Both the position numbers and the translations under genes were made by a program. A stretch of 64,000 bases of DNA from Halotalea alkalilenta (GTDB lineage: Bacteria; Pseudomonadota; Gammaproteobacteria; Pseudomonadales; Halomonadaceae), in the NCBI RefSeq assembly GCF_001648175.1, contig NZ_CP015243.1, forward strand, positions 2,604,001 to 2,668,000, given 5' to 3'. Below, one piece after another: positions 1 to 64,000 of the stretch. Every line of letters begins with the position of its first letter. Position 1 is the stretch's first letter. The notes below the pieces were generated by a model. The model worked only from the letters and a program-made list of their open reading frames with translations. It was not told where the DNA came from and did not search any database.

Positions 1-84
1 TGGGTGCTTGCGTAGCCACCGGGAATCGGCCCCGGGTTTTCTAAACAAAGCGGCGTTCTTCGCTGCAATGGAGTTTTTCACCCC

Positions 85-279
85 ATGCCTAAGATCAAGA
101 GCAATCGTGGCGCGGCCAAGCGCTTCAAGAAGACTGCCAACGGCTTCAAGCACAAGCAGTCCTTTCGCAGCCACATCCTGACTCACAAGTCGACCAAGCG
201 TAAGCGTCAGCTGCGCGGGATGAAGCAGCTGCACGCGGCTGATCGTCAGCTGATCGCCCGTATGCTGCCGAACCTCTAA
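85..279 (+). CDS. rpmI: 50S ribosomal protein L35
   Basis: Small basic protein of the large ribosomal subunit, 64 aa, the normal family length. It begins [15 protein letters not shown], the typical L35 N-terminus, and is rich in Lys/Arg throughout. A GGAG motif lies about 12 nt before the ATG. It is followed 36 bp later by rplT, the conserved infC-rpmI-rplT order; infC should lie just left of the window. In enterobacteria L20 represses this operon translationally; no L20-binding structure was worked out here. Confidence 0.98.
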
Positions 280-315
280 GCTCGGTCAACTTCGTAAACT
301 CGTCAGGAGAACATC

Positions 316-1837
<1,522 letters not shown>

Positions 1838-1888
1838 GCTTTTCAGTCTTGGAACCCTGAACATTCGCTGCGAGACAAGCGAGGCAAC

Positions 1889-4285
1889 ATGAAGTTTTCA
1901 GAACAGTGGTTGCGCCAGTGGGTGTCGCCGGCGCTGGATATCCAAGGAATTGCCGACCAGATCACCATGGCCGGTCTCGAGGTCGACTCGGTCGAAGCGG
2001 TCGCTCCGGCCTTCAGCGATGTAGTGATAGCTCGGGTCGACGCGCTCGAGCGGCATCCCGATGCCGACAAACTGAGCATCTGCCAGGTCGACGATGGAGA
2101 AAATCGCTGGCAGGTGGTGTGCGGGGTGCCCAACGTCGCCGCCGGGCAGCGGGTGGCGCTGGCGAGGGTTGGAGCGCTGCTGCCGGGCGGATTGAAGATC
2201 AAGAAGGCCAAGCTGCGCGGTGTCGAGTCCCACGGCATGCTCTGCGGCGCTTCCGAGCTCGGTCTCGAGGAGCAGCACTCGAGCGGAATCATGGTGCTGC
2301 CCGAGGACGCGCCGATAGGCACGCTGCTGCGCGACTGGATGAAGCTGGACGACAGCGTGGTCGATGTCGACCTCACCCCCAACCGCGGCGACTGCCTGAG
2401 CCTGCGCGGGCTGGCTCGCGAGGTTGGCGTGCTCAACCGGCTGGCGGTGCAGGAGCCCGAGATTCCCGCGGTGGAGGTGCGCAGCGAGCGGACTTTTCCG
2501 ATCCGCATCGAGGCCTTCGATGCCTGTCCTCGCCTGGCCACTCGGGTGGTCGAAGGAGTCGATGCCTCGGCACCGACGCCGCTTTGGATGCAGGAGCGAC
2601 TGCGGCGCAGCGGAGTGCGCTCGATCGATCTGATCGTCGACATTACCAACTACGTGATGCTCGAGCTCGGCCAGCCGCTGCACGGCTGCGATCTCGACCA
2701 GCTCGAAGAGTATCTCTGCGTGCGGATGGGAAGAGAAGGTGAGCGGCTGACCTTGCTCGATGGTCAGGAAATGACACTGCGCGCGGACACCGTGGTCATC
2801 GGCGACGCCAAAGGGCCGCTGGAAATCGCCGGGATCATGGGCGGCGAGCGCTCAGGGGTCACCGCCAGCACGCGCAACGTGCTGCTCGAGGCTGCGTTCT
2901 TCACGCCACTTGCGATGGCCGGCAAGGCGCGTTCCTATGGCCTGCACACCGATGCCTCCCAGCGTTTCGAGCGCGGGGTCGACATCGCTCTACAGGAGCT
3001 GGCGATCGAGCGTGCCACAGCGCTTCTGGTCACGCTTGCCGGTGGACGGCCAGGTCCTTTGGTCACCCTCGCCGATGAGACGCAGCTGCCCAGTCGCGAC
3101 GACGTCCTGCTCGATCACGGCCAGGTCGAGCGCCTGCTCGGCATCGCGCTCGAAGCGGGCGAGATCGAGGACATCCTGGTGCGGCTCGGCTTCTCGCTGA
3201 GCGTCGAGAGCGAGGGCCGCTGGCGGGTGGCAGTGCCGAGCTGGCGTTTCGACGTCACCCAGGCGGCGGATCTGATCGAGGAGCTGGCCCGTGTCCACGG
3301 CTACGATCGTCTCCCGGTGCACTACCCGAGCGCGCATCTCGCGCCGGTTCCAAGATCCGAGGCCCAGCGCTCCAAGGCGCTGCTGCGCGACCAGCTGATC
3401 GCGCGTGGCTACCAAGAGGCGATCACCTACAGCTTCGTCGCCCCCGAGTTGCAGGCGCGGTTGCTGCCCGATGCCCTCGCCCCGAGCCTGGCCAATCCTA
3501 TCTCGGTCGATATGTCAGTGATGCGCGCCGGCCTCTGGCCGGGACTGATCAAGGCGCTGGGCCACAACCTCAACCGGCAGCAGAGCCGGGTGCGGATGTT
3601 CGAGATCGGCATGGTGTTCGAAGGGCAGTGCGGCGAATCGCTCGTCCAGACCCAGCGGGTCGGTGGCGTGGTCTGTGGGTCCCGTGATCCCGAGGGTTGG
3701 AGCGCGCGCCGCGATGCGGTCGACTTCTTCGATCTCAAAGGCGACGTCGAGAGCCTCCTCGCACTGGGCGGCGACGCCGCCAGCTGGCGCTTTGAGTCCG
3801 CGGAGCATCCCGCGCTGCATCCGGGCCAGAGCGCGCGGATCCTGCGTCGAGTCGATGGCGAGGAGCGCACCGCCGGCTGGATCGGCGCGCTGCACCCCGG
3901 GCTTCGTGCCGCGCTCGGCATCAAGATCGAGGTGTTCCTGTTCGAGCTCGATCTGGGCCTGTTGCAGGCCGGTACGCTGCCCGAGTTCTCAAGCCTCTCG
4001 CGTTTCCCCGAGGTGCGTCGCGATCTGGCGTTGGTCGCTGATCAGGCGCTGCCGGTGGCATCGCTGCTCGAGGCGATGCGCACGAGCGCTGGCGAGTGGT
4101 TGAGCGATCTGCGCTTGTTCGATGTCTACCAGGGCAAAGGAGTGGAAGAGGGGCGTAAGAGCCTTGCGCTAGGCTTGACCTGGCAACATCCTTCGCGCAC
4201 GCTCAACGATGAAGAGATCGAAGGGTTCGTCAAGGCGGTCGTCGTGGGCGTTGAACAACGCTTCGGGGTGACGCTGAGACGCTAG
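1889..4285 (+). CDS. pheT: Phenylalanine--tRNA ligase beta subunit
   Basis: Beta subunit of PheRS, 798 aa (usual about 795). Visible domains are the N-terminal EMAP-II-like tRNA-binding domain (about residues 39-150), the B3/B4 editing region, B5 (about 400-475) and the C-terminal ferredoxin-fold anticodon-binding domain (about 705-797; [14 protein letters not shown] starts it). It contributes editing and tRNA binding in complex with PheS. It begins [12 protein letters not shown] and is followed by ihfA 26 bp later, the conserved gammaproteobacterial order. Confidence 0.97.
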
Positions 4286-4311
4286 GTCGACTGTCAACGA
4301 GGAAGATCGCG

Positions 4312-4626
4312 ATGAGCGCTTTGACCAAGGCGGAGCTAGCCGAGCACCTGAACGTGTCGCTGAACCTGTCGAAGAGGGACTCCAAGATGCTGGTGGAGAC
4401 GTTCTTCGATGAGATTCGTGGCTGCCTGCGAGAAAACGAGCAGGTCAAGCTGTCCGGGTTCGGCAACTTCGATCTGCGTGACAAGCGTGAGCGACCCGGG
4501 CGGAATCCGAAAACCGGCGAGGAGATCCCGATCTCTGCGCGAAGGGTAGTGACCTTCCGCCCGGGGCAGAAGCTCAAGAGTCAGGTGGAGCTGCATGCTG
4601 CCGCTGCAGGTCAGCCGCAGGAGTGA
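4312..4626 (+). CDS. ihfA: Integration host factor subunit alpha
   Basis: DNA-bending nucleoid protein of the HU/IHF family, 104 aa, working as a heterodimer with Ihf[16 protein letters not shown] and the motif [12 protein letters not shown] are diagnostic, and the beta-arm region [14 protein letters not shown] carries the conserved Pro at the arm tip. Its position directly after pheT supports alpha rather than beta. A strong hairpin follows 18 bp after the stop. Confidence 0.97.
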
Positions 4627-4644
4627 CCTTTGCTCGCGGCGAAT

Positions 4645-4677
4645 GAAGACGCCCGCTCCTTTGGAGCGGGCGTCTTC
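4645..4677 (+). terminator. Hairpin terminator after ihfA
   Basis: A perfect 15-bp stem with a 3-nt TTT loop (4645-4659 with 4663-4677). Only a short T-containing tail (GTCTTGG) follows, so it is a strong hairpin with a weak U tract. It lies between ihfA and the convergent tatA and may serve both. Confidence 0.7.
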
Positions 4678-4716
4678 GTCTTGGCTGGCCTTAGCCGCTG
4701 GGGACAGGGGTCGGGC

Positions 4717-4908
4717 TCATTGCTGGTCTGGCTTGCGTGGCGCGTCGGCTGTGTCAGGTGCCGCCTCGTCATCCTTCACCGCACTCTTGAATGCTTTTAT
4801 CGCTGTACCGAGATCGCCGCCGGCAGAGCGAAGCCGATTGGTGCCGAATACCAGGAGGATCACGGCGAGGGTGACCAGCAGATGACCGATGGAAAGACCG
4901 GAAAGCAT
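4717..4908 (-). CDS. tatA: Sec-independent translocase protein TatA/TatE
   Basis: Pore-forming subunit of the twin-arginine translocase, 63 aa. It has one N-terminal membrane helix (HLLVTLAVILLVFGTNRLR) with the FG hinge followed by an amphipathic helix (GGDLGTAIKAFKSAV) and an acidic tail, the TatA layout. No tatB or tatC follows, so this is a stand-alone copy; the rest of the system would be elsewhere. It is convergent with ihfA. Confidence 0.9.
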   Translation of the reverse strand: MLSGLSIGHLLVTLAVILLVFGTNRLRSAGGDLGTAIKAFKSAVKDDEAAPDTADAPRKPDQQ

Positions 4909-5058
4909 GTTGGGATCCCCGATGTGGTTTCATTTGGTTAAGACTAATAAAAGTTTTCGCTCGGCGCCACCCGTGCCGACAAGATCGCGCGCAGATCGCT
5001 GTGCTAGCATGCCGGCGTTCGCGCGCTCTGCGCGTGGTCTGATCAATGGAGGAGTTGC

Positions 5059-5505
5059 ATGCCGACTGCCAGAATCTTCGTCGCCACCGTCTTCGGCGGT
5101 GCGCTGGATGTCGCCGAGGAGATCGCTCCACTACTGCGCGAGGCGGGGTTCGAAGTCACCATTTTCGACCAGCCGGTGCTCGAGGCGTTGACCGACCCGC
5201 TGCCGGATCTGGCGCTTTTCTGCATCAGCACCACCGGCTGCGGTGATTTTCCCGGCAACTTCGTTGCGTTCGTCCAGGCGTTGGATGAGCGCGGCGCGGC
5301 GCTGCAAGGCCTGCGCTATGGCTTGATCGCGATAGGTGACAGCAGCTATCCGACCTTCTGCGGCGCAGGGCGTCGGCTGGACGGGCTTCTGGCCGAATAC
5401 GGCGCGAAGCGGCTGGGAGAGCGCCTGGAGATCGATGCGATGGAGGTGCTCCATCCCGACGAGGAAGGCGTGGCCTGGGCCGAGCGCTGGATCGAGCAAC
5501 TCTAG
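5059..5505 (+). CDS. Flavodoxin-domain protein, MioC-like
   Basis: Predicted FMN-binding electron-transfer protein of 148 aa. The phosphate-binding loop region near VFGGALDVAEE and the flavin-loop segment STTGCGDFPGNF match MioC-type short-chain flavodoxins. AGGAG-like sequence lies upstream (GGAGGAGTTGC). It is a single-gene unit, divergent from tatA and convergent with ppnN. Partner reductase is unknown. The family call is good; the exact substrate is not deducible. Confidence 0.85.
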   Translation: MPTARIFVATVFGGALDVAEEIAPLLREAGFEVTIFDQPVLEALTDPLPDLALFCISTTGCGDFPGNFVAFVQALDERGAALQGLRYGLIAIGDSSYPTFCGAGRRLDGLLAEYGAKRLGERLEIDAMEVLHPDEEGVAWAERWIEQL

Positions 5506-5532
5506 CTGCGTGTCGGCACGCCCGGCGCGGGG

Positions 5533-5560
5533 GCGCCGCGCCGCAGCGGCGGCGCGGCGC
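5533..5560. terminator. GC hairpin between convergent genes
   Basis: A perfect 12-bp all-GC stem (5533-5544 with 5549-5560) with a 4-nt loop, just between the flavodoxin gene and ppnN. No U tract on either strand, so it is a possible bidirectional or Rho-assisted stop and not a canonical intrinsic terminator. Confidence 0.45.
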
Positions 5561-5566
5561 GGCGAA

Positions 5567-6982
5567 TCATCCCAGGGTGTAGCAGGGCACGTACTCGCTG
5601 CCCGGCAGTTTCATCCGCTGTTGAGCGACAAAGGACTCGAGCAGCGCGTCCAGGTGCTTCATCAGCCATGGTTCCGCGGTCAGGCGGAAAGGGCCATGCT
5701 GCTCGATCGCCTCGATACCCTGCGCCTTGACGTTGCCGGCGACGATGCCGGAAAAAGCGCGGCGCAGGTTGGCAGCGAGCGCCGAGACGCTCTGGTTGCG
5801 ATGCAGGGCAAGGTCGGCCATCGCCTTGTGGGTGGGGATGAACGGCTGCTGGAAGTCGTCGGGAACCTTGAGCCGCCAATTGAAGTAGAACGCATCTTTC
5901 TGTTCGCGACGGAAGTTGGTGACCTCGGCGATACCGTTTTTCACCTGCATCGCGACTTCATGGGGATCGTCGATGATGATCCGATAGCGATTGCGCGCCT
6001 TTTCGCCCAGGGTCGCCGCGATGAACTCATCGATGCGCGCGAAGTACTCGGCGCTGGAGGCGGGGCCGGTGAAGATCACCGGGAAGGGGAGATCCTGGTT
6101 GTCCGGGTGAAGCAGGATGCCGAGCAGATAGAGGATCTCCTCGGCGGTGCCGACGCCGCCGGGGAAGACGATGATCGCGTGGCCGACACGCACGAAGGCT
6201 TCCAGGCGCTTCTCGATGTCGGGCATGATCATCAGTTCATTGACGATCGGATTGGGAGATTCGGCGGCGATGATCCCTGGCTCCGAGATGCCCAGGTAGC
6301 GGCTCTCGCGGTAGCGCTGCTTGGCGTGGGCGACGTTGGCGCCCTTCATCGGTCCCTTCATCGCCCCGGGGCCGCAGCCGGTGCAGATGTCCATCGTCCG
6401 CAGGCCGAGCTGGTAGCCCACCGCCTTGCTGTAGTCGTACTCGACCCTCGAGATCGAGTGACCGCCCCAGCACACCACCAGGCGCGGCTCGACCGAGGGT
6501 TTGAACATCCTGGCATTGCGCAATAGCTCGAAGATCCCGTTGGTGATCGTCTCGCTCTCGCTGAGCCGCTCACCGCCGAGACCCGATGCGCCGCGGCGCA
6601 TCATCTCCTGGGTGGCGCGCGAGTAGGCGAGATCACGCAGTACCGCCGAGAGCTGCTCGCGAATACCGCGGATCATCTTGCCATCGACGAAGGCGTGCGC
6701 CGGTGCGTTGTCGATCTTGAGCCTGACCCCGCGGTCTTCCTGCAGCACCTCGATGTCGAAGCCCGGGTAACGCTCGAGCACGCTGCGCGCGTCGTCGGTG
6801 ACGGCGCCTGCGTTGAGGATCGCCAGCGCGCATTGGCGCAGCACGTCGTGCACCCCCTGGGTGGAGGAGTCACGCAGATACTGGACCTCCATCTGCGACA
6901 GGACCTCGAGGCTGCCCTCGGGAGAGATGATGGTGGAAAAGGTCTCTACGCTGGAATTCGTGTCTACGGCGGAGTTGTGCAT
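5567..6982 (-). CDS. ppnN: Pyrimidine/purine nucleotide 5'-monophosphate nucleosidase
   Basis: PpnN (YgdH) hydrolyses nucleoside monophosphates to base and ribose 5-phosphate; in E. coli it binds (p)ppGpp. It is 471 aa. The central lysine-decarboxylase-like Rossmann domain carries PGGVGTAEEILYLLG, the PGGxGTxxE signature, and CTGCGPGAMKGPMKGA; N- and C-terminal regulatory extensions are present. The frame is open to 7114, but MHNSAVDTNSS at 6982 has an AGGA site. The YfcL-like gene lies 38 bp upstream in the same direction, so they probably form an operon. Confidence 0.93.
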   Translation of the reverse strand: MHNSAVDTNSSVETFSTIISPEGSLEVLSQMEVQYLRDSSTQGVHDVLRQCALAILNAGAVTDDARSVLERYPGFDIEVLQEDRGVRLKIDNAPAHAFVDGKMIRGIREQLSAVLRDLAYSRATQEMMRRGASGLGGERLSESETITNGIFELLRNARMFKPSVEPRLVVCWGGHSISRVEYDYSKAVGYQLGLRTMDICTGCGPGAMKGPMKGANVAHAKQRYRESRYLGISEPGIIAAESPNPIVNELMIMPDIEKRLEAFVRVGHAIIVFPGGVGTAEEILYLLGILLHPDNQDLPFPVIFTGPASSAEYFARIDEFIAATLGEKARNRYRIIIDDPHEVAMQVKNGIAEVTNFRREQKDAFYFNWRLKVPDDFQQPFIPTHKAMADLALHRNQSVSALAANLRRAFSGIVAGNVKAQGIEAIEQHGPFRLTAEPWLMKHLDALLESFVAQQRMKLPGSEYVPCYTLG

Positions 6983-7020
6983 GGTCGATTCCTGGTTGGA
7001 ACTGGTGGCGAGGGTGGCGT

Positions 7021-7302
7021 TCACGCCAGGGAGAGAGCCTGGCGCCAGAGGCTTGCGATCTGTTCTTGGTCGCCATCGCTCATCGCATCCTGGGCGAAGG
7101 TGTGTTCCAGCCACTGCCAGTAGCTGGCGTCGAAATCCTCCGCATTGACCCCCTCGGGATCGTAATCGGCCATTTCCAATACCAGCTCTACCTGGGGAAT
7201 CATGTAGCCGAGCGAAAACAGGTCGCTCTCCTCGGCCTCGCGCTCCATACCGAGCAGGACGTTCTTGATCTGGTCGCCGCGCAGGGCGAAAGGGTCAGGC
7301 AT
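7021..7302 (-). CDS. YfcL family protein
   Basis: Acidic, probably cytosolic protein of 93 aa with no membrane segment. The segment ESDLFSLGYMIPQVELVLE resembles the conserved core of the E. coli YfcL family (short, helical, function unknown). It is first in a two-gene operon with ppnN and divergent from a LysR regulator. The family assignment rests on motif memory and is moderate. Confidence 0.7.
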   Translation of the reverse strand: MPDPFALRGDQIKNVLLGMEREAEESDLFSLGYMIPQVELVLEMADYDPEGVNAEDFDASYWQWLEHTFAQDAMSDGDQEQIASLWRQALSLA

Positions 7303-7444
7303 ACCGCTCCATCCTCATCGAAGTCATCGCCAGCGGGCCCTACCACCGGCCTCCCGCTCTCCAAGCCTAACATGCGAGCATACCGGGTCGGGCCTGGACG
7401 GTGAAAAATCTGATATGATTTAAGCACTTCTCCAGATCGGGTAT

Positions 7445-8386
7445 ATGTCGACCCTACCCATGTTCAACGCTCTCTATTTTCGCACCTTCATCACGCTGGT
7501 CGAGACCGGCAGCTTCACGCTCACCGCCCGCACGCTGGAGATGACCCAGCCGGGCGTCAGTCAGCACGTGCGCAAGCTCGAAGCCTATCTCGGCAGGACC
7601 CTGCTGCGCCGCCAGGGGCGTCGCTTCACCCTTACCGAAGCGGGCCGGCGGGCCTACGACTATGCGCTGCGTCTGTTCGCCGAGCACGAGAAGTTCCGCC
7701 ACGCCCTGGACGATGAGTCGATCCATAGCGGCGAATGCCGGATCGCGAGCCCCGCAAGCGTCGGGCTGATGTTCTATCCCTTCACGCTCGGCTACCAGCA
7801 GCTGCATCCGGAGCTCACGGTCAACTACACCTTCGCCTACAGCGCTGAAATCGTGAAGGATCTGCTCGCCGGTCGCTATGATCTTGGCCTGGTGACCGAG
7901 ACGCCGCGCCATGCGGATACCGATCTCGAGTTCGAGCTCTGGCACCACGAGCCGCTCTGTCTGGTGGTGCCGGCCGATTTTCGCGGTGCGGACTTCAGCG
8001 AGCTGCTCGCGCTCGGCTTCATCAACTATTCCAACGGTGTCGCCAACGCAGCCCGCCTCCTGCGTGGCAACTTTGCTTCCGAGTTCCGCTCGATGAGCCA
8101 CTTTCCCAACAAGGGCGTGGTCAGCGAAGTGGGGCAGGTGCTCGACGCGGTCGCACGTGGGCTCGGCTTCACCGTGATATCCCGCTCAGTGCTGGAGACC
8201 TCGCCGTGGCAGCGGCAGGTCAGGGAGGTGGCGCTCAGCCACCCGGTCTATGAAGAGATATTCATCGTCCGCCGCACCGATGTCGATCTGCCGAGGCGCT
8301 ACGAACAGCTGCTCGAAGAGTATCGCCAGCAGCGCCACGCCGAGCTCTATGGACTGCAGGAAGCCCCCCAGCTGCCCGAGGAGTGA
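7445..8386 (+). CDS. LysR-family transcriptional regulator
   Basis: DNA-binding regulator of 313 aa. The N-terminal winged helix-turn-helix (about residues 6-65; FITLVETGSFTLTARTLEMTQPGVSQHVRKLE) is typical of LysR, followed by a linker helix and a periplasmic-binding-protein-like effector domain (about 95-300). The ATG at 7445 follows an A+T-rich promoter region shared with the divergent yfcL-ppnN unit. Its targets and co-inducer cannot be read from the sequence. Confidence 0.92.
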   Translation: MSTLPMFNALYFRTFITLVETGSFTLTARTLEMTQPGVSQHVRKLEAYLGRTLLRRQGRRFTLTEAGRRAYDYALRLFAEHEKFRHALDDESIHSGECRIASPASVGLMFYPFTLGYQQLHPELTVNYTFAYSAEIVKDLLAGRYDLGLVTETPRHADTDLEFELWHHEPLCLVVPADFRGADFSELLALGFINYSNGVANAARLLRGNFASEFRSMSHFPNKGVVSEVGQVLDAVARGLGFTVISRSVLETSPWQRQVREVALSHPVYEEIFIVRRTDVDLPRRYEQLLEEYRQQRHAELYGLQEAPQLPEE

Positions 8387-8733
8387 TTGTGCGCGTCCTG
8401 CTGCCCTGCGTTCAGCATGGCAGCGGACGTCTTTTTTATACCGTTATCTTGTCGTTAGGCTATCCAAGTACTTGCCGACTCCGCCGGAAGTGGCTTCTCC
8501 CCGCTGGATTGCATCACTTCGTCCCGAGTTGCATCACCGCATCTTTTCATCCCTCGATCAGCCACTTTCCACGACTAATGGATAAGCGGCCAAGGTAGAA
8601 TGACGCCGGCAGTCCGTATCATTGGCAATCCATGACGATTCGCGCACAAGCTGGCTCGGCGTGCCCGCCGAGTGCGAGACGTTCGTGCCATGAGTACGGT
8701 TGCGGGGCTTCATCAAGCGGGAGGGGAGCGGGC
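8387..8733. other. Intergenic stretch without a convincing gene
   Basis: About 350 bp between the LysR gene and a small membrane protein. ORFs here have no ribosome binding site or recognisable protein. It contains a 19-mer (8431-8449) that also occurs inside cobS; see findings. Confidence 0.6.
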
Positions 8734-8940
8734 ATGTTGGATGATCGGACGGGGCTCAATCGTTCTATGCAGCGGCGTTTCCTCGTCGCCTCCAAGTCCG
8801 CCCGTCATGATCCGAGATTCCCGGTCAGAAGGGCACGCCGGACCAGGTTTCTATCGGACGGTGCGTACTTTCTGCTGCTCGGCTCGTTGGCAGGGGTGTT
8901 CGCGCTGGCGGCTCTGCTGGTGAAATTGATTCGGGGATGA
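8734..8940 (+). CDS. Small single-span membrane protein, unknown
   Basis: Predicted 68-aa protein beginning MLDDRTGLNRSM, with a basic N-terminal half (many Arg) and a C-terminal hydrophobic helix (AYFLLLGSLAGVFALAALLV) ending KLIRG. The start has a purine-rich ribosome binding site (GGAGGGGAG) at good spacing, while the longer open frame from 8632 does not. No family is recognised. The positive-inside pattern suggests an N-in, C-terminally anchored protein. Evidence for expression is limited to the ribosome binding site and the helix. Confidence 0.5.
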   Translation: MLDDRTGLNRSMQRRFLVASKSARHDPRFPVRRARRTRFLSDGAYFLLLGSLAGVFALAALLVKLIRG

Positions 8941-8974
8941 GGTGCGTGACCGGTGCGGACACGGCCGACATGTA

Positions 8975-9007
8975 CCCGCCCCGAAGGTCACCAACCATCG
9001 GGGCGGG
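8975..9007. terminator. Hairpin between convergent genes
   Basis: A 10-bp GC-rich stem (8975-8984 with 8998-9007) with a 13-nt loop, between the small membrane protein and the CBS protein. No U tract on either strand, so weak as an intrinsic terminator. Confidence 0.4.
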
Positions 9008-9020
9008 CGGTCAGGCGGTG

Positions 9021-9638
9021 TCAGAGATCGTGGCCGAGCACCACCGAGCGGATCGCCGAGAAGCTGTGCGCCTCGGGAGGGTGCTCGAGGTCGACGCCCA
9101 GTGCGGCGCTGACGTCACGTGCCGAGATCACCCCGCGTATGGCAGGGGCGTCAGCGCTCTCGTCGTCGAGGATCAAGATGTGATGCTCGCCGGAATCCCG
9201 CAACGTCTGCACTACGTCGCCCAGGTTGGCCTGGCAGAGCCGTCGATACGGAATCGCCCGTAGGTTGTCGCGCTTGATCATGATCATCTCGACCGTGACA
9301 TCGCTGTAGGGCACTTCGTAGCTCTGCGCCGCCACTGTCAACCAGCGCCCTCCGACCAGAATGCGCGCGGTGAGGATGCCGACGAATGCGCCGTTGTCGT
9401 TGAGCACCACCAGCATGTGCACGTCGCTGTTCTTCATCGTCGTCAACGCCAGCTTGGCGCGTGAGCCCGAGTAGATGGTCTGGGCGCGGGTCTGGGCGAA
9501 GTCGGTCATCAGCGAGGTGGCCGGACTATGCATGCCCAGTTCCAGCTCGGAGCCGAGCTGAGGAGGGCGCGAGAGGCGGGATACCTCCTTGAGTCCGACC
9601 AGTGGCAGGGTGCTGTAATCGGTAGGGGGAACGACCAT
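9021..9638 (-). CDS. CBS-domain protein
   Basis: 205-aa cytosolic protein with a CBS pair: the first around residues 55-110 (DVHMLVVLNDNGAFVGILTARIL) and the second around 140-195 (HHILILDDESADAPAIRGVISARDVSAAL). CBS pairs usually bind adenine nucleotides and act as energy or redox sensors. The start MVVPPTDYS has AAGGAG at good spacing; the open frame extends to 9767 without support. It stands alone with an A+T-rich upstream region. No catalytic domain is present, so it may regulate another protein. Confidence 0.85.
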   Translation of the reverse strand: MVVPPTDYSTLPLVGLKEVSRLSRPPQLGSELELGMHSPATSLMTDFAQTRAQTIYSGSRAKLALTTMKNSDVHMLVVLNDNGAFVGILTARILVGGRWLTVAAQSYEVPYSDVTVEMIMIKRDNLRAIPYRRLCQANLGDVVQTLRDSGEHHILILDDESADAPAIRGVISARDVSAALGVDLEHPPEAHSFSAIRSVVLGHDL

Positions 9639-9872
9639 GGCATGCTCCTTAGGGTCCCGGGGGCGATGCCTCGGGAGGAAGCTGTCGGATTGAATATTAT
9701 TCAGTTTTGAATAAGCTCTCCCGGCCGAGTATAGGCCTGGTAGAAGGTCAATCCAACGTTTGAGCATCGATGTTCGCCCCCGACATTAGATCTAGTGCGG
9801 GAGCGGGCGGCCCGGGCGCGATCGTCCCGGGTGCGGGAGGGGCGCCCTCGGAGCCGAGGACGCATGGGCGCG

Positions 9873-10376
9873 TCAGACCTGCATGTGCGCTTTGTAGTTC
9901 TGTACCGCATCGACGAAGGTAACGAAGCGGATGTCGCCGGCTGCGTCCTGGCGATCCACCCGGCTGCTCATCGCCATGCCGCGCTGGATCGATATCTGGT
10001 CGAATAGCTCGAGCGTGATCGAATAGGCCGGGCGTTCCCCCGGTGGAATCCGGCCGTGCTCCAGGGTGAAGCTCTCGAGCATCGTCGCGCGCACGCGGGT
10101 GGTGCCTCCCTCGCTGATCACCCGGCGGATGAACAGCCATCCCTCGCAGGCCAGCGTGCTGCCATCCTCCTGCTCACGCTCAAACAGGGTGCGATAGCAG
10201 GCGCCTTCAGCGGCAGCGCGGCCGGCCATGCTGCGATAGGCCTCGGCCAGCTTGCTGGCCATCGCCCCGGACCCTTCGAGCTTGCGCACCGCGGCACCGT
10301 GCTCGCGGCCCAGGCGGTCCTGTTCCTGGAAGCGTTGCCAACGGCGGTAATCGTTGAGAAGTGTGGAGCCAGTCAT
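9873..10376 (-). CDS. Conserved hypothetical protein
   Basis: 167-aa soluble protein with no signal peptide or membrane helix, beginning MTGSTLLNDYRRWQRFQEQ. The N-terminal half is helical and charged, the C-terminal half beta-rich (YSITLELFDQISIQR). AAGGA precedes the ATG. No family is recognised with confidence. It is transcribed alone, upstream of the leftward CBS gene by 235 bp and divergent from a lipoprotein gene. Confidence 0.7.
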   Translation of the reverse strand: MTGSTLLNDYRRWQRFQEQDRLGREHGAAVRKLEGSGAMASKLAEAYRSMAGRAAAEGACYRTLFEREQEDGSTLACEGWLFIRRVISEGGTTRVRATMLESFTLEHGRIPPGERPAYSITLELFDQISIQRGMAMSSRVDRQDAAGDIRFVTFVDAVQNYKAHMQV

Positions 10377-10607
10377 CGGAATTCCTTGCTAGGCCGTGCG
10401 TGGACGCAGGTCCCAGGCGATCATGCCCGGTAAGCTGCGGCAGGTTGGGGATTGTCGCACTCCACCGGGGAGCTGCCTAGCGGTGCGTCGATCGGGCGGG
10501 GGTAGCTGCGCCCGATCGCCCCAGTCACCGATTTGCGACGCGGGGTGGAAGTTTGGCTTATAGTGACCGTTGTTTTTTACGCTCGATCAATCGAACTGGA
10601 TTTCGCG

Positions 10608-11171
10608 ATGAAAAAAACGCTGCTGGCAGGTGGTTTGGCCGTCATGGCAACGCTCTCGGGCTGTGCGACTTCGCACAATGTGATGTCGCGTGAGGTGGAG
10701 AGCGCCCAAGGTGTCAACGTGGTTAACACGGATCAAGGCAATGTGATCGGCTCGATCAGCATGCGTCGGGATTTAGTCTCGGCCGAGGAGCCTCAGGTCG
10801 CGGCTTGCCTTGCCAGTAACGTGCAGCACACCAATCGTGACCAGAGCGCCGCGGCCCTGCCTTCGCAGCCGGGTCAGGCGGTGGTCACGGAAGGCAGCGT
10901 GCGCGATGAGCCGCAGACCCAGCGGATCAGCGGCTGGGGAGAGGTAGGGGAGCAGACTTTGGCCTACCGGCTGGAACTGCAGACCCTCGGCGACAGCAAC
11001 TACTACTTCTTCGATCAGCTCGGTCTCGCCTCCACGCGCAGCGACGATGTCAGCGACTATCGACCGCTCGGCGCCTGGGAGCGCGAGACCCCGACCGCGG
11101 TGTACCAGGCGCTTTCCGCCACCGCCGACCGGGTCCAGCAGTGTCTGATCCAGTCCACGCCCGCGGCATAG
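10608..11171 (+). CDS. Predicted lipoprotein
   Basis: 187-aa envelope protein. MKKTLLAGGLAVMATLSGC is a lipoprotein signal with lipobox LSGC (Cys19); Ala at +2 predicts outer-membrane sorting. The mature part is hydrophilic with aromatic patches (SNYYFFDQLG). The frame is open upstream to 10533 but the signal peptide fixes the start at 10608. A TATAGT -10-like element lies about 45 nt upstream, and a 10-bp inverted repeat (10489-10498 with 10509-10518) lies before it. Function is unknown. Confidence 0.8.
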   Translation: MKKTLLAGGLAVMATLSGCATSHNVMSREVESAQGVNVVNTDQGNVIGSISMRRDLVSAEEPQVAACLASNVQHTNRDQSAAALPSQPGQAVVTEGSVRDEPQTQRISGWGEVGEQTLAYRLELQTLGDSNYYFFDQLGLASTRSDDVSDYRPLGAWERETPTAVYQALSATADRVQQCLIQSTPAA

Positions 11172-11187
11172 CTGCGTCTCGCACCGC

Positions 11188-11469
11188 TCAGCGCGGTGCG
11201 AGCGTCCAGCCCATCTGGTTGAGGCAGTTGTCGACGCTCGAATCGCCTGGATTGGTGTAGAAACGGGTGCCGATGCCCATGGTCGAAATGCTCAGCCCCA
11301 GGCCGAACTCGTTGTCCAGGCTCGCGCGCCTCAGCCCTGAGTCGACGAAAGCCTGGCAGTCGGCCTGGTCTCCGGCCAGATCCTGGTGGGTGGAGTTGGG
11401 CCGGTGCCAATCCAGCGACGTGCATGCCGAGCAAGTCAGCGCGATGATGAGCAACACTCCCCGAGCCAC
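11188..11469 (-). CDS. Small lipoprotein-like protein (GTG start)
   Basis: 93 aa from a GTG start with GAGGAC upstream. The N-terminus GVLLIIALTCSACTS is a short hydrophobic signal with a Cys in lipobox-like context (SAC), although Cys at -3 is unusual. The mature region holds two more Cys (DCQAF, DNCLNQMGW) that could form a disulphide. It is convergent with the preceding lipoprotein gene, with 16 bp between stops. No family is recognised. The much longer open frame to 11943 is antisense to eutB and not believed. Confidence 0.6.
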   Translation of the reverse strand: MARGVLLIIALTCSACTSLDWHRPNSTHQDLAGDQADCQAFVDSGLRRASLDNEFGLGLSISTMGIGTRFYTNPGDSSVDNCLNQMGWTLAPR

Positions 11470-11526
11470 GTCCCGGTCCTCGCGATAGCCACTGTAGCGC
11501 CTCGGCAAAAGAAGAGGCTTCGTCCG

Positions 11527-11583
11527 GTATACTCCATTGCGCAGCGCGAAACGAGCCCGAGAGCCCCGTCTCCGGGGCTTTTC
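11527..11583 (+). promoter_or_regulatory. -10 element and terminator-like hairpin upstream of eutB
   Basis: A TATACT -10 element at 11527-11532 is followed 30 nt later by a 7-bp GC hairpin (11562-11568 with 11573-11579) and a TTTT run to about 11582. This would give a transcript of roughly 45 nt ending 118 bp before eutB, either an attenuated leader or a short RNA. The -35 is not clear. Confidence 0.45.
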
Positions 11584-11700
11584 AGACCTTTCGACTAGAC
11601 GCTCGCACCTGGCGTGGCATCGCCGCGGCGATTGACTTGGCGAATGGCGCGGCGGAGTCTGGTCCTGCAGATAACGACAAGCATGCAAGTAGGAGAGTCG

Positions 11701-13122
11701 ATGGGCGCATATCATATCGACGTCGGTGGACGTCGCTATCGCTTCGATCATCTTGGTGCGCTGATGGCGGCGGCGTCGCCGCGCCGGTCGGGAGACGAGC
11801 TTGCCGGCGTCGCGGCAGCCAGTGCGGAGGAGCGGGTTGCCGCCCAGCTGGCGCTGGCCGATCAGCCGCTCGATGTCTTTCTCGAGCAGCCGTTGATTCC
11901 CTATGAGGAAGACGAGATCACTCGGCTGATCTTCGATCGTCACGACCGTGGTGCCTTCGCCCCGGTCGCGGGGCTCAGCGTCGGCGAGTTTCGTGACTGG
12001 CTGCTATCGCCGGCGGCGAACGCTCAGAGCCTGGCTGCGCTTGCCGCTGGCCTCACCCCCGAAATGGTCGCCGCGGTTTCCAAGCTGATGCGGATCCAGG
12101 ATCTGGTTTTAGTGGCGCGCAAATGCCGGGTGGTGACCCGCTTTCGCAACACCATCGGGCTCGAGGGACGTATTTCGACCCGGCTGCAGCCCAACCACCC
12201 GACCGATCATCCGACCGGGATCGCGGCGAGTATTCTCGATGGGCTGCTCTACGCCAGCGGCGATGCGGTGATCGGGATCAACCCGGCGACCGACAACACC
12301 GGCGCGGTGATCACCCTGCTCAAGATGCTCGATGAAATCATCCAGCGCTACGAGATCCCGACCCAGAGCTGCGTACTTACCCACGTCACTACCGCGATCG
12401 CGGCGATCGAGCGCGGCGCGCCGACCGACCTGGTGTTCCAATCGATCGCTGGTAGCGAGGCGGCCAACCGCGGCTTCGGCATCGATCTCGCGCTGCTGCG
12501 CGAAGGGCGCGAGGCGGCGCTTTCGCTTTCACGCGGCGAGCTTGGCGACAACGTGATGTATTTCGAGACCGGCCAAGGCAGCGCGCTCTCGGCGGATGCT
12601 CATCACGGGCTCGACCAGCAGACCCTCGAGGCGCGCGCCTACGCGGTGGCGCGTGAGTTCAAGCCGCTGCTGGTCAATACGGTGGTCGGTTTCATCGGCC
12701 CCGAGTACCTGTTCGATGGCAAGCAGATCATTCGCGCCGGTCTCGAGGATCACTTCTGCGGCAAGCTGCTCGGCGTGCCGATGGGCTGCGATATCTGCTA
12801 CACCAACCATGCCGAAGCCGACCAGGACGACATGGACACCCTGCTGACCCTGCTCGGCGCCGCCGGTTGCAACTACATCATGGGCATCCCCGGGTCGGAC
12901 GACATCATGCTCAACTACCAGACCACCTCGTTTCATGATGCGCTCTACCTGCGCGAAGTGCTCGGGCTGCGCCCGGCGCCGGAGTTCGAGCGCTGGCTCG
13001 AGGAGAGCGGCATCTACGTCCATGGTGAAGGGGTGAGGGTGGCCGGCGAGCTGCCGCCGCGGTTCCAGCGAGTGCTGGACGACGCCGGCGCGGCCGTCCT
13101 CGAGCGAGGGCGGCACGCATGA
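11701..13122 (+). CDS. eutB: Ethanolamine ammonia-lyase large subunit
   Basis: Catalytic subunit of adenosylcobalamin-dependent ethanolamine ammonia-lyase, which converts ethanolamine to acetaldehyde and ammonia. It is 473 aa, slightly longer than E. coli EutB (453). Conserved stretches include ATDNTGAVITLLKMLDE, ETGQGSALSADAHHG and PMGCDICYTNHAEADQDDMD. The start MGAYHIDVGG follows AGGAG; the frame is open to 11614. eutC overlaps by 4 nt (ATGA). No microcompartment shell or aldehyde dehydrogenase genes are in the window, so this is the stand-alone type. Confidence 0.96.
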   Translation: MGAYHIDVGGRRYRFDHLGALMAAASPRRSGDELAGVAAASAEERVAAQLALADQPLDVFLEQPLIPYEEDEITRLIFDRHDRGAFAPVAGLSVGEFRDWLLSPAANAQSLAALAAGLTPEMVAAVSKLMRIQDLVLVARKCRVVTRFRNTIGLEGRISTRLQPNHPTDHPTGIAASILDGLLYASGDAVIGINPATDNTGAVITLLKMLDEIIQRYEIPTQSCVLTHVTTAIAAIERGAPTDLVFQSIAGSEAANRGFGIDLALLREGREAALSLSRGELGDNVMYFETGQGSALSADAHHGLDQQTLEARAYAVAREFKPLLVNTVVGFIGPEYLFDGKQIIRAGLEDHFCGKLLGVPMGCDICYTNHAEADQDDMDTLLTLLGAAGCNYIMGIPGSDDIMLNYQTTSFHDALYLREVLGLRPAPEFERWLEESGIYVHGEGVRVAGELPPRFQRVLDDAGAAVLERGRHA

Positions 13123-13928
13123 GCGAACCAGGCAGCGAGCACTCCTCGGTGGTGATAGCCAATCCGTGGCGCCGGCTTCGCCAGCATACCGACGCGCGCA
13201 TCGGCCTCGGGCGTGCCGGCGGCAGCCTGCCGACCGCCGCCCAGCTGGCGTTCCAGCTCGACCATGCCCAGGCCCGTGACGCAGTGCATCTGGCACTCGA
13301 CACCGAGCGGATGATCGAAGGGCTGGCCAAGCGCTTTCCGCTTGCGCTGCGGCTGCACAGCGTGGCGCGCGATCGCAGCGAGTACCTGCGCCGCCCCGAT
13401 TATGGCCGCCGCCTGGATGCCGAGTCCGAAGCCCAGCTGGCGGCGCTCGATCGCGCGCCATGTGATCTGTCGATCTGCGTGGTGGACGGGCTCTCGGCCA
13501 GGGCGATCCACGAGCATGCTCTGGCGTTTCTCGATGTCGCCTTGCCCAAGCTCGAACACCTGGGACTGCGGGCGGGGCCGGCGGCGTTGATCGAGCAGGG
13601 CAGGGTGGCGGTGGGTGATCCGGTCGGTGCGGCGCTGCGCGCACGGATGAGCGTGGTGCTGGTCGGCGAGCGTCCCGGCTTGAGCTCGCCCGACAGCCTC
13701 GGCGTCTACTTCACCTGGGACCCGCGCCCCGGCAGGCGCGACAGCGAACGCAATTGCATCTCCAACATTCGCCCGCGCGGGCAGAGCTTCGAGGCCGCCG
13801 CGCAGCTGCTCGCCTATCTGGCACGCGAAGCCTGCGCGCTCGGCGCCTCGGGGATAACGCTCAAGGATGACAGCGTCGCTGACTCAGAACTTGGCGACGG
13901 GCACCAAGGTAATTTCCTCTTGTCCTGA
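13119..13928 (+). CDS. eutC: Ethanolamine ammonia-lyase small subunit
   Basis: Small subunit needed for coenzyme B12 binding, 269 aa. It starts inside the eutB stop (ATGA), implying translational coupling. Family features are DARIGLGRAGGSLPTAAQLAFQ and the C-terminal TWDPRPGRRDSERNCISNIRP, conserved in EutC. It ends 9 bp from the convergent cobQ, so the enzyme sits directly beside the B12-making genes. Confidence 0.96.
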   Translation: MSEPGSEHSSVVIANPWRRLRQHTDARIGLGRAGGSLPTAAQLAFQLDHAQARDAVHLALDTERMIEGLAKRFPLALRLHSVARDRSEYLRRPDYGRRLDAESEAQLAALDRAPCDLSICVVDGLSARAIHEHALAFLDVALPKLEHLGLRAGPAALIEQGRVAVGDPVGAALRARMSVVLVGERPGLSSPDSLGVYFTWDPRPGRRDSERNCISNIRPRGQSFEAAAQLLAYLAREACALGASGITLKDDSVADSELGDGHQGNFLLS

Positions 13929-13937
13929 GCCTTGCCG

Positions 13938-15443
13938 CTAGGTTTGGGCGGCGCGGTAGAGCGGCGCGAGCAGCGGCTCTTCGAGGCAGCCCGGGCGCAG
14001 CGATGCGGCCAGCGCATCGGCGAGGCGGTCGATCTCATGCTCGCGCTGCATGCGGTAGTCGAAAGGCTCCGGCCGTTCGAGCCCGGCCCAGCCAAGCAGC
14101 GCCGCCAGTGCCTCGGGATGGTCGAAGAGCCCGTGCAGGTAGCTGCCGAGCACTCGATCGTCCATTGAGCGCTGGCCCTCCAGGCGCCCATCGTCGAGCT
14201 GGAAGGCCGCAAGCGGCGCGGCTGTCCGCGCGCTCTCGCCGACATGGATCTCATAACCCTCGATGCGCGCCTCGCCCCCACCGAGCAGGCTGCGGCCGCC
14301 GACCCGGCGAAGGGTCTTGTCCGCGGTGAGCAGGGTGCTGTGTTCGAGCAGGCCGAGCCCTTCGCTGCTGCCTGCCGGTCCTTCGACCCCGCCGGGATCG
14401 TCGATCCGGTGGCCGAGCATCTGGTAGCCGCCGCAGATTCCGAGCACTTTGCCGCCATAGCGCAGGTGACGCTCGATGTAACCCTGCCAGCCGCGCGCTC
14501 GCAGCCAGGCCAGATCGGCTCGAGTGTTCTTGCTTCCCGGCAGGATGAGCAGGTCGGCGGGCCCCGCCAGTTCGGGGCGCTTGGCGAAGCGCAGCGATAC
14601 CCCAGGGTGCAGGCGCAGCGGGTCGAAGTCGGTATCGTTGCTGATCCGCGGTGGGCTCGCCACCACCACCTGGAATTCGCCGCGCTGGGTGTCGCCGCCG
14701 CGCGACAGTCCGTCCTCGGCCTCCAGGTGGAACTCCTCCAGGTAGGGCACTACCGCCAGCACCGGCTTGCCGGTATGCGCCTCGAGCCACGCGAGCCCGG
14801 GTTCGAGCAGTTCGGGGTCGCCGCGAAACCGATTGATCACGAAGCCGCGGACGCGCTCGCGCTCTGCTTCGCAGAGCAGCGCCAGGGTGCCGACCAAGTG
14901 GGCGAATACGCCGCCGCGGTCGATGTCGCTGACCAGGATCACCGGGCAGTCCACCGCCTCGGCGAAGCCCATGTTGGCGATGTCGTTGGCGCGCAGGTTG
15001 ATCTCCGCTGGACTGCCGGCGCCCTCCACCAGCACCAGGTCATAGTCGCTTTCGAGTTCGCCGTGCAGCTCGACCACGGTCTCGAGCAGACGCGGCTTGA
15101 GCGCCTGATAGGCGCGAGCGGGATAGTGGCCGATCGCCCGTCCACGCACGATGACCTGGGCGCCTGTGTCGGAGTTGGGCTTGAGCAGAATCGGATTGAA
15201 GGCGGTCAGTGCCGGCACTCCGGCGGCCTGGGCCTGGACCGCCTGGGCCCGACCGATTTCACCGCCATCTTCGGCCACTGCGCTGTTGAGCGCCATATTC
15301 TGCGGTTTGAACGGGGCGACCTTGCGGCCCTGCCGTGCATGGAGCCGGCACAGCGCGGTGACCAGTGCGCTCTTGCCGGCGTCCGAGGTGGTGCCTTGGA
15401 CCATCAGCGTGGTGCTGGCGCGAAAGCGAGGCGTGTCGGGCAT
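13938..15443 (-). CDS. cobQ: Cobyric acid synthase
   Basis: Glutamine-dependent amidase that adds four amides to adenosylcobyrinic acid a,c-diamide (CobQ/CbiP). The N-terminal ATPase domain begins [20 protein letters not shown] with its P-loop; the C-terminal class I glutamine amidotransferase domain carries [14 protein letters not shown] (nucleophile Cys in the GICGGYQ motif) and a late His ([10 protein letters not shown]). The start at 15443 (MPDTPRF) has GGAG upstream; an alternative ATG at 15476 lacks one. It is the last gene of cobW-cobN-usp-cobQ. Confidence 0.95.
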
Positions 15444-15496
15444 GTGACGCGGGCTCCAGGCGAGCGGGGCGCTCATGTTAGCAAAGCACGCGGCGC

Positions 15497-15952
15497 TCAG
15501 TCCTCGATGCCGAGCTTGTTCCTCGCCACCACCAGCACGTCGCAGGGCGCGTGGCGGGCAAGCCGCGCGGTACCGCCGCCGTCGAAGAACAGCGCCAGGG
15601 TATGGCGCGACTCGCCGCCGAGAATCAATAGCTCGAAGCCCTGCTCCTCGATCTCCGCGCCGATCTGTTCGTTGATCGACCCTCCCCGCAGGCGCAGCTG
15701 TCCCGGAGCGATGGGTGTTTCGAGCTGCTCGTTGAGCCGCTCGCGCCAGCCTTCGGCGGCTTCGATCAGTGTGGCGGGATCGGTCGGTAGCTCCGCGACC
15801 GCGCCTCGGAACGCGATTCGCCCTCCGCGCTCGACCACATGGAGCAGAGCGAGCCGGTCGCCCATCACTGCGGCGAAGCGCTGGGCGTGTTCGATCAGCG
15901 CAATGGCGAAGGGCGCATCGAGATCGACGGCAACGAGGATCTTGCGTGACAT
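15497..15952 (-). CDS. Universal stress protein family protein
   Basis: 151-aa UspA-fold protein ([27 protein letters not shown], with [16 protein letters not shown] late). The canonical G-x2-G-x9-G-S/T ATP motif is not intact here, so it may not bind ATP. The start has a GGAG site; the frame is open to 16126. It lies between cobN and cobQ in the same direction, an unusual place for a Usp gene, and may have a role tied to the chelatase operon or simply be carried along. Confidence 0.88.
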
Positions 15953-16037
15953 GGCAAACTCTCCGCAGTGGGCATCGGTAATTTTTTGCAACTCCCAGTC
16001 TAGCGCAGGCAGGTGGCCAATGAGGAACGCACTAAAC

Positions 16038-19000
16038 TCAATCCATGCGCTCCTCGCTGTCGTCGATCTCGAGCAGCATCGCTTCCAGCCGCTCGCGGCG
16101 CGATGGTTCGACCCGCCACATCCCACGCTGCGCCGCTTCCAGCAGGCGCTCGCCGATCTCCCGGCCGGCCTGGGGGTTGTGGTTGGCGAAGAACTCGCGG
16201 TTGAGCGGCGCTTCGAGCAGCGAGTCCTGGATCAGGTCGTACTGGTAATCATCGACGATCCCGGTAGTGGCGTCGAAGCCGAACAGATAGTCGACGCTAG
16301 CGGCCATCTCGAACGCGCCCTTGTAGCCATGCCTGCGCATCGCTGCCTGCCACTTCGGGTTGAGTAGCCGCGCGCGTACCACCCGGTTCAACTCCTCCTT
16401 CAGCGCCCGCACCCGGGGCCGGGCCGGATCGGCATGGTCGCCGAAGTAGAGCGCCGGCCGGCGGCCCTGCAGGGCGTTCGCCGCTGCCGCCATGCCGCCC
16501 TGGAACTGGGCGTAGTCGCCGGAGTCGAGCAGGTCATGCTCGCGGTTGTCCTGGTTGTGCAGGATCGCATCCAGCCCGGCGAGCCGAGTCTCGAACGCAT
16601 CGAAGTCGGCGCTGCCTTCGCTGGCGCCGTCGAGGCTCTGGCCGTAGGCGTAGCCGCCCCACTGGACGTAAGCGCCGCCGAGATCGCGCTCGCGCTCCCA
16701 GCTACCGCTGTCGAGCAGTCCCTGGATCCCCGCGCCGTAGGCGCCCGGCATGGCGCCGAAGATGCGATAGCTGGCCCGACGCCATGCGGTCGGAGGTGAT
16801 TCGCCCCGGCGCTGGAGTTCGGCGGCGCGGGTTTCGACCGCCGCCCGGATCGAATTGCCATCGCCCGGCTCCTGATAGTCGGCAAGCTTGCGTACCGCGG
16901 CGTCGAACAGGGCGATGACGTTGGGGAAGGCATCGCGGAACAGTCCCGAGACCCTGAGCGTGACGTCGACCCTCGGGCGGCCGAGCTGGAAGGCCGGGAT
17001 GATCCGGAAGTCGATCAGCCGCTGGCTGCCCGCCGCCCATACGGGCTCGATCCCGATCAGCGCCATCGCCTGGGCGATGTCGTCGCCGCCGGTGCGCATC
17101 GTCGCGGTGCCCCATACCGAGAGGCCGAGGCTGCGCGGATAGTCGCCGTGCTCCTGCAGGTAGCGCTCGATCAGCGCGTCGGCCACCTGCTGGCCCAGCG
17201 CCCAGGCGGTCTTGGACGGGATCGCGCGACTATCGACGGCGTAGAAGTTGCGCCCGGTGGGCAGTACGTCGAGCCGCCCGCGGGTCGGCGCACCGCTCGG
17301 CCCAGGGTCGACGAAGCGCCCGGCCAGGGCCTCGAGCAGCGCAAAGCGTTCGTTGGTCGCACTGCGCTCGAGCGCCGGCAGCAGCGACGCACGGGCGAAG
17401 TCGAGCACTGCGCGGGTCGTGGGCAGTGCCGCCAGTGACTCGCGGGCGTCCTCGCCGCCGGTTTCGAGGAGGATGTCGACCCATCCTCGCGCCAGCGCCT
17501 CCAAACGCTCGCGGGTGTCGCCGGTGGTGATCCATGGCGAAGCCACGGCCGCGCTCAGGGCGGCGGGGCGCGGTCCCTGCCAGCGCCCCTTGGCCGGGGC
17601 CAGTGGATCGTAGTCCCCGGGCAGGCCGAGATCCTTGGCCAGTGCGTGGAGCAGCCCGCACTCCGCAGCCTGCCCGCCGCGCGGCAGGCGCAGCAGTGCG
17701 ACCAGCGTCTCGACCAGCTCCGCGCGCGCCGGCAGTTCGCCGAGCACGTGCAGGCCGTTGCGGATCGAAGCCTCCTTGATTTCGCACAGGTAGGCGTCGA
17801 GCTCCTCGAGCAGCGCCTGGTCGTCACCTTCGGCATCGAGGCCCAGCTCCTCGGCCAGGTGGGTTTCGCGCACCTTGGCCGCGATCAGCGTCTTGAGCCT
17901 CGCCTCCCGGCGCGGATCGACACCCAGCGCCTGGTAGTACTCATCGGCGAGCTCCTCGAGCTCGGCAAGCTCGCCGTAGGTCTCGGCGCGTGCCATCGGC
18001 GGCATCAGGTGATCGATGATCACCGCCTGGGCGCGCCGCTTGGCCTGGGCGCCCTCGCCTGGATCGTTGACGATGAATGGATAGACGTGGGGCAGTGGAC
18101 CGAGGGCGATCTCCGGCCAGCAGGCGTTCGAGAGCGCCCCGCCCTTGCCTGGCAGCCACTCGAGGTTGCCGTGCTTGCCGACGTGGACCACTGCATCTGC
18201 CTGGAAGCGCTCGCGCAGCCAGAAGTAGAACGCCAGGTAGCCGTGGGGCGGCACCAGGTCGGGATCGTGGTAGAGCGCCTGCTGGTCGATGTCGAAGCCG
18301 CGCGCCGGCTGCACGCCGACGAACACGGCGCCGAATCGCCGGCCGCTGATCGTAAAGCGCCCGCTCGCGCCTTCGGCGCGAAAGCGCGGATCCTCAAAGG
18401 GCGCGCCCCAGCGTTCCAGCACTGCACTCTGGCACTCCTGCGGCAGACGCTCGAAGTGGCACAGGTACTGCTCGAGCGGCAGGCTCTCGCTGCTTGGGCG
18501 GTAGGCGAGGCCATCGAGCTGGTTGGTCACCGTGGCGCGCAGGTCTTCGAGCAGCGCATCGCCATCCTCAGGAGCGCCCTCGATCGCATAGCCCGCTTGC
18601 TCGAGCCAGCGCAGCAGGTTGATCGATGAGGCCGGGGTGTCGAGACCGACGCCGTTGCCGATCCGTGCATCGCTGGATGGATAGTTGGCCAGCACCAGGG
18701 CGATGCGTTTTTCGGCGTTGTCGAGTCTGGCGAGGCGGATCCAGGCCGCGGCGAGCCGGGCAACGAAGTTCGCCCGTTCAGGGTCGAGGACGAAGCGCAC
18801 GCTGTTGATCTGGCTGCGCTCGTGGCGCAGGGCAAGGCTTTTGAACGCTACCGCCCGGGTGATGATCCGGCCGTCGAGTTCGGGCAGGGTGACCTGCATG
18901 GCGAGATCGCGCGCGCGTAGTCCTCGGGCCTGACACGCCCACTCTTCGCGGGTGGTGCTGGCGAGCACCAACTGGAGCACCGGCACGCGACGCGAGAAGG

Positions 19001-19904
19001 GGCAATGGTATTCGCTCGGTTCAGCGGCGCTGCCGTCGTTGAGCTTTGATCCGATCGCAAAACCGGTGGCGTTGAAGATCAGCGCGCTCTCGCTGCGTTC
19101 GAGCAGGTGGTTGAGCGTCTCCAGGCAGCCGGCCTCCTTGAGCGAGGCGACCGCCAGCGGCAGCGTATTGAGCCCGGCCCGGTCGAGCACCTCGAGCAGG
19201 GCGTCGAACATCCCGGTGTCGGCGGCCTGCAAATGGCTGCGGTAGAGCACCAGCAGTACGCTCGGGCGGTCGGCGACTTCGCGCGAGCGCCACTCGGCCT
19301 GCCACTCCTCAAGGGTCGCTTCGCCCCGTCGAGGGTGATAGAGCAGCGCGCGCGGCAGCACTCGCGGTTCGCGCCAGCGGCAGGCGCCGGGTTCGAGCAG
19401 CTCGGCGCGGAGGAAGTCGTAGAGCGCCTGGGCGTTGACGCGTCCGCCCTCGCGCAGGTAGCGCCAGGCCCGATAGGCGCACTGCGCGCCGGCGTTGCCG
19501 GCTTCGAGCAGGCTCTTGTCCTCGTAGTCCTCGCCGGGTACCACGATCAGGCGACGCCCAGGGTGGTTCGACCACTCGATTAGCTGCTCGAGGCCGTAGC
19601 GCCAGTAGCTGGCGCCACCGAGCAGCGACAGCACCACCACCTCGGTACCGTTCGGCGCCTCGGCCGAGCGCGCGTCCAGCACCTTGTCGACGTAGAGATC
19701 GAACGCGGCCGGCTTGACCAGGTTGAGCCAGTTGGCCAGGCGTAGCGATGGGTAGCCGGCCGGCAGCGCTTCGGCGGTGTCGGCGAGCAGGCTCAGGGTG
19801 CTGTCGGCGGCGGAGAGGATCACCAGCCGCGCGGGCTGCTGGTCGAGATCGACGATCCCCTCATCATCGCTGAATCCTCCTGGCTGGGCGGCGAAAAGAT
19901 GCAT
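16038..19904 (-). CDS. cobN: Cobaltochelatase subunit CobN
   Basis: Large subunit (1288 aa) of the ATP-dependent aerobic cobaltochelatase that inserts cobalt into hydrogenobyrinic acid a,c-diamide; related to ChlH/BchH. Conserved segments include VHVGKHGNLEWLPGKG, WPEIALGPLPHVYPFIVNDPGEG and LGLSVWGTATMRTGGDDIAQAM. It starts 10 bp after cobW. Its partner here would be the fused ChlI/ChlD-type protein encoded at 24721-26451, since no cobST-type chelatase genes are in the window. Confidence 0.96.
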   Translation of the reverse strand: MHLFAAQPGGFSDDEGIVDLDQQPARLVILSAADSTLSLLADTAEALPAGYPSLRLANWLNLVKPAAFDLYVDKVLDARSAEAPNGTEVVVLSLLGGASYWRYGLEQLIEWSNHPGRRLIVVPGEDYEDKSLLEAGNAGAQCAYRAWRYLREGGRVNAQALYDFLRAELLEPGACRWREPRVLPRALLYHPRRGEATLEEWQAEWRSREVADRPSVLLVLYRSHLQAADTGMFDALLEVLDRAGLNTLPLAVASLKEAGCLETLNHLLERSESALIFNATGFAIGSKLNDGSAAEPSEYHCPFSRRVPVLQLVLASTTREEWACQARGLRARDLAMQVTLPELDGRIITRAVAFKSLALRHERSQINSVRFVLDPERANFVARLAAAWIRLARLDNAEKRIALVLANYPSSDARIGNGVGLDTPASSINLLRWLEQAGYAIEGAPEDGDALLEDLRATVTNQLDGLAYRPSSESLPLEQYLCHFERLPQECQSAVLERWGAPFEDPRFRAEGASGRFTISGRRFGAVFVGVQPARGFDIDQQALYHDPDLVPPHGYLAFYFWLRERFQADAVVHVGKHGNLEWLPGKGGALSNACWPEIALGPLPHVYPFIVNDPGEGAQAKRRAQAVIIDHLMPPMARAETYGELAELEELADEYYQALGVDPRREARLKTLIAAKVRETHLAEELGLDAEGDDQALLEELDAYLCEIKEASIRNGLHVLGELPARAELVETLVALLRLPRGGQAAECGLLHALAKDLGLPGDYDPLAPAKGRWQGPRPAALSAAVASPWITTGDTRERLEALARGWVDILLETGGEDARESLAALPTTRAVLDFARASLLPALERSATNERFALLEALAGRFVDPGPSGAPTRGRLDVLPTGRNFYAVDSRAIPSKTAWALGQQVADALIERYLQEHGDYPRSLGLSVWGTATMRTGGDDIAQAMALIGIEPVWAAGSQRLIDFRIIPAFQLGRPRVDVTLRVSGLFRDAFPNVIALFDAAVRKLADYQEPGDGNSIRAAVETRAAELQRRGESPPTAWRRASYRIFGAMPGAYGAGIQGLLDSGSWERERDLGGAYVQWGGYAYGQSLDGASEGSADFDAFETRLAGLDAILHNQDNREHDLLDSGDYAQFQGGMAAAANALQGRRPALYFGDHADPARPRVRALKEELNRVVRARLLNPKWQAAMRRHGYKGAFEMAASVDYLFGFDATTGIVDDYQYDLIQDSLLEAPLNREFFANHNPQAGREIGERLLEAAQRGMWRVEPSRRERLEAMLLEIDDSEERMD

Positions 19905-19914
19905 GGTGACCTCG

Positions 19915-20994
19915 TCAGGCCGTGGCGGGGGCGAGGTGGCGCTCGATCGCCTCGCGGTCGAGTTCGCGACCGATCACCACCAGCCGGGTGGCTCGCTGCT
20001 CCTGCTCGCGCCAGGGGCGATCGAAGTGACGCTGCAGGCGAGCGCCGACGGCATGGATGACCTGGCGCATTGGCTTGCCGGTGTCGACGAAGCCTTTGAC
20101 CCGGTAGATCGCATGCGCACCGATCAGCTCGGCGAGCAGCGACTCAAGCCGCTCGGAGTCCACCCGGCCGAGCTCGATCACCAGCCCGTCGAAGTCGTCG
20201 TGGGCGTGATGGTGGTCATGGCCCTCGGCGTGATGGTGATCGTGGTGGGTATGAAGCCGATCGATCCGCGCCTCTGCTTCGAGCCCGAGTCCGGTGATCG
20301 TCTTGGGGTCGCACTCACCGTGGGCGAGGAACAGCGTCTTGACGCTGGCCGGCAGACGCGCGGCGAGGCTATCGGCCACGCGCGCGCGCGCGGGCTCGTC
20401 GAGCAGGTCGCTCTTGCTCACCACCACCAGATCGGCCGCACCGAGCTGGTCGTCGAGCAGCTCGGCGAGGGTCGGGTCGTGGTCGAGGCTTTCGTCCGCC
20501 AGGCGCTGGGCCTCGACCCGCTGCTCGGAGTCGGCCATGCGACCGGCGGCGAAGGCGGGCCCATCGACCACCGTGATCACCGCATCGACGGTGCACGAGC
20601 GCTTGATCTCGGGCCAGTTGAAGGCCTGTACCAATGGCTTGGGCAGCGCCAGCCCGGAGGTCTCGATCAGGATATGGTCGATCTCGTCGCGACGCTCGAC
20701 CAGCTCGAGCATCACCGGCAGAAACTCTTCCTCGACGGTACAACAGATGCAGCCGTTGGCGAGTTCGTAGATTCCACCGCGACCCGCTTGCTCCTCGGCG
20801 GCGCAGTTCTCCACCGCGCAGCCGCGCAGCAGCTCGGCGTCGACGTCCAGTTCACCGAACTCATTGACGATCACCGCGATGCGCTTGCCCTGGGCGCGCT
20901 TGAGCAGCCCGGAGAGCAGGGTGGTCTTGCCGCTGCCGAGAAAGCCGGTGACCACGGTGGCGGGAATCTTGGCGAGGTTGGGGGTATGGGGCAT
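19915..20994 (-). CDS. cobW: CobW-type G3E GTPase metallochaperone
   Basis: 359-aa GTPase of the COG0523/G3E family, thought to deliver cobalt during B12 synthesis. It has Walker A GFLGSGKTTLLSGLL, the metal-binding motif GCICCTV, an SKSD base-recognition motif, and a His-rich stretch (HTHHDHHHAEGHDHHHAHDD) between the GTPase and C-terminal CobW_C domains. First gene of the leftward operon with cobN, 10 bp upstream of it. COG0523 members also serve Zn; the context argues for cobalt. Confidence 0.94.
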   Translation of the reverse strand: MPHTPNLAKIPATVVTGFLGSGKTTLLSGLLKRAQGKRIAVIVNEFGELDVDAELLRGCAVENCAAEEQAGRGGIYELANGCICCTVEEEFLPVMLELVERRDEIDHILIETSGLALPKPLVQAFNWPEIKRSCTVDAVITVVDGPAFAAGRMADSEQRVEAQRLADESLDHDPTLAELLDDQLGAADLVVVSKSDLLDEPARARVADSLAARLPASVKTLFLAHGECDPKTITGLGLEAEARIDRLHTHHDHHHAEGHDHHHAHDDFDGLVIELGRVDSERLESLLAELIGAHAIYRVKGFVDTGKPMRQVIHAVGARLQRHFDRPWREQEQRATRLVVIGRELDREAIERHLAPATA

Positions 20995-21040
20995 GAGGCT
21001 ATCCTTGGCGAGTGAATTGATTGGGCGCTGCCGACCGGCG

Positions 21041-21065
21041 TATGGTTAACCCAAATTTAACTATG
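21041..21065. promoter_or_regulatory. Imperfect inverted repeat in the cobW/MFS divergent region
   Basis: An A+T-rich imperfect palindrome with 9-nt arms, 7 of 9 paired (arms read TATGGTTAA and TTAACTATG), in the only A+T-rich patch between the divergent cobW operon and the MFS gene. A candidate operator for both; the protein is unknown. Confidence 0.35.
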
Positions 21066-21115
21066 TCGGTGAGCGACCGCTGTTGCCGCTGGCGCCGCTG
21101 ATGAGAGGAGCTCCC

Positions 21116-22420
21116 TTGTCGCCCGCTTCGCGCTCCAAGCGCCGTGGTTCCAAACTTCCAGCCGCTTCTCCCTCTCTCGAGGCACAAACCGAGCGACGGC
21201 TCGAAGACGAATTCGGCGCGCTGGTCGAGCCGCGCTACATCGAACGTGGCACCCGCGCCTACCGGAGCACCATGCTGGCGCTGTTCTCCGCCGGCTTCGC
21301 CACCTTTGCGCTGCTCTACTGCGTGCAGCCGCTGATGCCGGTGCTGTCGGACGCCTTCGCCATCGATGCGGCGCGTTCGAGCCTGGTGCTTTCGGTCTCC
21401 ACCGCGACCCTGGCGCTGGGCCTGCTGGTCACCGGGCCGATCTCGGACGCGGTGGGGCGCAAGCAGGTGATGTCGGTGTCGCTGCTCGCCGCTGCGCTGT
21501 TCACCCTGCTCGGCGCGCTGATGCCGAGCTGGGGCGGGGTACTGGCGATGCGTGCGCTGGTCGGGCTGTCGCTTGCCGGACTCGCCGCGGTGGCGATGAC
21601 CTACCTGGGCGAGGAGGTTTCGCCGCGCGCCCTCGGGGTGTCGATGGGGCTCTACATCGGCGGCAACGCGATCGGTGGGATGAGCGGGCGGCTGATCAGC
21701 GGCGTGCTGGTCGATTTCATCTCCTGGCGCGCCACCCTGATGGTGCTCGGTGCGGTGTCGCTGGTCAGCGCACTCGCCTTCATCCGCATGCTGCCTCCTT
21801 CGCGCAACTTCTCTCCCCGCCGTCTCGATCCGCGCACCCTGCAGGATGGCTTCGTCCGTCACTTCCGCGACCCTGGGCTGCCGTGGCTGTTCCTCCAGTC
21901 GTTTCTGCTGATGGGCGGCTTCGTCACCCTGTTCAACTACCTCGGTTACCGCCTGCTCGGCGCGCCCTACGGCTATAGCCAGAGCGTGGTCGGGCTGATC
22001 TCGGTGGTCTATCTCTCCGGCATCTACAGCTCCGCCTGGGGCGGGGCGCTGGCCGACCGGCTCGGCCGGCCTAGGGTGTTCTGGTGGTTCGTTGCCCTGA
22101 TGCTGGCGGGGCTTGCGCTCACACTGTCGACGCCGATCGTGGTGGTGTTCGCCGGTGTGCTGCTGTTCACCTTCGGCTTCTTCGCCGCTCATTCCACCGC
22201 CTCCAGCTGGGTAGGCAAGCGCGCACCGGTAGCGCGCGCCCAGGCGTCCTCACTCTATCTGTTCAACTACTACCTCGGCTCTTCGCTCGCCGGCACCAGC
22301 GGTGGCTTCTTCTGGCATCTCGCCGGATGGCCGGGCGTGGCCGGTTTCATCGCAGCGCTCTTGCTGGTCGCCTTGCTGGTCGCTTGGTTCAAGCTGCACG
22401 CGCTGCGCGAAGGCGTTTAG
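21116..22420 (+). CDS. MFS transporter, YnfM-like
   Basis: 434-aa inner-membrane major facilitator with about 12 predicted helices. The cytoplasmic loop 2-3 motif appears as GPISDAVGRKQVM and its repeat as GALADRLGRPRVF. The N-terminal tail (about 50 aa) is long and charged. A TTG start at 21116 has AGAGGAG 5 nt upstream and is preferred over the ATG at 21083. Its stop overlaps the convergent cobE stop by 4 bp. It could move an arabinose-like or drug-like substrate, or a corrinoid precursor; the substrate is not readable. Confidence 0.85.
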   Translation: MSPASRSKRRGSKLPAASPSLEAQTERRLEDEFGALVEPRYIERGTRAYRSTMLALFSAGFATFALLYCVQPLMPVLSDAFAIDAARSSLVLSVSTATLALGLLVTGPISDAVGRKQVMSVSLLAAALFTLLGALMPSWGGVLAMRALVGLSLAGLAAVAMTYLGEEVSPRALGVSMGLYIGGNAIGGMSGRLISGVLVDFISWRATLMVLGAVSLVSALAFIRMLPPSRNFSPRRLDPRTLQDGFVRHFRDPGLPWLFLQSFLLMGGFVTLFNYLGYRLLGAPYGYSQSVVGLISVVYLSGIYSSAWGGALADRLGRPRVFWWFVALMLAGLALTLSTPIVVVFAGVLLFTFGFFAAHSTASSWVGKRAPVARAQASSLYLFNYYLGSSLAGTSGGFFWHLAGWPGVAGFIAALLLVALLVAWFKLHALREGV

Positions 22421-22818
22421 CCGCGCGCTTCGGCGATCGCCACCGTGGCTGCCTGGGAGCGCAGCGTCGCAAGCCGCAGCGCCGGGGGCTCCACGCCATG
22501 CTCTGACAGTGAGGCCAGTGCCGCCGCCTCGGCGACGCTCGGGCTGCCGAACAGCCGCGAGGCGAGGGGCGAATGCTGGCGCACCCCGGGGGTCGCGGCC
22601 AGCCGCTCGGCCGGCCAGAGTTCGACCGTCCAGCCGAAGCGCGATGCCAGCGCCTCGAGCTGGCTCGCCCCACGCTTGGCTTCGATGCTCGCAAGCCAGC
22701 TGACCGCTTTCGGCGCCAGGCCTGCCTCGCCGAGCCCGGCTTCGACCAGACGCACCAGTTCGCCGATTTCGCAGTGACGTCGAAAGCCGACGCCTAGGGC
22801 ATAGCGCATGCTGGTCAT
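22417..22818 (-). CDS. cobE: CobE / CbiG C-terminal-domain protein
   Basis: 133-aa protein with the CbiG_C/CobE fold: RYALGVGFRRHCEIGELVRLV then LASIEAKRGASQLEALASRFGW. CobE is associated with corrin-ring synthesis in aerobic B12 pathways. The ATG overlaps the cobB stop (ATGA), so it is the last gene of the chelatase-cobO-cobB-cobE operon. The open frame extends to 23262 only as antisense-like noise within cobB. Confidence 0.88.
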   Translation of the reverse strand: MTSMRYALGVGFRRHCEIGELVRLVEAGLGEAGLAPKAVSWLASIEAKRGASQLEALASRFGWTVELWPAERLAATPGVRQHSPLASRLFGSPSVAEAAALASLSEHGVEPPALRLATLRSQAATVAIAEARG

Positions 22819-24116
22819 GACGGGGCGAACAGCGTGCCGATCGCCTGCGGATTGGAGGCGAAGTAAAGATGCAAGTAGCTCGCGGTTAGCCGCCCTTGGC
22901 GGTAGATCGCCTCGCCCGGCGCTGGATGGCTCGGGCGAATGCCGTGGGCGATCGGTGCCGGCATGTCGTAGCTGCGCGAGCGATGGTGGGCATGACCGCG
23001 GATTTCGCCCTCGGGCAGCGCTGCGCTCTGCATGCCTTGGCAGCCGGAGCGGTCGCGCATCTCGCCTCGTCCAGGCAGTACTCCGGCCATCCGGTGCGTT
23101 CGCCCGTCGAGATCGCGCAGGCTGTCGAGCAGGTAGAGCATCCCGCCGCACTCGGCGAGGATCGGCTTGTCCTCGGCATGGAAGGCGCGCAGCGCCGCCG
23201 CCATCGGCGTATTGGCCGCCAGACGCTCGGCGTGCAGTTCGGGGTAGCCGCCGGGCAGCCACAGCGCCTCGGCCTCGGGGGGGGCAGTGTCGACGAGCGG
23301 TGAGAAGAACGAAAGCCGAGCGCCCATCGCTTCGAGCAAGCGCAGGTTGGCTGGATAGACGAAGCTGAACGCTTGGTCGCGAGCGATCGCGATGCGGACC
23401 CCTTCGAGCATGCGCGGCGCCGGTGGCAGCGTCTCTGGCGCGGGGAAGGCGATCGGCGCGGGCAGCTCGGCGAGGCGGCCATCAACCAGCGCGCTCGCCG
23501 CTGCGATGATGATCCGTTCGAGGTCGGGCTGCTCGTCCGGCGGTACAAGGCCCAGATGTCGGCCTGGTAGCGCCAGCGCTTGATCGCGCGGCAGCGCGGC
23601 GAGCAGCGGCGTCTCGGGCGGCAGCGCCTGCTCGATCAGCGCGCGATGGCGCTCGCTGCCGAGCTGGTTGGCGACGACTCCGGCGAGCTTAAGCTCCGGG
23701 CGATAGTGGGCGAGGCCATGGGCGATGGCGGCGACACTCTGGGCCATGCCGCGCGCGTTGATCACCGCCACCACTGGAATGCCCAGCGCGATCGCGAGGT
23801 CCGCGCTCGAGGGCGAGCCGTCGAAAAGCCCCATCGCGCCCTCGATCAGGATCAGGTCTGCGCTGGCGGCCGCCAGGTGCAGCGCTTCTCGACAGCGTGC
23901 CTCGCCGGTCATCCATAGATCCAGCGGTTCGACCGGGGTGCCGGCGGCGCGCTCGAGAATCAAAGGATCCAGATAGTCGGGGCCGGTCTTGAATATCCGC
24001 ACCCGGCGTCCGCGCTCGCGATGCAGCCGCGCCAGCGCAGCGGTCACCGTGGTCTTGCCTTGGCCCGAGGCGAATGCCGAGATGAACAGCGCTGGGCAGT
24101 GGGGCGCTTTACTCAT
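22815..24116 (-). CDS. cobB: Cobyrinic acid a,c-diamide synthase
   Basis: 433-aa glutamine-dependent amidase (CobB/CbiA) acting on the a and c side chains. The N-terminal ATPase P-loop is ASGQGKTTVTAALARLH; the C-terminal glutaminase domain has PILAECGGMLYLLDSLRDL with the nucleophile Cys in AECGG. It starts at the cobO stop (1-nt overlap, TGATG) and its stop overlaps cobE, so the operon is tightly coupled. Confidence 0.95.
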   Translation of the reverse strand: MSKAPHCPALFISAFASGQGKTTVTAALARLHRERGRRVRIFKTGPDYLDPLILERAAGTPVEPLDLWMTGEARCREALHLAAASADLILIEGAMGLFDGSPSSADLAIALGIPVVAVINARGMAQSVAAIAHGLAHYRPELKLAGVVANQLGSERHRALIEQALPPETPLLAALPRDQALALPGRHLGLVPPDEQPDLERIIIAAASALVDGRLAELPAPIAFPAPETLPPAPRMLEGVRIAIARDQAFSFVYPANLRLLEAMGARLSFFSPLVDTAPPEAEALWLPGGYPELHAERLAANTPMAAALRAFHAEDKPILAECGGMLYLLDSLRDLDGRTHRMAGVLPGRGEMRDRSGCQGMQSAALPEGEIRGHAHHRSRSYDMPAPIAHGIRPSHPAPGEAIYRQGRLTASYLHLYFASNPQAIGTLFAPS

Positions 24117-24724
24117 CAGTACTCGATCCCCGGCTGGGCCTTGACCCCGAGGCGGAACGCATGGCGCTCGTCGGCGACCGCGCTGATGGTGTCGGCGATC
24201 TCGGTCAGTGCGTTGGCCATGGTGCGGCCGGTGATGATCACGTTCTGCTCGCGCGGGCGCCCGCTAAGTGCGGCCGCGACCCGCTGAGCATCGAGATGGC
24301 CGTACTTGAGCATGTAGGAGAGTTCGTCGAACACCAGGATCTGGTAGCCCGGATCGACCAGCATCCGTTCGGCGAGCTCCCAGGCCGCCTCGGCGGCTTC
24401 CCGGTCGCGGGCCAGGTCCTGGGTCTCCCAGCTGAAGCCGTGGCCCATGACGTGGAAATCGACCCGCGGATGGTCACGGAAGAACAGATGCTCTCCGGTT
24501 TCGCGTCGTCCCTTGATGAACTGGATCACTCCGCCGCGCTGGCCGTGGCCGAGCGCGCGGGCGAGGGTACCGAAGGCGGAGCTGCTCTTGCCCTTGCCAT
24601 TGCCCTTGAGCAGGATGAGCACGCCTCTGCTCTCTTGGGCGCGGGCGATGCGCTCGTCGACCACCCGTTTCTTCGCCGCCATCCTGGTCCGGTGGGCCTG
24701 TTGAACCGATTGGTCGTCGCTCAT
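24116..24724 (-). CDS. cobO: Cob(I)yrinic acid a,c-diamide adenosyltransferase
   Basis: 202-aa CobA/CobO/BtuR-type corrinoid adenosyltransferase. The P-loop is GNGKGKSSSAFGTLARALGH, followed by QFIKGRRETGE and VFDELSYMLKYG, all family signatures. It transfers the 5'-deoxyadenosyl group from ATP to the cobalt of the reduced corrinoid. It overlaps the chelatase stop by 4 nt upstream and cobB by 1 nt downstream. Confidence 0.95.
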   Translation of the reverse strand: MSDDQSVQQAHRTRMAAKKRVVDERIARAQESRGVLILLKGNGKGKSSSAFGTLARALGHGQRGGVIQFIKGRRETGEHLFFRDHPRVDFHVMGHGFSWETQDLARDREAAEAAWELAERMLVDPGYQILVFDELSYMLKYGHLDAQRVAAALSGRPREQNVIITGRTMANALTEIADTISAVADERHAFRLGVKAQPGIEY

Positions 24725-26451
24725 CGCCTTGCTCCTCGATCGTCGCGGCCTTCATCGAGCCTTTGGTAGTCGCCGCCGAGCACTTCGGCGAGCGATCTGG
24801 CGCGGCCGAGAAGCACCCGGCCGCGCTCGCTGTCGATCACCCGCAGACGACCTGGCCAACGGCGTTGGTTGGAGAAGTCCTCGCGGCAGCGTCCGTCGCC
24901 GATCAGCCAGGTGTCGAGCGCGACATCCGGCAGGCGGCGGCGTCGCTGGTCGAGCATCCGCCGCCCCTCGGCGAGCGCATCGCACAGCGGGGTGCCCCCC
25001 CTGGCTTGCCGCCGTGCGAGGCGCTCGGCGAGATCGCCCGGCGCGCGGCGAGCGTCGCAGATCCAATCAAGGCGCCCGGCGCCGAAGCCGAGCAGGGCGA
25101 AGCGCTGACGAAAGCGGCGGCTGCGTCGCGCGATCCCAAGTACCAAACCTGCGGCGGCATCGAGCGCGCGATGAGAGAGCGTCGAGGCGGAGAGATCGAG
25201 CAGCACCAGGGTCTGCCCCGGCGTCCGCGCGGCGGGCGCATGGCGGGCCAGGGCGCGCAGCGGCCCCGGCCCGCGATTGGCCGCCATACTTAAGGTGGTG
25301 AACCAGTCGACCGGCCCGCGCGCAGAGGCAGCAGCGGTTCGCTTCGCGCCGCGGTAGGAATGCGGTCGCGATGGCGCGGTGGGCGCAGGCAAGCGGGTAT
25401 CGCGTCGCTCTGGCTGGGGATGACGCTGTGCGCTACAGCCTTCGCCATCGCCGCGCGGCGCGGCGCGCGTTCCCGGGTCGTGCCCTGCGCCGGAGGGGAG
25501 CAGCGAGCTTGCGCTTCTTCCGCCGCCCGGCACGGGGGTGGAGGGCGGTGTCGAAGCCGGTGGTGGTGCGGCGGTGGCGTCGAGACGGTGGTCGAGCACC
25601 AGCGGCTCGACCGCATCGATATCCTCCACGGCGACCTCGAGACGATGGGAAAGCGCCGCCTGGGCGCGTGCGGCGCGTTGCCAGGCGATGTCGGCGCGCA
25701 GCCCGTCGACCTGGGCCGCGATGCAGCGCTCGGCGATCAGCCGCTCGAGCTTGGCTGCGATGGCGACATCGGGCAGCCTCTCCCGTGCCTCGAGCAGGCG
25801 CTGCCTGAGCGCGCGAGTGGCATCGGCGTGGCGGGCGATGAAGGCTTCGGGGTCGGCCTCGAAGGCGAGGCGGGCGCGGACGATGTCGATCCGTGCCTCG
25901 ACCCCGGTGTACGCCTCCATGGCCACCGACAGCCCGAAACGGTCGCAGAGCTGCGGGCGCAGCGCGCCTTCTTCGGGGTTCATCGTTCCGATCAAAACGA
26001 AGCGCGAGGAGTGGGCGTGGCTCAGCCCGTCGCGTTCGACTCGGTTGACGTTCGAGGCGGCGACGTCGAGGAGCAGATCGACCAGCGCGTCGTCGAGCAG
26101 GTTGACCTCGTCGATGTAGAGCACGCCGCCGTCGGCGGCGGCGAATAGCCCGGGCTGGAAGGCCAGCGCGCGGTCGCGCAGCGCGCGCTCGAGATCGAGC
26201 GAACCGGTCAGCCGCTCCGCGCTGGCACCGAGCGGCAGGTCGACGAAGCGGGCAGTGGAGGAGGGCAGCAGGTCGGCGAGCCCGCGGGCGAGGGTCGACT
26301 TGGCCACCCCGCGCGGGCCCTGGATCAGCACACCACCGAGACGCGGTTCCACGGTGGCGAGCAGCAGGGCGCGTTTGAGCATCTCCTGGCCGACTACCGC
26401 GACGAACGGAAAGCCAGGTGTTGGTTCGGCTGGGGCGGTGGCAGCGCTCAT
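24721..26451 (-). CDS. Fused ChlI/ChlD-type chelatase subunit
   Basis: 576-aa fusion of an AAA+ ATPase (Walker A GPRGVAKSTLARGLADLL, Walker B VLYIDEVNLLDD, sensor region TMNPEEG) with a low-complexity Pro/Ser linker (about 290-385) and a von Willebrand A domain having a MIDAS-like DLSAS. In many gammaproteobacteria this protein works with CobN instead of CobS/CobT. Start 26451 (MSAATAPAEP) matches homology to PFVAVVGQEML; the frame is open to 26742 but that part is the riboswitch leader. First gene of the riboswitch-controlled operon. Confidence 0.9.
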   Translation of the reverse strand: MSAATAPAEPTPGFPFVAVVGQEMLKRALLLATVEPRLGGVLIQGPRGVAKSTLARGLADLLPSSTARFVDLPLGASAERLTGSLDLERALRDRALAFQPGLFAAADGGVLYIDEVNLLDDALVDLLLDVAASNVNRVERDGLSHAHSSRFVLIGTMNPEEGALRPQLCDRFGLSVAMEAYTGVEARIDIVRARLAFEADPEAFIARHADATRALRQRLLEARERLPDVAIAAKLERLIAERCIAAQVDGLRADIAWQRAARAQAALSHRLEVAVEDIDAVEPLVLDHRLDATAAPPPASTPPSTPVPGGGRSASSLLPSGAGHDPGTRAAPRGDGEGCSAQRHPQPERRDTRLPAPTAPSRPHSYRGAKRTAAASARGPVDWFTTLSMAANRGPGPLRALARHAPAARTPGQTLVLLDLSASTLSHRALDAAAGLVLGIARRSRRFRQRFALLGFGAGRLDWICDARRAPGDLAERLARRQARGGTPLCDALAEGRRMLDQRRRRLPDVALDTWLIGDGRCREDFSNQRRWPGRLRVIDSERGRVLLGRARSLAEVLGGDYQRLDEGRDDRGARR

Positions 26452-26542
26452 CGGACATTGCTCGCGATCGGCCCGGCGCGCAAAGCGACGGTTGGGTGAT
26501 CGCTCCGGCATGGCGGGAGGGGCGAAAGGCGGGCGGCGAGTG

Positions 26543-26579
26543 GCTACGAGCGCACGGCGATTCGCCGTGCGCTCGTAGC
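26543..26579 (-). promoter_or_regulatory. Long perfect hairpin in the chelatase leader
   Basis: A 16-bp perfect stem (26543-26558 with 26564-26579) with a 5-nt loop, between the riboswitch and the start codon. There is no U tract on the leftward strand, so it is either part of the expression platform, a Rho-related pause or an mRNA-stability element. Confidence 0.5.
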
Positions 26580-26639
26580 GAGGAATGCTTCTCGGCGCGC
26601 CGCGCATCGTCCCGTGCGCATGGCAGAGCGTGGTTATCG

Positions 26640-26826
26640 TCCCAAGGCCGGTCTCCGGGCTGACGAGGTGGTGAGATGGCTCACCCGCGCCATGCGCCTT
26701 CCCGTCGGCCTTGACGCTCGACAGTGGCTTCGCATGGAGCACTCGATCACCGTTGCGGGGACAGCAGCGAATTCACATCGCTTTCCCGATTATCCTCGCG
26801 AGCTTGCAGGCGAGGCACCTTGGATC
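26640..26826 (-). promoter_or_regulatory. Cobalamin (adenosylcobalamin-type) riboswitch
   Basis: Reading leftward, the RNA shows the B12 hallmarks in order: AGGTGCC near 26815-26821, AATCGGGAA near 26785-26793, GATGTGAATTCGCTGCTG, CCCCGCAAC (the B12 box core) near 26752-26760, GCCACTG around 26724-26730, GGCGCGGGTGA, and the closing GTCAGCCCGGAGACCGGCC near 26645-26663. It would repress the chelatase-cobO-cobB-cobE operon when cobalamin is plentiful. About 190 nt separate it from the start codon. Confidence 0.92.
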
Positions 26827-26832
26827 GGACCT

Positions 26833-26862
26833 ATCCTAGGGTGGCGCATCCGAGCGCGTCAA
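26833..26862 (-). promoter_or_regulatory. Sigma-70-type promoter for the riboswitch transcript
   Basis: On the leftward strand a -35 TTGACG (26857-26862) and a -10 TAGGAT (26833-26838) are 18 bp apart; transcription would start near 26826, right at the 5' edge of the riboswitch. Confidence 0.6.
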
Positions 26863-26892
26863 TCGAGCTTGAGCTGACCGGGCGCGATTGCT

Positions 26893-28017
26893 ATGTTCAT
26901 CCGCCTTTCTCCACCCCGGGCACGCCCAATGACCTGCGAGCTTTCGTCCTCCGCCATTTCCGCCTCCTTGGTCGCTGCGCTGGCGGCGCGGCTGCCCGCT
27001 GCCCGGTTCGAGGCGATCCAGGCCCGCATCGACGCCAAGACCAAGCCGCTCGGCGCGCTCGGCGCGCTCGAGGAGCTGGCCCAGCGGCTGGTGGCGCTGG
27101 CCGAGCTGCGCGGTGTCACCACCGCCGAGCGGCTGGCCGCGCCGAGGATGCTGGTGTTCGCGGCCGACCACGGTATCGCAAGCGAGGGGGTATCGATCAC
27201 TTCGAGTGCCGTGACCAGGCAGATGGTCGGCAACTTCCTGGCCGGGGGCGCCTCGGTCAACGTCTTCTGCCGGCAGGTCGGAATGGCGCTCGAGGTGGTC
27301 GACTGCGGCATCCTCGCTGCGCTGCCGGCCAGTGAGGGCTTGGTCGAGCGGCGGCTCGGCGATGGTACCCAGGCGCTGCACCAAGCGGCGGCGATGACCC
27401 GTGAGCAGGCCTTGCTCGGGCTCGACAACGGCCGGCGGCTGGCGCTGGAGCGAGCCGAGCGGGGCATGGACCTGCTCGGCGTCGGCGAGATGGGGATCGG
27501 CAACACCACTGCCGCTGCCGCGTTGATGGCGGCGCTGACGGGGTTCTCCGTCGACGCCTGCGTCGGACGCGGTACCGGGGTCGATCTTGGTACCCTGCTG
27601 CGCAAGAAGCAGTTGGTGATCCGTGCATTGGCGCTGCACCAGGGGCCGGCGGGAGGTGATCCGCTCGAGCTGGCGGCGCGCCTTGGGGGCTTCGAGATAG
27701 TCACCATGGCGGGAGCGCTGATCGGTGCCGCCGAAAGCGCGGTGCCGGTGCTGCTCGATGGTTTCGTCTCCTGTGTCGCGGCTCTCCTGGCCTGTGCGCT
27801 GGTGCCGGCGGTGCGAGACTACCTGCTGTTCGCCCACTGCTCGAGCGAGAAGGGCCACGCTCTGCTGCTCGAGTGGCTCGAAGCCAAGCCGTTGATGCAG
27901 CTTGGCTTGCGTATCGGCGAGGGGGCGGGGGGCGCGCTTGCGCTGCCGCTTTTGCGCGCGGCGCTGTCTTTTTATGATCAGATGGCCAGCTTCGAGGAAG
28001 CGGGCGTCAAGGTATGA
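26893..28017 (+). CDS. cobT: Nicotinate-nucleotide--dimethylbenzimidazole phosphoribosyltransferase
   Basis: 374-aa enzyme that activates the lower ligand of B12 by forming alpha-ribazole phosphate from DMB and NaMN. Conserved stretches: RIDAKTKPLGALGALEELA, VFAADHGIASEGVS, LGVGEMGIGNTTAAAAL, and RIGEGAGGALALPLL, which holds the Glu equivalent to the catalytic base. Starts at 26893 or 26929 are both possible; neither has a strong ribosome binding site. cobS overlaps its stop (ATGA). First gene of a six-gene rightward operon, divergent from the riboswitch operon. Confidence 0.95.
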   Translation: MFIRLSPPRARPMTCELSSSAISASLVAALAARLPAARFEAIQARIDAKTKPLGALGALEELAQRLVALAELRGVTTAERLAAPRMLVFAADHGIASEGVSITSSAVTRQMVGNFLAGGASVNVFCRQVGMALEVVDCGILAALPASEGLVERRLGDGTQALHQAAAMTREQALLGLDNGRRLALERAERGMDLLGVGEMGIGNTTAAAALMAALTGFSVDACVGRGTGVDLGTLLRKKQLVIRALALHQGPAGGDPLELAARLGGFEIVTMAGALIGAAESAVPVLLDGFVSCVAALLACALVPAVRDYLLFAHCSSEKGHALLLEWLEAKPLMQLGLRIGEGAGGALALPLLRAALSFYDQMASFEEAGVKV

Positions 28018-28805
28018 ACCGCGCTGGAGTTCGCCGCCGCGCCGCTGTGGAGGCGCGCCTGTTCGGCCTTGCGGTCGGCTTCCTCACCCGGCTGCCGGTG
28101 CCAGGCGGGCGGGCCGATGAGGGCCAGATGGCTAGCTGCCGTCGCTACTTCGGCTTGGTGGGCCTGCTTCTAGGGCTGCTTGCTACGCTTTTTTATACCG
28201 TTATCTCGAATGTTTTACCAATCTGGGTGGCAGCGACGGCGACCTTGACCCTGTTGATCATCCTCACCGGGGGGTTGCATGAGGATGGGCTTGCCGATAC
28301 CGCCGATGGCATCGGTGGGGGATGGACCGCTGAGCGTCGCCTCGAGATCATGAAGGACTCGCGCCTCGGCAGCTACGGGGCGCTGGCGCTGATCTGCGCT
28401 TTCGCGCTGCGTCTTGGGCTGCTGGTCACGCTGGCGGCCGAGCCGGGGGCGATCGCCGCCGGCTTGATCCTCGGCGCCTCGCTGAGCCGAATAGCGGCCA
28501 CCTCGATGATCTCGCTGCTGCCCTATGCACGCCTCGAGCAAAGCAAAGTGGTCGCGCTCAGCGCAGCGCAATCGCGCTTCGATCTCTGCCTGCTCATCGG
28601 GAGCGGAGTACTCTTTGCGCTGTTGTTGAGCGGCTTCTTCTCGACCTTGCTACTGCTGTTGGCGCTGGCCGCGCTGCTCGCGCTGCTGCGGCAGTGGTTC
28701 AAGCGCCGCATCGGCGGTTTCACCGGCGATACCCTGGGGGCCACCCAGCAGGGCGCCGAAATCCTCATCTACCTGGTGCTGGCGATACGGCTCGGCGGCA
28801 CCTGA
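28014..28805 (+). CDS. cobS: Adenosylcobinamide-GDP ribazoletransferase (cobalamin synthase)
   Basis: 263-aa multi-span inner-membrane enzyme that joins adenosylcobinamide-GDP to alpha-ribazole. FLTRLPVPG near the N-terminus and GGLHEDGLADTADGIGGGWTAERRLEIMKDS, the acidic metal-binding region, are diagnostic; GDTLGATQQGAEILIYL closes the protein. It is translationally coupled to cobT by a 4-nt overlap, with cobU following 10 bp after. Confidence 0.95.
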   Translation: MNRAGVRRRAAVEARLFGLAVGFLTRLPVPGGRADEGQMASCRRYFGLVGLLLGLLATLFYTVISNVLPIWVAATATLTLLIILTGGLHEDGLADTADGIGGGWTAERRLEIMKDSRLGSYGALALICAFALRLGLLVTLAAEPGAIAAGLILGASLSRIAATSMISLLPYARLEQSKVVALSAAQSRFDLCLLIGSGVLFALLLSGFFSTLLLLLALAALLALLRQWFKRRIGGFTGDTLGATQQGAEILIYLVLAIRLGGT

Positions 28806-28815
28806 AGGAGTCACT

Positions 28816-29337
28816 ATGCTCGAACTGGTGCTCGGCGGGATGCGCTCCGGCAAGAGCCTGCACGCGGAGCGGCTGGCCGCCTCGAGTGGACTGGAAGTCC
28901 ACTACATCGCCACTGCGCAAGCGGGGGACGACGAGATGCGCGCGCGTATCGCACAGCACCGCAGCCGCCGCCCGTCCGGCTGGCGGCTGCATGAGTCCCC
29001 GCTGGCGCTGGCCGAGACGATCGAGCGCGAAGCCAGACAAACGCGGCTGCTGCTGGTCGATTGCCTCACCCTATGGGTGAGCAACCAGCTGATGGAGGCG
29101 CCGGAACAGCTCGAGGAGCGCAGCGCCGCGCTGGTCGCGGCGCTCGCCGCTGCACCGGGGCGAATCGTGGTGGTATCCAACGAGGTGGGGCAAGGGGGCG
29201 TGCCAATGAACGCGCTGGCTCGTCGATTCGTCGACCTGAGCGGTGTCCTCCACCAGCGGATCGCCGAGCGGGCAGAGCGTGTCTGGTGGGTGGTGGCGGG
29301 GCTACCGCAGTGTCTCAAGGGGCGCCCGGATGCATAG
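28816..29337 (+). CDS. cobU: Adenosylcobinamide kinase / guanylyltransferase
   Basis: 173-aa bifunctional enzyme (CobU/CobP) that phosphorylates and guanylylates adenosylcobinamide. The P-loop is VLGGMRSGKSLHAERLA; the region HYIATAQAGDDEMRARIAQH holds the guanylylated His, followed by VDCLTLWVSNQL and VSNEVGQGGVPMN. AAGGAG precedes the start. cobC starts 8 nt before its stop. Confidence 0.95.
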   Translation: MLELVLGGMRSGKSLHAERLAASSGLEVHYIATAQAGDDEMRARIAQHRSRRPSGWRLHESPLALAETIEREARQTRLLLVDCLTLWVSNQLMEAPEQLEERSAALVAALAAAPGRIVVVSNEVGQGGVPMNALARRFVDLSGVLHQRIAERAERVWWVVAGLPQCLKGRPDA

Positions 29338-29970
29338 CCACGAGATGGTGATCGACTGCCTGAGACACGGCGCCTGCGAGGGGGTTTCGAGTCTGCGCGG
29401 TCGCACCGATGTGGCGCTCAGCCCGCAGGGGCGGGTCGCGTTCGAGCGGGCGGCGCTTCGCTTGCGGCCTCCCGATCGTCTGGTGAGCTCGCCGCTGAAG
29501 CGCTGCCGCGAGAGCGCCGAGCAGCTGTCGCAGCGCTGGGCGCTGCCGTTGGAGATCGATCAGGAGCTCGAGGAGATCGACTTCGGCGCCTGGGACGGGG
29601 TGCCGCTCGAACGCATCGCCCGTGATCACCCCGAAGAGCTGGCTGCGTTCTGGGCCGACCCCAATGCGGCGCCTCCGCCGGGAGGAGAGCCGATGGCCGC
29701 GTTTCGCGCTCGCATCGAGCGCGCCTGGCAGCGCTTGGTTTCTCCGTGCTGCGAGCGGGTGGTGGTGATCACCCATGCCGGTGTGATCAAGGGGTGGCTC
29801 GTGGCGCACCTGGGGCTGCCCGGACTCGACGCCGCGCGGCTGGCGACGCTGGGACTCGACTACGCCGGGCTTGTGCGCTTCCGGGTCGGTGTGGATCACG
29901 CACCCCCCATCGACGGTGGGTCAGGCTCGAGCACTTCGGCGCCCCTCAAGGCGTGGAGGAGGGACAATGA
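29330..29970 (+). CDS. cobC: Alpha-ribazole phosphatase, apparently frameshifted at the 3' end
   Basis: Histidine-phosphatase-family enzyme that removes phosphate from alpha-ribazole phosphate. The core is intact: CLRHGACEGVSSLRGRTDVAL (RHG motif), SSPLKRCRESA and VVVITHAGVIKGWL (second catalytic His). The reading frame does not stop where expected but runs on to 30334 (334 aa) through cbiB. In the -1 frame the sequence after about 29910 reads RWVRLEHFGAPQ...EGQ and stops in an ATGA overlap with cbiB, as expected. A C6 run at 29903-29908 or a G run just after is the likely site of a lost base. Confidence 0.85.
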
Positions 29971-30899
29971 CCACCCTGGCGGCGCTGCTGCTTGGCTGTC
30001 TGCTCGACCGCTTGTGCGGCGAACCGCTGCGCTGGCATCCGCTGATCGGCCTGGGTCGTTGGATCGGCCTGGTCGAGGCGCGCGCGCATGGCGAGCGCCA
30101 TGCGCGTGCCAGGGGCCTGCTTGCCTGGGTGCTGGTGGTGGCGGGCCCTGTGGCGGTGGCGGTAGTGCTCCAGGGCGTGCTGAATGGAACGCTGCTCTAT
30201 GTGCTGGTGGCGGCGCTGGTGGTCTATCTGTCGATCGGTTGGCACAGCCTGATCGAGCATGCCGGCCAAGTGGCCGAGCCGCTGCGCCATGGCGAACTCG
30301 ATCAGGCGCGTGGGGCGCTCGCGATGATCGTTAGTCGCGACACCGCCGAACTCGACGAGACCGGCATCGCTACCGCAGCTACCGAGTCAGTGCTCGAGAA
30401 CGGCAGCGATGCGATCTACGCGGCGCTTTTCTGGTTCGCACTCCTGGGGTTGCCGGGCGTGGTGCTGTATCGCTGCGCCAATACTCTGGACGCGATGTGG
30501 GGCTACAAGAATCCTCGCTACCGCCAGTTTGGCTGGGCCGCCGCACGAATCGATGACCTGCTCAACTGGATTCCGGCGCGTCTCACCGTATTCGCCTATG
30601 CCTGTGCGAGCGGCAGTGCGAGCGCCGCACGGCTCGCCCTCGACTGCGCCTGGCGCCAGGGGCGTCGCTGGAAGAGCCCGAATGCGGGGCCGGTGATGGC
30701 GGCGGGCGCGGGCGCGCTCGGGCTGCTTCTAGGTGGGCCGAGCCGCTATCACGGCGTGCTTCAGGAGCGCGGCGACCTTGGCCAAGGTCGCACCGCCAAA
30801 GCCGCCGACATCCTGCGCGCGTGCCGTCTGATCGATCGCGCGCTGATCTTTTGGCTGGTGCTGCTCAGCGCCGTATTGCTGTTCGCCAGAGCTTACTGA
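29967..30899 (+). CDS. cbiB: Adenosylcobinamide-phosphate synthase CbiB
   Basis: 310-aa inner-membrane protein (CbiB/CobD) that attaches aminopropanol (phosphate) to adenosylcobyric acid. MTTLAALLLGCLLDRLCGEP is the typical start, with RWHPLIGLGRWI, IVSRDTAELDETGIATAATESVLENG and CANTLDAMWGYKNPRYRQFG further on. GGAGGAGGG precedes the ATG at 29967; the frame opens earlier (29871) without support. Followed 14 bp later by bluB. Confidence 0.95.
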   Translation: MTTLAALLLGCLLDRLCGEPLRWHPLIGLGRWIGLVEARAHGERHARARGLLAWVLVVAGPVAVAVVLQGVLNGTLLYVLVAALVVYLSIGWHSLIEHAGQVAEPLRHGELDQARGALAMIVSRDTAELDETGIATAATESVLENGSDAIYAALFWFALLGLPGVVLYRCANTLDAMWGYKNPRYRQFGWAAARIDDLLNWIPARLTVFAYACASGSASAARLALDCAWRQGRRWKSPNAGPVMAAGAGALGLLLGGPSRYHGVLQERGDLGQGRTAKAADILRACRLIDRALIFWLVLLSAVLLFARAY

Positions 30900-30913
30900 C
30901 CAGGAGAATGCCG

Positions 30914-31570
30914 ATGGAGTTTGGTTTCGACCCAGCCGAACGTCGCGGTGTGTACCGAGCGATCGAGGAGCGGCGCGATATGCGTCACTTTCTTTCCACA
31001 CCGATCGATGAAGCGGTGCTGACACGGCTGATCAATGCGGCCCATCTCGCGCCCAGCGTCGGCTACATGCAGCCTTGGCGTTTCGTGAGGGTCCGCGATG
31101 CCCAGCGCCGCGCCGCGCTGGCGGCGCTGGTCGACCGCGAGCGTGAGGCGACCGCCGAGGCGCTTGGCGAACGCGGTGCCGAGTTCATGCGGCTCAAGGT
31201 CGAAGGCATCAGAGAGTGCGCCGAGGTGCTGGTGGTCGCGCTCGGGTCCGGTCGCGAGCGCTACGTATTCGGCCGGCGCACGCTGCCGCAGATGGATCTC
31301 GCGTCTGCCAGCTGCGCGATTCAGAACCTTTGGCTTGCCGCGCGCGCAGAGGGGCTCGGCATGGGCTGGGTATCGCTGTTCGAGCCGTGCGCCGTGCGTG
31401 ATGTGATCCAGGCTCCTGCGGGAGTCGAGCCGATCGCGATCCTCTGCCTTGGCCATGTCGAGCGCTTCTATCCCGGGCCGATGCTCGAGCTCGAGGGATG
31501 GGACCGACGTCGTCCGCTGGATGAAGTGGTGATGGAGGATCGTTGGGACGAAATCGACGCGAGTCGGTGA
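30914..31570 (+). CDS. bluB: 5,6-dimethylbenzimidazole synthase
   Basis: 218-aa flavin-destructase of the nitroreductase fold; it makes DMB, the lower ligand of B12, from FMNH2 using oxygen, so it implies aerobic synthesis. Features: YRAIEERRDMRHFLSTPID, AHLAPSVGYMQPWRF, and GLGMGWVSLFEP. Two ATGs lie 6 nt apart; 30914 has AGGAG at 7-nt spacing and is chosen over 30908. Last gene of the cobT operon. Confidence 0.94.
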   Translation: MEFGFDPAERRGVYRAIEERRDMRHFLSTPIDEAVLTRLINAAHLAPSVGYMQPWRFVRVRDAQRRAALAALVDREREATAEALGERGAEFMRLKVEGIRECAEVLVVALGSGRERYVFGRRTLPQMDLASASCAIQNLWLAARAEGLGMGWVSLFEPCAVRDVIQAPAGVEPIAILCLGHVERFYPGPMLELEGWDRRRPLDEVVMEDRWDEIDASR

Positions 31571-31669
31571 GAATCGAAATAGTTGTCTATATTGGCTTGG
31601 GTATTGAAACGCCGCTGGAATGCGGCGCCGTCATAGCCGTGGAGATCACGGATCACGCAGGAGGATGTG

Positions 31670-32188
31670 ATGCTCAAACCAACCAAAACGATTCTCGCCG
31701 CCGCCATGGCAGGTTCCCTGGCTGTACTCGCGGGCTGCTCCAGCAGTGCGCCCGAGGTGCAGGATCCAAACGCGCAGGCGATTGGACAGATCGAGCCCGC
31801 GGCTTACGAGAACACCTCGGTCGGCTATACGCTGACCTATCCGAAGAGCTGGGGCACCCAGGTCCAGCCGGAGGATACCTTGGAATGGAACGGCAGGCCG
31901 TTGCCGGCCGAAAACGTGGTGGTGTTCAATTACCAGCCACAGCAGGCGAATGCCCAACCCGAGCCGCTGCTGGTGCTCGCAGTGTACAGTCGCGACCAGC
32001 TCGAGAAGCTGGTCACCGAAGTGGGTGGGGACTTCGTCCAGCCGATCGTGCTGGGCACCAAGGACGACAAGGTGCTTACCGCCTATCAGCGCGGCGCCAA
32101 TCCATATCCTCCGGCGTCCACCGCTGGGCAGCAGTTCGCCGCGAGGCTGCTCACCCCCGAGCAGCTGCAGAGCGCGATCAGCTGGTAG
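31670..32188 (+). CDS. Predicted lipoprotein
   Basis: 172-aa envelope protein with signal MLKPTKTILAAAMAGSLAVL and lipobox LAGC; Ser at +2 predicts outer-membrane location. The mature region (VGYTLTYPKSWGTQVQPED) resembles the PsbP/MOG1-like beta folds seen in small lipoproteins, but that is only a suggestion. AGGAGG precedes the start. It is monocistronic, ended by an intrinsic terminator. Confidence 0.8.
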   Translation: MLKPTKTILAAAMAGSLAVLAGCSSSAPEVQDPNAQAIGQIEPAAYENTSVGYTLTYPKSWGTQVQPEDTLEWNGRPLPAENVVVFNYQPQQANAQPEPLLVLAVYSRDQLEKLVTEVGGDFVQPIVLGTKDDKVLTAYQRGANPYPPASTAGQQFAARLLTPEQLQSAISW

Positions 32189-32212
32189 CGCGACAGGTAG
32201 TCTTGTCGTGAC

Positions 32213-32245
32213 GATGCCCCGCCTCGGCGGGGCATCGCTGTTTTT
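32213..32245 (+). terminator. Intrinsic terminator after the lipoprotein gene
   Basis: GC-rich stem (32213-32223 with 32226-32236) followed by GCTG and five T residues. Confidence 0.85.
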
Positions 32246-32280
32246 GGCTCTAGCGACAAACCAGCAAGAGGGGGAATGGG

Positions 32281-32784
32281 ATGAATCATGCACGGTGGCA
32301 GGTGGCGTCCTTCAACGAGTTGAGCGCCGAACGGCTCTACGCGCTGCTGCGACTGCGCGCCGAGGTGTTCGTGGTCGAGCAGGCCTGTGCATTCCTCGAC
32401 CTCGATGGACTCGACACCGAGCCGGATACACTGCACCTGATGGGATTCGACCAGCACGGCGAGCTGGCGCGCTACGCCCGCTTGCTCGGCCCGCAGGGAT
32501 GCGGCGGCGGCAATGGAGAAGTAGCGATCGGCCGCGTCGTCTGCGCTCGAGCGGCGCGAGGAAATGGCCAAGGGCACGGACTAATCGCCCGCGCGATGGA
32601 GGAGATGGCCGAGCGCTGGCCGGGGAGGGTGATCAAGCTCTCGGCTCAAGCGCATCTGCAGGGGTTCTATGCTGGCCACGGCTTCGTAGTCGAGGGGGAA
32701 ACCTATCTCGAGGATGGAATCCCTCACGTCGAGATGCGCCGCCCGCCATCCGGCGGGGCACCAGTGCGTGTCAACACGCCCTAG
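32281..32784 (+). CDS. elaA: GNAT family N-acetyltransferase, ElaA-like
   Basis: 167-aa cytosolic acetyltransferase. Family features are LYALLRLRAEVFVVEQACAF and DLDGLDTEPDTLHL, the acetyl-CoA-binding loop around RGNGQGHGLIARAMEEM (Q/R-x-x-G-x-G/A type), and LSAQAHLQGFYAGHGF. The substrate of ElaA is not established. Monocistronic and convergent with pmtA, with 2 bp between their ends. Confidence 0.9.
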   Translation: MNHARWQVASFNELSAERLYALLRLRAEVFVVEQACAFLDLDGLDTEPDTLHLMGFDQHGELARYARLLGPQGCGGGNGEVAIGRVVCARAARGNGQGHGLIARAMEEMAERWPGRVIKLSAQAHLQGFYAGHGFVVEGETYLEDGIPHVEMRRPPSGGAPVRVNTP

Positions 32785-32786
32785 CG

Positions 32787-33479
32787 TCAGTCGTTGGGCA
32801 GCTGAACCAGGGTGAAAAGGCCGAACGGCGGAATCGGTGTGCGGGTCGCGGTGCGCAGATCCTCTTCCGAGAGGATCGACTCCATCGCGAAGTCCGGGTG
32901 CCAGCCCAGTTTGCGCGACGCCGGCGCAAGCGCTCTCTCGGCCAGCAGCCGCGCACCTTTCTCGGCCTGGAAGTGATTGACCATCAAAAGCCAACCGCCG
33001 GGTTTGACCACCCTGCGCATCTCGCTGATCAGTCGATCCGGATTGGGCACCACAGACGCTACGAACATCGCGACGGCGATGTCGAACGACCTGGAGTCGA
33101 AGCCGGTCTCCTCGGCGTTGAGTTCGAGCAGCGCATCGACATTGGTGATGCCATGCTCGGTGACCCGTGCACGGGCCTTGGCGAGCATTTCAGGAGAGAG
33201 ATCGATACCGGTGATGCACTTGCTTTGCGCATAGTGGGGAAGTGCGAGGCCGGTGCCCACGCCCACCTCGAGCACCCGCTTCCCGGGAAGGGCATTGACC
33301 GCCTCGACCGCGCGGCGCCGGCCAGGACCCGAAACCCCGCCGAAGACCCGGTCGTAAACCCCGGCCCAGCGCTTGTAGGCAGAGATGATGGAAGCGTTGT
33401 CGAGCGCGGAATGCGGCGCATGTCGAGCGGGTTTGGAATTGGAATAGTCGATCTTCTTCGAATTTCGCATATCGTCCAT
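32787..33479 (-). CDS. Phosphatidylethanolamine N-methyltransferase, PmtA type
   Basis: 230-aa class I SAM-dependent methyltransferase. Motif I is VLEVGVGTGLALPHY, with GIDLSPEMLAKARARV, and post-motif FDIAVAMFVASVVPNP. SIISAYKRWAGVYDRVFGG is typical of the Rhodobacter-type PmtA that makes phosphatidylcholine in three steps. It could also be a related small-molecule methyltransferase. It diverges from a DUF1737 gene. Confidence 0.75.
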   Translation of the reverse strand: MDDMRNSKKIDYSNSKPARHAPHSALDNASIISAYKRWAGVYDRVFGGVSGPGRRRAVEAVNALPGKRVLEVGVGTGLALPHYAQSKCITGIDLSPEMLAKARARVTEHGITNVDALLELNAEETGFDSRSFDIAVAMFVASVVPNPDRLISEMRRVVKPGGWLLMVNHFQAEKGARLLAERALAPASRKLGWHPDFAMESILSEEDLRTATRTPIPPFGLFTLVQLPND

Positions 33480-33691
33480 GTCATCATCTGGTCAGAAAGG
33501 GCGAGAGCGGAGGGCGAAGTGGCAGCGCAGCCCCTGACGCCTTGGCGTAGACTACTAGGTTAACAGCTGGTGGATATAAAATCGGGGATTTTCCTTGTTG
33601 CTTGCACACTCGTCACGGCTGCAAAAGAGGGTTGGACGAGCCTCCCGCTTCCGAAGTAACCCAGCCACCTATTTTTTCCAGGAGTAGCACA

Positions 33692-33919
33692 ATGGCTAGC
33701 GAATCCGAGAGATCGAATGAACAGAGGCTCGATTACATGCTTCTCACCTCGGTCAACAAAGACGAATTGAACCGTAAAGTCAGTCAGGCCCTGCGCGACG
33801 GATACAAACTGCATGGCTCGCCGGTGATCAATCTGTCGAACAACAAGAACATCTATTTCGCCCAAGCAGTGATATGGACGAACTCATCAGACCCTTTTCA
33901 TCAAGAACCGAATTTTTGA
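33692..33919 (+). CDS. DUF1737 domain protein
   Basis: 75-aa soluble protein. LDYMLLTSVNKDELNRKVSQALRDGYKLHG matches DUF1737, a short domain of unknown function thought to form a small alpha/beta unit. CCAGGAG precedes the ATG; the frame is open to 33602 without support. It starts a run of three small rightward genes. Confidence 0.8.
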   Translation: MASESERSNEQRLDYMLLTSVNKDELNRKVSQALRDGYKLHGSPVINLSNNKNIYFAQAVIWTNSSDPFHQEPNF

Positions 33920-34030
33920 GGCTGTCCATAGGGTATCGGTCGTACCCTTTCGGCGGCATTCGCACCAGTGTCTATACTCCTCTCTGAGAGGTATCGGAAG
34001 CCGCAGAACTCAGGTGAAAGGAGGTCTACC

Positions 34031-34222
34031 ATGCCAGACAATCCCGGTTACCCACGCGAGGCCAAGATCGTCGAAGTGACGAAGGGTGACTCATCGCAGG
34101 GGGTGGTGAGCTTCGAGCTACGCGGTGTCACCCCTGATGCCGGCCTGCTTCTGAGCGAGCATCCTTCGATGGAGGATGCGCTCGAGGCGAAGCGGCGCTA
34201 CGAGGACGAGTCATTGGAATAG
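34031..34222 (+). CDS. Small hypothetical protein
   Basis: 63-aa soluble protein starting MPDNPGYPREAKIVEV after a strong AAAGGAGG site. It has a beta-rich first half and an amphipathic C-terminal helix (MEDALEAKRRYEDESLE). A TATACT element lies near 33974. No family recognised. It lies 66 bp upstream of another small acidic gene. Confidence 0.7.
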   Translation: MPDNPGYPREAKIVEVTKGDSSQGVVSFELRGVTPDAGLLLSEHPSMEDALEAKRRYEDESLE

Positions 34223-34288
34223 TCGTGCGGTGTGGTCGATTGCCATGCCGGACATCTCGTCCCAGGCGCGAAAATGAGGAGCCGAACC

Positions 34289-34624
34289 ATGGATGACAGG
34301 CGTATCCGCTCGAATAGAGGGCGAGACGAGGATGAAGATATCGATACTCATGTAGACGCGAGCGCAAGGAATATCGAGGCGCTCGATCCAGACGCGATCG
34401 ATGGCAATGCCAGTAGCGAGCATGCGTCCGATCTACCCGATGAGTTCGACGATTACGTCGAACTGGTGCAGGAGCGTGGGCTGGACGAAGACGAGCGAGC
34501 GCTGCAGGAAAAAGAGCGATATCTCGAGCAGCAAACTGAAACCACCGATGCCGATGAAGAGGGTATCGAGGCCAGCATCAAACGGCTGGACTTCGAAGAA
34601 GACGACGAGCAGGGGCGGCAGTAG
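34289..34624 (+). CDS. Acidic hypothetical protein
   Basis: 111-aa strongly acidic protein (runs such as DEDEDIDTH and DFEEDDEQ), with a charged helical stretch in the middle (LVQERGLDEDERALQEKERYLEQQ) that could be a short coiled coil. GAGGAG precedes the ATG at 34289; upstream in-frame ATGs lack a site. No family recognised. Acidic soluble proteins fit a halotolerant host. Confidence 0.65.
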   Translation: MDDRRIRSNRGRDEDEDIDTHVDASARNIEALDPDAIDGNASSEHASDLPDEFDDYVELVQERGLDEDERALQEKERYLEQQTETTDADEEGIEASIKRLDFEEDDEQGRQ

Positions 34625-34749
34625 CGCCTGACGCTCTGCACGCAGCGGCGCGCCCCTCAAGGGCGTCAAAGCCCGTTGCGTGCTTCGACTCGCCGCGCTG
34701 GTCCGGGGTGCTCGGGCACGCGCACCCATCAGCCGCGGCTTCGACGCGG

Positions 34750-35103
34750 CTATTGAGTCACGCAAGACCTGACCACGCCGATGAGTCCGAAGTCGTCCCC
34801 ATAGCGCTGCCTCAATAGCAGAATGCTCTTGCCTCGGGCCTCCGGCAGCGACCTGGCGATCGTCGCGATCGAATAGACCTTGCGCGGGTCTCCGGAATGG
34901 CGGACGTACTCGCAGGTGTACTGGTGCGCGCGTAGCGACACCGAGTGCTGGAGGCGATAAGCGGGCCAGCACAGCACCACCGTGCAGAACTCCCAGAGCG
35001 CGGCCCGCTGGACGCGGCCGGCGAAAGTCCAGGCCGAGGCGTGCAGCAGCCCGGCGAACAGATAGGCAAGGACCAGGAGGGCGACGAGCGAGGGTAGAAG
35101 CAT
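34750..35103 (-). CDS. Hypothetical membrane-anchored protein
   Basis: 117-aa protein with an N-terminal membrane helix (MLLPSLVALLVLAYLFAGLL) and a second hydrophobic patch (LWEFCTVVLCWPAYRL). The C-terminal half is soluble and basic. No strong ribosome binding site at 35103, and an earlier ATG at 35166 is possible. No family recognised. Convergent with the acidic small protein. Confidence 0.5.
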   Translation of the reverse strand: MLLPSLVALLVLAYLFAGLLHASAWTFAGRVQRAALWEFCTVVLCWPAYRLQHSVSLRAHQYTCEYVRHSGDPRKVYSIATIARSLPEARGKSILLLRQRYGDDFGLIGVVRSCVTQ

Positions 35104-35339
35104 CGGGGGCCGCCGGTTCGAAACGTTGAAGCGCTCGACGTTAGGCACCTTTGGAGCGCATTTCAAGCATTAGATCGCCGCCATCGACGATTACTCAGCC
35201 ATCGGCTCGACCACCGCTGGAGCGCTCGGGTCACTTTATCTTGATAAGAAAATCTAATGACTGGATCTGTGGATCATTTTTTACGATAAAGGCCGTGTCC
35301 AGTACCGCTTTACACCAGTTTCAATCTATACAACTCGAT

Positions 35340-35593
35340 GACCGGCCTCTTACAGTGGTTACAGATGAGGCGAAGGATGCTGAAAGGGCATCAAGGACGA
35401 TGCCAGGGAATCTGGTTCAGGCCAACGAGCATACCGTGGAAAGGGAATCCCCTTCGCCTCATCGGTTTAAAGATTCAATCGTCTGCAGGATTGAAATCGT
35501 CAATTTCATCCCCTGTGAAGGAATCGACGATGCGGCAAGGATGCCGATGAAGCAGTCGTATCACCCAGACCGCCCTTTTACAGGGCGGTTTTT
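35340..35593 (+). ncRNA. Candidate CsrB/RsmZ-family regulatory sRNA
   Basis: A non-coding stretch with eight GGA motifs (35375, 35395, 35407, 35438, 35444, 35488, 35520, 35539). Several sit in hairpin loops: AAGGAC (stem 35388-35392 with 35399-35403), GGAAT (35403-35406 with 35412-35415) and AAGGAT (about 35533-35536 with 35542-35545). A perfect 13-bp helix (35364-35376 with 35451-35463) closes a multibranched domain, and an intrinsic terminator ends it. This is the layout of sRNAs that sequester CsrA/RsmA. The 5' end is approximate. The alternative is a metE leader, but the terminator lies 172 bp before metE. Nothing else is seen in 35104-35339. Confidence 0.72.
35569..35593 (+). terminator. 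Intrinsic terminator of the candidate sRNA
   Basis: An 8-bp stem (35569-35576 with 35582-35589), 5-nt loop, and a T run to 35593. Confidence 0.88.
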
Positions 35594-35764
35594 CTTTATC
35601 ACCAACCGATCCCCCGGTAGGACGCTGGATACCGAGTACCGGCAGCACCTCGACGCCGAGTCCGGATGATGAATTTAGTTCAACTGCATCTCCCATTAGT
35701 TGCGTTTGATTGATGATCATCCGCTCGCCATGCTGGTCGGCTCAACCTTCAGCGGGAGTCGGCG

Positions 35765-38068
35765 ATGACCATTTCTCACACCTTGGGGTTTCCGCGCATC
35801 GGGCGCGATCGCGAGTTGAAGCGCGCCCTGGAGCGCTATTGGCGCGCAGAGTGCTCCGAGGATGAGCTGCGTGAGACCGGCAAGGCGCTGCGCGCAAGCC
35901 ACTGGCGGATCCAGGCGCAGGCCGGAATCGAACTGCTGCCGGTGGGAGATTTCGCCTGGTACGACCAGGTGCTCACCCATACCCTGATGGTCGGTGCGGT
36001 ACCGCCGCGGTTTCGTCACGCAGACGACGGGCTCGGTCTGGATACGCTGTTCGCCATGGGGCGGGGCCTGGTGCGCACCGAATGCGGCTGCGCCGGCGAC
36101 GGCGCCCAGGCGCAGGAAATGACCAAGTGGTTCGACACCAATTACCACTATCTGGTGCCGGAGCTCGAGGCCGAGCAGCGCTTCCACCTGGGCTGGCATC
36201 AGCTGTTCGAGGAGGTCGAGGAGGCCATCGCATTGGGTCATCGGGTCAAGCCGGTGCTGCTTGGCCCCCTGACCTATCTGTGGCTGAGCAAATGCGGCGG
36301 TCGCGAGTTCGACAAGCTGGCTCTGCTCGATCGCCTGCTGCCGGTCTATCACGAGATTTTCACAAGGCTTGCCGGGCTTGGCGTCGACTGGGTGCAGATC
36401 GACGAGCCGGCGCTGGTGCTGGATCTGCCCGATGAATGGCGCCAGGCCTATCGCAGCGCCTACCACATGCTGCGCCAACGAGATGTGAAGCTGCTCCTCA
36501 CTACCTATTTCGGCCCACTAGAGGACAATCTCGAACTGGCCGCGGGGCTGCCGGTGGATGGCCTCCATCTCGATCTGGTTCGCGGCGATGGCCAGCTCGA
36601 CCAGCTGCTCTCGTCGGCTGCCTTCGACGGCGATAAGGTGCTCTCGCTCGGCGTGGTCGACGGGCGCAACGTATGGCGCTGCGATCTGGATCGCGCGCTC
36701 GAGCAGCTCGCACGCGCGCGCCGCGTGCTTAATGATCGGCTCTGGGTCGCGCCTTCTTGCTCGCTGCTCCACGTTCCAGTGGATCTCGAGCGCGAAACCG
36801 GGCTCGACGATGAGCTGCGCCAATGGCTCGCCTTCGCGATCCAGAAGTGCGCTGAAGTGGCCCTTTTGACCCGCGCGGCGCGAGGGGAGGAGAGCGACGA
36901 AGTCGAACTCGCCCTGCGCGAGAGTCGCGCGGTGCAATCGGCACGCAGTGTTTCCCGGCGCATCCACCGTGCCGAGGTCAAAGCGCGAGTCGAAGGCATA
37001 CGCGATGCCCAGGCCCAGAGAAGCGCTCCCTTCGCGCAGCGCATCGAGGCCCAGCGCCGCAAACTGGCACTGCCAAAGCTTCCGACCACGACGATCGGAT
37101 CGTTCCCGCAGACCAGCGAAGTAAGGCGCACGCGCTCGGCCTACCGGCAGGGCCGGCTCGATGAGGCCGACTACCTGCGCGCGATGCGCGATGAGATCGG
37201 CAAGGTCGTTGCCTTCCAGGAACGAGTCGGCCTCGATGTGCTGGTACACGGCGAGCCCGAGCGCAACGATATGGTCGAGTACTTCGCCGAACAGCTCGAA
37301 GGCTACCTGATCACCCGCTTCGGCTGGGTGCAGAGCTACGGCTCGCGCTGCGTCAAGCCGGCGATCATCTATGGCGACATCACCCGGCCCGCGCCGATGA
37401 CCGTCGATTGGATCAGCTATGCGCAAAGCCTGAGCAAAAAGCCGATGAAGGGCATGCTGACCGGCCCGGTGACCATGCTGGCATGGTCCTTCCCGCGTGA
37501 GGACGTCTGCCGTGAAACCCAGGCGCAGCAGCTCGCCCTGGCGCTGCGCGACGAGGTCTGCGACCTGGAAGCGGCCGGCATCGATATCATCCAGATCGAC
37601 GAAGCGGCCTTTCGTGAAATCCTGCCGCTGCGCCGGCGCGACTGGCAGCATTACCTCGACTGGGCGGTCAAGGCTTTCCGGATTGCCAGCAGCGGGGTGA
37701 AGGACTCGACGCAGATTCACACCCACATGTGCTACAGCGAGTTCAACCAGATCATCGAAGCGATCGCGGCGATGGACGCCGACGTGATCACTATCGAGAC
37801 TTCCCGTTCGCAGATGGAGCTGCTGCGCGCCTTCGAGGCGTTCGAGTACCCCAATCAGATCGGACCCGGCGTCTACGACATCCACTCGCCGCGCGTGCCG
37901 AGCGTGGCGGAGATGGTCGAGCTGCTCGAGAAGGCGGCGGTGGTGCTGCCGGTCGAGCGGCTGTGGGTCAACCCCGACTGCGGACTGAAGACCCGCGGCT
38001 GGCCGGAAACCGAAGCGGCGCTTGTAAACATGGTGGATGCGGCGAGATCCGTCCGACGTATCCTTTAG
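35765..38068 (+). CDS. metE: Cobalamin-independent methionine synthase
   Basis: 767-aa cytosolic zinc enzyme transferring methyl from methyl-tetrahydropteroyltriglutamate to homocysteine. N-terminal domain begins [24 protein letters not shown]; the catalytic C-terminal domain has Zn ligands H654, C656 (HTHMCYSEF) and C739 ([11 protein letters not shown]). GGGAG-type site precedes the ATG. No cobalamin riboswitch precedes it, though such control is common for metE in B12 makers. Convergent with tctA. Confidence 0.96.
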
Positions 38069-38095
38069 TCGGCAGCCCATGACCGCGGCCCGCGA

Positions 38096-39589
38096 TCATG
38101 GGCGTCGCGTCCTGAGCCACTTGAACAGCGGAGAAAGCAGGGTCGCAAGCGCCAGCAGCAGCAGCACGGCGGTGACCGGGCGGGTGTAGAAGATCTCCAG
38201 ACTGCCCTGGGACATGATCAGTGCGCGCCTCAGGTTGCTCTCCATCATCGGCCCAAGGATCATTCCCAGCACCAGCGGGGCGACCGGGAAATCGTAGCGC
38301 TTCATCGCATAGCCGAGCATGCCGGCGAGGAACATCACGATCACATCGAAGAACTGGTTGTTGAGCGCGTAGGCGCCGACCACGCAGAGCACCAGAATCA
38401 CCGGAATCATCAGGCCGATCGGCACGCTCAGGATCCGGGTGAACAGCCTGATGCAGCTCCAGCCGATGACGAAGATCAATACATTGGCCAGCAGCATGCC
38501 GATGAACAACGTGTAGACCAGCGGGCCGTTGTTCTCGAACAGCATCGGTCCGGGCTGAAGACCTTGCACCAGCAGAGCCCCGAGCAGCACCGCGGTGACC
38601 GCGTCGCCGGGGATGCCGAGGGTCAGCAGCGGCACCATCGCACCGCCGGTGAGACTGTTATTGGCGGCCTCAGGGGCGGCGACGCCCTTGAGCGAGCCCT
38701 TGCCGAAGCCCTCGGGGTCCTTGTCGAAGCGTTTGGCTTCGTTGTAGGCGACGAAGGCGGCGACATCGGCGCCCGCGCCGGGAATCATCCCGATTCCGGT
38801 GCCGATCCCGGTCGAACGCAAGAGCGTCACGATCAGCGACTTGAACTCCTTCCAGCTGAGACCGGCCTTGTCTTTCACGGTCTTCACCATCTGGCCGGTG
38901 GCTGCTCGTACCGCGCTCGATCCTTCCATCATCCGAAACACTTCCGACATGGCGAACAGTCCGATCATCACGGCGATGAAGCTGATGCCGCCGAGCAGAT
39001 GCAAACTGTCTCCGCTGAAGCGGGTGATACCGCTGATCGGGTCGAGACCTATGGTGGCGAGCAGGAGTCCGGCGAACCCGGAAATCAGCCCCTTGACCAT
39101 CGAGCCGCTCGACAACGTCGAGATGATGGACAGGCCGAACAGGGCCAGGGCGAAGGTTTCCGGTGCGCTGAAGCGCAGGGCGAAGGCGGCCAACTGGGGC
39201 GCGACCAGGATCAGTACCAGTACGCTGATGAAGCCACCGATGGAGGAGCAAAGGGTGGATATCTGCAGCGCTTTGTAGGCCTCGCCCTTGCGGGTCATTG
39301 GGTAGCCGTCCAGTACGGTCGCCGCGGCCGCCGGTGAACCCGGTGTATTGATCAGGATCGCGGTGATCGAGCCGCCGTACATCGAACCGAAATACACCCC
39401 GATCAGGAACAAGATGCCGGTGGCCGCCTCCATCGCGAAGGTCAACGGCAGCAACAATGCCACGCCCATGGTGGAAGTCAGCCCGGGCAAGGAGCCTACG
39501 ATGATCCCGACCACCACGCCGAGCAGCAGGAACAGCAGTACTTGCCACTGCGTCGCGAGCATCAGCCCTTGCCCCAACATCTCTAGCAT
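38096..39589 (-). CDS. tctA: Tripartite tricarboxylate transporter, large membrane subunit TctA
   Basis: 497-aa inner-membrane protein with about 11-12 helices. GSLPGLTSTMGVALLLPLTF near the N-terminus and its repeat FGKGSLKGVAAPEAANN and LTLGIPGDAVTAVLL are family signatures. It is the main permease of a TTT system for a carboxylate. Last gene in tctC-tctB-tctA. Confidence 0.94.
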   Translation of the reverse strand: MLEMLGQGLMLATQWQVLLFLLLGVVVGIIVGSLPGLTSTMGVALLLPLTFAMEAATGILFLIGVYFGSMYGGSITAILINTPGSPAAAATVLDGYPMTRKGEAYKALQISTLCSSIGGFISVLVLILVAPQLAAFALRFSAPETFALALFGLSIISTLSSGSMVKGLISGFAGLLLATIGLDPISGITRFSGDSLHLLGGISFIAVMIGLFAMSEVFRMMEGSSAVRAATGQMVKTVKDKAGLSWKEFKSLIVTLLRSTGIGTGIGMIPGAGADVAAFVAYNEAKRFDKDPEGFGKGSLKGVAAPEAANNSLTGGAMVPLLTLGIPGDAVTAVLLGALLVQGLQPGPMLFENNGPLVYTLFIGMLLANVLIFVIGWSCIRLFTRILSVPIGLMIPVILVLCVVGAYALNNQFFDVIVMFLAGMLGYAMKRYDFPVAPLVLGMILGPMMESNLRRALIMSQGSLEIFYTRPVTAVLLLLALATLLSPLFKWLRTRRP

Positions 39590-39620
39590 CTTTGACTCCT
39601 TGCGCAGTGGTCCGTCTGGT

Positions 39621-40052
39621 TCATTGCCAAAGCTGGCCAGGAAGCACTTCTATTCCGAGCAATACGGTGAAGAACAGCTGGATGAAGCCAACCAGTCCCA
39701 GCGGCAGCAGGATCAGCACCCAGGGGCTGCGCACACCGACGTAGGCGAGCATCGATGGCGCGAGCACCAGGGTGGAGAGCACGAAGCCCAGCCAAGGAAG
39801 AGCGGCGACGTAGACCGCGCCGATCGCCATGCCGACCAGGCTCCTGGCGGGCGCGCCGCCGGCGTCGGTGGACGGTCTTCGGCTCAGTGCCAGGGTGAGG
39901 CCCAGCAGGATCAGCGCGCCGGTATAAAGGCGTGGCAGGAAGGCTGGGCCGGTACGCTCGATCCCTGGATCGCGAAAGCCGAAGGTGGCGATGAAGGCGG
40001 CGGCCGCGACCAGCACGATGATCATACCCAGCGTAAGATTGCGTGTGTTCAT
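39621..40052 (-). CDS. tctB: Tripartite tricarboxylate transporter, small membrane subunit TctB
   Basis: 143-aa protein with four predicted helices (for example LGMIIVLVAAAAFIATFGF). PAFLPRLYTGALILLGLTLAL is typical of TctB, poorly conserved but in the right place between tctC and tctA. AGGAG fixes the start at 40052 instead of 40076. Confidence 0.88.
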   Translation of the reverse strand: MNTRNLTLGMIIVLVAAAAFIATFGFRDPGIERTGPAFLPRLYTGALILLGLTLALSRRPSTDAGGAPARSLVGMAIGAVYVAALPWLGFVLSTLVLAPSMLAYVGVRSPWVLILLPLGLVGFIQLFFTVLLGIEVLPGQLWQ

Positions 40053-40072
40053 GGAGCGCTCCTGGCTAGGGC

Positions 40073-41020
40073 TCAAGGGGCGAGGCCGAGGGTGGAAAGG
40101 GTGCGCTCGAAGAACACCGCCTGCTCATCGAGGAAGCTTGCGAACTCGGCCGGTGGGAGAATCTGGATGCCGAAACCGCGGCTGGCCATGAATGCTTGGA
40201 ACTCGCTGGATTGCGCCGCCTCGGCGAAGGCTGCGGCCAACTGGTCTATTCGCTCCTGAGGGGTGCCCGCCGGAACCACCAGGCCACGCCAAGTGCCGAA
40301 CGCTGGGGTGTCCACACCGGCCTCGGTGAAGGTGGGCGCCTGAGGCAGCGCTTCGATGCGCTGCTCGGCCATCACCCCGAGTATCTTGAATTCTCCGCTG
40401 TTCACGTAGGGGAGCACCTCGGCGGCACTGACACTGACGGCATCGATATGGCCGCCGAGCAGGGCGGTGATCGCCGGTGCCGCCCCTTCGTAGGGCACGT
40501 GGGTGTAGCGGGTGTCGGTGGCGTGGCCGAAGGTTTCGGCGGCGACGTGCCAGATCGAGCCGGTGCCGGAATTGCCCATCAACAGGGCATTCGGGTGCTC
40601 CCTGGCATAGTCGAGGAACTCGTTGATCGTGTCGTAGGGGGCGTCCCAGCGTACGGTGATCGCCGCCGGGTCGTAGTTGACCAGCATGATCGGTGCGAAG
40701 CCGCGGTGGTCGATGTCAGCCAGCCCCAGCGACTTGAGAATCGCCAGCTCCGCGACCACCATGGTGAGCGTCTCGCCATCCGCTGGTGCGTTGGCGCCCT
40801 GGAACATGCCGATCGCGCTGCTCGCCCCGGGCAGGTTCTTGACCCCGATCGGCGCGCCCAGCGCTGGCTCGGCCTGGGTCGCCAGTACCCGCGCGACCGT
40901 GTCGGTGCCGCCGCCCGGCGCGGTCGGCACGATCAGGGTGAGCGGCCGTTGCTGGCCCTCGCCATCGCCGCCGCAGCCGTGGATCATCAGCAGTGCGAGC
41001 AGCAGTAGAGCTCTTTTCAT
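40073..41020 (-). CDS. tctC: Tripartite tricarboxylate transporter, substrate-binding protein TctC
   Basis: 315-aa periplasmic (Bug-family) binding protein. Signal MKRALLLLALLMIHGC has a lipobox-like IHGC, so it may be membrane-tethered. The mature part starts LTLIVPTAPGGGTDTVARVLA, the Bug signature, with GNSGTGSIWHVAAE and YEGAAPAITALLGGHIDA. GGGGAG precedes the start at 41020. The ligand (citrate, glutarate, other) is not readable. No tctDE two-component pair is adjacent. Confidence 0.92.
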   Translation of the reverse strand: MKRALLLLALLMIHGCGGDGEGQQRPLTLIVPTAPGGGTDTVARVLATQAEPALGAPIGVKNLPGASSAIGMFQGANAPADGETLTMVVAELAILKSLGLADIDHRGFAPIMLVNYDPAAITVRWDAPYDTINEFLDYAREHPNALLMGNSGTGSIWHVAAETFGHATDTRYTHVPYEGAAPAITALLGGHIDAVSVSAAEVLPYVNSGEFKILGVMAEQRIEALPQAPTFTEAGVDTPAFGTWRGLVVPAGTPQERIDQLAAAFAEAAQSSEFQAFMASRGFGIQILPPAEFASFLDEQAVFFERTLSTLGLAP

Positions 41021-41369
41021 TCGACTCCCCGTCGATGCGCACGCCATGCCCGCTAGCCTGCGGGCCTAGCACGGCGATGGAGGAAGCCCTGCGATGGGCG
41101 ACCCGGGGATGATTGAAAAGTATTACTAATAAGGCAACTAGACCAAGGTCCGAGCCAGTCTCATCTCGGTCGCAGCCGATGCATGAAAGCCGGCGGTGGC
41201 CTAGAGGGGCGAGGGCGCTTGTACGCAGTCGCGCTCAATTTCCGGCGCAGGGTGATTAGTGGTCGACTATCGGCTTTTCACCTAAGCCGGCCAATCGAAG
41301 ACATTAGCGGCTGGGCGGGACGCGCGGCTTGCTTGACCACGCCACCAAGCCCACTCATCGAAGTACTAG
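41021..41369. other. Intergenic stretch upstream of tctC
   Basis: About 350 bp between the tctC start and the tauD stop. An A+T-rich segment near 41105-41145 probably holds the leftward tctCBA promoter. No convincing gene, RNA or terminator is seen. Confidence 0.5.
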
Positions 41370-42296
41370 TCATGCTCCTGCATGGCTCGTGCTCAATTCG
41401 GCGTGCAGGTGGAGAAACGGCCTGTCGCCCTTGATCGTTACCCGCTCTCCATAGCGCGGGTGGGGATGGTAATCGTAGATCGCCAGGTGCTGCGTGCTGC
41501 GGTTGTCCCAGAATGCGACCGAGTTCGGGCGCCACTGAAAGCGGACCTGGAATTCCGGGCGCTCGAGATGGCGGTAGAGCAACTCGAGCAAATCGCGGCT
41601 TTCGTCGAGCGAAAGCTCCTGGATGGCATGGGTAAAACCGCGATTGACGAACAAAATCTTGCGACCAGTCTCAGGGTGGGTGCGAACCACCGGGTGCACT
41701 GCACGCGGATAGTCGGTGCCATTGCGATAGCCTTGGGCGCTACGGTCGAGCAACGGTTTATTGCCCTGCCGGCGGCGATAGGTCGACTCTCCCGAGTGCT
41801 CGGCGGTGAGGCCCTCGAGGAAGCGCTGGAAGGCGGGGGAGAGCGCGTCGAATGCGGCTGCGGCGCTGGCGAACAGCGTATCTCCCCCGACCGGCGGGGT
41901 CTTGGTCAGGTAGAGAATGCTGCCGAGCGGCGGCTCTTCATCGCAGGAGACGTCCGAGTGCCAACGGTCCCCGGTCACCGAACGCTTTTCACCGCGCTGC
42001 ACCGCGCGATCGTCGAGACTCGAATTCTCGTCGGCGGCGATCGGCATGATCTCGGGATGGCCTTCGGGGCCGACGACATGGGGGTGGATGTGCAGTTCAC
42101 CGAACCTTCTCCCTAGCGCCACATGACGTTCGCGAGACAGCTGCTGGTCGCGGAAGAACAGCACCTGGTAGCGATTGAGCGCTTCACGCAGCGCAAGATA
42201 CTTATGCTGGTCGAGTTCGGCAGACAGATCGATTCCTTCGACGAAAGCGCCGATGATGGGTGTGGCGGGGGTCAGCGAAAAAGATGTTTGGCTCAT
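41370..42296 (-). CDS. TauD/TfdA-family 2-oxoglutarate dioxygenase
   Basis: 308-aa Fe(II)/2-oxoglutarate dioxygenase. The facial triad is H113-x-D115 (WHSDVSCDEE) and H270 (STQHLAIYDY), with R281 for 2-oxoglutarate. NRYQVLFFRDQQLSRERHVALGRRFGELHIHP is the family N-terminal region. Likely splits a sulfonate or alkyl sulfate ester (AtsK/TauD type), given the divergent ABC transporter. Start at 42296 (MSQTSFSLTP) by homology; the frame is open to 42404. Confidence 0.9.
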   Translation of the reverse strand: MSQTSFSLTPATPIIGAFVEGIDLSAELDQHKYLALREALNRYQVLFFRDQQLSRERHVALGRRFGELHIHPHVVGPEGHPEIMPIAADENSSLDDRAVQRGEKRSVTGDRWHSDVSCDEEPPLGSILYLTKTPPVGGDTLFASAAAAFDALSPAFQRFLEGLTAEHSGESTYRRRQGNKPLLDRSAQGYRNGTDYPRAVHPVVRTHPETGRKILFVNRGFTHAIQELSLDESRDLLELLYRHLERPEFQVRFQWRPNSVAFWDNRSTQHLAIYDYHPHPRYGERVTIKGDRPFLHLHAELSTSHAGA

Positions 42297-42602
42297 GGCG
42301 GATTGGCACTCTGCGCTTGCCTGACAGGGAAGGGGGAGATATCGATGGACATGCAAGGTATTTGAGACGCGACGGCCCATCAGTCTAGTCACAACATTCA
42401 GCATGAAGAACTACACATAGATAATGTCGTTATTCCGTATGTCGCATAAGCGTTGCCTAAAATCCGCTGATGTTCCCCGGCTCGTCACGCTTGGTCGGTA
42501 GGCGCGGGTGTTGAGATCGACGCCAAGTCATTTCCAATAAATTCATTCCATTTCGATATTACTTATTCTCTGGTCATCGATAACTTCAGAGCTTTTTATA
42601 CC
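42297..42602. other. Divergent intergenic region, tauD-type gene and ABC operon
   Basis: A+T-rich spacer that must hold both divergent promoters; no coding sequence is seen. The clearest structured element lies just to its right. Confidence 0.5.
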
Positions 42603-42628
42603 TTATCGCCTAATAACGAAGGCGTTAT
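42603..42628 (+). promoter_or_regulatory. Imperfect inverted repeat upstream of the sulfonate-type ABC operon
   Basis: Arms TTATCGCCT and AGGCGTTAT (7 of 9 complementary) with an 8-nt spacer, about 40 bp before the binding-protein start. Size and A+T content suit a LysR-type operator such as CysB/Cbl, which control sulfonate genes in related bacteria; the protein is inferred only. Confidence 0.4.
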
Positions 42629-42665
42629 CTTGTCGAGTCCCTCGTGTCGTATTTAGGAGTTCTCG

Positions 42666-43703
42666 ATGTTCTTGCCTTTGCCACGCGCCCGATTCATCCA
42701 TCGCCTAATGCTCGGCGCGCTTGCGCTGGCCTTGGCGACCGCCTTCTCGCTTGGCAGCCGTGCCCAAGCGGACGAGCGACTCACCATCGGGGAACAGTTC
42801 GGCCTGCCTTACCTCCTGTTCTTCGTCATGCGCGATCAAGGATTGATCGAGAAACATGCAGCCGACCGTGGGGTCGAAGGCCTGGAAGTGGACTGGCGGC
42901 AGATCTCCGGTGGTGCGCAGATGAACTCGGCGCTGCTCTCCGGCTCGATCGATATCGGTGCCGCCGGGGTCGGTCCGCTCCTGACCCTGTGGGATCGAAC
43001 CTACGGTAACGCCGATGTCCGTGCGATCGCTGCGCTCGGTAGTGCTCCGATCGAACTGGTCACCAACCAGGAACGGATCAAGAGTCTCGCTGACTTCACC
43101 GCACAGGACCGCATCGCGGTACCGGCAACCTCGGTTTCGGTCCAGTCACGCATATTGCAGATGGCCGCGGCCAAACAGTTCGGCGAGGACCAGTGGCAGC
43201 GGCTCGAGCCGCTCACAGTGTCGATGTCGCATCCCGAGGCAGCGGCGGCGATCATCTCGGGCGGCACCGAGATTACCGGGCATATGGCCAATCCCCCATT
43301 CAACTACCAGGAACTCGAACGCCCCAACACCCATGTCGTACTGAGCTCCTACGATGTGCTTGGTGACAATGCTTCGGCCAATCTCGCTTTCGCCACCAAG
43401 CGCTTCCGCGAAAGCCGCCCGGAGGTCTATGCCGCTTTCCTCGATGCACTCGAGGACGCCTCGCGCTTTATCGCCGCCCATCCGGCGGAGTCGGCGGAGA
43501 CCTTCAAGCGGGTCACGGGCTCGAATCTCGACACCGGTTTCGTTACTTCACTGCTCGAGAAGCCCGAGTTCAACTTCGCCATCACACCGCGGCACACCTA
43601 TCCGCTCGCTGAATTCATGCATCGCGTCGGCGCGATCAAGCAAAACCCGCAGTCGTGGCAGGACTATTTCTTCCCAGAGGTGCACGCAGATGGCGGCAGT
43701 TGA
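42666..43703 (+). CDS. ABC transporter substrate-binding protein (sulfonate/nitrate type)
   Basis: 345-aa periplasmic protein of the SsuA/TauA/NMT1 group. Signal peptide with cleavage predicted after AQA (residue about 36). Mature part: LTIGEQFGLPYLLFFVMRDQGLIEKHA, then GGAQMNSALLSGSIDIGAAGVGPLL, typical of the family. AGGAG precedes the ATG. The ATPase gene starts inside its 3' end (14-nt overlap). The TauD neighbour points to an organosulfur ligand. Confidence 0.9.
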   Translation: MFLPLPRARFIHRLMLGALALALATAFSLGSRAQADERLTIGEQFGLPYLLFFVMRDQGLIEKHAADRGVEGLEVDWRQISGGAQMNSALLSGSIDIGAAGVGPLLTLWDRTYGNADVRAIAALGSAPIELVTNQERIKSLADFTAQDRIAVPATSVSVQSRILQMAAAKQFGEDQWQRLEPLTVSMSHPEAAAAIISGGTEITGHMANPPFNYQELERPNTHVVLSSYDVLGDNASANLAFATKRFRESRPEVYAAFLDALEDASRFIAAHPAESAETFKRVTGSNLDTGFVTSLLEKPEFNFAITPRHTYPLAEFMHRVGAIKQNPQSWQDYFFPEVHADGGS

Positions 43704-44505
43704 GCAGAGCCTTCCCCGGTCCGCGCCGCTGGCGGAAAGCGCGCCCGCGCCGCTGCTGCGCGCTGAGGCGGTCGATCTCGAGTACCGGGATGGTGGGCGG
43801 CAAGTCCAGGCGACTCATCAGGTGAGTTTCGAGCTCTACCCAGCGGATCGGTTCGTCCTGCTTGGCCCCTCCGGCTGCGGTAAATCCACCCTGCTCAAAG
43901 CGGTGGCGGGATTCATGCGTCCGGCTGCCGGGCGGATCGTTCTCGATGGCCGACCGGTAGAAGGCCCAGGGGCGGATCGCATCGTGGTGTTTCAAGAGTT
44001 CGATCAGTTGCCGCCTTGGAAGACGGTGTTGCAGAACGTGATGTTCCCGCTCGTCGCCTCGCGCGTGCTCAAGCGCTCGGACGCGCGGGAGCGGGCGCTC
44101 GACTGTCTCGACAAGGTCGGTCTTTCTCGTTTCCGCGATGCCTATCCGCACCAGCTGTCCGGAGGGATGAAGCAGCGCGTGGCAATCGCACGCGCGCTGG
44201 CGATGCAGCCCAAGATCCTGCTGATGGATGAGCCCTTCGCCGCGCTCGACGCCCTGACCCGGCGCAAGATGCAAGAAGAGCTGCTCGCGCTGTGGGACGA
44301 GGTGCGTTTCACCTTGCTGTTCGTCACTCACTCGATCGAGGAAGCGATGGTGGTGGGCAATCGTACCTTGCTGCTCTCACCGCACCCTGGGCGCGTGCGC
44401 GCTGAACTCGACTGTACTGAGTTCGGGCTCGAAAGCGGCGGCAGCGAAGCATTCCAGCGCAAGGCGCAGCACATCCATTCTCTATTGTTCGAGGTACCGC
44501 GATGA
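43690..44505 (+). CDS. ABC transporter ATP-binding protein (sulfonate/nitrate type)
   Basis: 271-aa SsuB/TauB-like ATPase. Walker A LLGPSGCGKSTLLKAVAGF, Q-loop VVFQEFDQLPPWKTV, signature LSGGMKQRVAIARAL, Walker B ILLMDEPFAALDALTR, and switch His in FVTHSIEEAM. The frame is open to 43354, but homology and GAGG support 43690. The permease start overlaps its stop (ATGA). Confidence 0.94.
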   Translation: MAAVEQSLPRSAPLAESAPAPLLRAEAVDLEYRDGGRQVQATHQVSFELYPADRFVLLGPSGCGKSTLLKAVAGFMRPAAGRIVLDGRPVEGPGADRIVVFQEFDQLPPWKTVLQNVMFPLVASRVLKRSDARERALDCLDKVGLSRFRDAYPHQLSGGMKQRVAIARALAMQPKILLMDEPFAALDALTRRKMQEELLALWDEVRFTLLFVTHSIEEAMVVGNRTLLLSPHPGRVRAELDCTEFGLESGGSEAFQRKAQHIHSLLFEVPR

Positions 44506-45377
44506 AAACCACCCCACCGATTCGCGGGGAGTACGAATACACTCTCGAGCCATTGCCGGAGCGGCGTCAGGTCAGGGTGCTGGACTGGCGAGCGCGGCTC
44601 GGCGAACAGGGCTGGCTGCGCAAGCTCTTGATCGTGGCCCTGCTGGTGTTGGGCTGGGAGCTGATCGCGCGTCACTTCGCCAATCCGCTGCTGCTGCCCA
44701 GTGCCAGCGATACTTTGACAGCGGTGACGGGGGGCCTGGCCAGCGGAGAACTGCCGGTGCGGGTATGGGGATCCTTGGCAGTCCTGCTCAAGGGCTATGC
44801 GATCGGCATCGTGCTCGCGCTGGCATTGACCTCGCTGGCGGTGATGACCCGCTTCGGCCGTGACCTGCTGTCGACCCTGACCTCCATGTTCAGCCCGCTG
44901 CCGGCGATCGCGCTGCTACCGATCGCGCTTTTGTGGTTCGGTCTTGGTGAGGGTAGCTTGATCTTCGTGCTCGTCCACTCGGTGCTGTGGCCGATGGCGC
45001 TCAACGTCTTCACCGGTTTCCAGAGCGTGTCACCGACGCTGAAGATGGCCGGCCGTAACTACGGACTGCGCGGGCCACGCTTGGTCGCGCACATCCTTAT
45101 TCCAGCAGCGCTGCCGTCGATCTTTTCCGGGCTCAGGATCGGCTGGGCATTCTCCTGGCGCACGCTGATCGCAGCGGAGATGGTATTCGGCGCTTCCAGC
45201 GGCCAAGGCGGCCTCGGTTGGTACATCTATCAGAACCGCAACGAACTGATCACCGACAACGTGTTCGCAGGGCTCGCGATGGTGATCGTGATCGGTCTGC
45301 TGGTAGAGAACCTACTCTTCGATAATCTCGAGCGCTTGACCGTTCGACGCTGGGGAATGAGTGCCGAGCAGCATTAG
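44502..45377 (+). CDS. ABC transporter permease (sulfonate/nitrate type)
   Basis: 291-aa SsuC/TauC-like permease with about six helices. The EAA-loop region is AGRNYGLRGPRLVAHILIPAALPSIFSGLRIG. A 50-residue hydrophilic N-terminal extension precedes the first helix. It completes the importer with the two preceding genes. Confidence 0.93.
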   Translation: MKTTPPIRGEYEYTLEPLPERRQVRVLDWRARLGEQGWLRKLLIVALLVLGWELIARHFANPLLLPSASDTLTAVTGGLASGELPVRVWGSLAVLLKGYAIGIVLALALTSLAVMTRFGRDLLSTLTSMFSPLPAIALLPIALLWFGLGEGSLIFVLVHSVLWPMALNVFTGFQSVSPTLKMAGRNYGLRGPRLVAHILIPAALPSIFSGLRIGWAFSWRTLIAAEMVFGASSGQGGLGWYIYQNRNELITDNVFAGLAMVIVIGLLVENLLFDNLERLTVRRWGMSAEQH

Positions 45378-45432
45378 GCTTGTTCTGAACGATCGCCGAG
45401 CGCAGAGGTTATGCGGGAAACGAGACTGGCAC

Positions 45433-45822
45433 TCACTTTTTCTGTCGCAGCTCGAATCCCCTGAGTACCACGAAGGCGATCAAGGTGCACAAGAACACGA
45501 CCAGATACATCCAGGCGATGCTCTGCAGCGTGCCCACTACGGTACGGTAGATCTCGAGCGTCCAGCGCTCGGCATTGAGTGCGAGTTGGGATTCATCCGA
45601 GCTCGGCGGATTGATGTAGCGCTCCAAGCTATAGATGCGAACTCCACCAGAGACCCCGACGACGTAGGCGGCAAAGGTGATGTAACGATGCCAGGCGGCG
45701 CTTATGTCCGCATTGATGATTCGCGTGAGAATCGCATTGATCGAGCTGTCGAACAGTTTGACGACGCCATAGGAGACGAGCAGGGCGACCACGAAAGTCG
45801 CCAGCAATAGAGTGAAGAACAT
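45433..45822 (-). CDS. Hypothetical membrane protein
   Basis: 129-aa protein with three hydrophobic segments: an N-terminal helix (FFTLLLATFVVALLVSYGVV), a central one (ITFAAYVVGVSGGVRIY) and a C-terminal helix (SIAWMYLVVFLCTLIAFVVL). It lies 31 bp after another hypothetical gene in the same direction; probably one operon. No family recognised. Confidence 0.7.
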   Translation of the reverse strand: MFFTLLLATFVVALLVSYGVVKLFDSSINAILTRIINADISAAWHRYITFAAYVVGVSGGVRIYSLERYINPPSSDESQLALNAERWTLEIYRTVVGTLQSIAWMYLVVFLCTLIAFVVLRGFELRQKK

Positions 45823-45853
45823 GCAGCACCCTCTTTCGACGTTTCCTGATCCA

Positions 45854-46363
45854 TCAGCTCATCTCCGGTCGCTTCTTCGCCCGGGCTAATCTCTTGCGAA
45901 TGTTCTCGGGTATTGGACCGATGGTGTAGTCCTTTACGTACTGGCCAGTCGTAGCCTTGCAGGTTGCCGCACGTAACCGGTAATCCTGTTCGATCTGGAC
46001 CCACTTTTCGCAAAATGCGATTTCCTGATCGAAGTCCCGGGCCTTGCGGCTCAGGATCGCGACGCGGAGAAAGGCATCGGGTTTTACCGCGGGGGGAGCC
46101 TCGCTTTGCTCAAGGCCGGACACTGCCTGCCAATAGCGAGAGCCCTCCTCGATAGCCGCTGCCTTCATCGCATCCAGGTCGTGTTTGTGCGCCTCGATAT
46201 CGATGGTCATGGCTTTTTTCGATGATGCGGCAACCGATAAAGAAGTCGAATCCTGTGACAGTACCTCTTTGGCCAGCGCCGCCACATCCACTGGGGATGG
46301 GGCGGTTTGCCGGTCCGTCGAGTTCGACTTGCCGATGCTCAGCAGTTTCTTGACCCACTTCAC
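45854..46363 (-). CDS. Hypothetical soluble protein
   Basis: 169-aa protein, mostly helical and charged, with three Cys (AFCEKW, ATCKATTG). It begins MKWVKKLLSIGKSNSTDRQ, which may be a basic membrane-associating helix. It precedes a small membrane protein gene, with which it may form a complex. No family recognised. Confidence 0.7.
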   Translation of the reverse strand: MKWVKKLLSIGKSNSTDRQTAPSPVDVAALAKEVLSQDSTSLSVAASSKKAMTIDIEAHKHDLDAMKAAAIEEGSRYWQAVSGLEQSEAPPAVKPDAFLRVAILSRKARDFDQEIAFCEKWVQIEQDYRLRAATCKATTGQYVKDYTIGPIPENIRKRLARAKKRPEMS

Positions 46364-46514
46364 CTTATCTCCTTAGCCAGCGGCGATGCATGCGCGGGGA
46401 ATGAGATGAAGCCAGGGTAGCGAGAACGCTCGAGGAGGACCACAGCGGAGCGACGGCGAATACCATCGTTCGCAACGCTTTCCCATCGACCCCGGTGTCG
46501 CGGCATGGCTCGGT

Positions 46515-46985
46515 CTACCCTCGCGAGGTGAGCACGGGAATGGGGGAGCTTCGCACCACGCGCTCTGCCGTCGAACCCACCAGTACGCGCTCCAGGCCGC
46601 TTCGACCATGGGTTCCCAGGATGATCATGTCGGCTCCGACCCGCTGGGCTTCACCGATGATGATTTCGTAGGCCACACCACCGGAAACCACACGGCTTTC
46701 GATATCTTTCAGGCCATTTTCATCATCTGATTGGAAATTAAGGGCGACGAATTCGCTCAGTTTTTTCTCGGCCTCCTTGACTATCTCTCCATTGAGTTGC
46801 CCTGGATCCACACCGGAAGCCAGAAGAGGATCTTGCCAATAAAGCGAGCTGTCGACGAGGCTCGCGACATGGATGACATACAGCTTGGCGCCGGAAAGCT
46901 GGGCAAGCGTAGCGGCGATCGACGACGCCTTGGCCGAGCCTTTCGAGAAATCAGTGGCGAACAGCAGGGTATTCAATGAGTTCAT
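46515..46985 (-). CDS. Universal stress protein UspA family (copy 1)
   Basis: 156-aa cytosolic Usp. TLLFATDFSKGSAKASSIAATLA starts the fold, and GTHGRSGLERVLVGSTAERVVRSSPIPVLT holds the complete G-x2-G-x9-G-S ATP-binding motif. GGAGAC precedes MNSLNT. It is a close paralogue of the next gene and shares an upstream block with it, so it is a tandem duplication. Confidence 0.93.
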   Translation of the reverse strand: MNSLNTLLFATDFSKGSAKASSIAATLAQLSGAKLYVIHVASLVDSSLYWQDPLLASGVDPGQLNGEIVKEAEKKLSEFVALNFQSDDENGLKDIESRVVSGGVAYEIIIGEAQRVGADMIILGTHGRSGLERVLVGSTAERVVRSSPIPVLTSRG

Positions 46986-47235
46986 GACCGTCTCCATTAT
47001 TGCGTTGGTGGCGTGTGGATGCGTCGAGGCTTGGGAACAAACGCTTTCCTACATTATTTCAGTTGGGCAGGAGTGGATAGATCGCATCCTGAAGCGAATT
47101 GCCGCATCGCGACCAAAGTCTACTCTCCCGGCTCTCGGCGCTTAGTGCCGAAAAGCTCCCAACTCGCTGCATCGAGTCGAAGGTCTACCGCTACCTCACC
47201 GCTCGGCACTCCCACGCTCATCACGCACCGGCTGC

Positions 47236-47706
47236 TCATCCTCGGGAGGTGAGCACCGGTATGGGGGAACTGCGCATTACCCGCTCAGCCGTCGATCCCA
47301 TCAGTACGCGCTCCAAACCGCTGCGCCCATGCGTGCCCAATATGATGATGTCGGCACCGATTCTCTCAGCCTCTTCGATGATCGATTCATGGGGCATGCT
47401 CGCTTTGATCACACGGCTTTCGAGGTTCTCCACGACACCTGTTTCAGCGGATTTGAAGTAGCGGGTGACGAACTCGTCCAATGCCTTCTCGGATTCCTTG
47501 ACGATCGTTTCATTCATCCGTTTCTCATCGGCGCCGGATACGGCGAAGTCGGTAGCCCCATAGAGGAATCTCTCGATCAGGATGGCGGCATGGATGACAT
47601 GCAACCTGGCCCCGGAGAGCCGCGCGAGCGTGGCCGCGGCCGCGGAAGCCTTGGCGGCGCCGGAGGAGAAATCGGTGGCGAACAATAGTGTCTTCAGCGA
47701 GCTCAT
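47236..47706 (-). CDS. Universal stress protein UspA family (copy 2)
   Basis: 156-aa Usp with TLLFATDFSSGAAKASAAAATLARLSGARLHVIHA and an intact ATP motif in GTHGRSGLERVLMGSTAERV. C-termini of the two copies are almost identical (SSPIPVLTSRG). CTGGAGACG precedes the ATG. A 250-bp spacer with its own promoter block separates the two, so they are probably transcribed separately. Confidence 0.93.
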   Translation of the reverse strand: MSSLKTLLFATDFSSGAAKASAAAATLARLSGARLHVIHAAILIERFLYGATDFAVSGADEKRMNETIVKESEKALDEFVTRYFKSAETGVVENLESRVIKASMPHESIIEEAERIGADIIILGTHGRSGLERVLMGSTAERVMRSSPIPVLTSRG

Positions 47707-48045
47707 GGTCGTCTCCAGTCTACTGGTCGACTGCGTGATAGCCTTTTTCGATCCTTATAGGTTCTTTCCAGGCGATGCCCTTTCACCTTATGCCAGCTGC
47801 AACTGAGTGGATAGCCGCCGCCTTGACGCAAATTGTCGCACTGCGATCAAAGTTCAATCCCCATGGGTGGCCGCTCGCGCCTTAACCTGCGCTATCGCCG
47901 CAGGGTCGTTTGCGTCTTAGGATGGTAGGCCAGGACCGAGACGTCGCTTCAAGGAACAGCGCTTGGCCTCGTCGTCTCGCCACCTTTCCCGATCGGTGCC
48001 ACGGAAAGCCGAAACCTGATCATCCGCGATCCCCAGGAGCGTTTT
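47707..48045. other. Upstream region of usp copy 2 with a duplicated block
   Basis: No gene. Contains the block 47805-47856, clearly similar to 47071-47122 upstream of usp copy 1 (both contain GAGTGGATAG and GCGAATTG/GCAAATTG-like cores). It probably holds the promoter and control site of copy 2. Confidence 0.55.
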
Positions 48046-48528
48046 GTGCCGGACATAGATGACTTGCGAACAGCGTACAAGAAGAAAAACGATATCCTCC
48101 GCCGCCATTGGGAGGATATGGAGAACCTGGCTCTTCAGCTCGAGCAGGGATTTGCAGAGTATCTGGGAGTCTCTGGCCAGCACCTTCAACTGGGCGATGA
48201 GCGTATCCCTTATGTCGAAATAGGCCGCAACGAGGGAGGGGAATTCGTTTCCCATCGCAATGGTGGGCTGCAGCGTGATCAGGACAAACTCCTGGTGATG
48301 TTCAGGATCGCCGTCGATGAGGCGCCAGAGGCCTACCCGAAAGAGCTTCTCCTGATAGATATCACGATCAGGAAGGTGAATGAGGCATTTCTCGTCGCCT
48401 TCGAAGATGGCAAGGGCGCGCATCCCACGTCTATCCAGAAAAGCGTCGAAGATGAGGAGCTCGCGTTGGTATACGAGCGAATTTCCGAGGTCCTGCTCGA
48501 GAGGCTGAATTTCGACGACCTTGCCTAG
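48046..48528 (+). CDS. Hypothetical protein (GTG start)
   Basis: 160-aa soluble acidic protein starting PDIDDLRTAYKKKND from GTG, with AGGAG 7 nt upstream. An N-terminal helical region (residues 1-40) is followed by beta-strands (KLLVMFRIAVDE, KELLLIDITIRKV) and a C-terminal acidic helix. A long open frame on the opposite strand (47917-48423) is less protein-like. No family recognised. Confidence 0.6.
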   Translation: MPDIDDLRTAYKKKNDILRRHWEDMENLALQLEQGFAEYLGVSGQHLQLGDERIPYVEIGRNEGGEFVSHRNGGLQRDQDKLLVMFRIAVDEAPEAYPKELLLIDITIRKVNEAFLVAFEDGKGAHPTSIQKSVEDEELALVYERISEVLLERLNFDDLA

Positions 48529-48615
48529 GAGTTCCTGTGAAGACTGAAAATAACTAATTGAATAAAAAAAATAACGGCAACGAGCAATTGGGTTACCTCC
48601 TATGTCCTAGGCTCC

Positions 48616-48638
48616 TCCCTGAATGGAAAATTCAGGGA
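48616..48638 (+). promoter_or_regulatory. Hairpin just upstream of a start codon
   Basis: A perfect 9-bp stem (48616-48624 with 48630-48638) with a 5-nt loop, 7 nt before the next ATG. Its right arm carries the only Shine-Dalgarno-like GGGA, so it could hide the ribosome binding site. Confidence 0.45.
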
Positions 48639-48645
48639 TGGTGAT

Positions 48646-49053
48646 ATGAAGAAACAGTTCTCGGTTTTGCTTTTCTCCTCTCTGGTCGCCCTTGCGGGCA
48701 CCTCCACTGCGATTGCACAGACCAGCACCACGACGACGGGCAGCGCGCAGACTGCGACACCCACCGAGCAGCAGACGCAAACGCCTGCGGGCACGGCTTC
48801 CCAGAATGACCAGAACGGCATGGATAGCTCGACCAGCCAGCAGCCCGGTGGAAATCTGGGCGAGGATGGCGTGAACGAGGGGCAGTCGGCGCAAGGAGGG
48901 CAGGGAGCCGCCACTGGCACGCAAGGCGCTGCCGACAGCAATCAGCAGCGTGATATGCAGCCAGAAGACGAGAACAGCATCGACGGCATCAGGCAGAAGG
49001 CCTCCGATACCTATGATAGTGCGAAGGAGAAAGTCCAGAGCCTCGGTAACTAA
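48646..49053 (+). CDS. Secreted low-complexity protein
   Basis: 135-aa protein with signal peptide MKKQFSVLLFSSLVALAGTST (cleavage predicted after AIA). The mature chain is dominated by Thr, Gln, Gly, Ser, Asn and Asp, with no hydrophobic core until a short helix at the end (SDTYDSAKEKVQSLG). Probably disordered and periplasmic or extracellular. No family recognised. Confidence 0.75.
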   Translation: MKKQFSVLLFSSLVALAGTSTAIAQTSTTTTGSAQTATPTEQQTQTPAGTASQNDQNGMDSSTSQQPGGNLGEDGVNEGQSAQGGQGAATGTQGAADSNQQRDMQPEDENSIDGIRQKASDTYDSAKEKVQSLGN

Positions 49054-49118
49054 GCGTCTCGGTGACTCTCTCGGTAACCAATGGATAAGAAGGATGTCGT
49101 GCTGAGTGCGTCACTTTT

Positions 49119-49144
49119 CCCGCCCCTTATTGCAAAGGGGCGGG
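49119..49144. terminator. Hairpin between the secreted protein and the lyase gene
   Basis: A perfect 10-bp GC-rich stem (49119-49128 with 49135-49144) with a 6-nt loop. Only a short AATTTC tail follows, so termination is uncertain. Confidence 0.45.
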
Positions 49145-49313
49145 AATTTCATCCTCAATCCTGCGAGACGAACAAGGGCGAGAGAATGGAAAGCCTCGCG
49201 ATGTTCGATCCATATACGACCATCGGTATCACGAGCTGTGATGGACTATGGGAGCATTTTCTTCAGCTGTCTGATAATTAAGATGAAAAGCTCTCTCCCA
49301 TATCGAGCACAGC

Positions 49314-50822
49314 ATGAAACACTCCTTGACGACCTTGGGCCTTGCCGTGGCTATGACCTGCTCCTTGAAGCTAGGGGCCGCCGACACTTCCCCACGCGAT
49401 GAGTTTTTTTGGCTGGGGGAGATCAACAAGGCTTCCGTGGTGATCAATAGTGAACAAGGGTTGCTCGACGAAACCCTGGCACCCGAGTTGGCGGCGGCGA
49501 TCGCCCAGGTGCTGGAGCAAGGACGAGCGCCCGGCGCCGCGCGCCCCTCGACGGTGATCACTTTCGAGCCACTGTTGATCCAGGCTGCGGGGGAGGAGGT
49601 GACCCTGCTGCACGCGGGTCGTTCCAGCCAGGACATGCATGCGACCTACCGATCCGCCATGCTGCGGGACAAGCTGCTCGAACTGGCTGCGCAGCTGCAT
49701 CAAGCCACCGGCACGCTGGTGGCGCTGGCGGACCAGCATGCCGAGACCATCGTGCCCAACTACACCAATGGCGTGGCGGCGCAGCCCAACAGCTTCGGTC
49801 ACTATCTATTGGGTCATGCCGCGGGTCTGCAGCGAGATGCCCAGCGCATCCGGGAAGCCTACGCTCGCATCGATCGATCTCCCATGGGCACTACCGTGCT
49901 CAACGGCACCGGATGGCCGCTGGATCGTCAGCGCATGGCCGACTATCTGGGCTTTTCCGCTCTGCTGGACAATGCCTATGACGCTTCGCAGATCGCCTCC
50001 ATGGAGCAGCCGGTGGAGGTTGCTGGCATCGTCACCAGCATCGCGCTGCATGCCGGCAACTTCATCGAGGACGTGCTGACGCAGTACGCCCAGACCCAGC
50101 CTTGGATTCTGCTGGAAGAGGGCGCAGACAACACCTATGTATCGAGCGCAATGCCGCAGAAGCGAAATCCCGGCCTGCTCAACAGCACGCGCAGCGATGC
50201 ATCGACGGCCTTGACCCTGGCCATGGGCCCGGTAATCCAGACGCACAACATCACCCCAGGCATGAGCGACCCCAAAGACATCGGACGTAATGCCGCGATG
50301 GTGGACAGCGCCATCTCGGTATTGAACAAATGGGATCGCGTCCTCCGGGCCCTGGTGATCGACTCCCAGCGGGCACTCGAGGAGCTGAACAGCGATTGGA
50401 CCGCTTCGCAGGAGCTGGCCGACGTACTGATGCGCGAGCATGGTCTGCCTTTCCGTGTCGGTCACCACTTCGCGTCAGAGGTGGTGTCCTATGCCAAGCA
50501 GCACAGCATCAAACCGCTGGATTTTCCCTACACCGAGGCGCAGCGCATCTATGCGCAGAGCGTAGGACACGATGGTCATCCGACCGAACTACCAATCAGC
50601 GAGGAGCGCTTTCGCGCCGCGCTCGATCCAGCGGCCATCGTCCGCAATAGAGCGACGATCGGTGGTCCACAGCCTGCTGAGATGGAGCGCATGCTGGCCG
50701 CCGCCAGCGAGGACCTGAGCGCCCAGCAGTCATGGATCACCGAGCGCCGGGCGCAGATCGATCAGGCCCTGGCCACATTGGATCAGGATTTCGCTCGTCT
50801 GGCCGAGAGGGCCTCGCGCTGA
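49314..50822 (+). CDS. Exported argininosuccinate-lyase-family protein
   Basis: 502-aa member of the fumarase/aspartase superfamily, closest to argininosuccinate lyases by GRSSQDM (102-108) and the signature SSAMPQKRNP (277-286, with the catalytic Ser). Unusually it has a signal peptide (about residues 1-22, cut near LGA-AD), so it acts outside the cytosol. The conserved catalytic His of the THLQ motif is replaced by Asn152 (NYTNGVAAQP). Substrate unknown; a periplasmic lyase releasing fumarate or a similar acid is plausible. Confidence 0.85.
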   Translation: MKHSLTTLGLAVAMTCSLKLGAADTSPRDEFFWLGEINKASVVINSEQGLLDETLAPELAAAIAQVLEQGRAPGAARPSTVITFEPLLIQAAGEEVTLLHAGRSSQDMHATYRSAMLRDKLLELAAQLHQATGTLVALADQHAETIVPNYTNGVAAQPNSFGHYLLGHAAGLQRDAQRIREAYARIDRSPMGTTVLNGTGWPLDRQRMADYLGFSALLDNAYDASQIASMEQPVEVAGIVTSIALHAGNFIEDVLTQYAQTQPWILLEEGADNTYVSSAMPQKRNPGLLNSTRSDASTALTLAMGPVIQTHNITPGMSDPKDIGRNAAMVDSAISVLNKWDRVLRALVIDSQRALEELNSDWTASQELADVLMREHGLPFRVGHHFASEVVSYAKQHSIKPLDFPYTEAQRIYAQSVGHDGHPTELPISEERFRAALDPAAIVRNRATIGGPQPAEMERMLAAASEDLSAQQSWITERRAQIDQALATLDQDFARLAERASR

Positions 50823-50979
50823 GAGGTCGAGCGAAAGATGGGGCAAAGGAGCGATTTTCTTTCGACCAGGGGGGGTCAACTCCTTGGTGGGATTGAAGAT
50901 GGACTCCGCTTGGGGGCTTGTCGGCCATTGGAGGCGGCGCTATAAGGTTTGGCTTTGAACCCCAAGTGAGGAGCAGTCG

Positions 50980-51315
50980 ATGCGCAACGTTGGCAAGAAT
51001 TGGTTGGTGGCGGCCATTGTCGTGCTGCTGGGCGCCTGCGCCAGTCGGGGCTCCTACATGCAGCCTTATCACGTGAACCAGATCCAGCCGGGGGTCACGA
51101 CCGCCAGCCAGATGGTTGCGCGCTTCGGTGAACCGCAGGAGCGCAGCCAGGACGCCCAGGGCCGGCCAGTGATGCGTTGGGTCTATGAGTCGATCAACCC
51201 GTTCGGCCGTCTGCGCGAGCGCCAAGTGCTCGAGGCCACCCTGAACAACGATCAGCGGGTGGCGAGCTATCGGATGAACGAGGGTAGTGGCCGGGCGGCT
51301 GCCCAGCTGCCCTGA
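50980..51315 (+). CDS. SmpA/BamE-like lipoprotein
   Basis: 111-aa lipoprotein with signal NWLVAAIVVLLGAC (lipobox LGAC). The mature domain has the BamE/OmlA-like pattern INQIQPGVTTASQMVARFGEPQ-like (G-x-T...V...FG.P). GAGGAG precedes the ATG. It is a small outer-membrane lipoprotein, not BamE itself by context. Followed by a terminator 72 bp after the stop. Confidence 0.75.
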   Translation: MRNVGKNWLVAAIVVLLGACASRGSYMQPYHVNQIQPGVTTASQMVARFGEPQERSQDAQGRPVMRWVYESINPFGRLRERQVLEATLNNDQRVASYRMNEGSGRAAAQLP

Positions 51316-51387
51316 ATCCCGCGGTATCGCCATCTAAACAGGCGGGCGTCCGCTGGGTGCAGCTACACACACTTCACCGACCAAGAA

Positions 51388-51420
51388 GGGGCGCCACCTG
51401 CTACAGGTGGCGCCCCATTT
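51388..51420 (+). terminator. Intrinsic-type terminator after the lipoprotein gene
   Basis: A perfect 12-bp stem (51388-51399 with 51405-51416) with a 5-nt loop, then ATTT and T-rich sequence. Confidence 0.7.
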
Positions 51421-51748
51421 CGATTTCACGACGACCGGCATTTGCTCGTGCCATTCGGTTGCTCACTATCACGACCTGATTAACTAATCCTAATGCGCTT
51501 GCGCTCGAAGTATCGGGAGCTCTCCGCCGCGGCCGCTGATGCGCCCCTTCATCTGATTTTTTTGAGTAAGGGGAGAGTAAGAGAAGCTCATAAAGACTGT
51601 GTAGCGTCACTAACTTGGCATGCGTGGAGATTTTTACTTCAACGGATAGCCAGACGGGCTCCGCCGTCGCTTTCCCGGGTCTTGCTCGGCCGGCGAGCCC
51701 AGCTCCCAGCAAGCCGCACGCTCCTGTGACGCTCACGACGACGAGGGC

Positions 51749-51832
51749 ATGGCCGTGAAAGATCACATCCACGTTTGGATCTCTGTTGGCACGTTGTACA
51801 TGATTGCGCTGGCGCTATTTCTGACAGCATGA
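51749..51832 (+). CDS. Possible 27-aa single-span membrane peptide
   Basis: ATG GCC ... TGA encodes MAVKDHIHVWISVGTLYMI followed by ALALFLTA: a charged start then one hydrophobic helix. No strong ribosome binding site (only a GAGGGC just upstream). It could be a real microprotein or a chance frame in a decaying region. Confidence 0.3.
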   Translation: MAVKDHIHVWISVGTLYMIALALFLTA

Positions 51833-51883
51833 ACCAGCGGCGTGCTGATATCCCTTGCCGTGGGATAGCTGCAGGCCGTCGGT

Positions 51884-52004
51884 TCACGCAGCGACATCAC
51901 CCAACAAGCTCTCGTAGGGGATCTTCATCCCTTCGTGCAGCTGCTTGATCATGCGCAGGCTCAGTTTGCGCTTTCATTGCGCTCGATCAGGATGGCGAGG
52001 ATTT
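51884..52004 (-). pseudogene. Remnant of a HigA-type antitoxin
   Basis: On the leftward strand the last 29 codons read KRKLSLRMIKQLHEGMKIPY then ESLLGDVAA and stop, a near-perfect HigA C-terminus (second half of the HTH region). Just upstream, in another frame, ILAILIERNES matches the N-terminal part of HigA. The middle is missing and a stop intervenes, so the gene is dead. It lies directly downstream of the higB remnant, the natural higBA order. Confidence 0.65.
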
Positions 52005-52113
52005 ACCATCTCGTCGACTCGTGAATACCGACAAAGCGAATCCAGGCGACCTGTCAGGTACAGCGAACGGCGACGATGACCTAGTATTCGTTGCCGCCGG
52101 TGATGATAGGTCG
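52005..52113 (-). pseudogene. Remnant of a HigB-type toxin
   Basis: On the leftward strand the translation reads RPIITGGNEY, stop, VIVAVRCT, stop, QVAWIRFVGIHES, which matches the C-terminal core of HigB/RelE-like mRNA interferases (GNKYRL..V....IRFVGTH). Two in-frame stops and the lack of an N-terminal part show it is non-functional. Confidence 0.65.
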
Positions 52114-52249
52114 TTTTTCATCTGTATTAGCTCATGTGGCGTTCCATTGCATGTTTTGTAATCAACAGGAGATCTAGGGCTACTAGCCTAAAGTCTGTTG
52201 CACCTTTGATTGATCAATATTTCATCCACCGACAATGCAGGAGATAGCC

Positions 52250-52510
52250 GTGCGTAAAATACCAATGCTCACCGCAGGGGCATCACTGCTGGTATCGCTC
52301 TACTCCGGCGTGGCCCTGAGCCAGACAGCGTCAGTCACACCGGGATCGGAAGCTGGTGCAGCTGCCCCGACGCTGTCCAGCGCTCCGGTAGTCAATGTCC
52401 CTTCAGCGGCTTCGACGACTGCCGGCACCTTGGCGGCTACTGCCGGCACGACCGGTACCAATGGAACAACCGGTACGACTGGAACTACTGGCACTTCAGG
52501 CACCAACTGA
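52250..52510 (+). CDS. Small secreted Thr/Gly-rich protein with tandem repeats
   Basis: 86 aa from a GTG start with AGGAG 6 nt upstream (an ATG at 52235 is possible but lies on the ribosome binding site). Signal peptide MLTAGASLLVSLYSGVALSQ; the mature protein is Ala/Ser/Thr-rich and ends in four GTTGT-type tandem units (about residues 67-86). It resembles the 48646 protein in style but not sequence. Ended by a strong terminator. Confidence 0.65.
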   Translation: MRKIPMLTAGASLLVSLYSGVALSQTASVTPGSEAGAAAPTLSSAPVVNVPSAASTTAGTLAATAGTTGTNGTTGTTGTTGTSGTN

Positions 52511-52532
52511 GTGACCAAGGATAACCCCATAG

Positions 52533-52564
52533 AGCCCGCCGCCCTTTAAAGCGGCGGGCTTTTC
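52533..52564 (+). terminator. Intrinsic terminator
   Basis: A 10-bp GC stem (52533-52542 with 52551-52560), 8-nt loop and TTTT. It stops the small secreted gene just before the convergent CoA-transferase gene. Confidence 0.88.
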
Positions 52565-52580
52565 TATGTGGTGGGCAATC

Positions 52581-54035
52581 TCAGTCGAGCCACGCAGCCC
52601 GCCCGCTGCCCAATTCGGGAGTCGTTCCGAACCAGCGGGGCGGTGTCTCGGACATACGAACCACTGGTCCCAAGCTTTTGAGATCGCCCCAGCAGGTTCC
52701 GTCATCGCGCACCGAAAGCGCCTCGAACTCTCGAGGGGTCAGCCGGCCGGGCGCGTGGTCGAATCGCGCCAGCAGGCCTTGACGTTGCAGGAGCATGGCG
52801 GACTGGCACAAAGACACCTGCACGCGGTAAGTTCCGCCTTCCCTGGCGCGGCGCGCCAGCGCGATCATCGCGCCGAAGGTTCCGAGAAAACCGGTGATGA
52901 AATCGCACATGAAGACCGGTGTCAGCTTGGGTTGACCTGCGCCGACCGCCATGCCTTGGGTGTGGCATATGCCTGTTACGGCCTGCGCCACCTGATCCCA
53001 GCCAGCCCGCTCAGCAAATGGTCCGCCGGAGCCAAAGCAGTTGACGCTGACATGCACGAGGCCCGGGCGGAGCGTTGTTAGTTCATCGACGCCAAAGCCG
53101 TGGGCCTGGAGCCGGCCCGGCCGATAACCATCGATGAATACATCGGCGTCTCGCACCAGTTCCCGCAGTCGCCGCGCTTCGTCGGCACGGGTGAAGTCGA
53201 GAAAGCAGCTGCGCTTGCCATGGCTCGTGTCGCGAACGAAAGCCGGTACCTGGGGCAATGAGGGTGCCGTCACCATCAGTACATCGGCGCCGTGCTCGGC
53301 CATGCCGAGGCCCGCAGTCGGACCGGCCAGGATACGTGTCAGGTCCAGTACCCGAATCCCCGATGCGGGCTGGTTGCCCCCAGGCAGCGGCTGCGGGGCG
53401 CTATCCGCGAGCTTGGTGATCTCCACGACCGGGCGAGACGCCAGATAGGCCCCATGCGGGTGCGCCAACCATTCCTCCGGTGTGCGAATCTTACCTGCGC
53501 AAGCGTGCGCAGTGGCAATCGCATCCTCGAGCTCATCCGAATTCCATCGGCTCACGCCTTCGGCCACCGACTCCGGGGTACTCTCGCAGCCCAGTACGTC
53601 CAGCACGCGCCGCTCCAGATGCGGCAAGTTGGTGTGCGGCAGAACCCATCGACCATCGGCTGCACGCCAAGGCTGCGTGAGCGAGATCATGTGCCTGAAT
53701 TCCGGCGATGAAGGGATCGGCTGATACTTCCCCAGCGCATCGCGCCTGAGCGTCATGTCGCCGCCCGCCAGCGAGGTTGCCGCTGCCGCCCGCACATCCA
53801 CGCTGATGGACTGGCGACGCCCCGTTCGAAGCTCCCAGAGATCGTTGGCGGCTACCGCGCGGGCCGCCAGCGCATCGGCCGACGTCTCCCCGATGCGAAA
53901 CGGAGACTGGAACAGGGGATCCTCACCGGTGATCGTGACTTCTCCCTGCTTCAGCGGCTTCGCGGCTCGAATCTCCATGAGCTCGGCAAAGGCAGCTGTT
54001 CGTCCCATGGCATGAGTGGTTCCTTCATCGCTCAT
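52581..54035 (-). CDS. CaiB/BaiF family III CoA-transferase
   Basis: 484-aa enzyme moving CoA between carboxylic acids. The C-terminal half is a clear family III unit (GIRVLDLTRILAGPTAGLGMAEHGADVLMV, then FVRDTSHGKRSCFLDF, and VFMCDFITGFLGTFGAMIAL with the catalytic Asp). The N-terminal 200 residues look like a second, diverged half. Last gene of a leftward group after the ActP-type symporter, 95 bp apart. Confidence 0.88.
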   Translation of the reverse strand: MSDEGTTHAMGRTAAFAELMEIRAAKPLKQGEVTITGEDPLFQSPFRIGETSADALAARAVAANDLWELRTGRRQSISVDVRAAAATSLAGGDMTLRRDALGKYQPIPSSPEFRHMISLTQPWRAADGRWVLPHTNLPHLERRVLDVLGCESTPESVAEGVSRWNSDELEDAIATAHACAGKIRTPEEWLAHPHGAYLASRPVVEITKLADSAPQPLPGGNQPASGIRVLDLTRILAGPTAGLGMAEHGADVLMVTAPSLPQVPAFVRDTSHGKRSCFLDFTRADEARRLRELVRDADVFIDGYRPGRLQAHGFGVDELTTLRPGLVHVSVNCFGSGGPFAERAGWDQVAQAVTGICHTQGMAVGAGQPKLTPVFMCDFITGFLGTFGAMIALARRAREGGTYRVQVSLCQSAMLLQRQGLLARFDHAPGRLTPREFEALSVRDDGTCWGDLKSLGPVVRMSETPPRWFGTTPELGSGRAAWLD

Positions 54036-54130
54036 TGTTCAAACTCCTGTGCTCTCGACTTCCAGTTCGGCTGCCGCTTTGTCATGGCAAGGCAGATTCG
54101 ATTGCGTTGAATACTGCGCTACCGCTTGGG

Positions 54131-55714
54131 TCAGGCGCCGGCCACCGGCGTGGGGACGCGCGATGACTGCGTCGCCAGCGAGGCGATGAGACAGACGGTG
54201 AAGGCAAGCGGAACGGTTACCAATGCCGGTGGATCAATGGGGAACACCGGCTGCGCATACCCCAGTACCTTCACCCACACGGATGGTCCGAGCACGGTAA
54301 ACAGCAGGGAGGAAGCAAGGCCCACACCACCGCCCAGGACGGCACCGAAAGGAGTCATCTTCTTCCAGTAAATAGCCAGGATCAGTACCGGGAATGTCGA
54401 GGAGCATGCGATCGAAAACGCCAGGCTGATCATGTAGGCCACGTTTTGGTTGCGAAAGGCAATCCCGAGCAGGACCGCCAGTGCGCCCAACACGACCGTT
54501 GCGATCTTGACGATCCGAATCTCGTCCGGAGCATCCGAACCATGGCGCTTGAACAACGCCCCGTAGATGTCATGGCTGACCGCCGACGCGCCGGAAAGGG
54601 TCAGACCAGCCACGACGGCGAGGATCGTGGCGAAAGCGATGGCGGAGACCGCGCCGAACATCACGTCGCCGCCGAGCAGGTGCGACAGATGGAGTGCCGC
54701 GGTGTTACCTCCGCCGATCAAAGCGCCGTTCGCATCGAGGTATCCGGAATGGTCGCGTAGCAGGGCCAACGCGCCGAAGCCGATGATGAAGATCATCGCG
54801 TAGAAGCAGTTCATGAACGCCGTGGCCCACAACACAGAGCTTCGCGCCGCCTTGGCGTCCGGTACGGTGAAAAAACGCATGAGTACGTGTGGCAGACCCG
54901 CTGTGCCCAGCATCAGCGCGATTCCCAGCGAAATACCGGAGACAGGATCCCTCGCCAGAGCCTGGGGAATCAGGATGTTTTCCTTCCCTGGGTGCACCTC
55001 GACGGCCTTTTGGAGCAGTTCTCTCATACTGAAACCAAACTGCATCATCACGAGCAAGCACATCACTACACCGATGCCCAACATCAGCACCGCCTTGACG
55101 ATTTGCACCCAAGTAGTCGCCATCATTCCGCCAAAGACGACATAGACGACCATCAGCACACCAACCAGAATGATGGCGTAGTTATAGTCGATGCCGAACA
55201 GCAGTTGAACCAGCTGCCCCGCTCCGACCATCTGTGCAATCAAATAGAAGGCGACGATGATCAGTGAGGCGCAGGCCGAGAAGATGCGTACAGAGTTGCC
55301 ACTGAGTCTGGAACAGACCACGTCGGTGAAAGTGTACTTACCGAGCTTGCGTAGCTTACTGGCCATCAGGAAGACGACTATCGGTAATCCGGTGGTGTAA
55401 CCGATCGCATAGACCAGTCCGTCGAAACCTCCGTTGAACACAAGAGCCGTCAGGCCGAGAAAGGCACCCGCAGAAAGTGCATCCCCTGTGATGGCCAAGC
55501 CATTTTGAAATCCGGATATGCGGCCACCGGCCGCGTAGAAATCATTGGCGGATGTCGTTTGCTTCGCCGCCCACCAAGTGATGCCGAGCGTGACGGCGAT
55601 AACGGTGACGAAAAGCAAGAGCGATGTCGGGCTGGTCGCTCCGACAGAGGATTGTGCGGCCATCGCACTGGGCACGAAAGCGGCTGGAAGTATGGAGAGT
55701 AGTATTCTCAACAT
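54131..55714 (-). CDS. Sodium:solute symporter, ActP (cation/acetate) type
   Basis: 527-aa inner-membrane symporter with about 13 helices. Family marks: SANDFYAAGGRISGFQNGLAITGDALSAGAFLG, GGMMATTWVQIVKAVLML and GTAGLPHVLMRFFTVPDAKAAR. The N-terminal hydrophobic segment resembles the cleaved signal of ActP. It overlaps the DUF485 gene by 7 nt. Acetate or another short carboxylate is likely; the adjacent CoA-transferase would activate it. Confidence 0.92.
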   Translation of the reverse strand: MLRILLSILPAAFVPSAMAAQSSVGATSPTSLLLFVTVIAVTLGITWWAAKQTTSANDFYAAGGRISGFQNGLAITGDALSAGAFLGLTALVFNGGFDGLVYAIGYTTGLPIVVFLMASKLRKLGKYTFTDVVCSRLSGNSVRIFSACASLIIVAFYLIAQMVGAGQLVQLLFGIDYNYAIILVGVLMVVYVVFGGMMATTWVQIVKAVLMLGIGVVMCLLVMMQFGFSMRELLQKAVEVHPGKENILIPQALARDPVSGISLGIALMLGTAGLPHVLMRFFTVPDAKAARSSVLWATAFMNCFYAMIFIIGFGALALLRDHSGYLDANGALIGGGNTAALHLSHLLGGDVMFGAVSAIAFATILAVVAGLTLSGASAVSHDIYGALFKRHGSDAPDEIRIVKIATVVLGALAVLLGIAFRNQNVAYMISLAFSIACSSTFPVLILAIYWKKMTPFGAVLGGGVGLASSLLFTVLGPSVWVKVLGYAQPVFPIDPPALVTVPLAFTVCLIASLATQSSRVPTPVAGA

Positions 55715-55965
55715 GTCGCTTCTCCCTCAGGGACGGCATTGGCGTGCACAACGTAGATGATCGTCAAAGCTGTTCCGCAGACGATGACGGCAAGCCCGAA
55801 GACAAAAGACAGTGGAAGATCGATTATTGGAACATTCCTTCTCAGTTCTTCCGCATGAAAGCAGCTCACAAGGATGAATGAGAGATAGACGAACATCTGC
55901 AATGCCGTAAGTGACAGGCCGAATGCCAGAGACTCATTGTCTTTGGTCGCAATAACAGAATTCAT
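55708..55965 (-). CDS. DUF485 membrane protein (YjcH-like)
   Basis: 85-aa inner-membrane protein with two helices (TALQMFVYLSFILVSCF and LSFVFGLAVIVCGTALTIIYVVHA). DUF485 proteins are regularly encoded beside actP and may form part of the transporter. Its stop overlaps the actP start. Confidence 0.88.
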   Translation of the reverse strand: MNSVIATKDNESLAFGLSLTALQMFVYLSFILVSCFHAEELRRNVPIIDLPLSFVFGLAVIVCGTALTIIYVVHANAVPEGEATC

Positions 55966-56388
55966 TTCCGATCTCCATATAAAAACCCAGCGGTCGAATG
56001 AACAGCACAGGTCTCACAGAACAGCTCGGCCTCATTTGAATTCGGTCATTGCTTTATTCAATGGAGCCGTCTTTCACATCAGCGTTGCCTGGGATCATGA
56101 GCTGAACCTATGGCTTGGAAGAAACGGTTAATTCTGATGCCAGCGATCTGCCGGACAGATGGATTGGATAGCATGAGATCGGGCACCAAGATTGGGCGCC
56201 CTGGTGAAATACAGGTATCGAAATGAAGCGGTAACAGCGTGCTATGCCTTGCAGTCACGCCATTGGCAGCACGTTCATAGGTCCGCGGCTGATCTTCATG
56301 GGGTAGGGAAGCTGGCATACCGCTTGCTTGGGATTCACTGAAACGGTCTCACTCCGAGACCAGGCATCAGTTCTAGGGATACCAGCCC
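55966..56388. other. Divergent control region for the carboxylate module
   Basis: No gene over 420 bp. Contains a perfect 6-5-6 inverted repeat (56345-56350 with 56356-56361) 28 bp before the LysR start, and A+T-rich segments likely to be promoters for both directions. Confidence 0.5.
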
Positions 56389-57309
56389 ATGGAAGTAAAT
56401 GACCTGATCACATTCGCTACAGTCGCCCGGCATGCCGCCATCACGCGAGCGGCGATAGAACTGAACACGGTGCAGTCCAACGTCACGAGCAGGATCAAGC
56501 AGCTTGAAGAAGAGGTCGGCGTTGCACTTTTTGAACGTCACAGTCGAGGAGTTGTCTTGACCAGCGCGGGGCAACGTCTTCTGCCCTATGCCTCGCGTGC
56601 GGTGGCCTTGCTTCAGGAAGCGGCGACGGCCGCTCGTGACGATGGCGTAGCGCGGGGGCGCCTGTCGATCGGCTCGATGGAGACCACGGTGGCGATCCGG
56701 CTGCCAGAGGTTCTCGCGGCCTATCATTCACAACATCCCGCCGTCGAGTTCGAGGTGAAAACCGGGCCTACAGCTGAGTTGGTACAAAAGGTCATCGATA
56801 ACGAGGTGGATGGCGCATTCGTCGCCGGACCGGTAGATCACCCTTTATTGTCGGTCGATCACGCATATGAAGAGAACCTGGTGCTGGTAACTTCTCTTCG
56901 TTTGCGTGACCCGTCCAAGTTGCACGATGATTCGATGCCGTTGACGGCATTGATGTTCAGAATGGGTTGCTCATATCGTCAGCGTCTCGAGCAATTTCTC
57001 ACCCAGATCGGGCGGCCGAGCTTTCAACGTCTTGAATTCGGCACGTTGGAGGGCATCCTGGGATGCGTGAGCGCGGATCTCGGCATCACTTTGCTGCCTC
57101 GAAGCGTGGTCGAAAAATCAGCACTGGGCGAAAAACTCGCGATGCATGATGTACCGCCGGATATCGCACAGACCCCAACTCTGTTCATCAGGCGGAAAGG
57201 GGCCCATGAGTCGACCGCGATGCGGCTTTTCCGCACATGTTTTTCCAGTGCTCCACAAGTCTGCACAGCCGTTGACCGGCCCATCCAGGCCCAATCCATG
57301 TTTGCGTAG
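56389..57309 (+). CDS. LysR-family transcriptional regulator
   Basis: 306-aa regulator; N-terminal HTH in FATVARHAAITRAAIELNT and SNVTSRIKQLEEEVGVALFERH, then an effector-binding domain (about 90-290) with EFGTLEGILGCVSADLGITLLPRSVVE. It is divergent from the DUF485-ActP-CoA-transferase genes and is their probable regulator. Confidence 0.92.
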   Translation: MEVNDLITFATVARHAAITRAAIELNTVQSNVTSRIKQLEEEVGVALFERHSRGVVLTSAGQRLLPYASRAVALLQEAATAARDDGVARGRLSIGSMETTVAIRLPEVLAAYHSQHPAVEFEVKTGPTAELVQKVIDNEVDGAFVAGPVDHPLLSVDHAYEENLVLVTSLRLRDPSKLHDDSMPLTALMFRMGCSYRQRLEQFLTQIGRPSFQRLEFGTLEGILGCVSADLGITLLPRSVVEKSALGEKLAMHDVPPDIAQTPTLFIRRKGAHESTAMRLFRTCFSSAPQVCTAVDRPIQAQSMFA

Positions 57310-57423
57310 TTCGCGCAGCCCATGTGGAGCAGTCGCTGTGCCTGCCGATCGAGGCGGGGAGGAGTCCACCCCGACCATGTATTGGGCAGCTCTCAATCCG
57401 ATCTCGGCGCCGGAGCCATCGTG

Positions 57424-57468
57424 AAATAAAAAAACCGCCACCCGGCATGATCCGTAAGTGGCGGTTTT
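57424..57468 (-). terminator. Terminator of the tRNA-Pro transcript
   Basis: Leftward hairpin with a stem of about 11 bp (57431-57441 with 57458-57468) and a run of seven T residues on the leftward strand. Confidence 0.85.
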
Positions 57469-57480
57469 GAAATCGATTTT

Positions 57481-57557
57481 TGGTCGGAGCGACAGGATTC
57501 GAACCTGCGACCTCTGCAACCCCATTGCAGCGCGCTACCAAACTGCGCCACGCTCCG
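57481..57557 (-). tRNA. tRNA-Pro(GGG)
   Basis: 77-nt cloverleaf on the minus strand. Acceptor stem CGGAGCG pairs with CGCTCCG, anticodon stem CTGCA/TGCAG with loop ATGGGGT (anticodon GGG), T-loop TTCGAAT, encoded CCA end. It reads CCC and CCU codons. Confidence 0.97.
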
Positions 57558-57635
57558 AGCCGCGTCTCATGGGCTTGATCCCGAAGACGCTGCGCATACT
57601 ACCCGGTTGTTCTGAAAAAGAAAAGCGCTTTCGGC

Positions 57636-57794
57636 TCAGCGGGTGGCGATGACCCAGACGGCGTGGATGATGCCGGGTATATAGCCGAACAGGGTGAGGA
57701 CGATGTTGATCCAGAACTGTAAGCCGAAGCCGACTTGGAGGAATACGCCGACCGGGGGAAGGATGATGGCGAGAATGATACGAAGCAGATCCAT
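57636..57794 (-). CDS. Pmp3/YqaE family small membrane protein
   Basis: 52-aa inner-membrane protein. MDLLRIILAIILPPVGVFLQ and then FGLQFWINIVLTLFGYIPG, followed by IIHAVWVI, are a full-length match to the Pmp3/UPF0057 family, linked to salt and membrane-potential stress. AGGAG precedes the ATG. Two hydrophobic segments cover nearly the whole chain. Confidence 0.93.
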   Translation of the reverse strand: MDLLRIILAIILPPVGVFLQVGFGLQFWINIVLTLFGYIPGIIHAVWVIATR

Positions 57795-57957
57795 TGATAT
57801 CTCCTAGAGGTTGGAAAACGGTATCCAACCATTCGCTTGTCCGTGCGGCCGGTGATTATAGACGATGGGAGAACCCCTTGCGGCATCTAAAGCCCAGGTT
57901 CAGACTTTTATCCGATTGCCATCCGCGTGGTCAGGGGGTCAAGGATGGTTTAAGTGC

Positions 57958-58380
57958 ATGGCTACCAAAGATCACGGAGGCGCAGGCGCGATGCCACTGC
58001 TCGTGGGGATGAGCATTCTGCTCGGCTGTCAGTTGATTGGAGAAGGGGTGGCGAGGGCGATGAACCTGCCGGTACCGGGGCCAGTCATCGGTATGGTGCT
58101 TCTGCTGGTGGGGCTGATGCTGTATGGCAAGGTGCCTGAGGGGTTGAGAATGACCACGCGGGGACTGACCCAGCATCTGGCGCTGCTGTTCGTGCCGGCC
58201 GGGGTAGGGGTGATGGTCAATTGGCCGTTGATTTCACAGAATTTCGTCGTGCTGACGGTGACGCTATTGGTGTCTACCGTACTGCTGCAGGTCTTCATGG
58301 TGCTGTTCATGCGGCGCACGCTGCGTGGCCGGCTCGAGAACCATGATGCCGATCCGGTGTTGAAGGAGAAACGGCGGTGA
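57958..58380 (+). CDS. CidA/LrgA family protein
   Basis: 140-aa inner-membrane protein with four helices: LVGMSILLGCQLIGEGVARAM, PVPGPVIGMVLLLVGLML, LALLFVPAGVGVMVNW and FVVLTVTLLVSTVLLQVFMVL. Holin-like or carboxylate-transport role together with LrgB. Start at 57958 or 57991; the latter has GGAGG upstream at long spacing. LrgB starts inside the stop (GTGA). Confidence 0.9.
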   Translation: MATKDHGGAGAMPLLVGMSILLGCQLIGEGVARAMNLPVPGPVIGMVLLLVGLMLYGKVPEGLRMTTRGLTQHLALLFVPAGVGVMVNWPLISQNFVVLTVTLLVSTVLLQVFMVLFMRRTLRGRLENHDADPVLKEKRR

Positions 58381-59105
58381 TTCTCACCGAGATCGATACC
58401 ATCTGGGTCTATCTGTCGGCTTCTCCGCTGCTGTCGCTGTTCCTGACCATCTCTTTCTATCTAGGCTGCTACCAGCTCTGTCGCCGCTTCAGGCTGCTGC
58501 GCGGGGTGCACCCGGCGGTGGTGACGATCATCGCGCTGATCTGTCTGCTCCAGCTCACTGGTACTTCCTACCAGAGCTACTTCGAAGGCGCTCAGTTCAT
58601 TCACTTTTTGCTGGGCCCTGCCACGGTAATGCTGGCCGTGCCGATGTTCGACAACCTGGCCCGGGTACGCAGCATGATGATGCCCTTGCTCAGCGGCTGC
58701 ATCGCCGCGGTGGTCGCCTCGGCGTTCCTGACGCTCGGCATTGCGACACTGCTTGGAGCGCCCCCTGAGATCATCGCTTCGATGGCACCGAAGTCGGTGA
58801 CCGTGCCAATCGCAATGGGGGTCGCCGAGAGCCTGGGCGGGATACCGGCGCTGACCGCGGCGATCGTGCTGATTACCGGGATCATCGGTTGCCTGACGGG
58901 GCCTTTGGTGTTCCGTGTACTCGGTGTTCACGACCATACGGTGAAAGGCTTCACCATGGGGGCCTCCGCCCATGGCTTTGGCACCGCTCAGAGCTTCGCC
59001 AGCATCAGTGCACTGGCGGGGGCATTCTCGGGCCTGGCGATGGGCTGCGTGGGCCTTTCGACCGCCATCATGCTGCCGATATTCATGCGGATTCTCGCGC
59101 TCTGA
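58377..59105 (+). CDS. LrgB/CidB family protein
   Basis: 242-aa multi-span membrane protein, partner of CidA/LrgA. LLGPATVMLAVPMFDNL and PKSVTVPIAMGVAESLGGIPALTAAIVLITGI are family signatures, with HGFGTAQSF near the C-terminus. GTG start with AAGGAG upstream. Its 3' end overlaps the convergent rarD by 23 bp. Confidence 0.94.
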   Translation: MILTEIDTIWVYLSASPLLSLFLTISFYLGCYQLCRRFRLLRGVHPAVVTIIALICLLQLTGTSYQSYFEGAQFIHFLLGPATVMLAVPMFDNLARVRSMMMPLLSGCIAAVVASAFLTLGIATLLGAPPEIIASMAPKSVTVPIAMGVAESLGGIPALTAAIVLITGIIGCLTGPLVFRVLGVHDHTVKGFTMGASAHGFGTAQSFASISALAGAFSGLAMGCVGLSTAIMLPIFMRILAL

Positions 59106-59988
59106 CCCGACTGTCGTGCAGGCTGGCGACGGTATAGAGCAGCAGGCCGATCCAGATCATCCCGAAGACCACCAGCTGGATGGGGGCAAGCTGCTCGCCG
59201 AGCAGATTGACCGCGATCAGCAGTTGCAGGGTCGGATTGAGGTACATCAGAAAGCCAAGCGTCGAGAGCCTGAGCCGCTGGGTAGCGGCGGCGAAGGCGA
59301 TCAACGGCAGCGCGGTGAGCACGCCGGAGGAGATCAGCAGCATGCTGATACCCGTCCCGGCACCGAAGTTGCTCTGCCCGGAGGCGGCCGACCAGATGAG
59401 TGCGCCAAGCGCGACCGGCAGCAGCACCAGCGTCTCCACCAGCAGGCCGGTGATGCTGTCGAGCGGTATCTGCTTACGAAACAGGCCATAGCAGCCGAAA
59501 GTGCCAGCCATTGCCAGCGAGATCCACGGCAGCTCGCCGAGATAGACCAGTTGGACAACGATACCCGCCACCGCAAAGGCGATGGCGAGCTGCTGCAAAC
59601 GACCGAACCGCTCTCCGAGTACCGCGGTACCGAGCGCCACGCTGATCAATGGCGTGAGGTAGTAACCGAGGCTGGCTTGAATCACATGATGGTTTCCCAC
59701 CGCCCAGATGAACATCCACCAGTTGCTGCCGATCAGTGCAGCGCACAGTGCGATCCTGCCGAGCAGCACGGGCGAGCGAAACACTTCGAACACCGGGCGC
59801 CAGCGGCGCAGCAGGGCGATCACCAGGCACAGGAACACCGCCGACCAGAGTATCCGGTGCGATAGGATTTCACCTGCGGGAACGCTCCCGAACAGCGAGA
59901 AGTAGAGCGGAAAGCAGCCCCACATGCCATAGGCCACGAGCCCCAGCAGCACGCCTTCGAGCGGCGTGGCGGAAGGCGCGGCGCTCAC
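59083..59988 (-). CDS. rarD: RarD family EamA transporter
   Basis: 301-aa inner-membrane protein with about ten helices. GVLLGLVAYGMWGCFPLYFSL, SHRILWSAVFL and NHHVIQASLGYYLTPLISVALG are RarD signatures. A GTG start at 59988 fits family length; an ATG at 60039 would add a basic tail. Exports or imports an unknown small molecule. Confidence 0.9.
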   Translation of the reverse strand: MSAAPSATPLEGVLLGLVAYGMWGCFPLYFSLFGSVPAGEILSHRILWSAVFLCLVIALLRRWRPVFEVFRSPVLLGRIALCAALIGSNWWMFIWAVGNHHVIQASLGYYLTPLISVALGTAVLGERFGRLQQLAIAFAVAGIVVQLVYLGELPWISLAMAGTFGCYGLFRKQIPLDSITGLLVETLVLLPVALGALIWSAASGQSNFGAGTGISMLLISSGVLTALPLIAFAAATQRLRLSTLGFLMYLNPTLQLLIAVNLLGEQLAPIQLVVFGMIWIGLLLYTVASLHDSRVRARESA

Positions 59989-60278
59989 GAAGCCAGGGTG
60001 CCGTGCGGGTGGGCATCGCGCATGCCGAGACGGTCGCATCCTGAGCGCGCGGCGGTCGCAGCGCAGGGCAGCGGAAAGAGGCTGTCAGCACCGACGCGGT
60101 GCAAGCGAAGCTGGGACATTCAGGGACCTGCGGGTGAGAGGAGAGCGTGACTCGAATGCTGCCATCTTAGCCTGCTCACTGTCGGGGTGACAGCAGCCAA
60201 GCGTGCGGATCGCCGAGCAGTTGGTTTATCCTCGACCCAACCCCACCGGCATCGTCCGGCACTGCGAGAGGCCTTTCC

Positions 60279-61061
60279 ATGTCCGAGTTGCGAATCACCC
60301 TGGTGCAGGCGGATCTGCACTGGGAAGATCCCGTCGCCAACCGTCAGATGATCGAGGAGCTGCTGGTGGACGTCACTGGCAGCGATCTGATCGTCCTGCC
60401 AGAAATGTTCTCGACCGGCTTCACCATGAACGCGCAGGCGCTCGCCGAGCCGATGGAGAGCAGCGAAACCGTGGCCTGGATGCGCGAGCAGGCCAGCCGC
60501 ACCCAGGCGGTGATCACCGGCAGCATCGTGATCCTCGACGATGGCGTTTGCTACAACCGCATGATCTGGGCGACCCCGCAGGGTGAGCTACGCTGGTACG
60601 ACAAGCGCCATTTGTTCCGCATGGCCGGCGAACACGAGCGCTACGGGATGGGGCGCGAGCGGGTGATCGTCGAACTCAACGGTTTCAAGATCCTGCTCAG
60701 CGTCTGCTACGACCTGCGTTTCCCGGTATGGAGCCGCAACGTTGGCAACGAATACGACCTGATGCTCTGCGTCGCCAACTGGCCCTCGGCCCGGCGTATC
60801 CCATGGCGCACCCTGCTGCAGGCGCGCGCGATCGAGAACCAGTGCTACGTGATCGGAGTCAACCGGGTTGGCGAAGATGGCAAAGGGCTGCACTACAGCG
60901 GCGACTCGATGCTGGTCGACTATCTCGGTGAGCCGCTGATCGATGACGAGCGCGAGATATCCTTCGTACGCACCGGCGTGATCGGCCGTGAAAGTCTCGA
61001 GGCTTTCCGAGCCAAGTTTCCCGCCTGGATGGATGCCGATCGCTTCACCATCAGTCCATGA
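60279..61061 (+). CDS. Omega-amidase, carbon-nitrogen hydrolase (YafV-like)
   Basis: 260-aa nitrilase-superfamily enzyme. Catalytic triad E42 (LPEMF), K109 (YDKRHLF) and C143 (SVCYDLRFP). The YafV/Nit2 group removes ammonia from alpha-ketoglutaramate as part of glutamine transamination and methionine salvage. Monocistronic, divergent from rarD. Confidence 0.92.
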   Translation: MSELRITLVQADLHWEDPVANRQMIEELLVDVTGSDLIVLPEMFSTGFTMNAQALAEPMESSETVAWMREQASRTQAVITGSIVILDDGVCYNRMIWATPQGELRWYDKRHLFRMAGEHERYGMGRERVIVELNGFKILLSVCYDLRFPVWSRNVGNEYDLMLCVANWPSARRIPWRTLLQARAIENQCYVIGVNRVGEDGKGLHYSGDSMLVDYLGEPLIDDEREISFVRTGVIGRESLEAFRAKFPAWMDADRFTISP

Positions 61062-61066
61062 CCCAT

Positions 61067-61095
61067 ACGGCGGCGGCGTAGTAGAATGCCGCCGT
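61067..61095 (+). terminator. Weak terminator-like hairpin after the omega-amidase gene
   Basis: An 8-bp stem (61067-61074 with 61088-61095) followed by the partly T-rich CTTCTC. Confidence 0.4.
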
Positions 61096-61118
61096 CTTCT
61101 CAAATCAGGATCTCATCC

Positions 61119-61418
61119 ATGCGCATAGTGCTGCTTGCGGCACCGCTGATGCTGGCCGCCTGTGCATCGAGCTACCAGCCGATCTCTCCGACCCAATACG
61201 CGGCGATGGACTGCGCCCAGCTGAACGCCGAACGAGCCCAGCTACTGCGCTTGTCCGGTAGGGCCGAAGGTGACGGCAGCAATGGCTGGAACAACCTGTC
61301 GTCCGGCGATCGCAGCGGTTGGGGCGACCAGAGTGCGATCAATGCCCGCGGCTATCTCGCCCAGCTCGATGCTTATCACTACCAGAAGGGGTGTGGCAGT
61401 TCGTCTTCCACCCCCTGA
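61119..61418 (+). CDS. Small lipoprotein
   Basis: 99-aa envelope protein; signal MRIVLLAAPLMLAAC with lipobox LAAC, Ala/Ser after the Cys. Mature part has two more Cys (MDCAQLNAER, YQKGCGSS) that may pair. AGGA precedes the ATG; the frame is open to 61086. Followed 18 bp later by a small membrane protein gene. Confidence 0.8.
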   Translation: MRIVLLAAPLMLAACASSYQPISPTQYAAMDCAQLNAERAQLLRLSGRAEGDGSNGWNNLSSGDRSGWGDQSAINARGYLAQLDAYHYQKGCGSSSSTP

Positions 61419-61436
61419 ACCCGCAAGGAGCCTCGC

Positions 61437-61601
61437 TTGACCACTGTCTTCTGGCTGTTGACCATCGCCGCTTTCCTGGTGACCTTCACCAGCTTCATGC
61501 TCTACAGCCGCAGCCGCAAACCGCTCTATGGCCGACTCAGCGTGGCCGCGCTGGTGGCGATGTTCGCCTTCGCGACCGTCTCGGTGGCGCTGCGATTCTA
61601 G
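61437..61601 (+). CDS. Small two-span membrane protein (TTG start)
   Basis: 54-aa protein from TTG with AAGGAG 6 nt upstream. Two hydrophobic stretches (VFWLLTIAAFLVTFTSFML and VAALVAMFAFATVSVAL) joined by a basic loop (YSRSRKPLYGRLS). Probably cotranscribed with the lipoprotein gene and ended by the long hairpin downstream. No family recognised. Confidence 0.7.
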   Translation: MTTVFWLLTIAAFLVTFTSFMLYSRSRKPLYGRLSVAALVAMFAFATVSVALRF

Positions 61602-61620
61602 CCCCTCCTGCCATATGCTG

Positions 61621-61666
61621 AACGCCGCGGCGGGCTCTACCAATGGTGGAGCCCGCCGCGGCGTTT
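61621..61666 (+). terminator. Long hairpin terminator
   Basis: A nearly perfect stem of about 21-24 bp around a 3-nt loop near 61645, its 3' arm ending in TTTT (about 61664-61667). It lies between the convergent small membrane gene and the YcaO gene. Confidence 0.8.
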
Positions 61667-61692
61667 TCATCTACTCGATCTGACCGGCTCGA

Positions 61693-63432
61693 TCAGCGCT
61701 GAGCGCTGAGCACCTTGGCGTAGGCTTCGAGCAGTTTGCCGTGGGCAACGGTAGGGCAGGCCGGGTCCAGTGGTCCGAGCCCAGGAAAGCGCAGGCGTCC
61801 TTCGGTCAATGCCTGGGCCTGGTCGACGAGCTCGGTGCCGTAGTAGCCAACCAGCGCGCGGCGGAAATCGGCAAGATCGAAGTCGTTGAGCGCCAGATCG
61901 AGCGTGTCCGCCAGTGCTCGCAGGGCAAGGCGCTCCTCTGGCTCGAGGTGGCCGGAGGCGAGCACCATGTCGAGCTGCTCTTTCGCTTCATCGAAGCGCT
62001 CGAGCGCAAGCATCAGCCACAGCTTCAGCTCGCCTACCCGCAGGCGTGCCCAGGGGGTACCCTTGTCACCGGCGATGCCGGCCCACTCCAGCACTCGCAG
62101 CTGCTCGTTGACCGCATGTCCCTCGAGATCGTCGAGCAATGCCTCCCAGTCGTTCGGCTCGGCGTTGGCGAGATCGAACAGGGTGGCGCGATGTTCGAGC
62201 GCCTGATTGTTGTTGTTCCAGCGCAGCTCGTCCGGCAGGTAGATCTCCGAGAAGCCAGGTACCAGGATGCGGCAGGCGTAGCCGCCAAGGTCGGTGTACT
62301 CGGCGATGTAGACGTCGAAGCCTTCCTCCTCGAGCAGCGCGATCAGCCTTGCCCGTGCGGTGGCGTTATCGTCCTGGTCGTCCCAGTCGGCGAATTCGAC
62401 ATCAGGGGTGTCGGAAAGCAGCGCCCAGCTGACGTAGCCACTCGAGTCGATGAAGTGCAGCTCGAGGTTGTGGGGGTCGCTGACCAGATCCATGTCGCTG
62501 GTAGGTGCCGGGAAGCCCTCGAGCTCGTCCAGCGCGCGGCCCTGGAGCAGCTCGGTGAGCGCGCGCTCGAGCGCGACCTGGAAGCGCGGATGGGCGCCGA
62601 AGGATGCATAGACACCGCCATCGGCCGGGTTCTGCAGCAGCACGCACATTACCGGGTAGCGTCCGCCGAGCGAGGCGTCCAGCGCCCGCACCGGGAAGCC
62701 TGCCGCGTTGAGCGCCTCGAGCCCCTGCTTGATCGTCGGATAGCGGTCGAGCACCGCCTCGGGGACCTCGGGCAGGGCAATGCCGTCGCGCAGGATGCGA
62801 TTCTTGATCCCGCGTTCGAAGATTTCGGAGAGCCCCTGGACCACCGCTTCATAGCGATTGTTGCCCGCGGACATGCCGTTGGAAACGAACAGGTTGGCGA
62901 TCACGTTGACCGGTACCAGCACGGTCTCACCGTCGCGCGAGCGCACGTAGGGCAGGGCGCAGACGCCGCGCCCGGAGTCGCCGCCGTTCATGTCGCAGAG
63001 CTCGGCGGTCACCAGCTCGCCTTCGTCGGTCTCGGCGAGGTCGTAGCGGGCGCGGGTCCCTTGGTCGAGCAGCTCGGCCGGCATCGGCGCTTCCTCGGCC
63101 GGGAACCACTGCTCGTCGCGCTGGTGGATGAAGCCGAACCGCTCGAGCATCGGGGTGAGATAGAAGTCGGCCCACAGATACCGGGTCGACAGCCGCTCGA
63201 GCATCTCGCCGAGGGCACTGGCCATCGCCGCCTCGCGGCTGGCCCCCTTGCCGTTGGAGAACACCTGTGGGCAGTCGCGGTCGCGGATGTGCACCGACCA
63301 GATGTAGGGCGCGGGATTGAGCCAGCGTGCTTCGACGATGTTGAAGCCGAGCGACTCGATCGCTCCTCGGAGGTTGGAGATCGAGCGCTCGAGCGCTTCG
63401 TCCTTACCGGGAATATAGGTCTCTTCGGTCAT
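61693..63432 (-). CDS. ycaO: YcaO-domain protein
   Basis: 579-aa ATP-dependent YcaO. The N-terminal catalytic part has MASALGEMLERLSTRYLW and VVQGLSEIFERGIKNRIL, with the Glu residues that bind Mg-ATP, and ends in a C-terminal TPR-like helical domain (about 410-579). E. coli YcaO takes part in RimO-dependent methylthiolation of ribosomal protein S12. No leader-peptide or RiPP genes are adjacent, so that housekeeping role is more likely. The start at 63432 follows GAAGGG. Confidence 0.92.
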   Translation of the reverse strand: MTEETYIPGKDEALERSISNLRGAIESLGFNIVEARWLNPAPYIWSVHIRDRDCPQVFSNGKGASREAAMASALGEMLERLSTRYLWADFYLTPMLERFGFIHQRDEQWFPAEEAPMPAELLDQGTRARYDLAETDEGELVTAELCDMNGGDSGRGVCALPYVRSRDGETVLVPVNVIANLFVSNGMSAGNNRYEAVVQGLSEIFERGIKNRILRDGIALPEVPEAVLDRYPTIKQGLEALNAAGFPVRALDASLGGRYPVMCVLLQNPADGGVYASFGAHPRFQVALERALTELLQGRALDELEGFPAPTSDMDLVSDPHNLELHFIDSSGYVSWALLSDTPDVEFADWDDQDDNATARARLIALLEEEGFDVYIAEYTDLGGYACRILVPGFSEIYLPDELRWNNNNQALEHRATLFDLANAEPNDWEALLDDLEGHAVNEQLRVLEWAGIAGDKGTPWARLRVGELKLWLMLALERFDEAKEQLDMVLASGHLEPEERLALRALADTLDLALNDFDLADFRRALVGYYGTELVDQAQALTEGRLRFPGLGPLDPACPTVAHGKLLEAYAKVLSAQR

Positions 63433-63564
63433 GACCGGCCCTTCGATGTAATGAGTGCGTGGAGATGGCCGGTGCGCGGCCGGCGATTGTATGGGCGCGA
63501 AGCCGCGCACTTTATCACGGCTTTCGCTGCTTTCGTTCGACGGCGATCTCGCGCGTCGCCATGG

Positions 63565-64000
63565 CTAGGGCTGCTGAACCGACGGCTTCAGCAGCGAGGC
63601 CTCGATCAACCCCCGGGTATAGTCGCTGTCAGGGGCGTCGATCAGCGCCTGGCATTCGCGGCACTCGATCAGCCGGCCTTCTTTCAGCACCAGGATACGA
63701 TGCGCCACTGCCCGCACCACGGCGAGATCGTGGCTGATGAACAAGTAGCTCAATCCGCGCTCTGCCTGTAGCCGGCGCAGCAGCACGATCAGCCGCTTCT
63801 GCACCTGGCGGTCGAGTGCCGAGGTCGGTTCGTCGAGGATCAAGAGCTTGGGCTCGAGAATCAGCGAACGTGCCAGCGCGATACGCGCGCGCTGGCCGCC
63901 GGAAAACTCATGGGGATAGCGCCCGGCGATGCCGCGGTCCAGCTCCACCGCATCGAGCGTGGTCAACACCCTGTCGTCGACCTGCTCCCGAGTCAGTTCC
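63565..64000 (-). CDS. Peptide-type ABC transporter ATP-binding protein (C-terminal part, cut by window)
   Basis: The last 145 residues of an ATPase that continues beyond the window edge. Signature [15 protein letters not shown], Walker [13 protein letters not shown], switch His in [21 protein letters not shown], then the oligopeptide-family C-terminus ([12 protein letters not shown]). Likely the second half of a YejF-type or a DppF/OppF-like subunit. Confidence 0.85.

Follow-up and report, generated by a model that had tools for sequence, protein, structure and literature searches.

A candidate lineage-specific CsrA-binding RNA beside metE in a genus seemingly without GacA

Among the standard global circuits of Gammaproteobacteria is the GacS/GacA-RNA-CsrA cascade. 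GacA is the usual switch for the RNAs of this circuit, and the GacA box has the motif TGTAAG-N6-CTTACA. The RNAs with which we compared the present locus are RsmZ, RsmY and RsmX of Pseudomonas and CsrB and CsrC of enterics. Common to these and to the candidate are an RNA-like intergenic stretch, a terminator-like end, several ANGGA motifs and a hairpin with an ANGGAN loop, and the genome of the candidate also has a CsrA gene (one copy, 91 bits). In contrast to them, the candidate has neither an Rfam match nor a GacA box, and a GacA orthologue was not found in its genome; it has fewer exposed GGAs, a domain conserved letter by letter, and a long-range helix that encloses its first five GGAs. 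SELEX has yielded the consensus RUACARGGAUGU, and the ANGGAN hexaloop is the loop type in RsmE-RNA structures (PMC7652899). RNAs that regulate RsmA have been predicted in species without Gac (PMC5568370), and the candidate resembles these, by description, in being a CsrA/RsmA-antagonist RNA proposed where the Gac system was not found; the main text of that paper names neither Halomonas nor Chromohalobacter. A review lists Halomonas anticariensis with GacS-GacA and gives the RNA partner as 'Unknown' (PMC7366521), and a preprint models a Halomonas CsrA, with no Halomonas RNA named in the passages considered (PMC12889724). No Rsm-type or CsrA-regulating RNA of Halomonas or Chromohalobacter is named in the titles or abstract starts of the matching literature.

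The candidate lies in a stretch of 64 kb of DNA that was analysed as a whole and is called the window here. The features of the locus are collected in Table 1. We take the -10-like element of the promoter-like stretch to resemble a stationary-phase (sigma-S) -10, and a sigma-70 scan returned no plus-strand promoter at 35306..35336. Folding, a check proposed in a preliminary description of this DNA, gave -94 kcal/mol for the candidate RNA (z -3.17), which is clearly better than shuffles and was equalled by 1 of 200 of them. The perfect 13-bp long-range helix and the intrinsic terminator claimed in that description were both recovered. Since 0.5 terminator-like sites are expected in shuffles and one was found in the 701 bases scanned, the presence of the hairpin at 35567-35591 proves little by itself.

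Table 1. Features of the candidate RNA and its promoter-like region, in window coordinates.
Feature	Position	Strand	Remarks
Proposed sRNA	35338..35595	+	length about 258 nt, with the start deduced from the position of the -10-like element
Promoter-like stretch	35306..35336	+	TCTATACA at 35325-35332 as -10-like element; no good -35
13-bp long-range helix, 5' arm	35364..35376	+	perfect complement of 35451-35463; identical in the sister genome (G001)
13-bp long-range helix, 3' arm	35451..35463	+	pairs with 35364-35376
Hairpin GGCATC-AAGGAC-GATGCC	35387..35404	+	ANGGAN hexaloop, 6-bp stem; best CsrA-type site
Competing hairpin GATGCT-GAAAG-GGCATC	35376..35392	+	minimum-energy fold; excludes the 35387-35404 hairpin (shared strand 35387-35392)
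Stretch missing in sister species (32 nt)	35484..35515	+	from alignment with the sister locus (L002); contains GGA 35488
Hairpin CGGCA-AGGA-TGCCG, AGGA tetraloop	35533..35546	+	GGA unpaired probability 0.93-0.96; within identical block 35522-35565
Terminator-like hairpin and T tail	35567..35595	+	hairpin 35567-35591; kept in G001, loop letters changed

All eight GGA motifs reported within 170 nt were located, spanning 35375-35541 (at 35375, 35395, 35407, 35438, 35444, 35488, 35520 and 35539). Their number is not above what the composition gives (mean 7.3, p 0.45 when the 259 nt were shuffled 2,000 times) and was for this reason rejected as evidence. The CsrA core ANGGA, by the same kind of shuffling, is in excess, with 6 observed against a mean of 1.8 (p 0.004). 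Six ANGGA per 170 nt is the maximum among 12,766 windows on both strands of the 64 kb and is reached here only, and none of 14,198 windows from 25 other stretches of the same genome contains at least six. Of the properties by which membership of the CsrB/RsmZ type is judged, multiple ANGGA motifs above chance are therefore present in the candidate RNA. The hairpin at 35387-35404 is, in addition, the sole ANGGAN loop on a stem of at least 6 bp among the 289 ANGGAN sites on both strands of the window. Exposure of the GGAs, a further such property, is found for part of them: according to the fold probabilities, two of the eight are clearly unpaired in all three bases, namely 35395 (0.66-0.96) and 35539 (0.93-0.96), and 35407 is intermediate (0.45-0.93). 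The GGA at 35375 lies inside the long helix, 35520 is paired, 35488 has two of its three bases paired, and the GGs of 35438 and 35444 are mostly paired. The earlier statement that several GGAs sit exposed in short hairpin loops is thus overstated, five of the eight being wholly or mostly paired. The AAGGAC hexaloop itself belongs to a near-isoenergetic alternative fold in which its hairpin competes with the minimum-energy hairpin at 35376-35392; when the hexaloop is imposed, the domain folds at -36.8 instead of -37.8, a loss of about 1 kcal/mol.

Conservation was read from one other genome of the same genus (G001, with G000 denoting the genome of the window and L002 the G001 locus). From the promoter-like element, which forms its beginning, to the end of the long helix, a run of 159 nt (35306-35464) is identical in G001, and 127 of these nucleotides fall within the proposed RNA. 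A second block of 44 nt (35522-35565) is likewise identical, against a background of 88% identity over the 946-nt alignment. Six of the eight GGAs are conserved, those missing being 35488, in the 32-nt gap, and 35520, just after it. As a record of GGA conservation with drift elsewhere, this comes from one relative only, in which nearly all of the surroundings of the GGAs are kept too. Because the two species have identical domains, a covariation test is impossible.

The preliminary description had assigned the RNA to the Gac/Rsm type, with exactly the layout of CsrB and RsmX/Y/Z. No match to CsrB, CsrC or RsmX/Y/Z reaches the Rfam gathering score anywhere in the window, and none of these families is among the five Rfam matches at E<=10 in 35150-35770, so that the Rfam check of the CsrB/RsmX/RsmY/RsmZ models came out negative even at that threshold. 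In a search of the own genome with stricter filters, RF00166 and RF00018 likewise gave no match at the candidate. Membership of the CsrB/RsmZ families is not supported, and the statement on layout was too strong, given that few GGAs lie in loops and that domain 1 is conserved base for base. The candidate is also narrowly distributed: blastn finds it in 2 of 58 relatives, both of its own genus, and no second match in its own genome is better than E 0.28. A mobile or viral source was rejected, since viral contigs contain no exact match of the candidate's 22-base core and plasmids and phages no match at E<=1e-5.

On the side of regulatory input, no GacA box with at most 3 mismatches of 12 occurs in 35001-35800, which bears out the remark that no clear box lies upstream. 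A scan of the whole genome returned 116 sites per strand at up to 2 mismatches and 253 for the reversed control, and is therefore uninformative. The best match in the own genome to the UvrY/SirA/GacA model NF007018 scores 104 bits against a cut-off of 280, and at E<=1e-40 no GacA/UvrY was found in either genome of the genus. At the same threshold a match is present in 42 of 58 relatives and in 27 of the 35 other genomes of the family (G002-G036), 19 of the 27 lying above the curated cut-off and the other 8 at 241-278 bits; the family members without a match are G008, G010, G014, G016, G017, G018, G031 and G036. Given that neither an Rfam Csr/Rsm match nor a GacA box turned up, and that neither of the two genomes of the genus gave a GacA/UvrY orthologue, the assignment to a Gac/Rsm type does not hold for its Gac part, with GacA as the component examined; the candidate may still bind CsrA.

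The core hairpin of the candidate recurs in other genera. The gapped pattern CATC-N(1-2)-GGACGATG-N(1-2)-CAGG occurs in 30 of 275 genomes of the genus and family, and the reversed pattern in none of the 275. Besides the candidate and its sister, the 30 pattern loci comprise 3 that are coding-like and 25 Rsm-like RNAs, in which the pattern forms a loop hairpin. We built a covariance model, R1, from the 25 RNA loci (L105-L128 and L131), leaving out L102-L104, coding-like by eye, and L129 and L130, the candidate and its sister; one further pattern match had no locus. R1 RNAs run GGCAAGGGACACTGCC...GGCATCGGGACGATGCCCAGGGAGGA...terminator and were cut at lengths of 125-155 nt; they contain linkers as well as several hairpins with GGA. 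The two R1-type loci scanned against Rfam (L111 and L152) gave no match at gathering score. With a threshold of E<=1e-11, R1 has matches in 10 of 38 relatives, two of which (G015 and G020) contributed sequences to the model. In the candidate's own genus its best matches are weak (E 0.064 in G000, 0.015 in G001); in the window search the candidate is absent from the results, the best matches (15.4 bits) lying elsewhere, and with filters off R1 gives fragments only on the candidate, of at most 4.7 bits. Conversely, a model of the candidate's domain 1, R2, when run on 83 sources, recovers the sister, the window and L001 (the copy in the own genome), the remaining matches being the opposite strand of these three (E 0.05) and L054 (E 0.18); among 47 Rsm-type and related loci it finds nothing above 15.6 bits. 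R1 RNAs and the candidate are thus alike in the hairpin CATC-N-GGAC-GATG followed by CAGG; over its full length, the candidate is not matched by R1. Because R1 and R2 fail to match across, common ancestry is unproven and the shared hairpin may be convergent.

We propose, at about an even chance of being right, that the candidate is a lineage-specific CsrA-binding RNA outside Gac control that titrates CsrA. We infer its transcription, the start, CsrA binding, titration and the input signal. The stretch 35338-35595 would be transcribed from its own promoter, starting near 35338 below TCTATACA, and be ended by its own terminator. A small number of ANGGA sites would bind CsrA, namely the hexaloop AAGGAC (35387-35404) and the AGGA loop at 35533-35546, and possibly one to three further sites at GGAs 35407 and 35438-35444, and binding would titrate the protein. 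In this genus it would happen independently of GacA, and probably a different regulator would be in charge, for which a stationary-phase promoter is one guess. We favour a CsrA-titrating RNA because of the ANGGA excess, the unique ANGGAN hexaloop, the fold (z -3.17) and the terminator-like end, because 159 and 44 identical nucleotides are kept beside a broken metE in a genome with one CsrA gene, and because the module CATC-N(1-2)-GGACGATG-N(1-2)-CAGG recurs in Rsm-like RNAs. The proposal is weakened by the lack of an Rfam match, the few exposed GGAs and the two that are not conserved, by the fact that related Rsm-like RNAs do not evolve with whole-domain, base-for-base conservation, and by the presence in the own genome of another GGA-rich stretch, L161 (see below), that changes more as an Rsm RNA would. 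If the proposal is true, a lineage that keeps CsrA, seemingly without GacA, has a conserved candidate CsrA-binding RNA, and the circuit would have been rewired once its input was lost. A more specific version, in which the CsrA-titrating RNA of this GacA-less lineage also acts as a two-state switch, seems unlikely to us. In one state GGCATC (35387-35392) would pair with 35376-35381, leaving AAGGAC in a multiloop; in the other it would pair with 35399-35404 and show AAGGAC as a perfect ANGGAN hexaloop. Since the two folds are about 1 kcal/mol apart, exposure of the best CsrA-type site might be switched, and it would be to preserve the balance of the two folds that the domain is conserved letter by letter.

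If the candidate were instead the leader of metE, an attenuator or riboswitch-like element, its place upstream of that gene on the same strand, with a terminator-like hairpin ahead of it, would be accounted for. In G001, however, the candidate adjoins a metE remnant of residues 628-767 (the last 140 codons), the first 627 codons having been lost, and the RNA is nevertheless kept, so that it outlives that metE copy, the only copy to which the argument applies. A deletion in L002 brings the RNA near the remnant. None of 80 metE loci of other genomes reaches 3 ANGGA per 170 nt in the 500 nt upstream, compared with 5 here by the same measure; the candidate's model finds nothing upstream of these loci, its one weak match (L054, E 0.18) being downstream, and no riboswitch model matches at the candidate. 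We therefore give the leader reading very little credence. The view that the RNA is not part of metE stood up, with its terminator-like end and with the promoter-like element and domain 1 letter-identical beside the mostly deleted G001 gene, and by its sequence 35338-35595 looks like an RNA of its own. A cobalamin or other riboswitch upstream of metE was rejected, the sole riboswitch match of the window being a cobalamin riboswitch at 26629-26837 on the minus strand (112 bits). A bluB gene (5,6-dimethylbenzimidazole synthase) lies at 30821-31570.

The main rival to a CsrA-titrating RNA is a different kind of lineage-specific sRNA, one that acts by base pairing or through its structure. Target pairing or a fixed fold would then constrain the rigid domain 1 and the second conserved block, and the GGAs would be incidental; we hold this to be possible, at a clear minority share of the probability. 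It would explain why 159 and 44 nt are unchanged where the 946-nt surroundings differ by about 12%, why only two GGAs are clearly exposed, and why the linkers are conserved like the GGAs, unlike those of the Rsm-like RNAs of related genera. We compared 57 pairs of R1 loci, all with flanks that exceed 84% identity across more than 500 nt. In the 145-nt RNA stretch of these pairs, identical runs reach at most 64 nt and are mostly 15-40 nt long. The candidate's 127 transcribed identical nucleotides stand apart from these runs, with background identity measured on different flanks. R1-type RNAs drift between their motifs, whereas domain 1 of the candidate is conserved base for base, and an RNA in which each letter is conserved is suggestive of a role beyond that of a sponge. 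Left to be explained otherwise by this rival are the ANGGA excess and the unique ANGGAN hexaloop. The own genome also holds L161 (G000:C1:3701573-3701680, minus strand; L160 in G001), a stretch rich in GGA that seems to be intergenic and has a strong hairpin and a T-rich end. Between L161 and L160, 6 of 7 GGAs are kept at aligned places while the letters around them change, which is closer to the mode of evolution expected of an Rsm RNA; as a whole L161 is 91% identical, no more conserved than its surroundings, and matches R1 weakly. L161 may be an Rsm-type RNA, and of the two it may be the one better suited as a CsrA sponge. That the candidate is a gene for a small protein or an RNA of dual function, with AAGGA at 35537 as ribosome-binding site and a 40-codon frame from the ATG at 35547, is to our mind highly improbable. 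The first codons are, by eye, identical in both species, but beyond them the differences alter amino acids and the frame crosses the terminator-like hairpin (both by eye), and identity at every position of domain 1 together with a 32-nt deletion within the RNA is unlike coding constraint.

The neighbours of the R1 family are often trmJ-, groEL- and ilvE-like (names by eye from translations). In the candidate's genus the ilvE-like protein of L111 finds no relatives closer than 32-33%, so the syntenic place of an R1-type RNA was not found there, and the flanking proteins of R1/Rsm-type loci that were tested have no match in the window save two weak partial ones of one L091 frame, far from the candidate. 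Of 25 genomes of the genus and family (G000-G024), 8 lack a GacA match at E<=1e-40 and 17 possess one, and all 10 genomes with strong R1 matches are among the 17 (chance about 0.006, calculated by hand for independent genomes, which they are not). If the genera searched are halomonads, as we take them to be, with Halomonadaceae as the family of the window, the R1 family is a direct candidate for the RNA partner of GacS/GacA in Halomonas anticariensis. Repeats of the form GTCA-N7-GTCA (11-bp period), which resemble the Pho-box consensus, occur 60-260 nt before the core hairpin in 19 of the 25 R1 loci. In 500 mononucleotide shuffles the mean is 0.04 loci and the maximum 1, the R1 loci being related and not independent, and the N7 spacing occurs 26 times, with none of the other spacings between 3 and 15 occurring at all. 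These upstream sequences suggest a phosphate (PhoB) input into the Csr system; the term 'Pho box' is absent among the literature matches listed. Two further GGA-rich RNAs were seen. An RsmZ-like one in a relative (L093:1553-1699) scores 38.8 with the PhrS model, whose gathering score is 37, and may have been assigned to the wrong family. The other (L099/L101, in G043), which resembles CsrB, is very rich in GGA and has numerous motifs of the CAGGA type; it scores 55.3 and 52 bits with the CsrB model, whose gathering score is 71.
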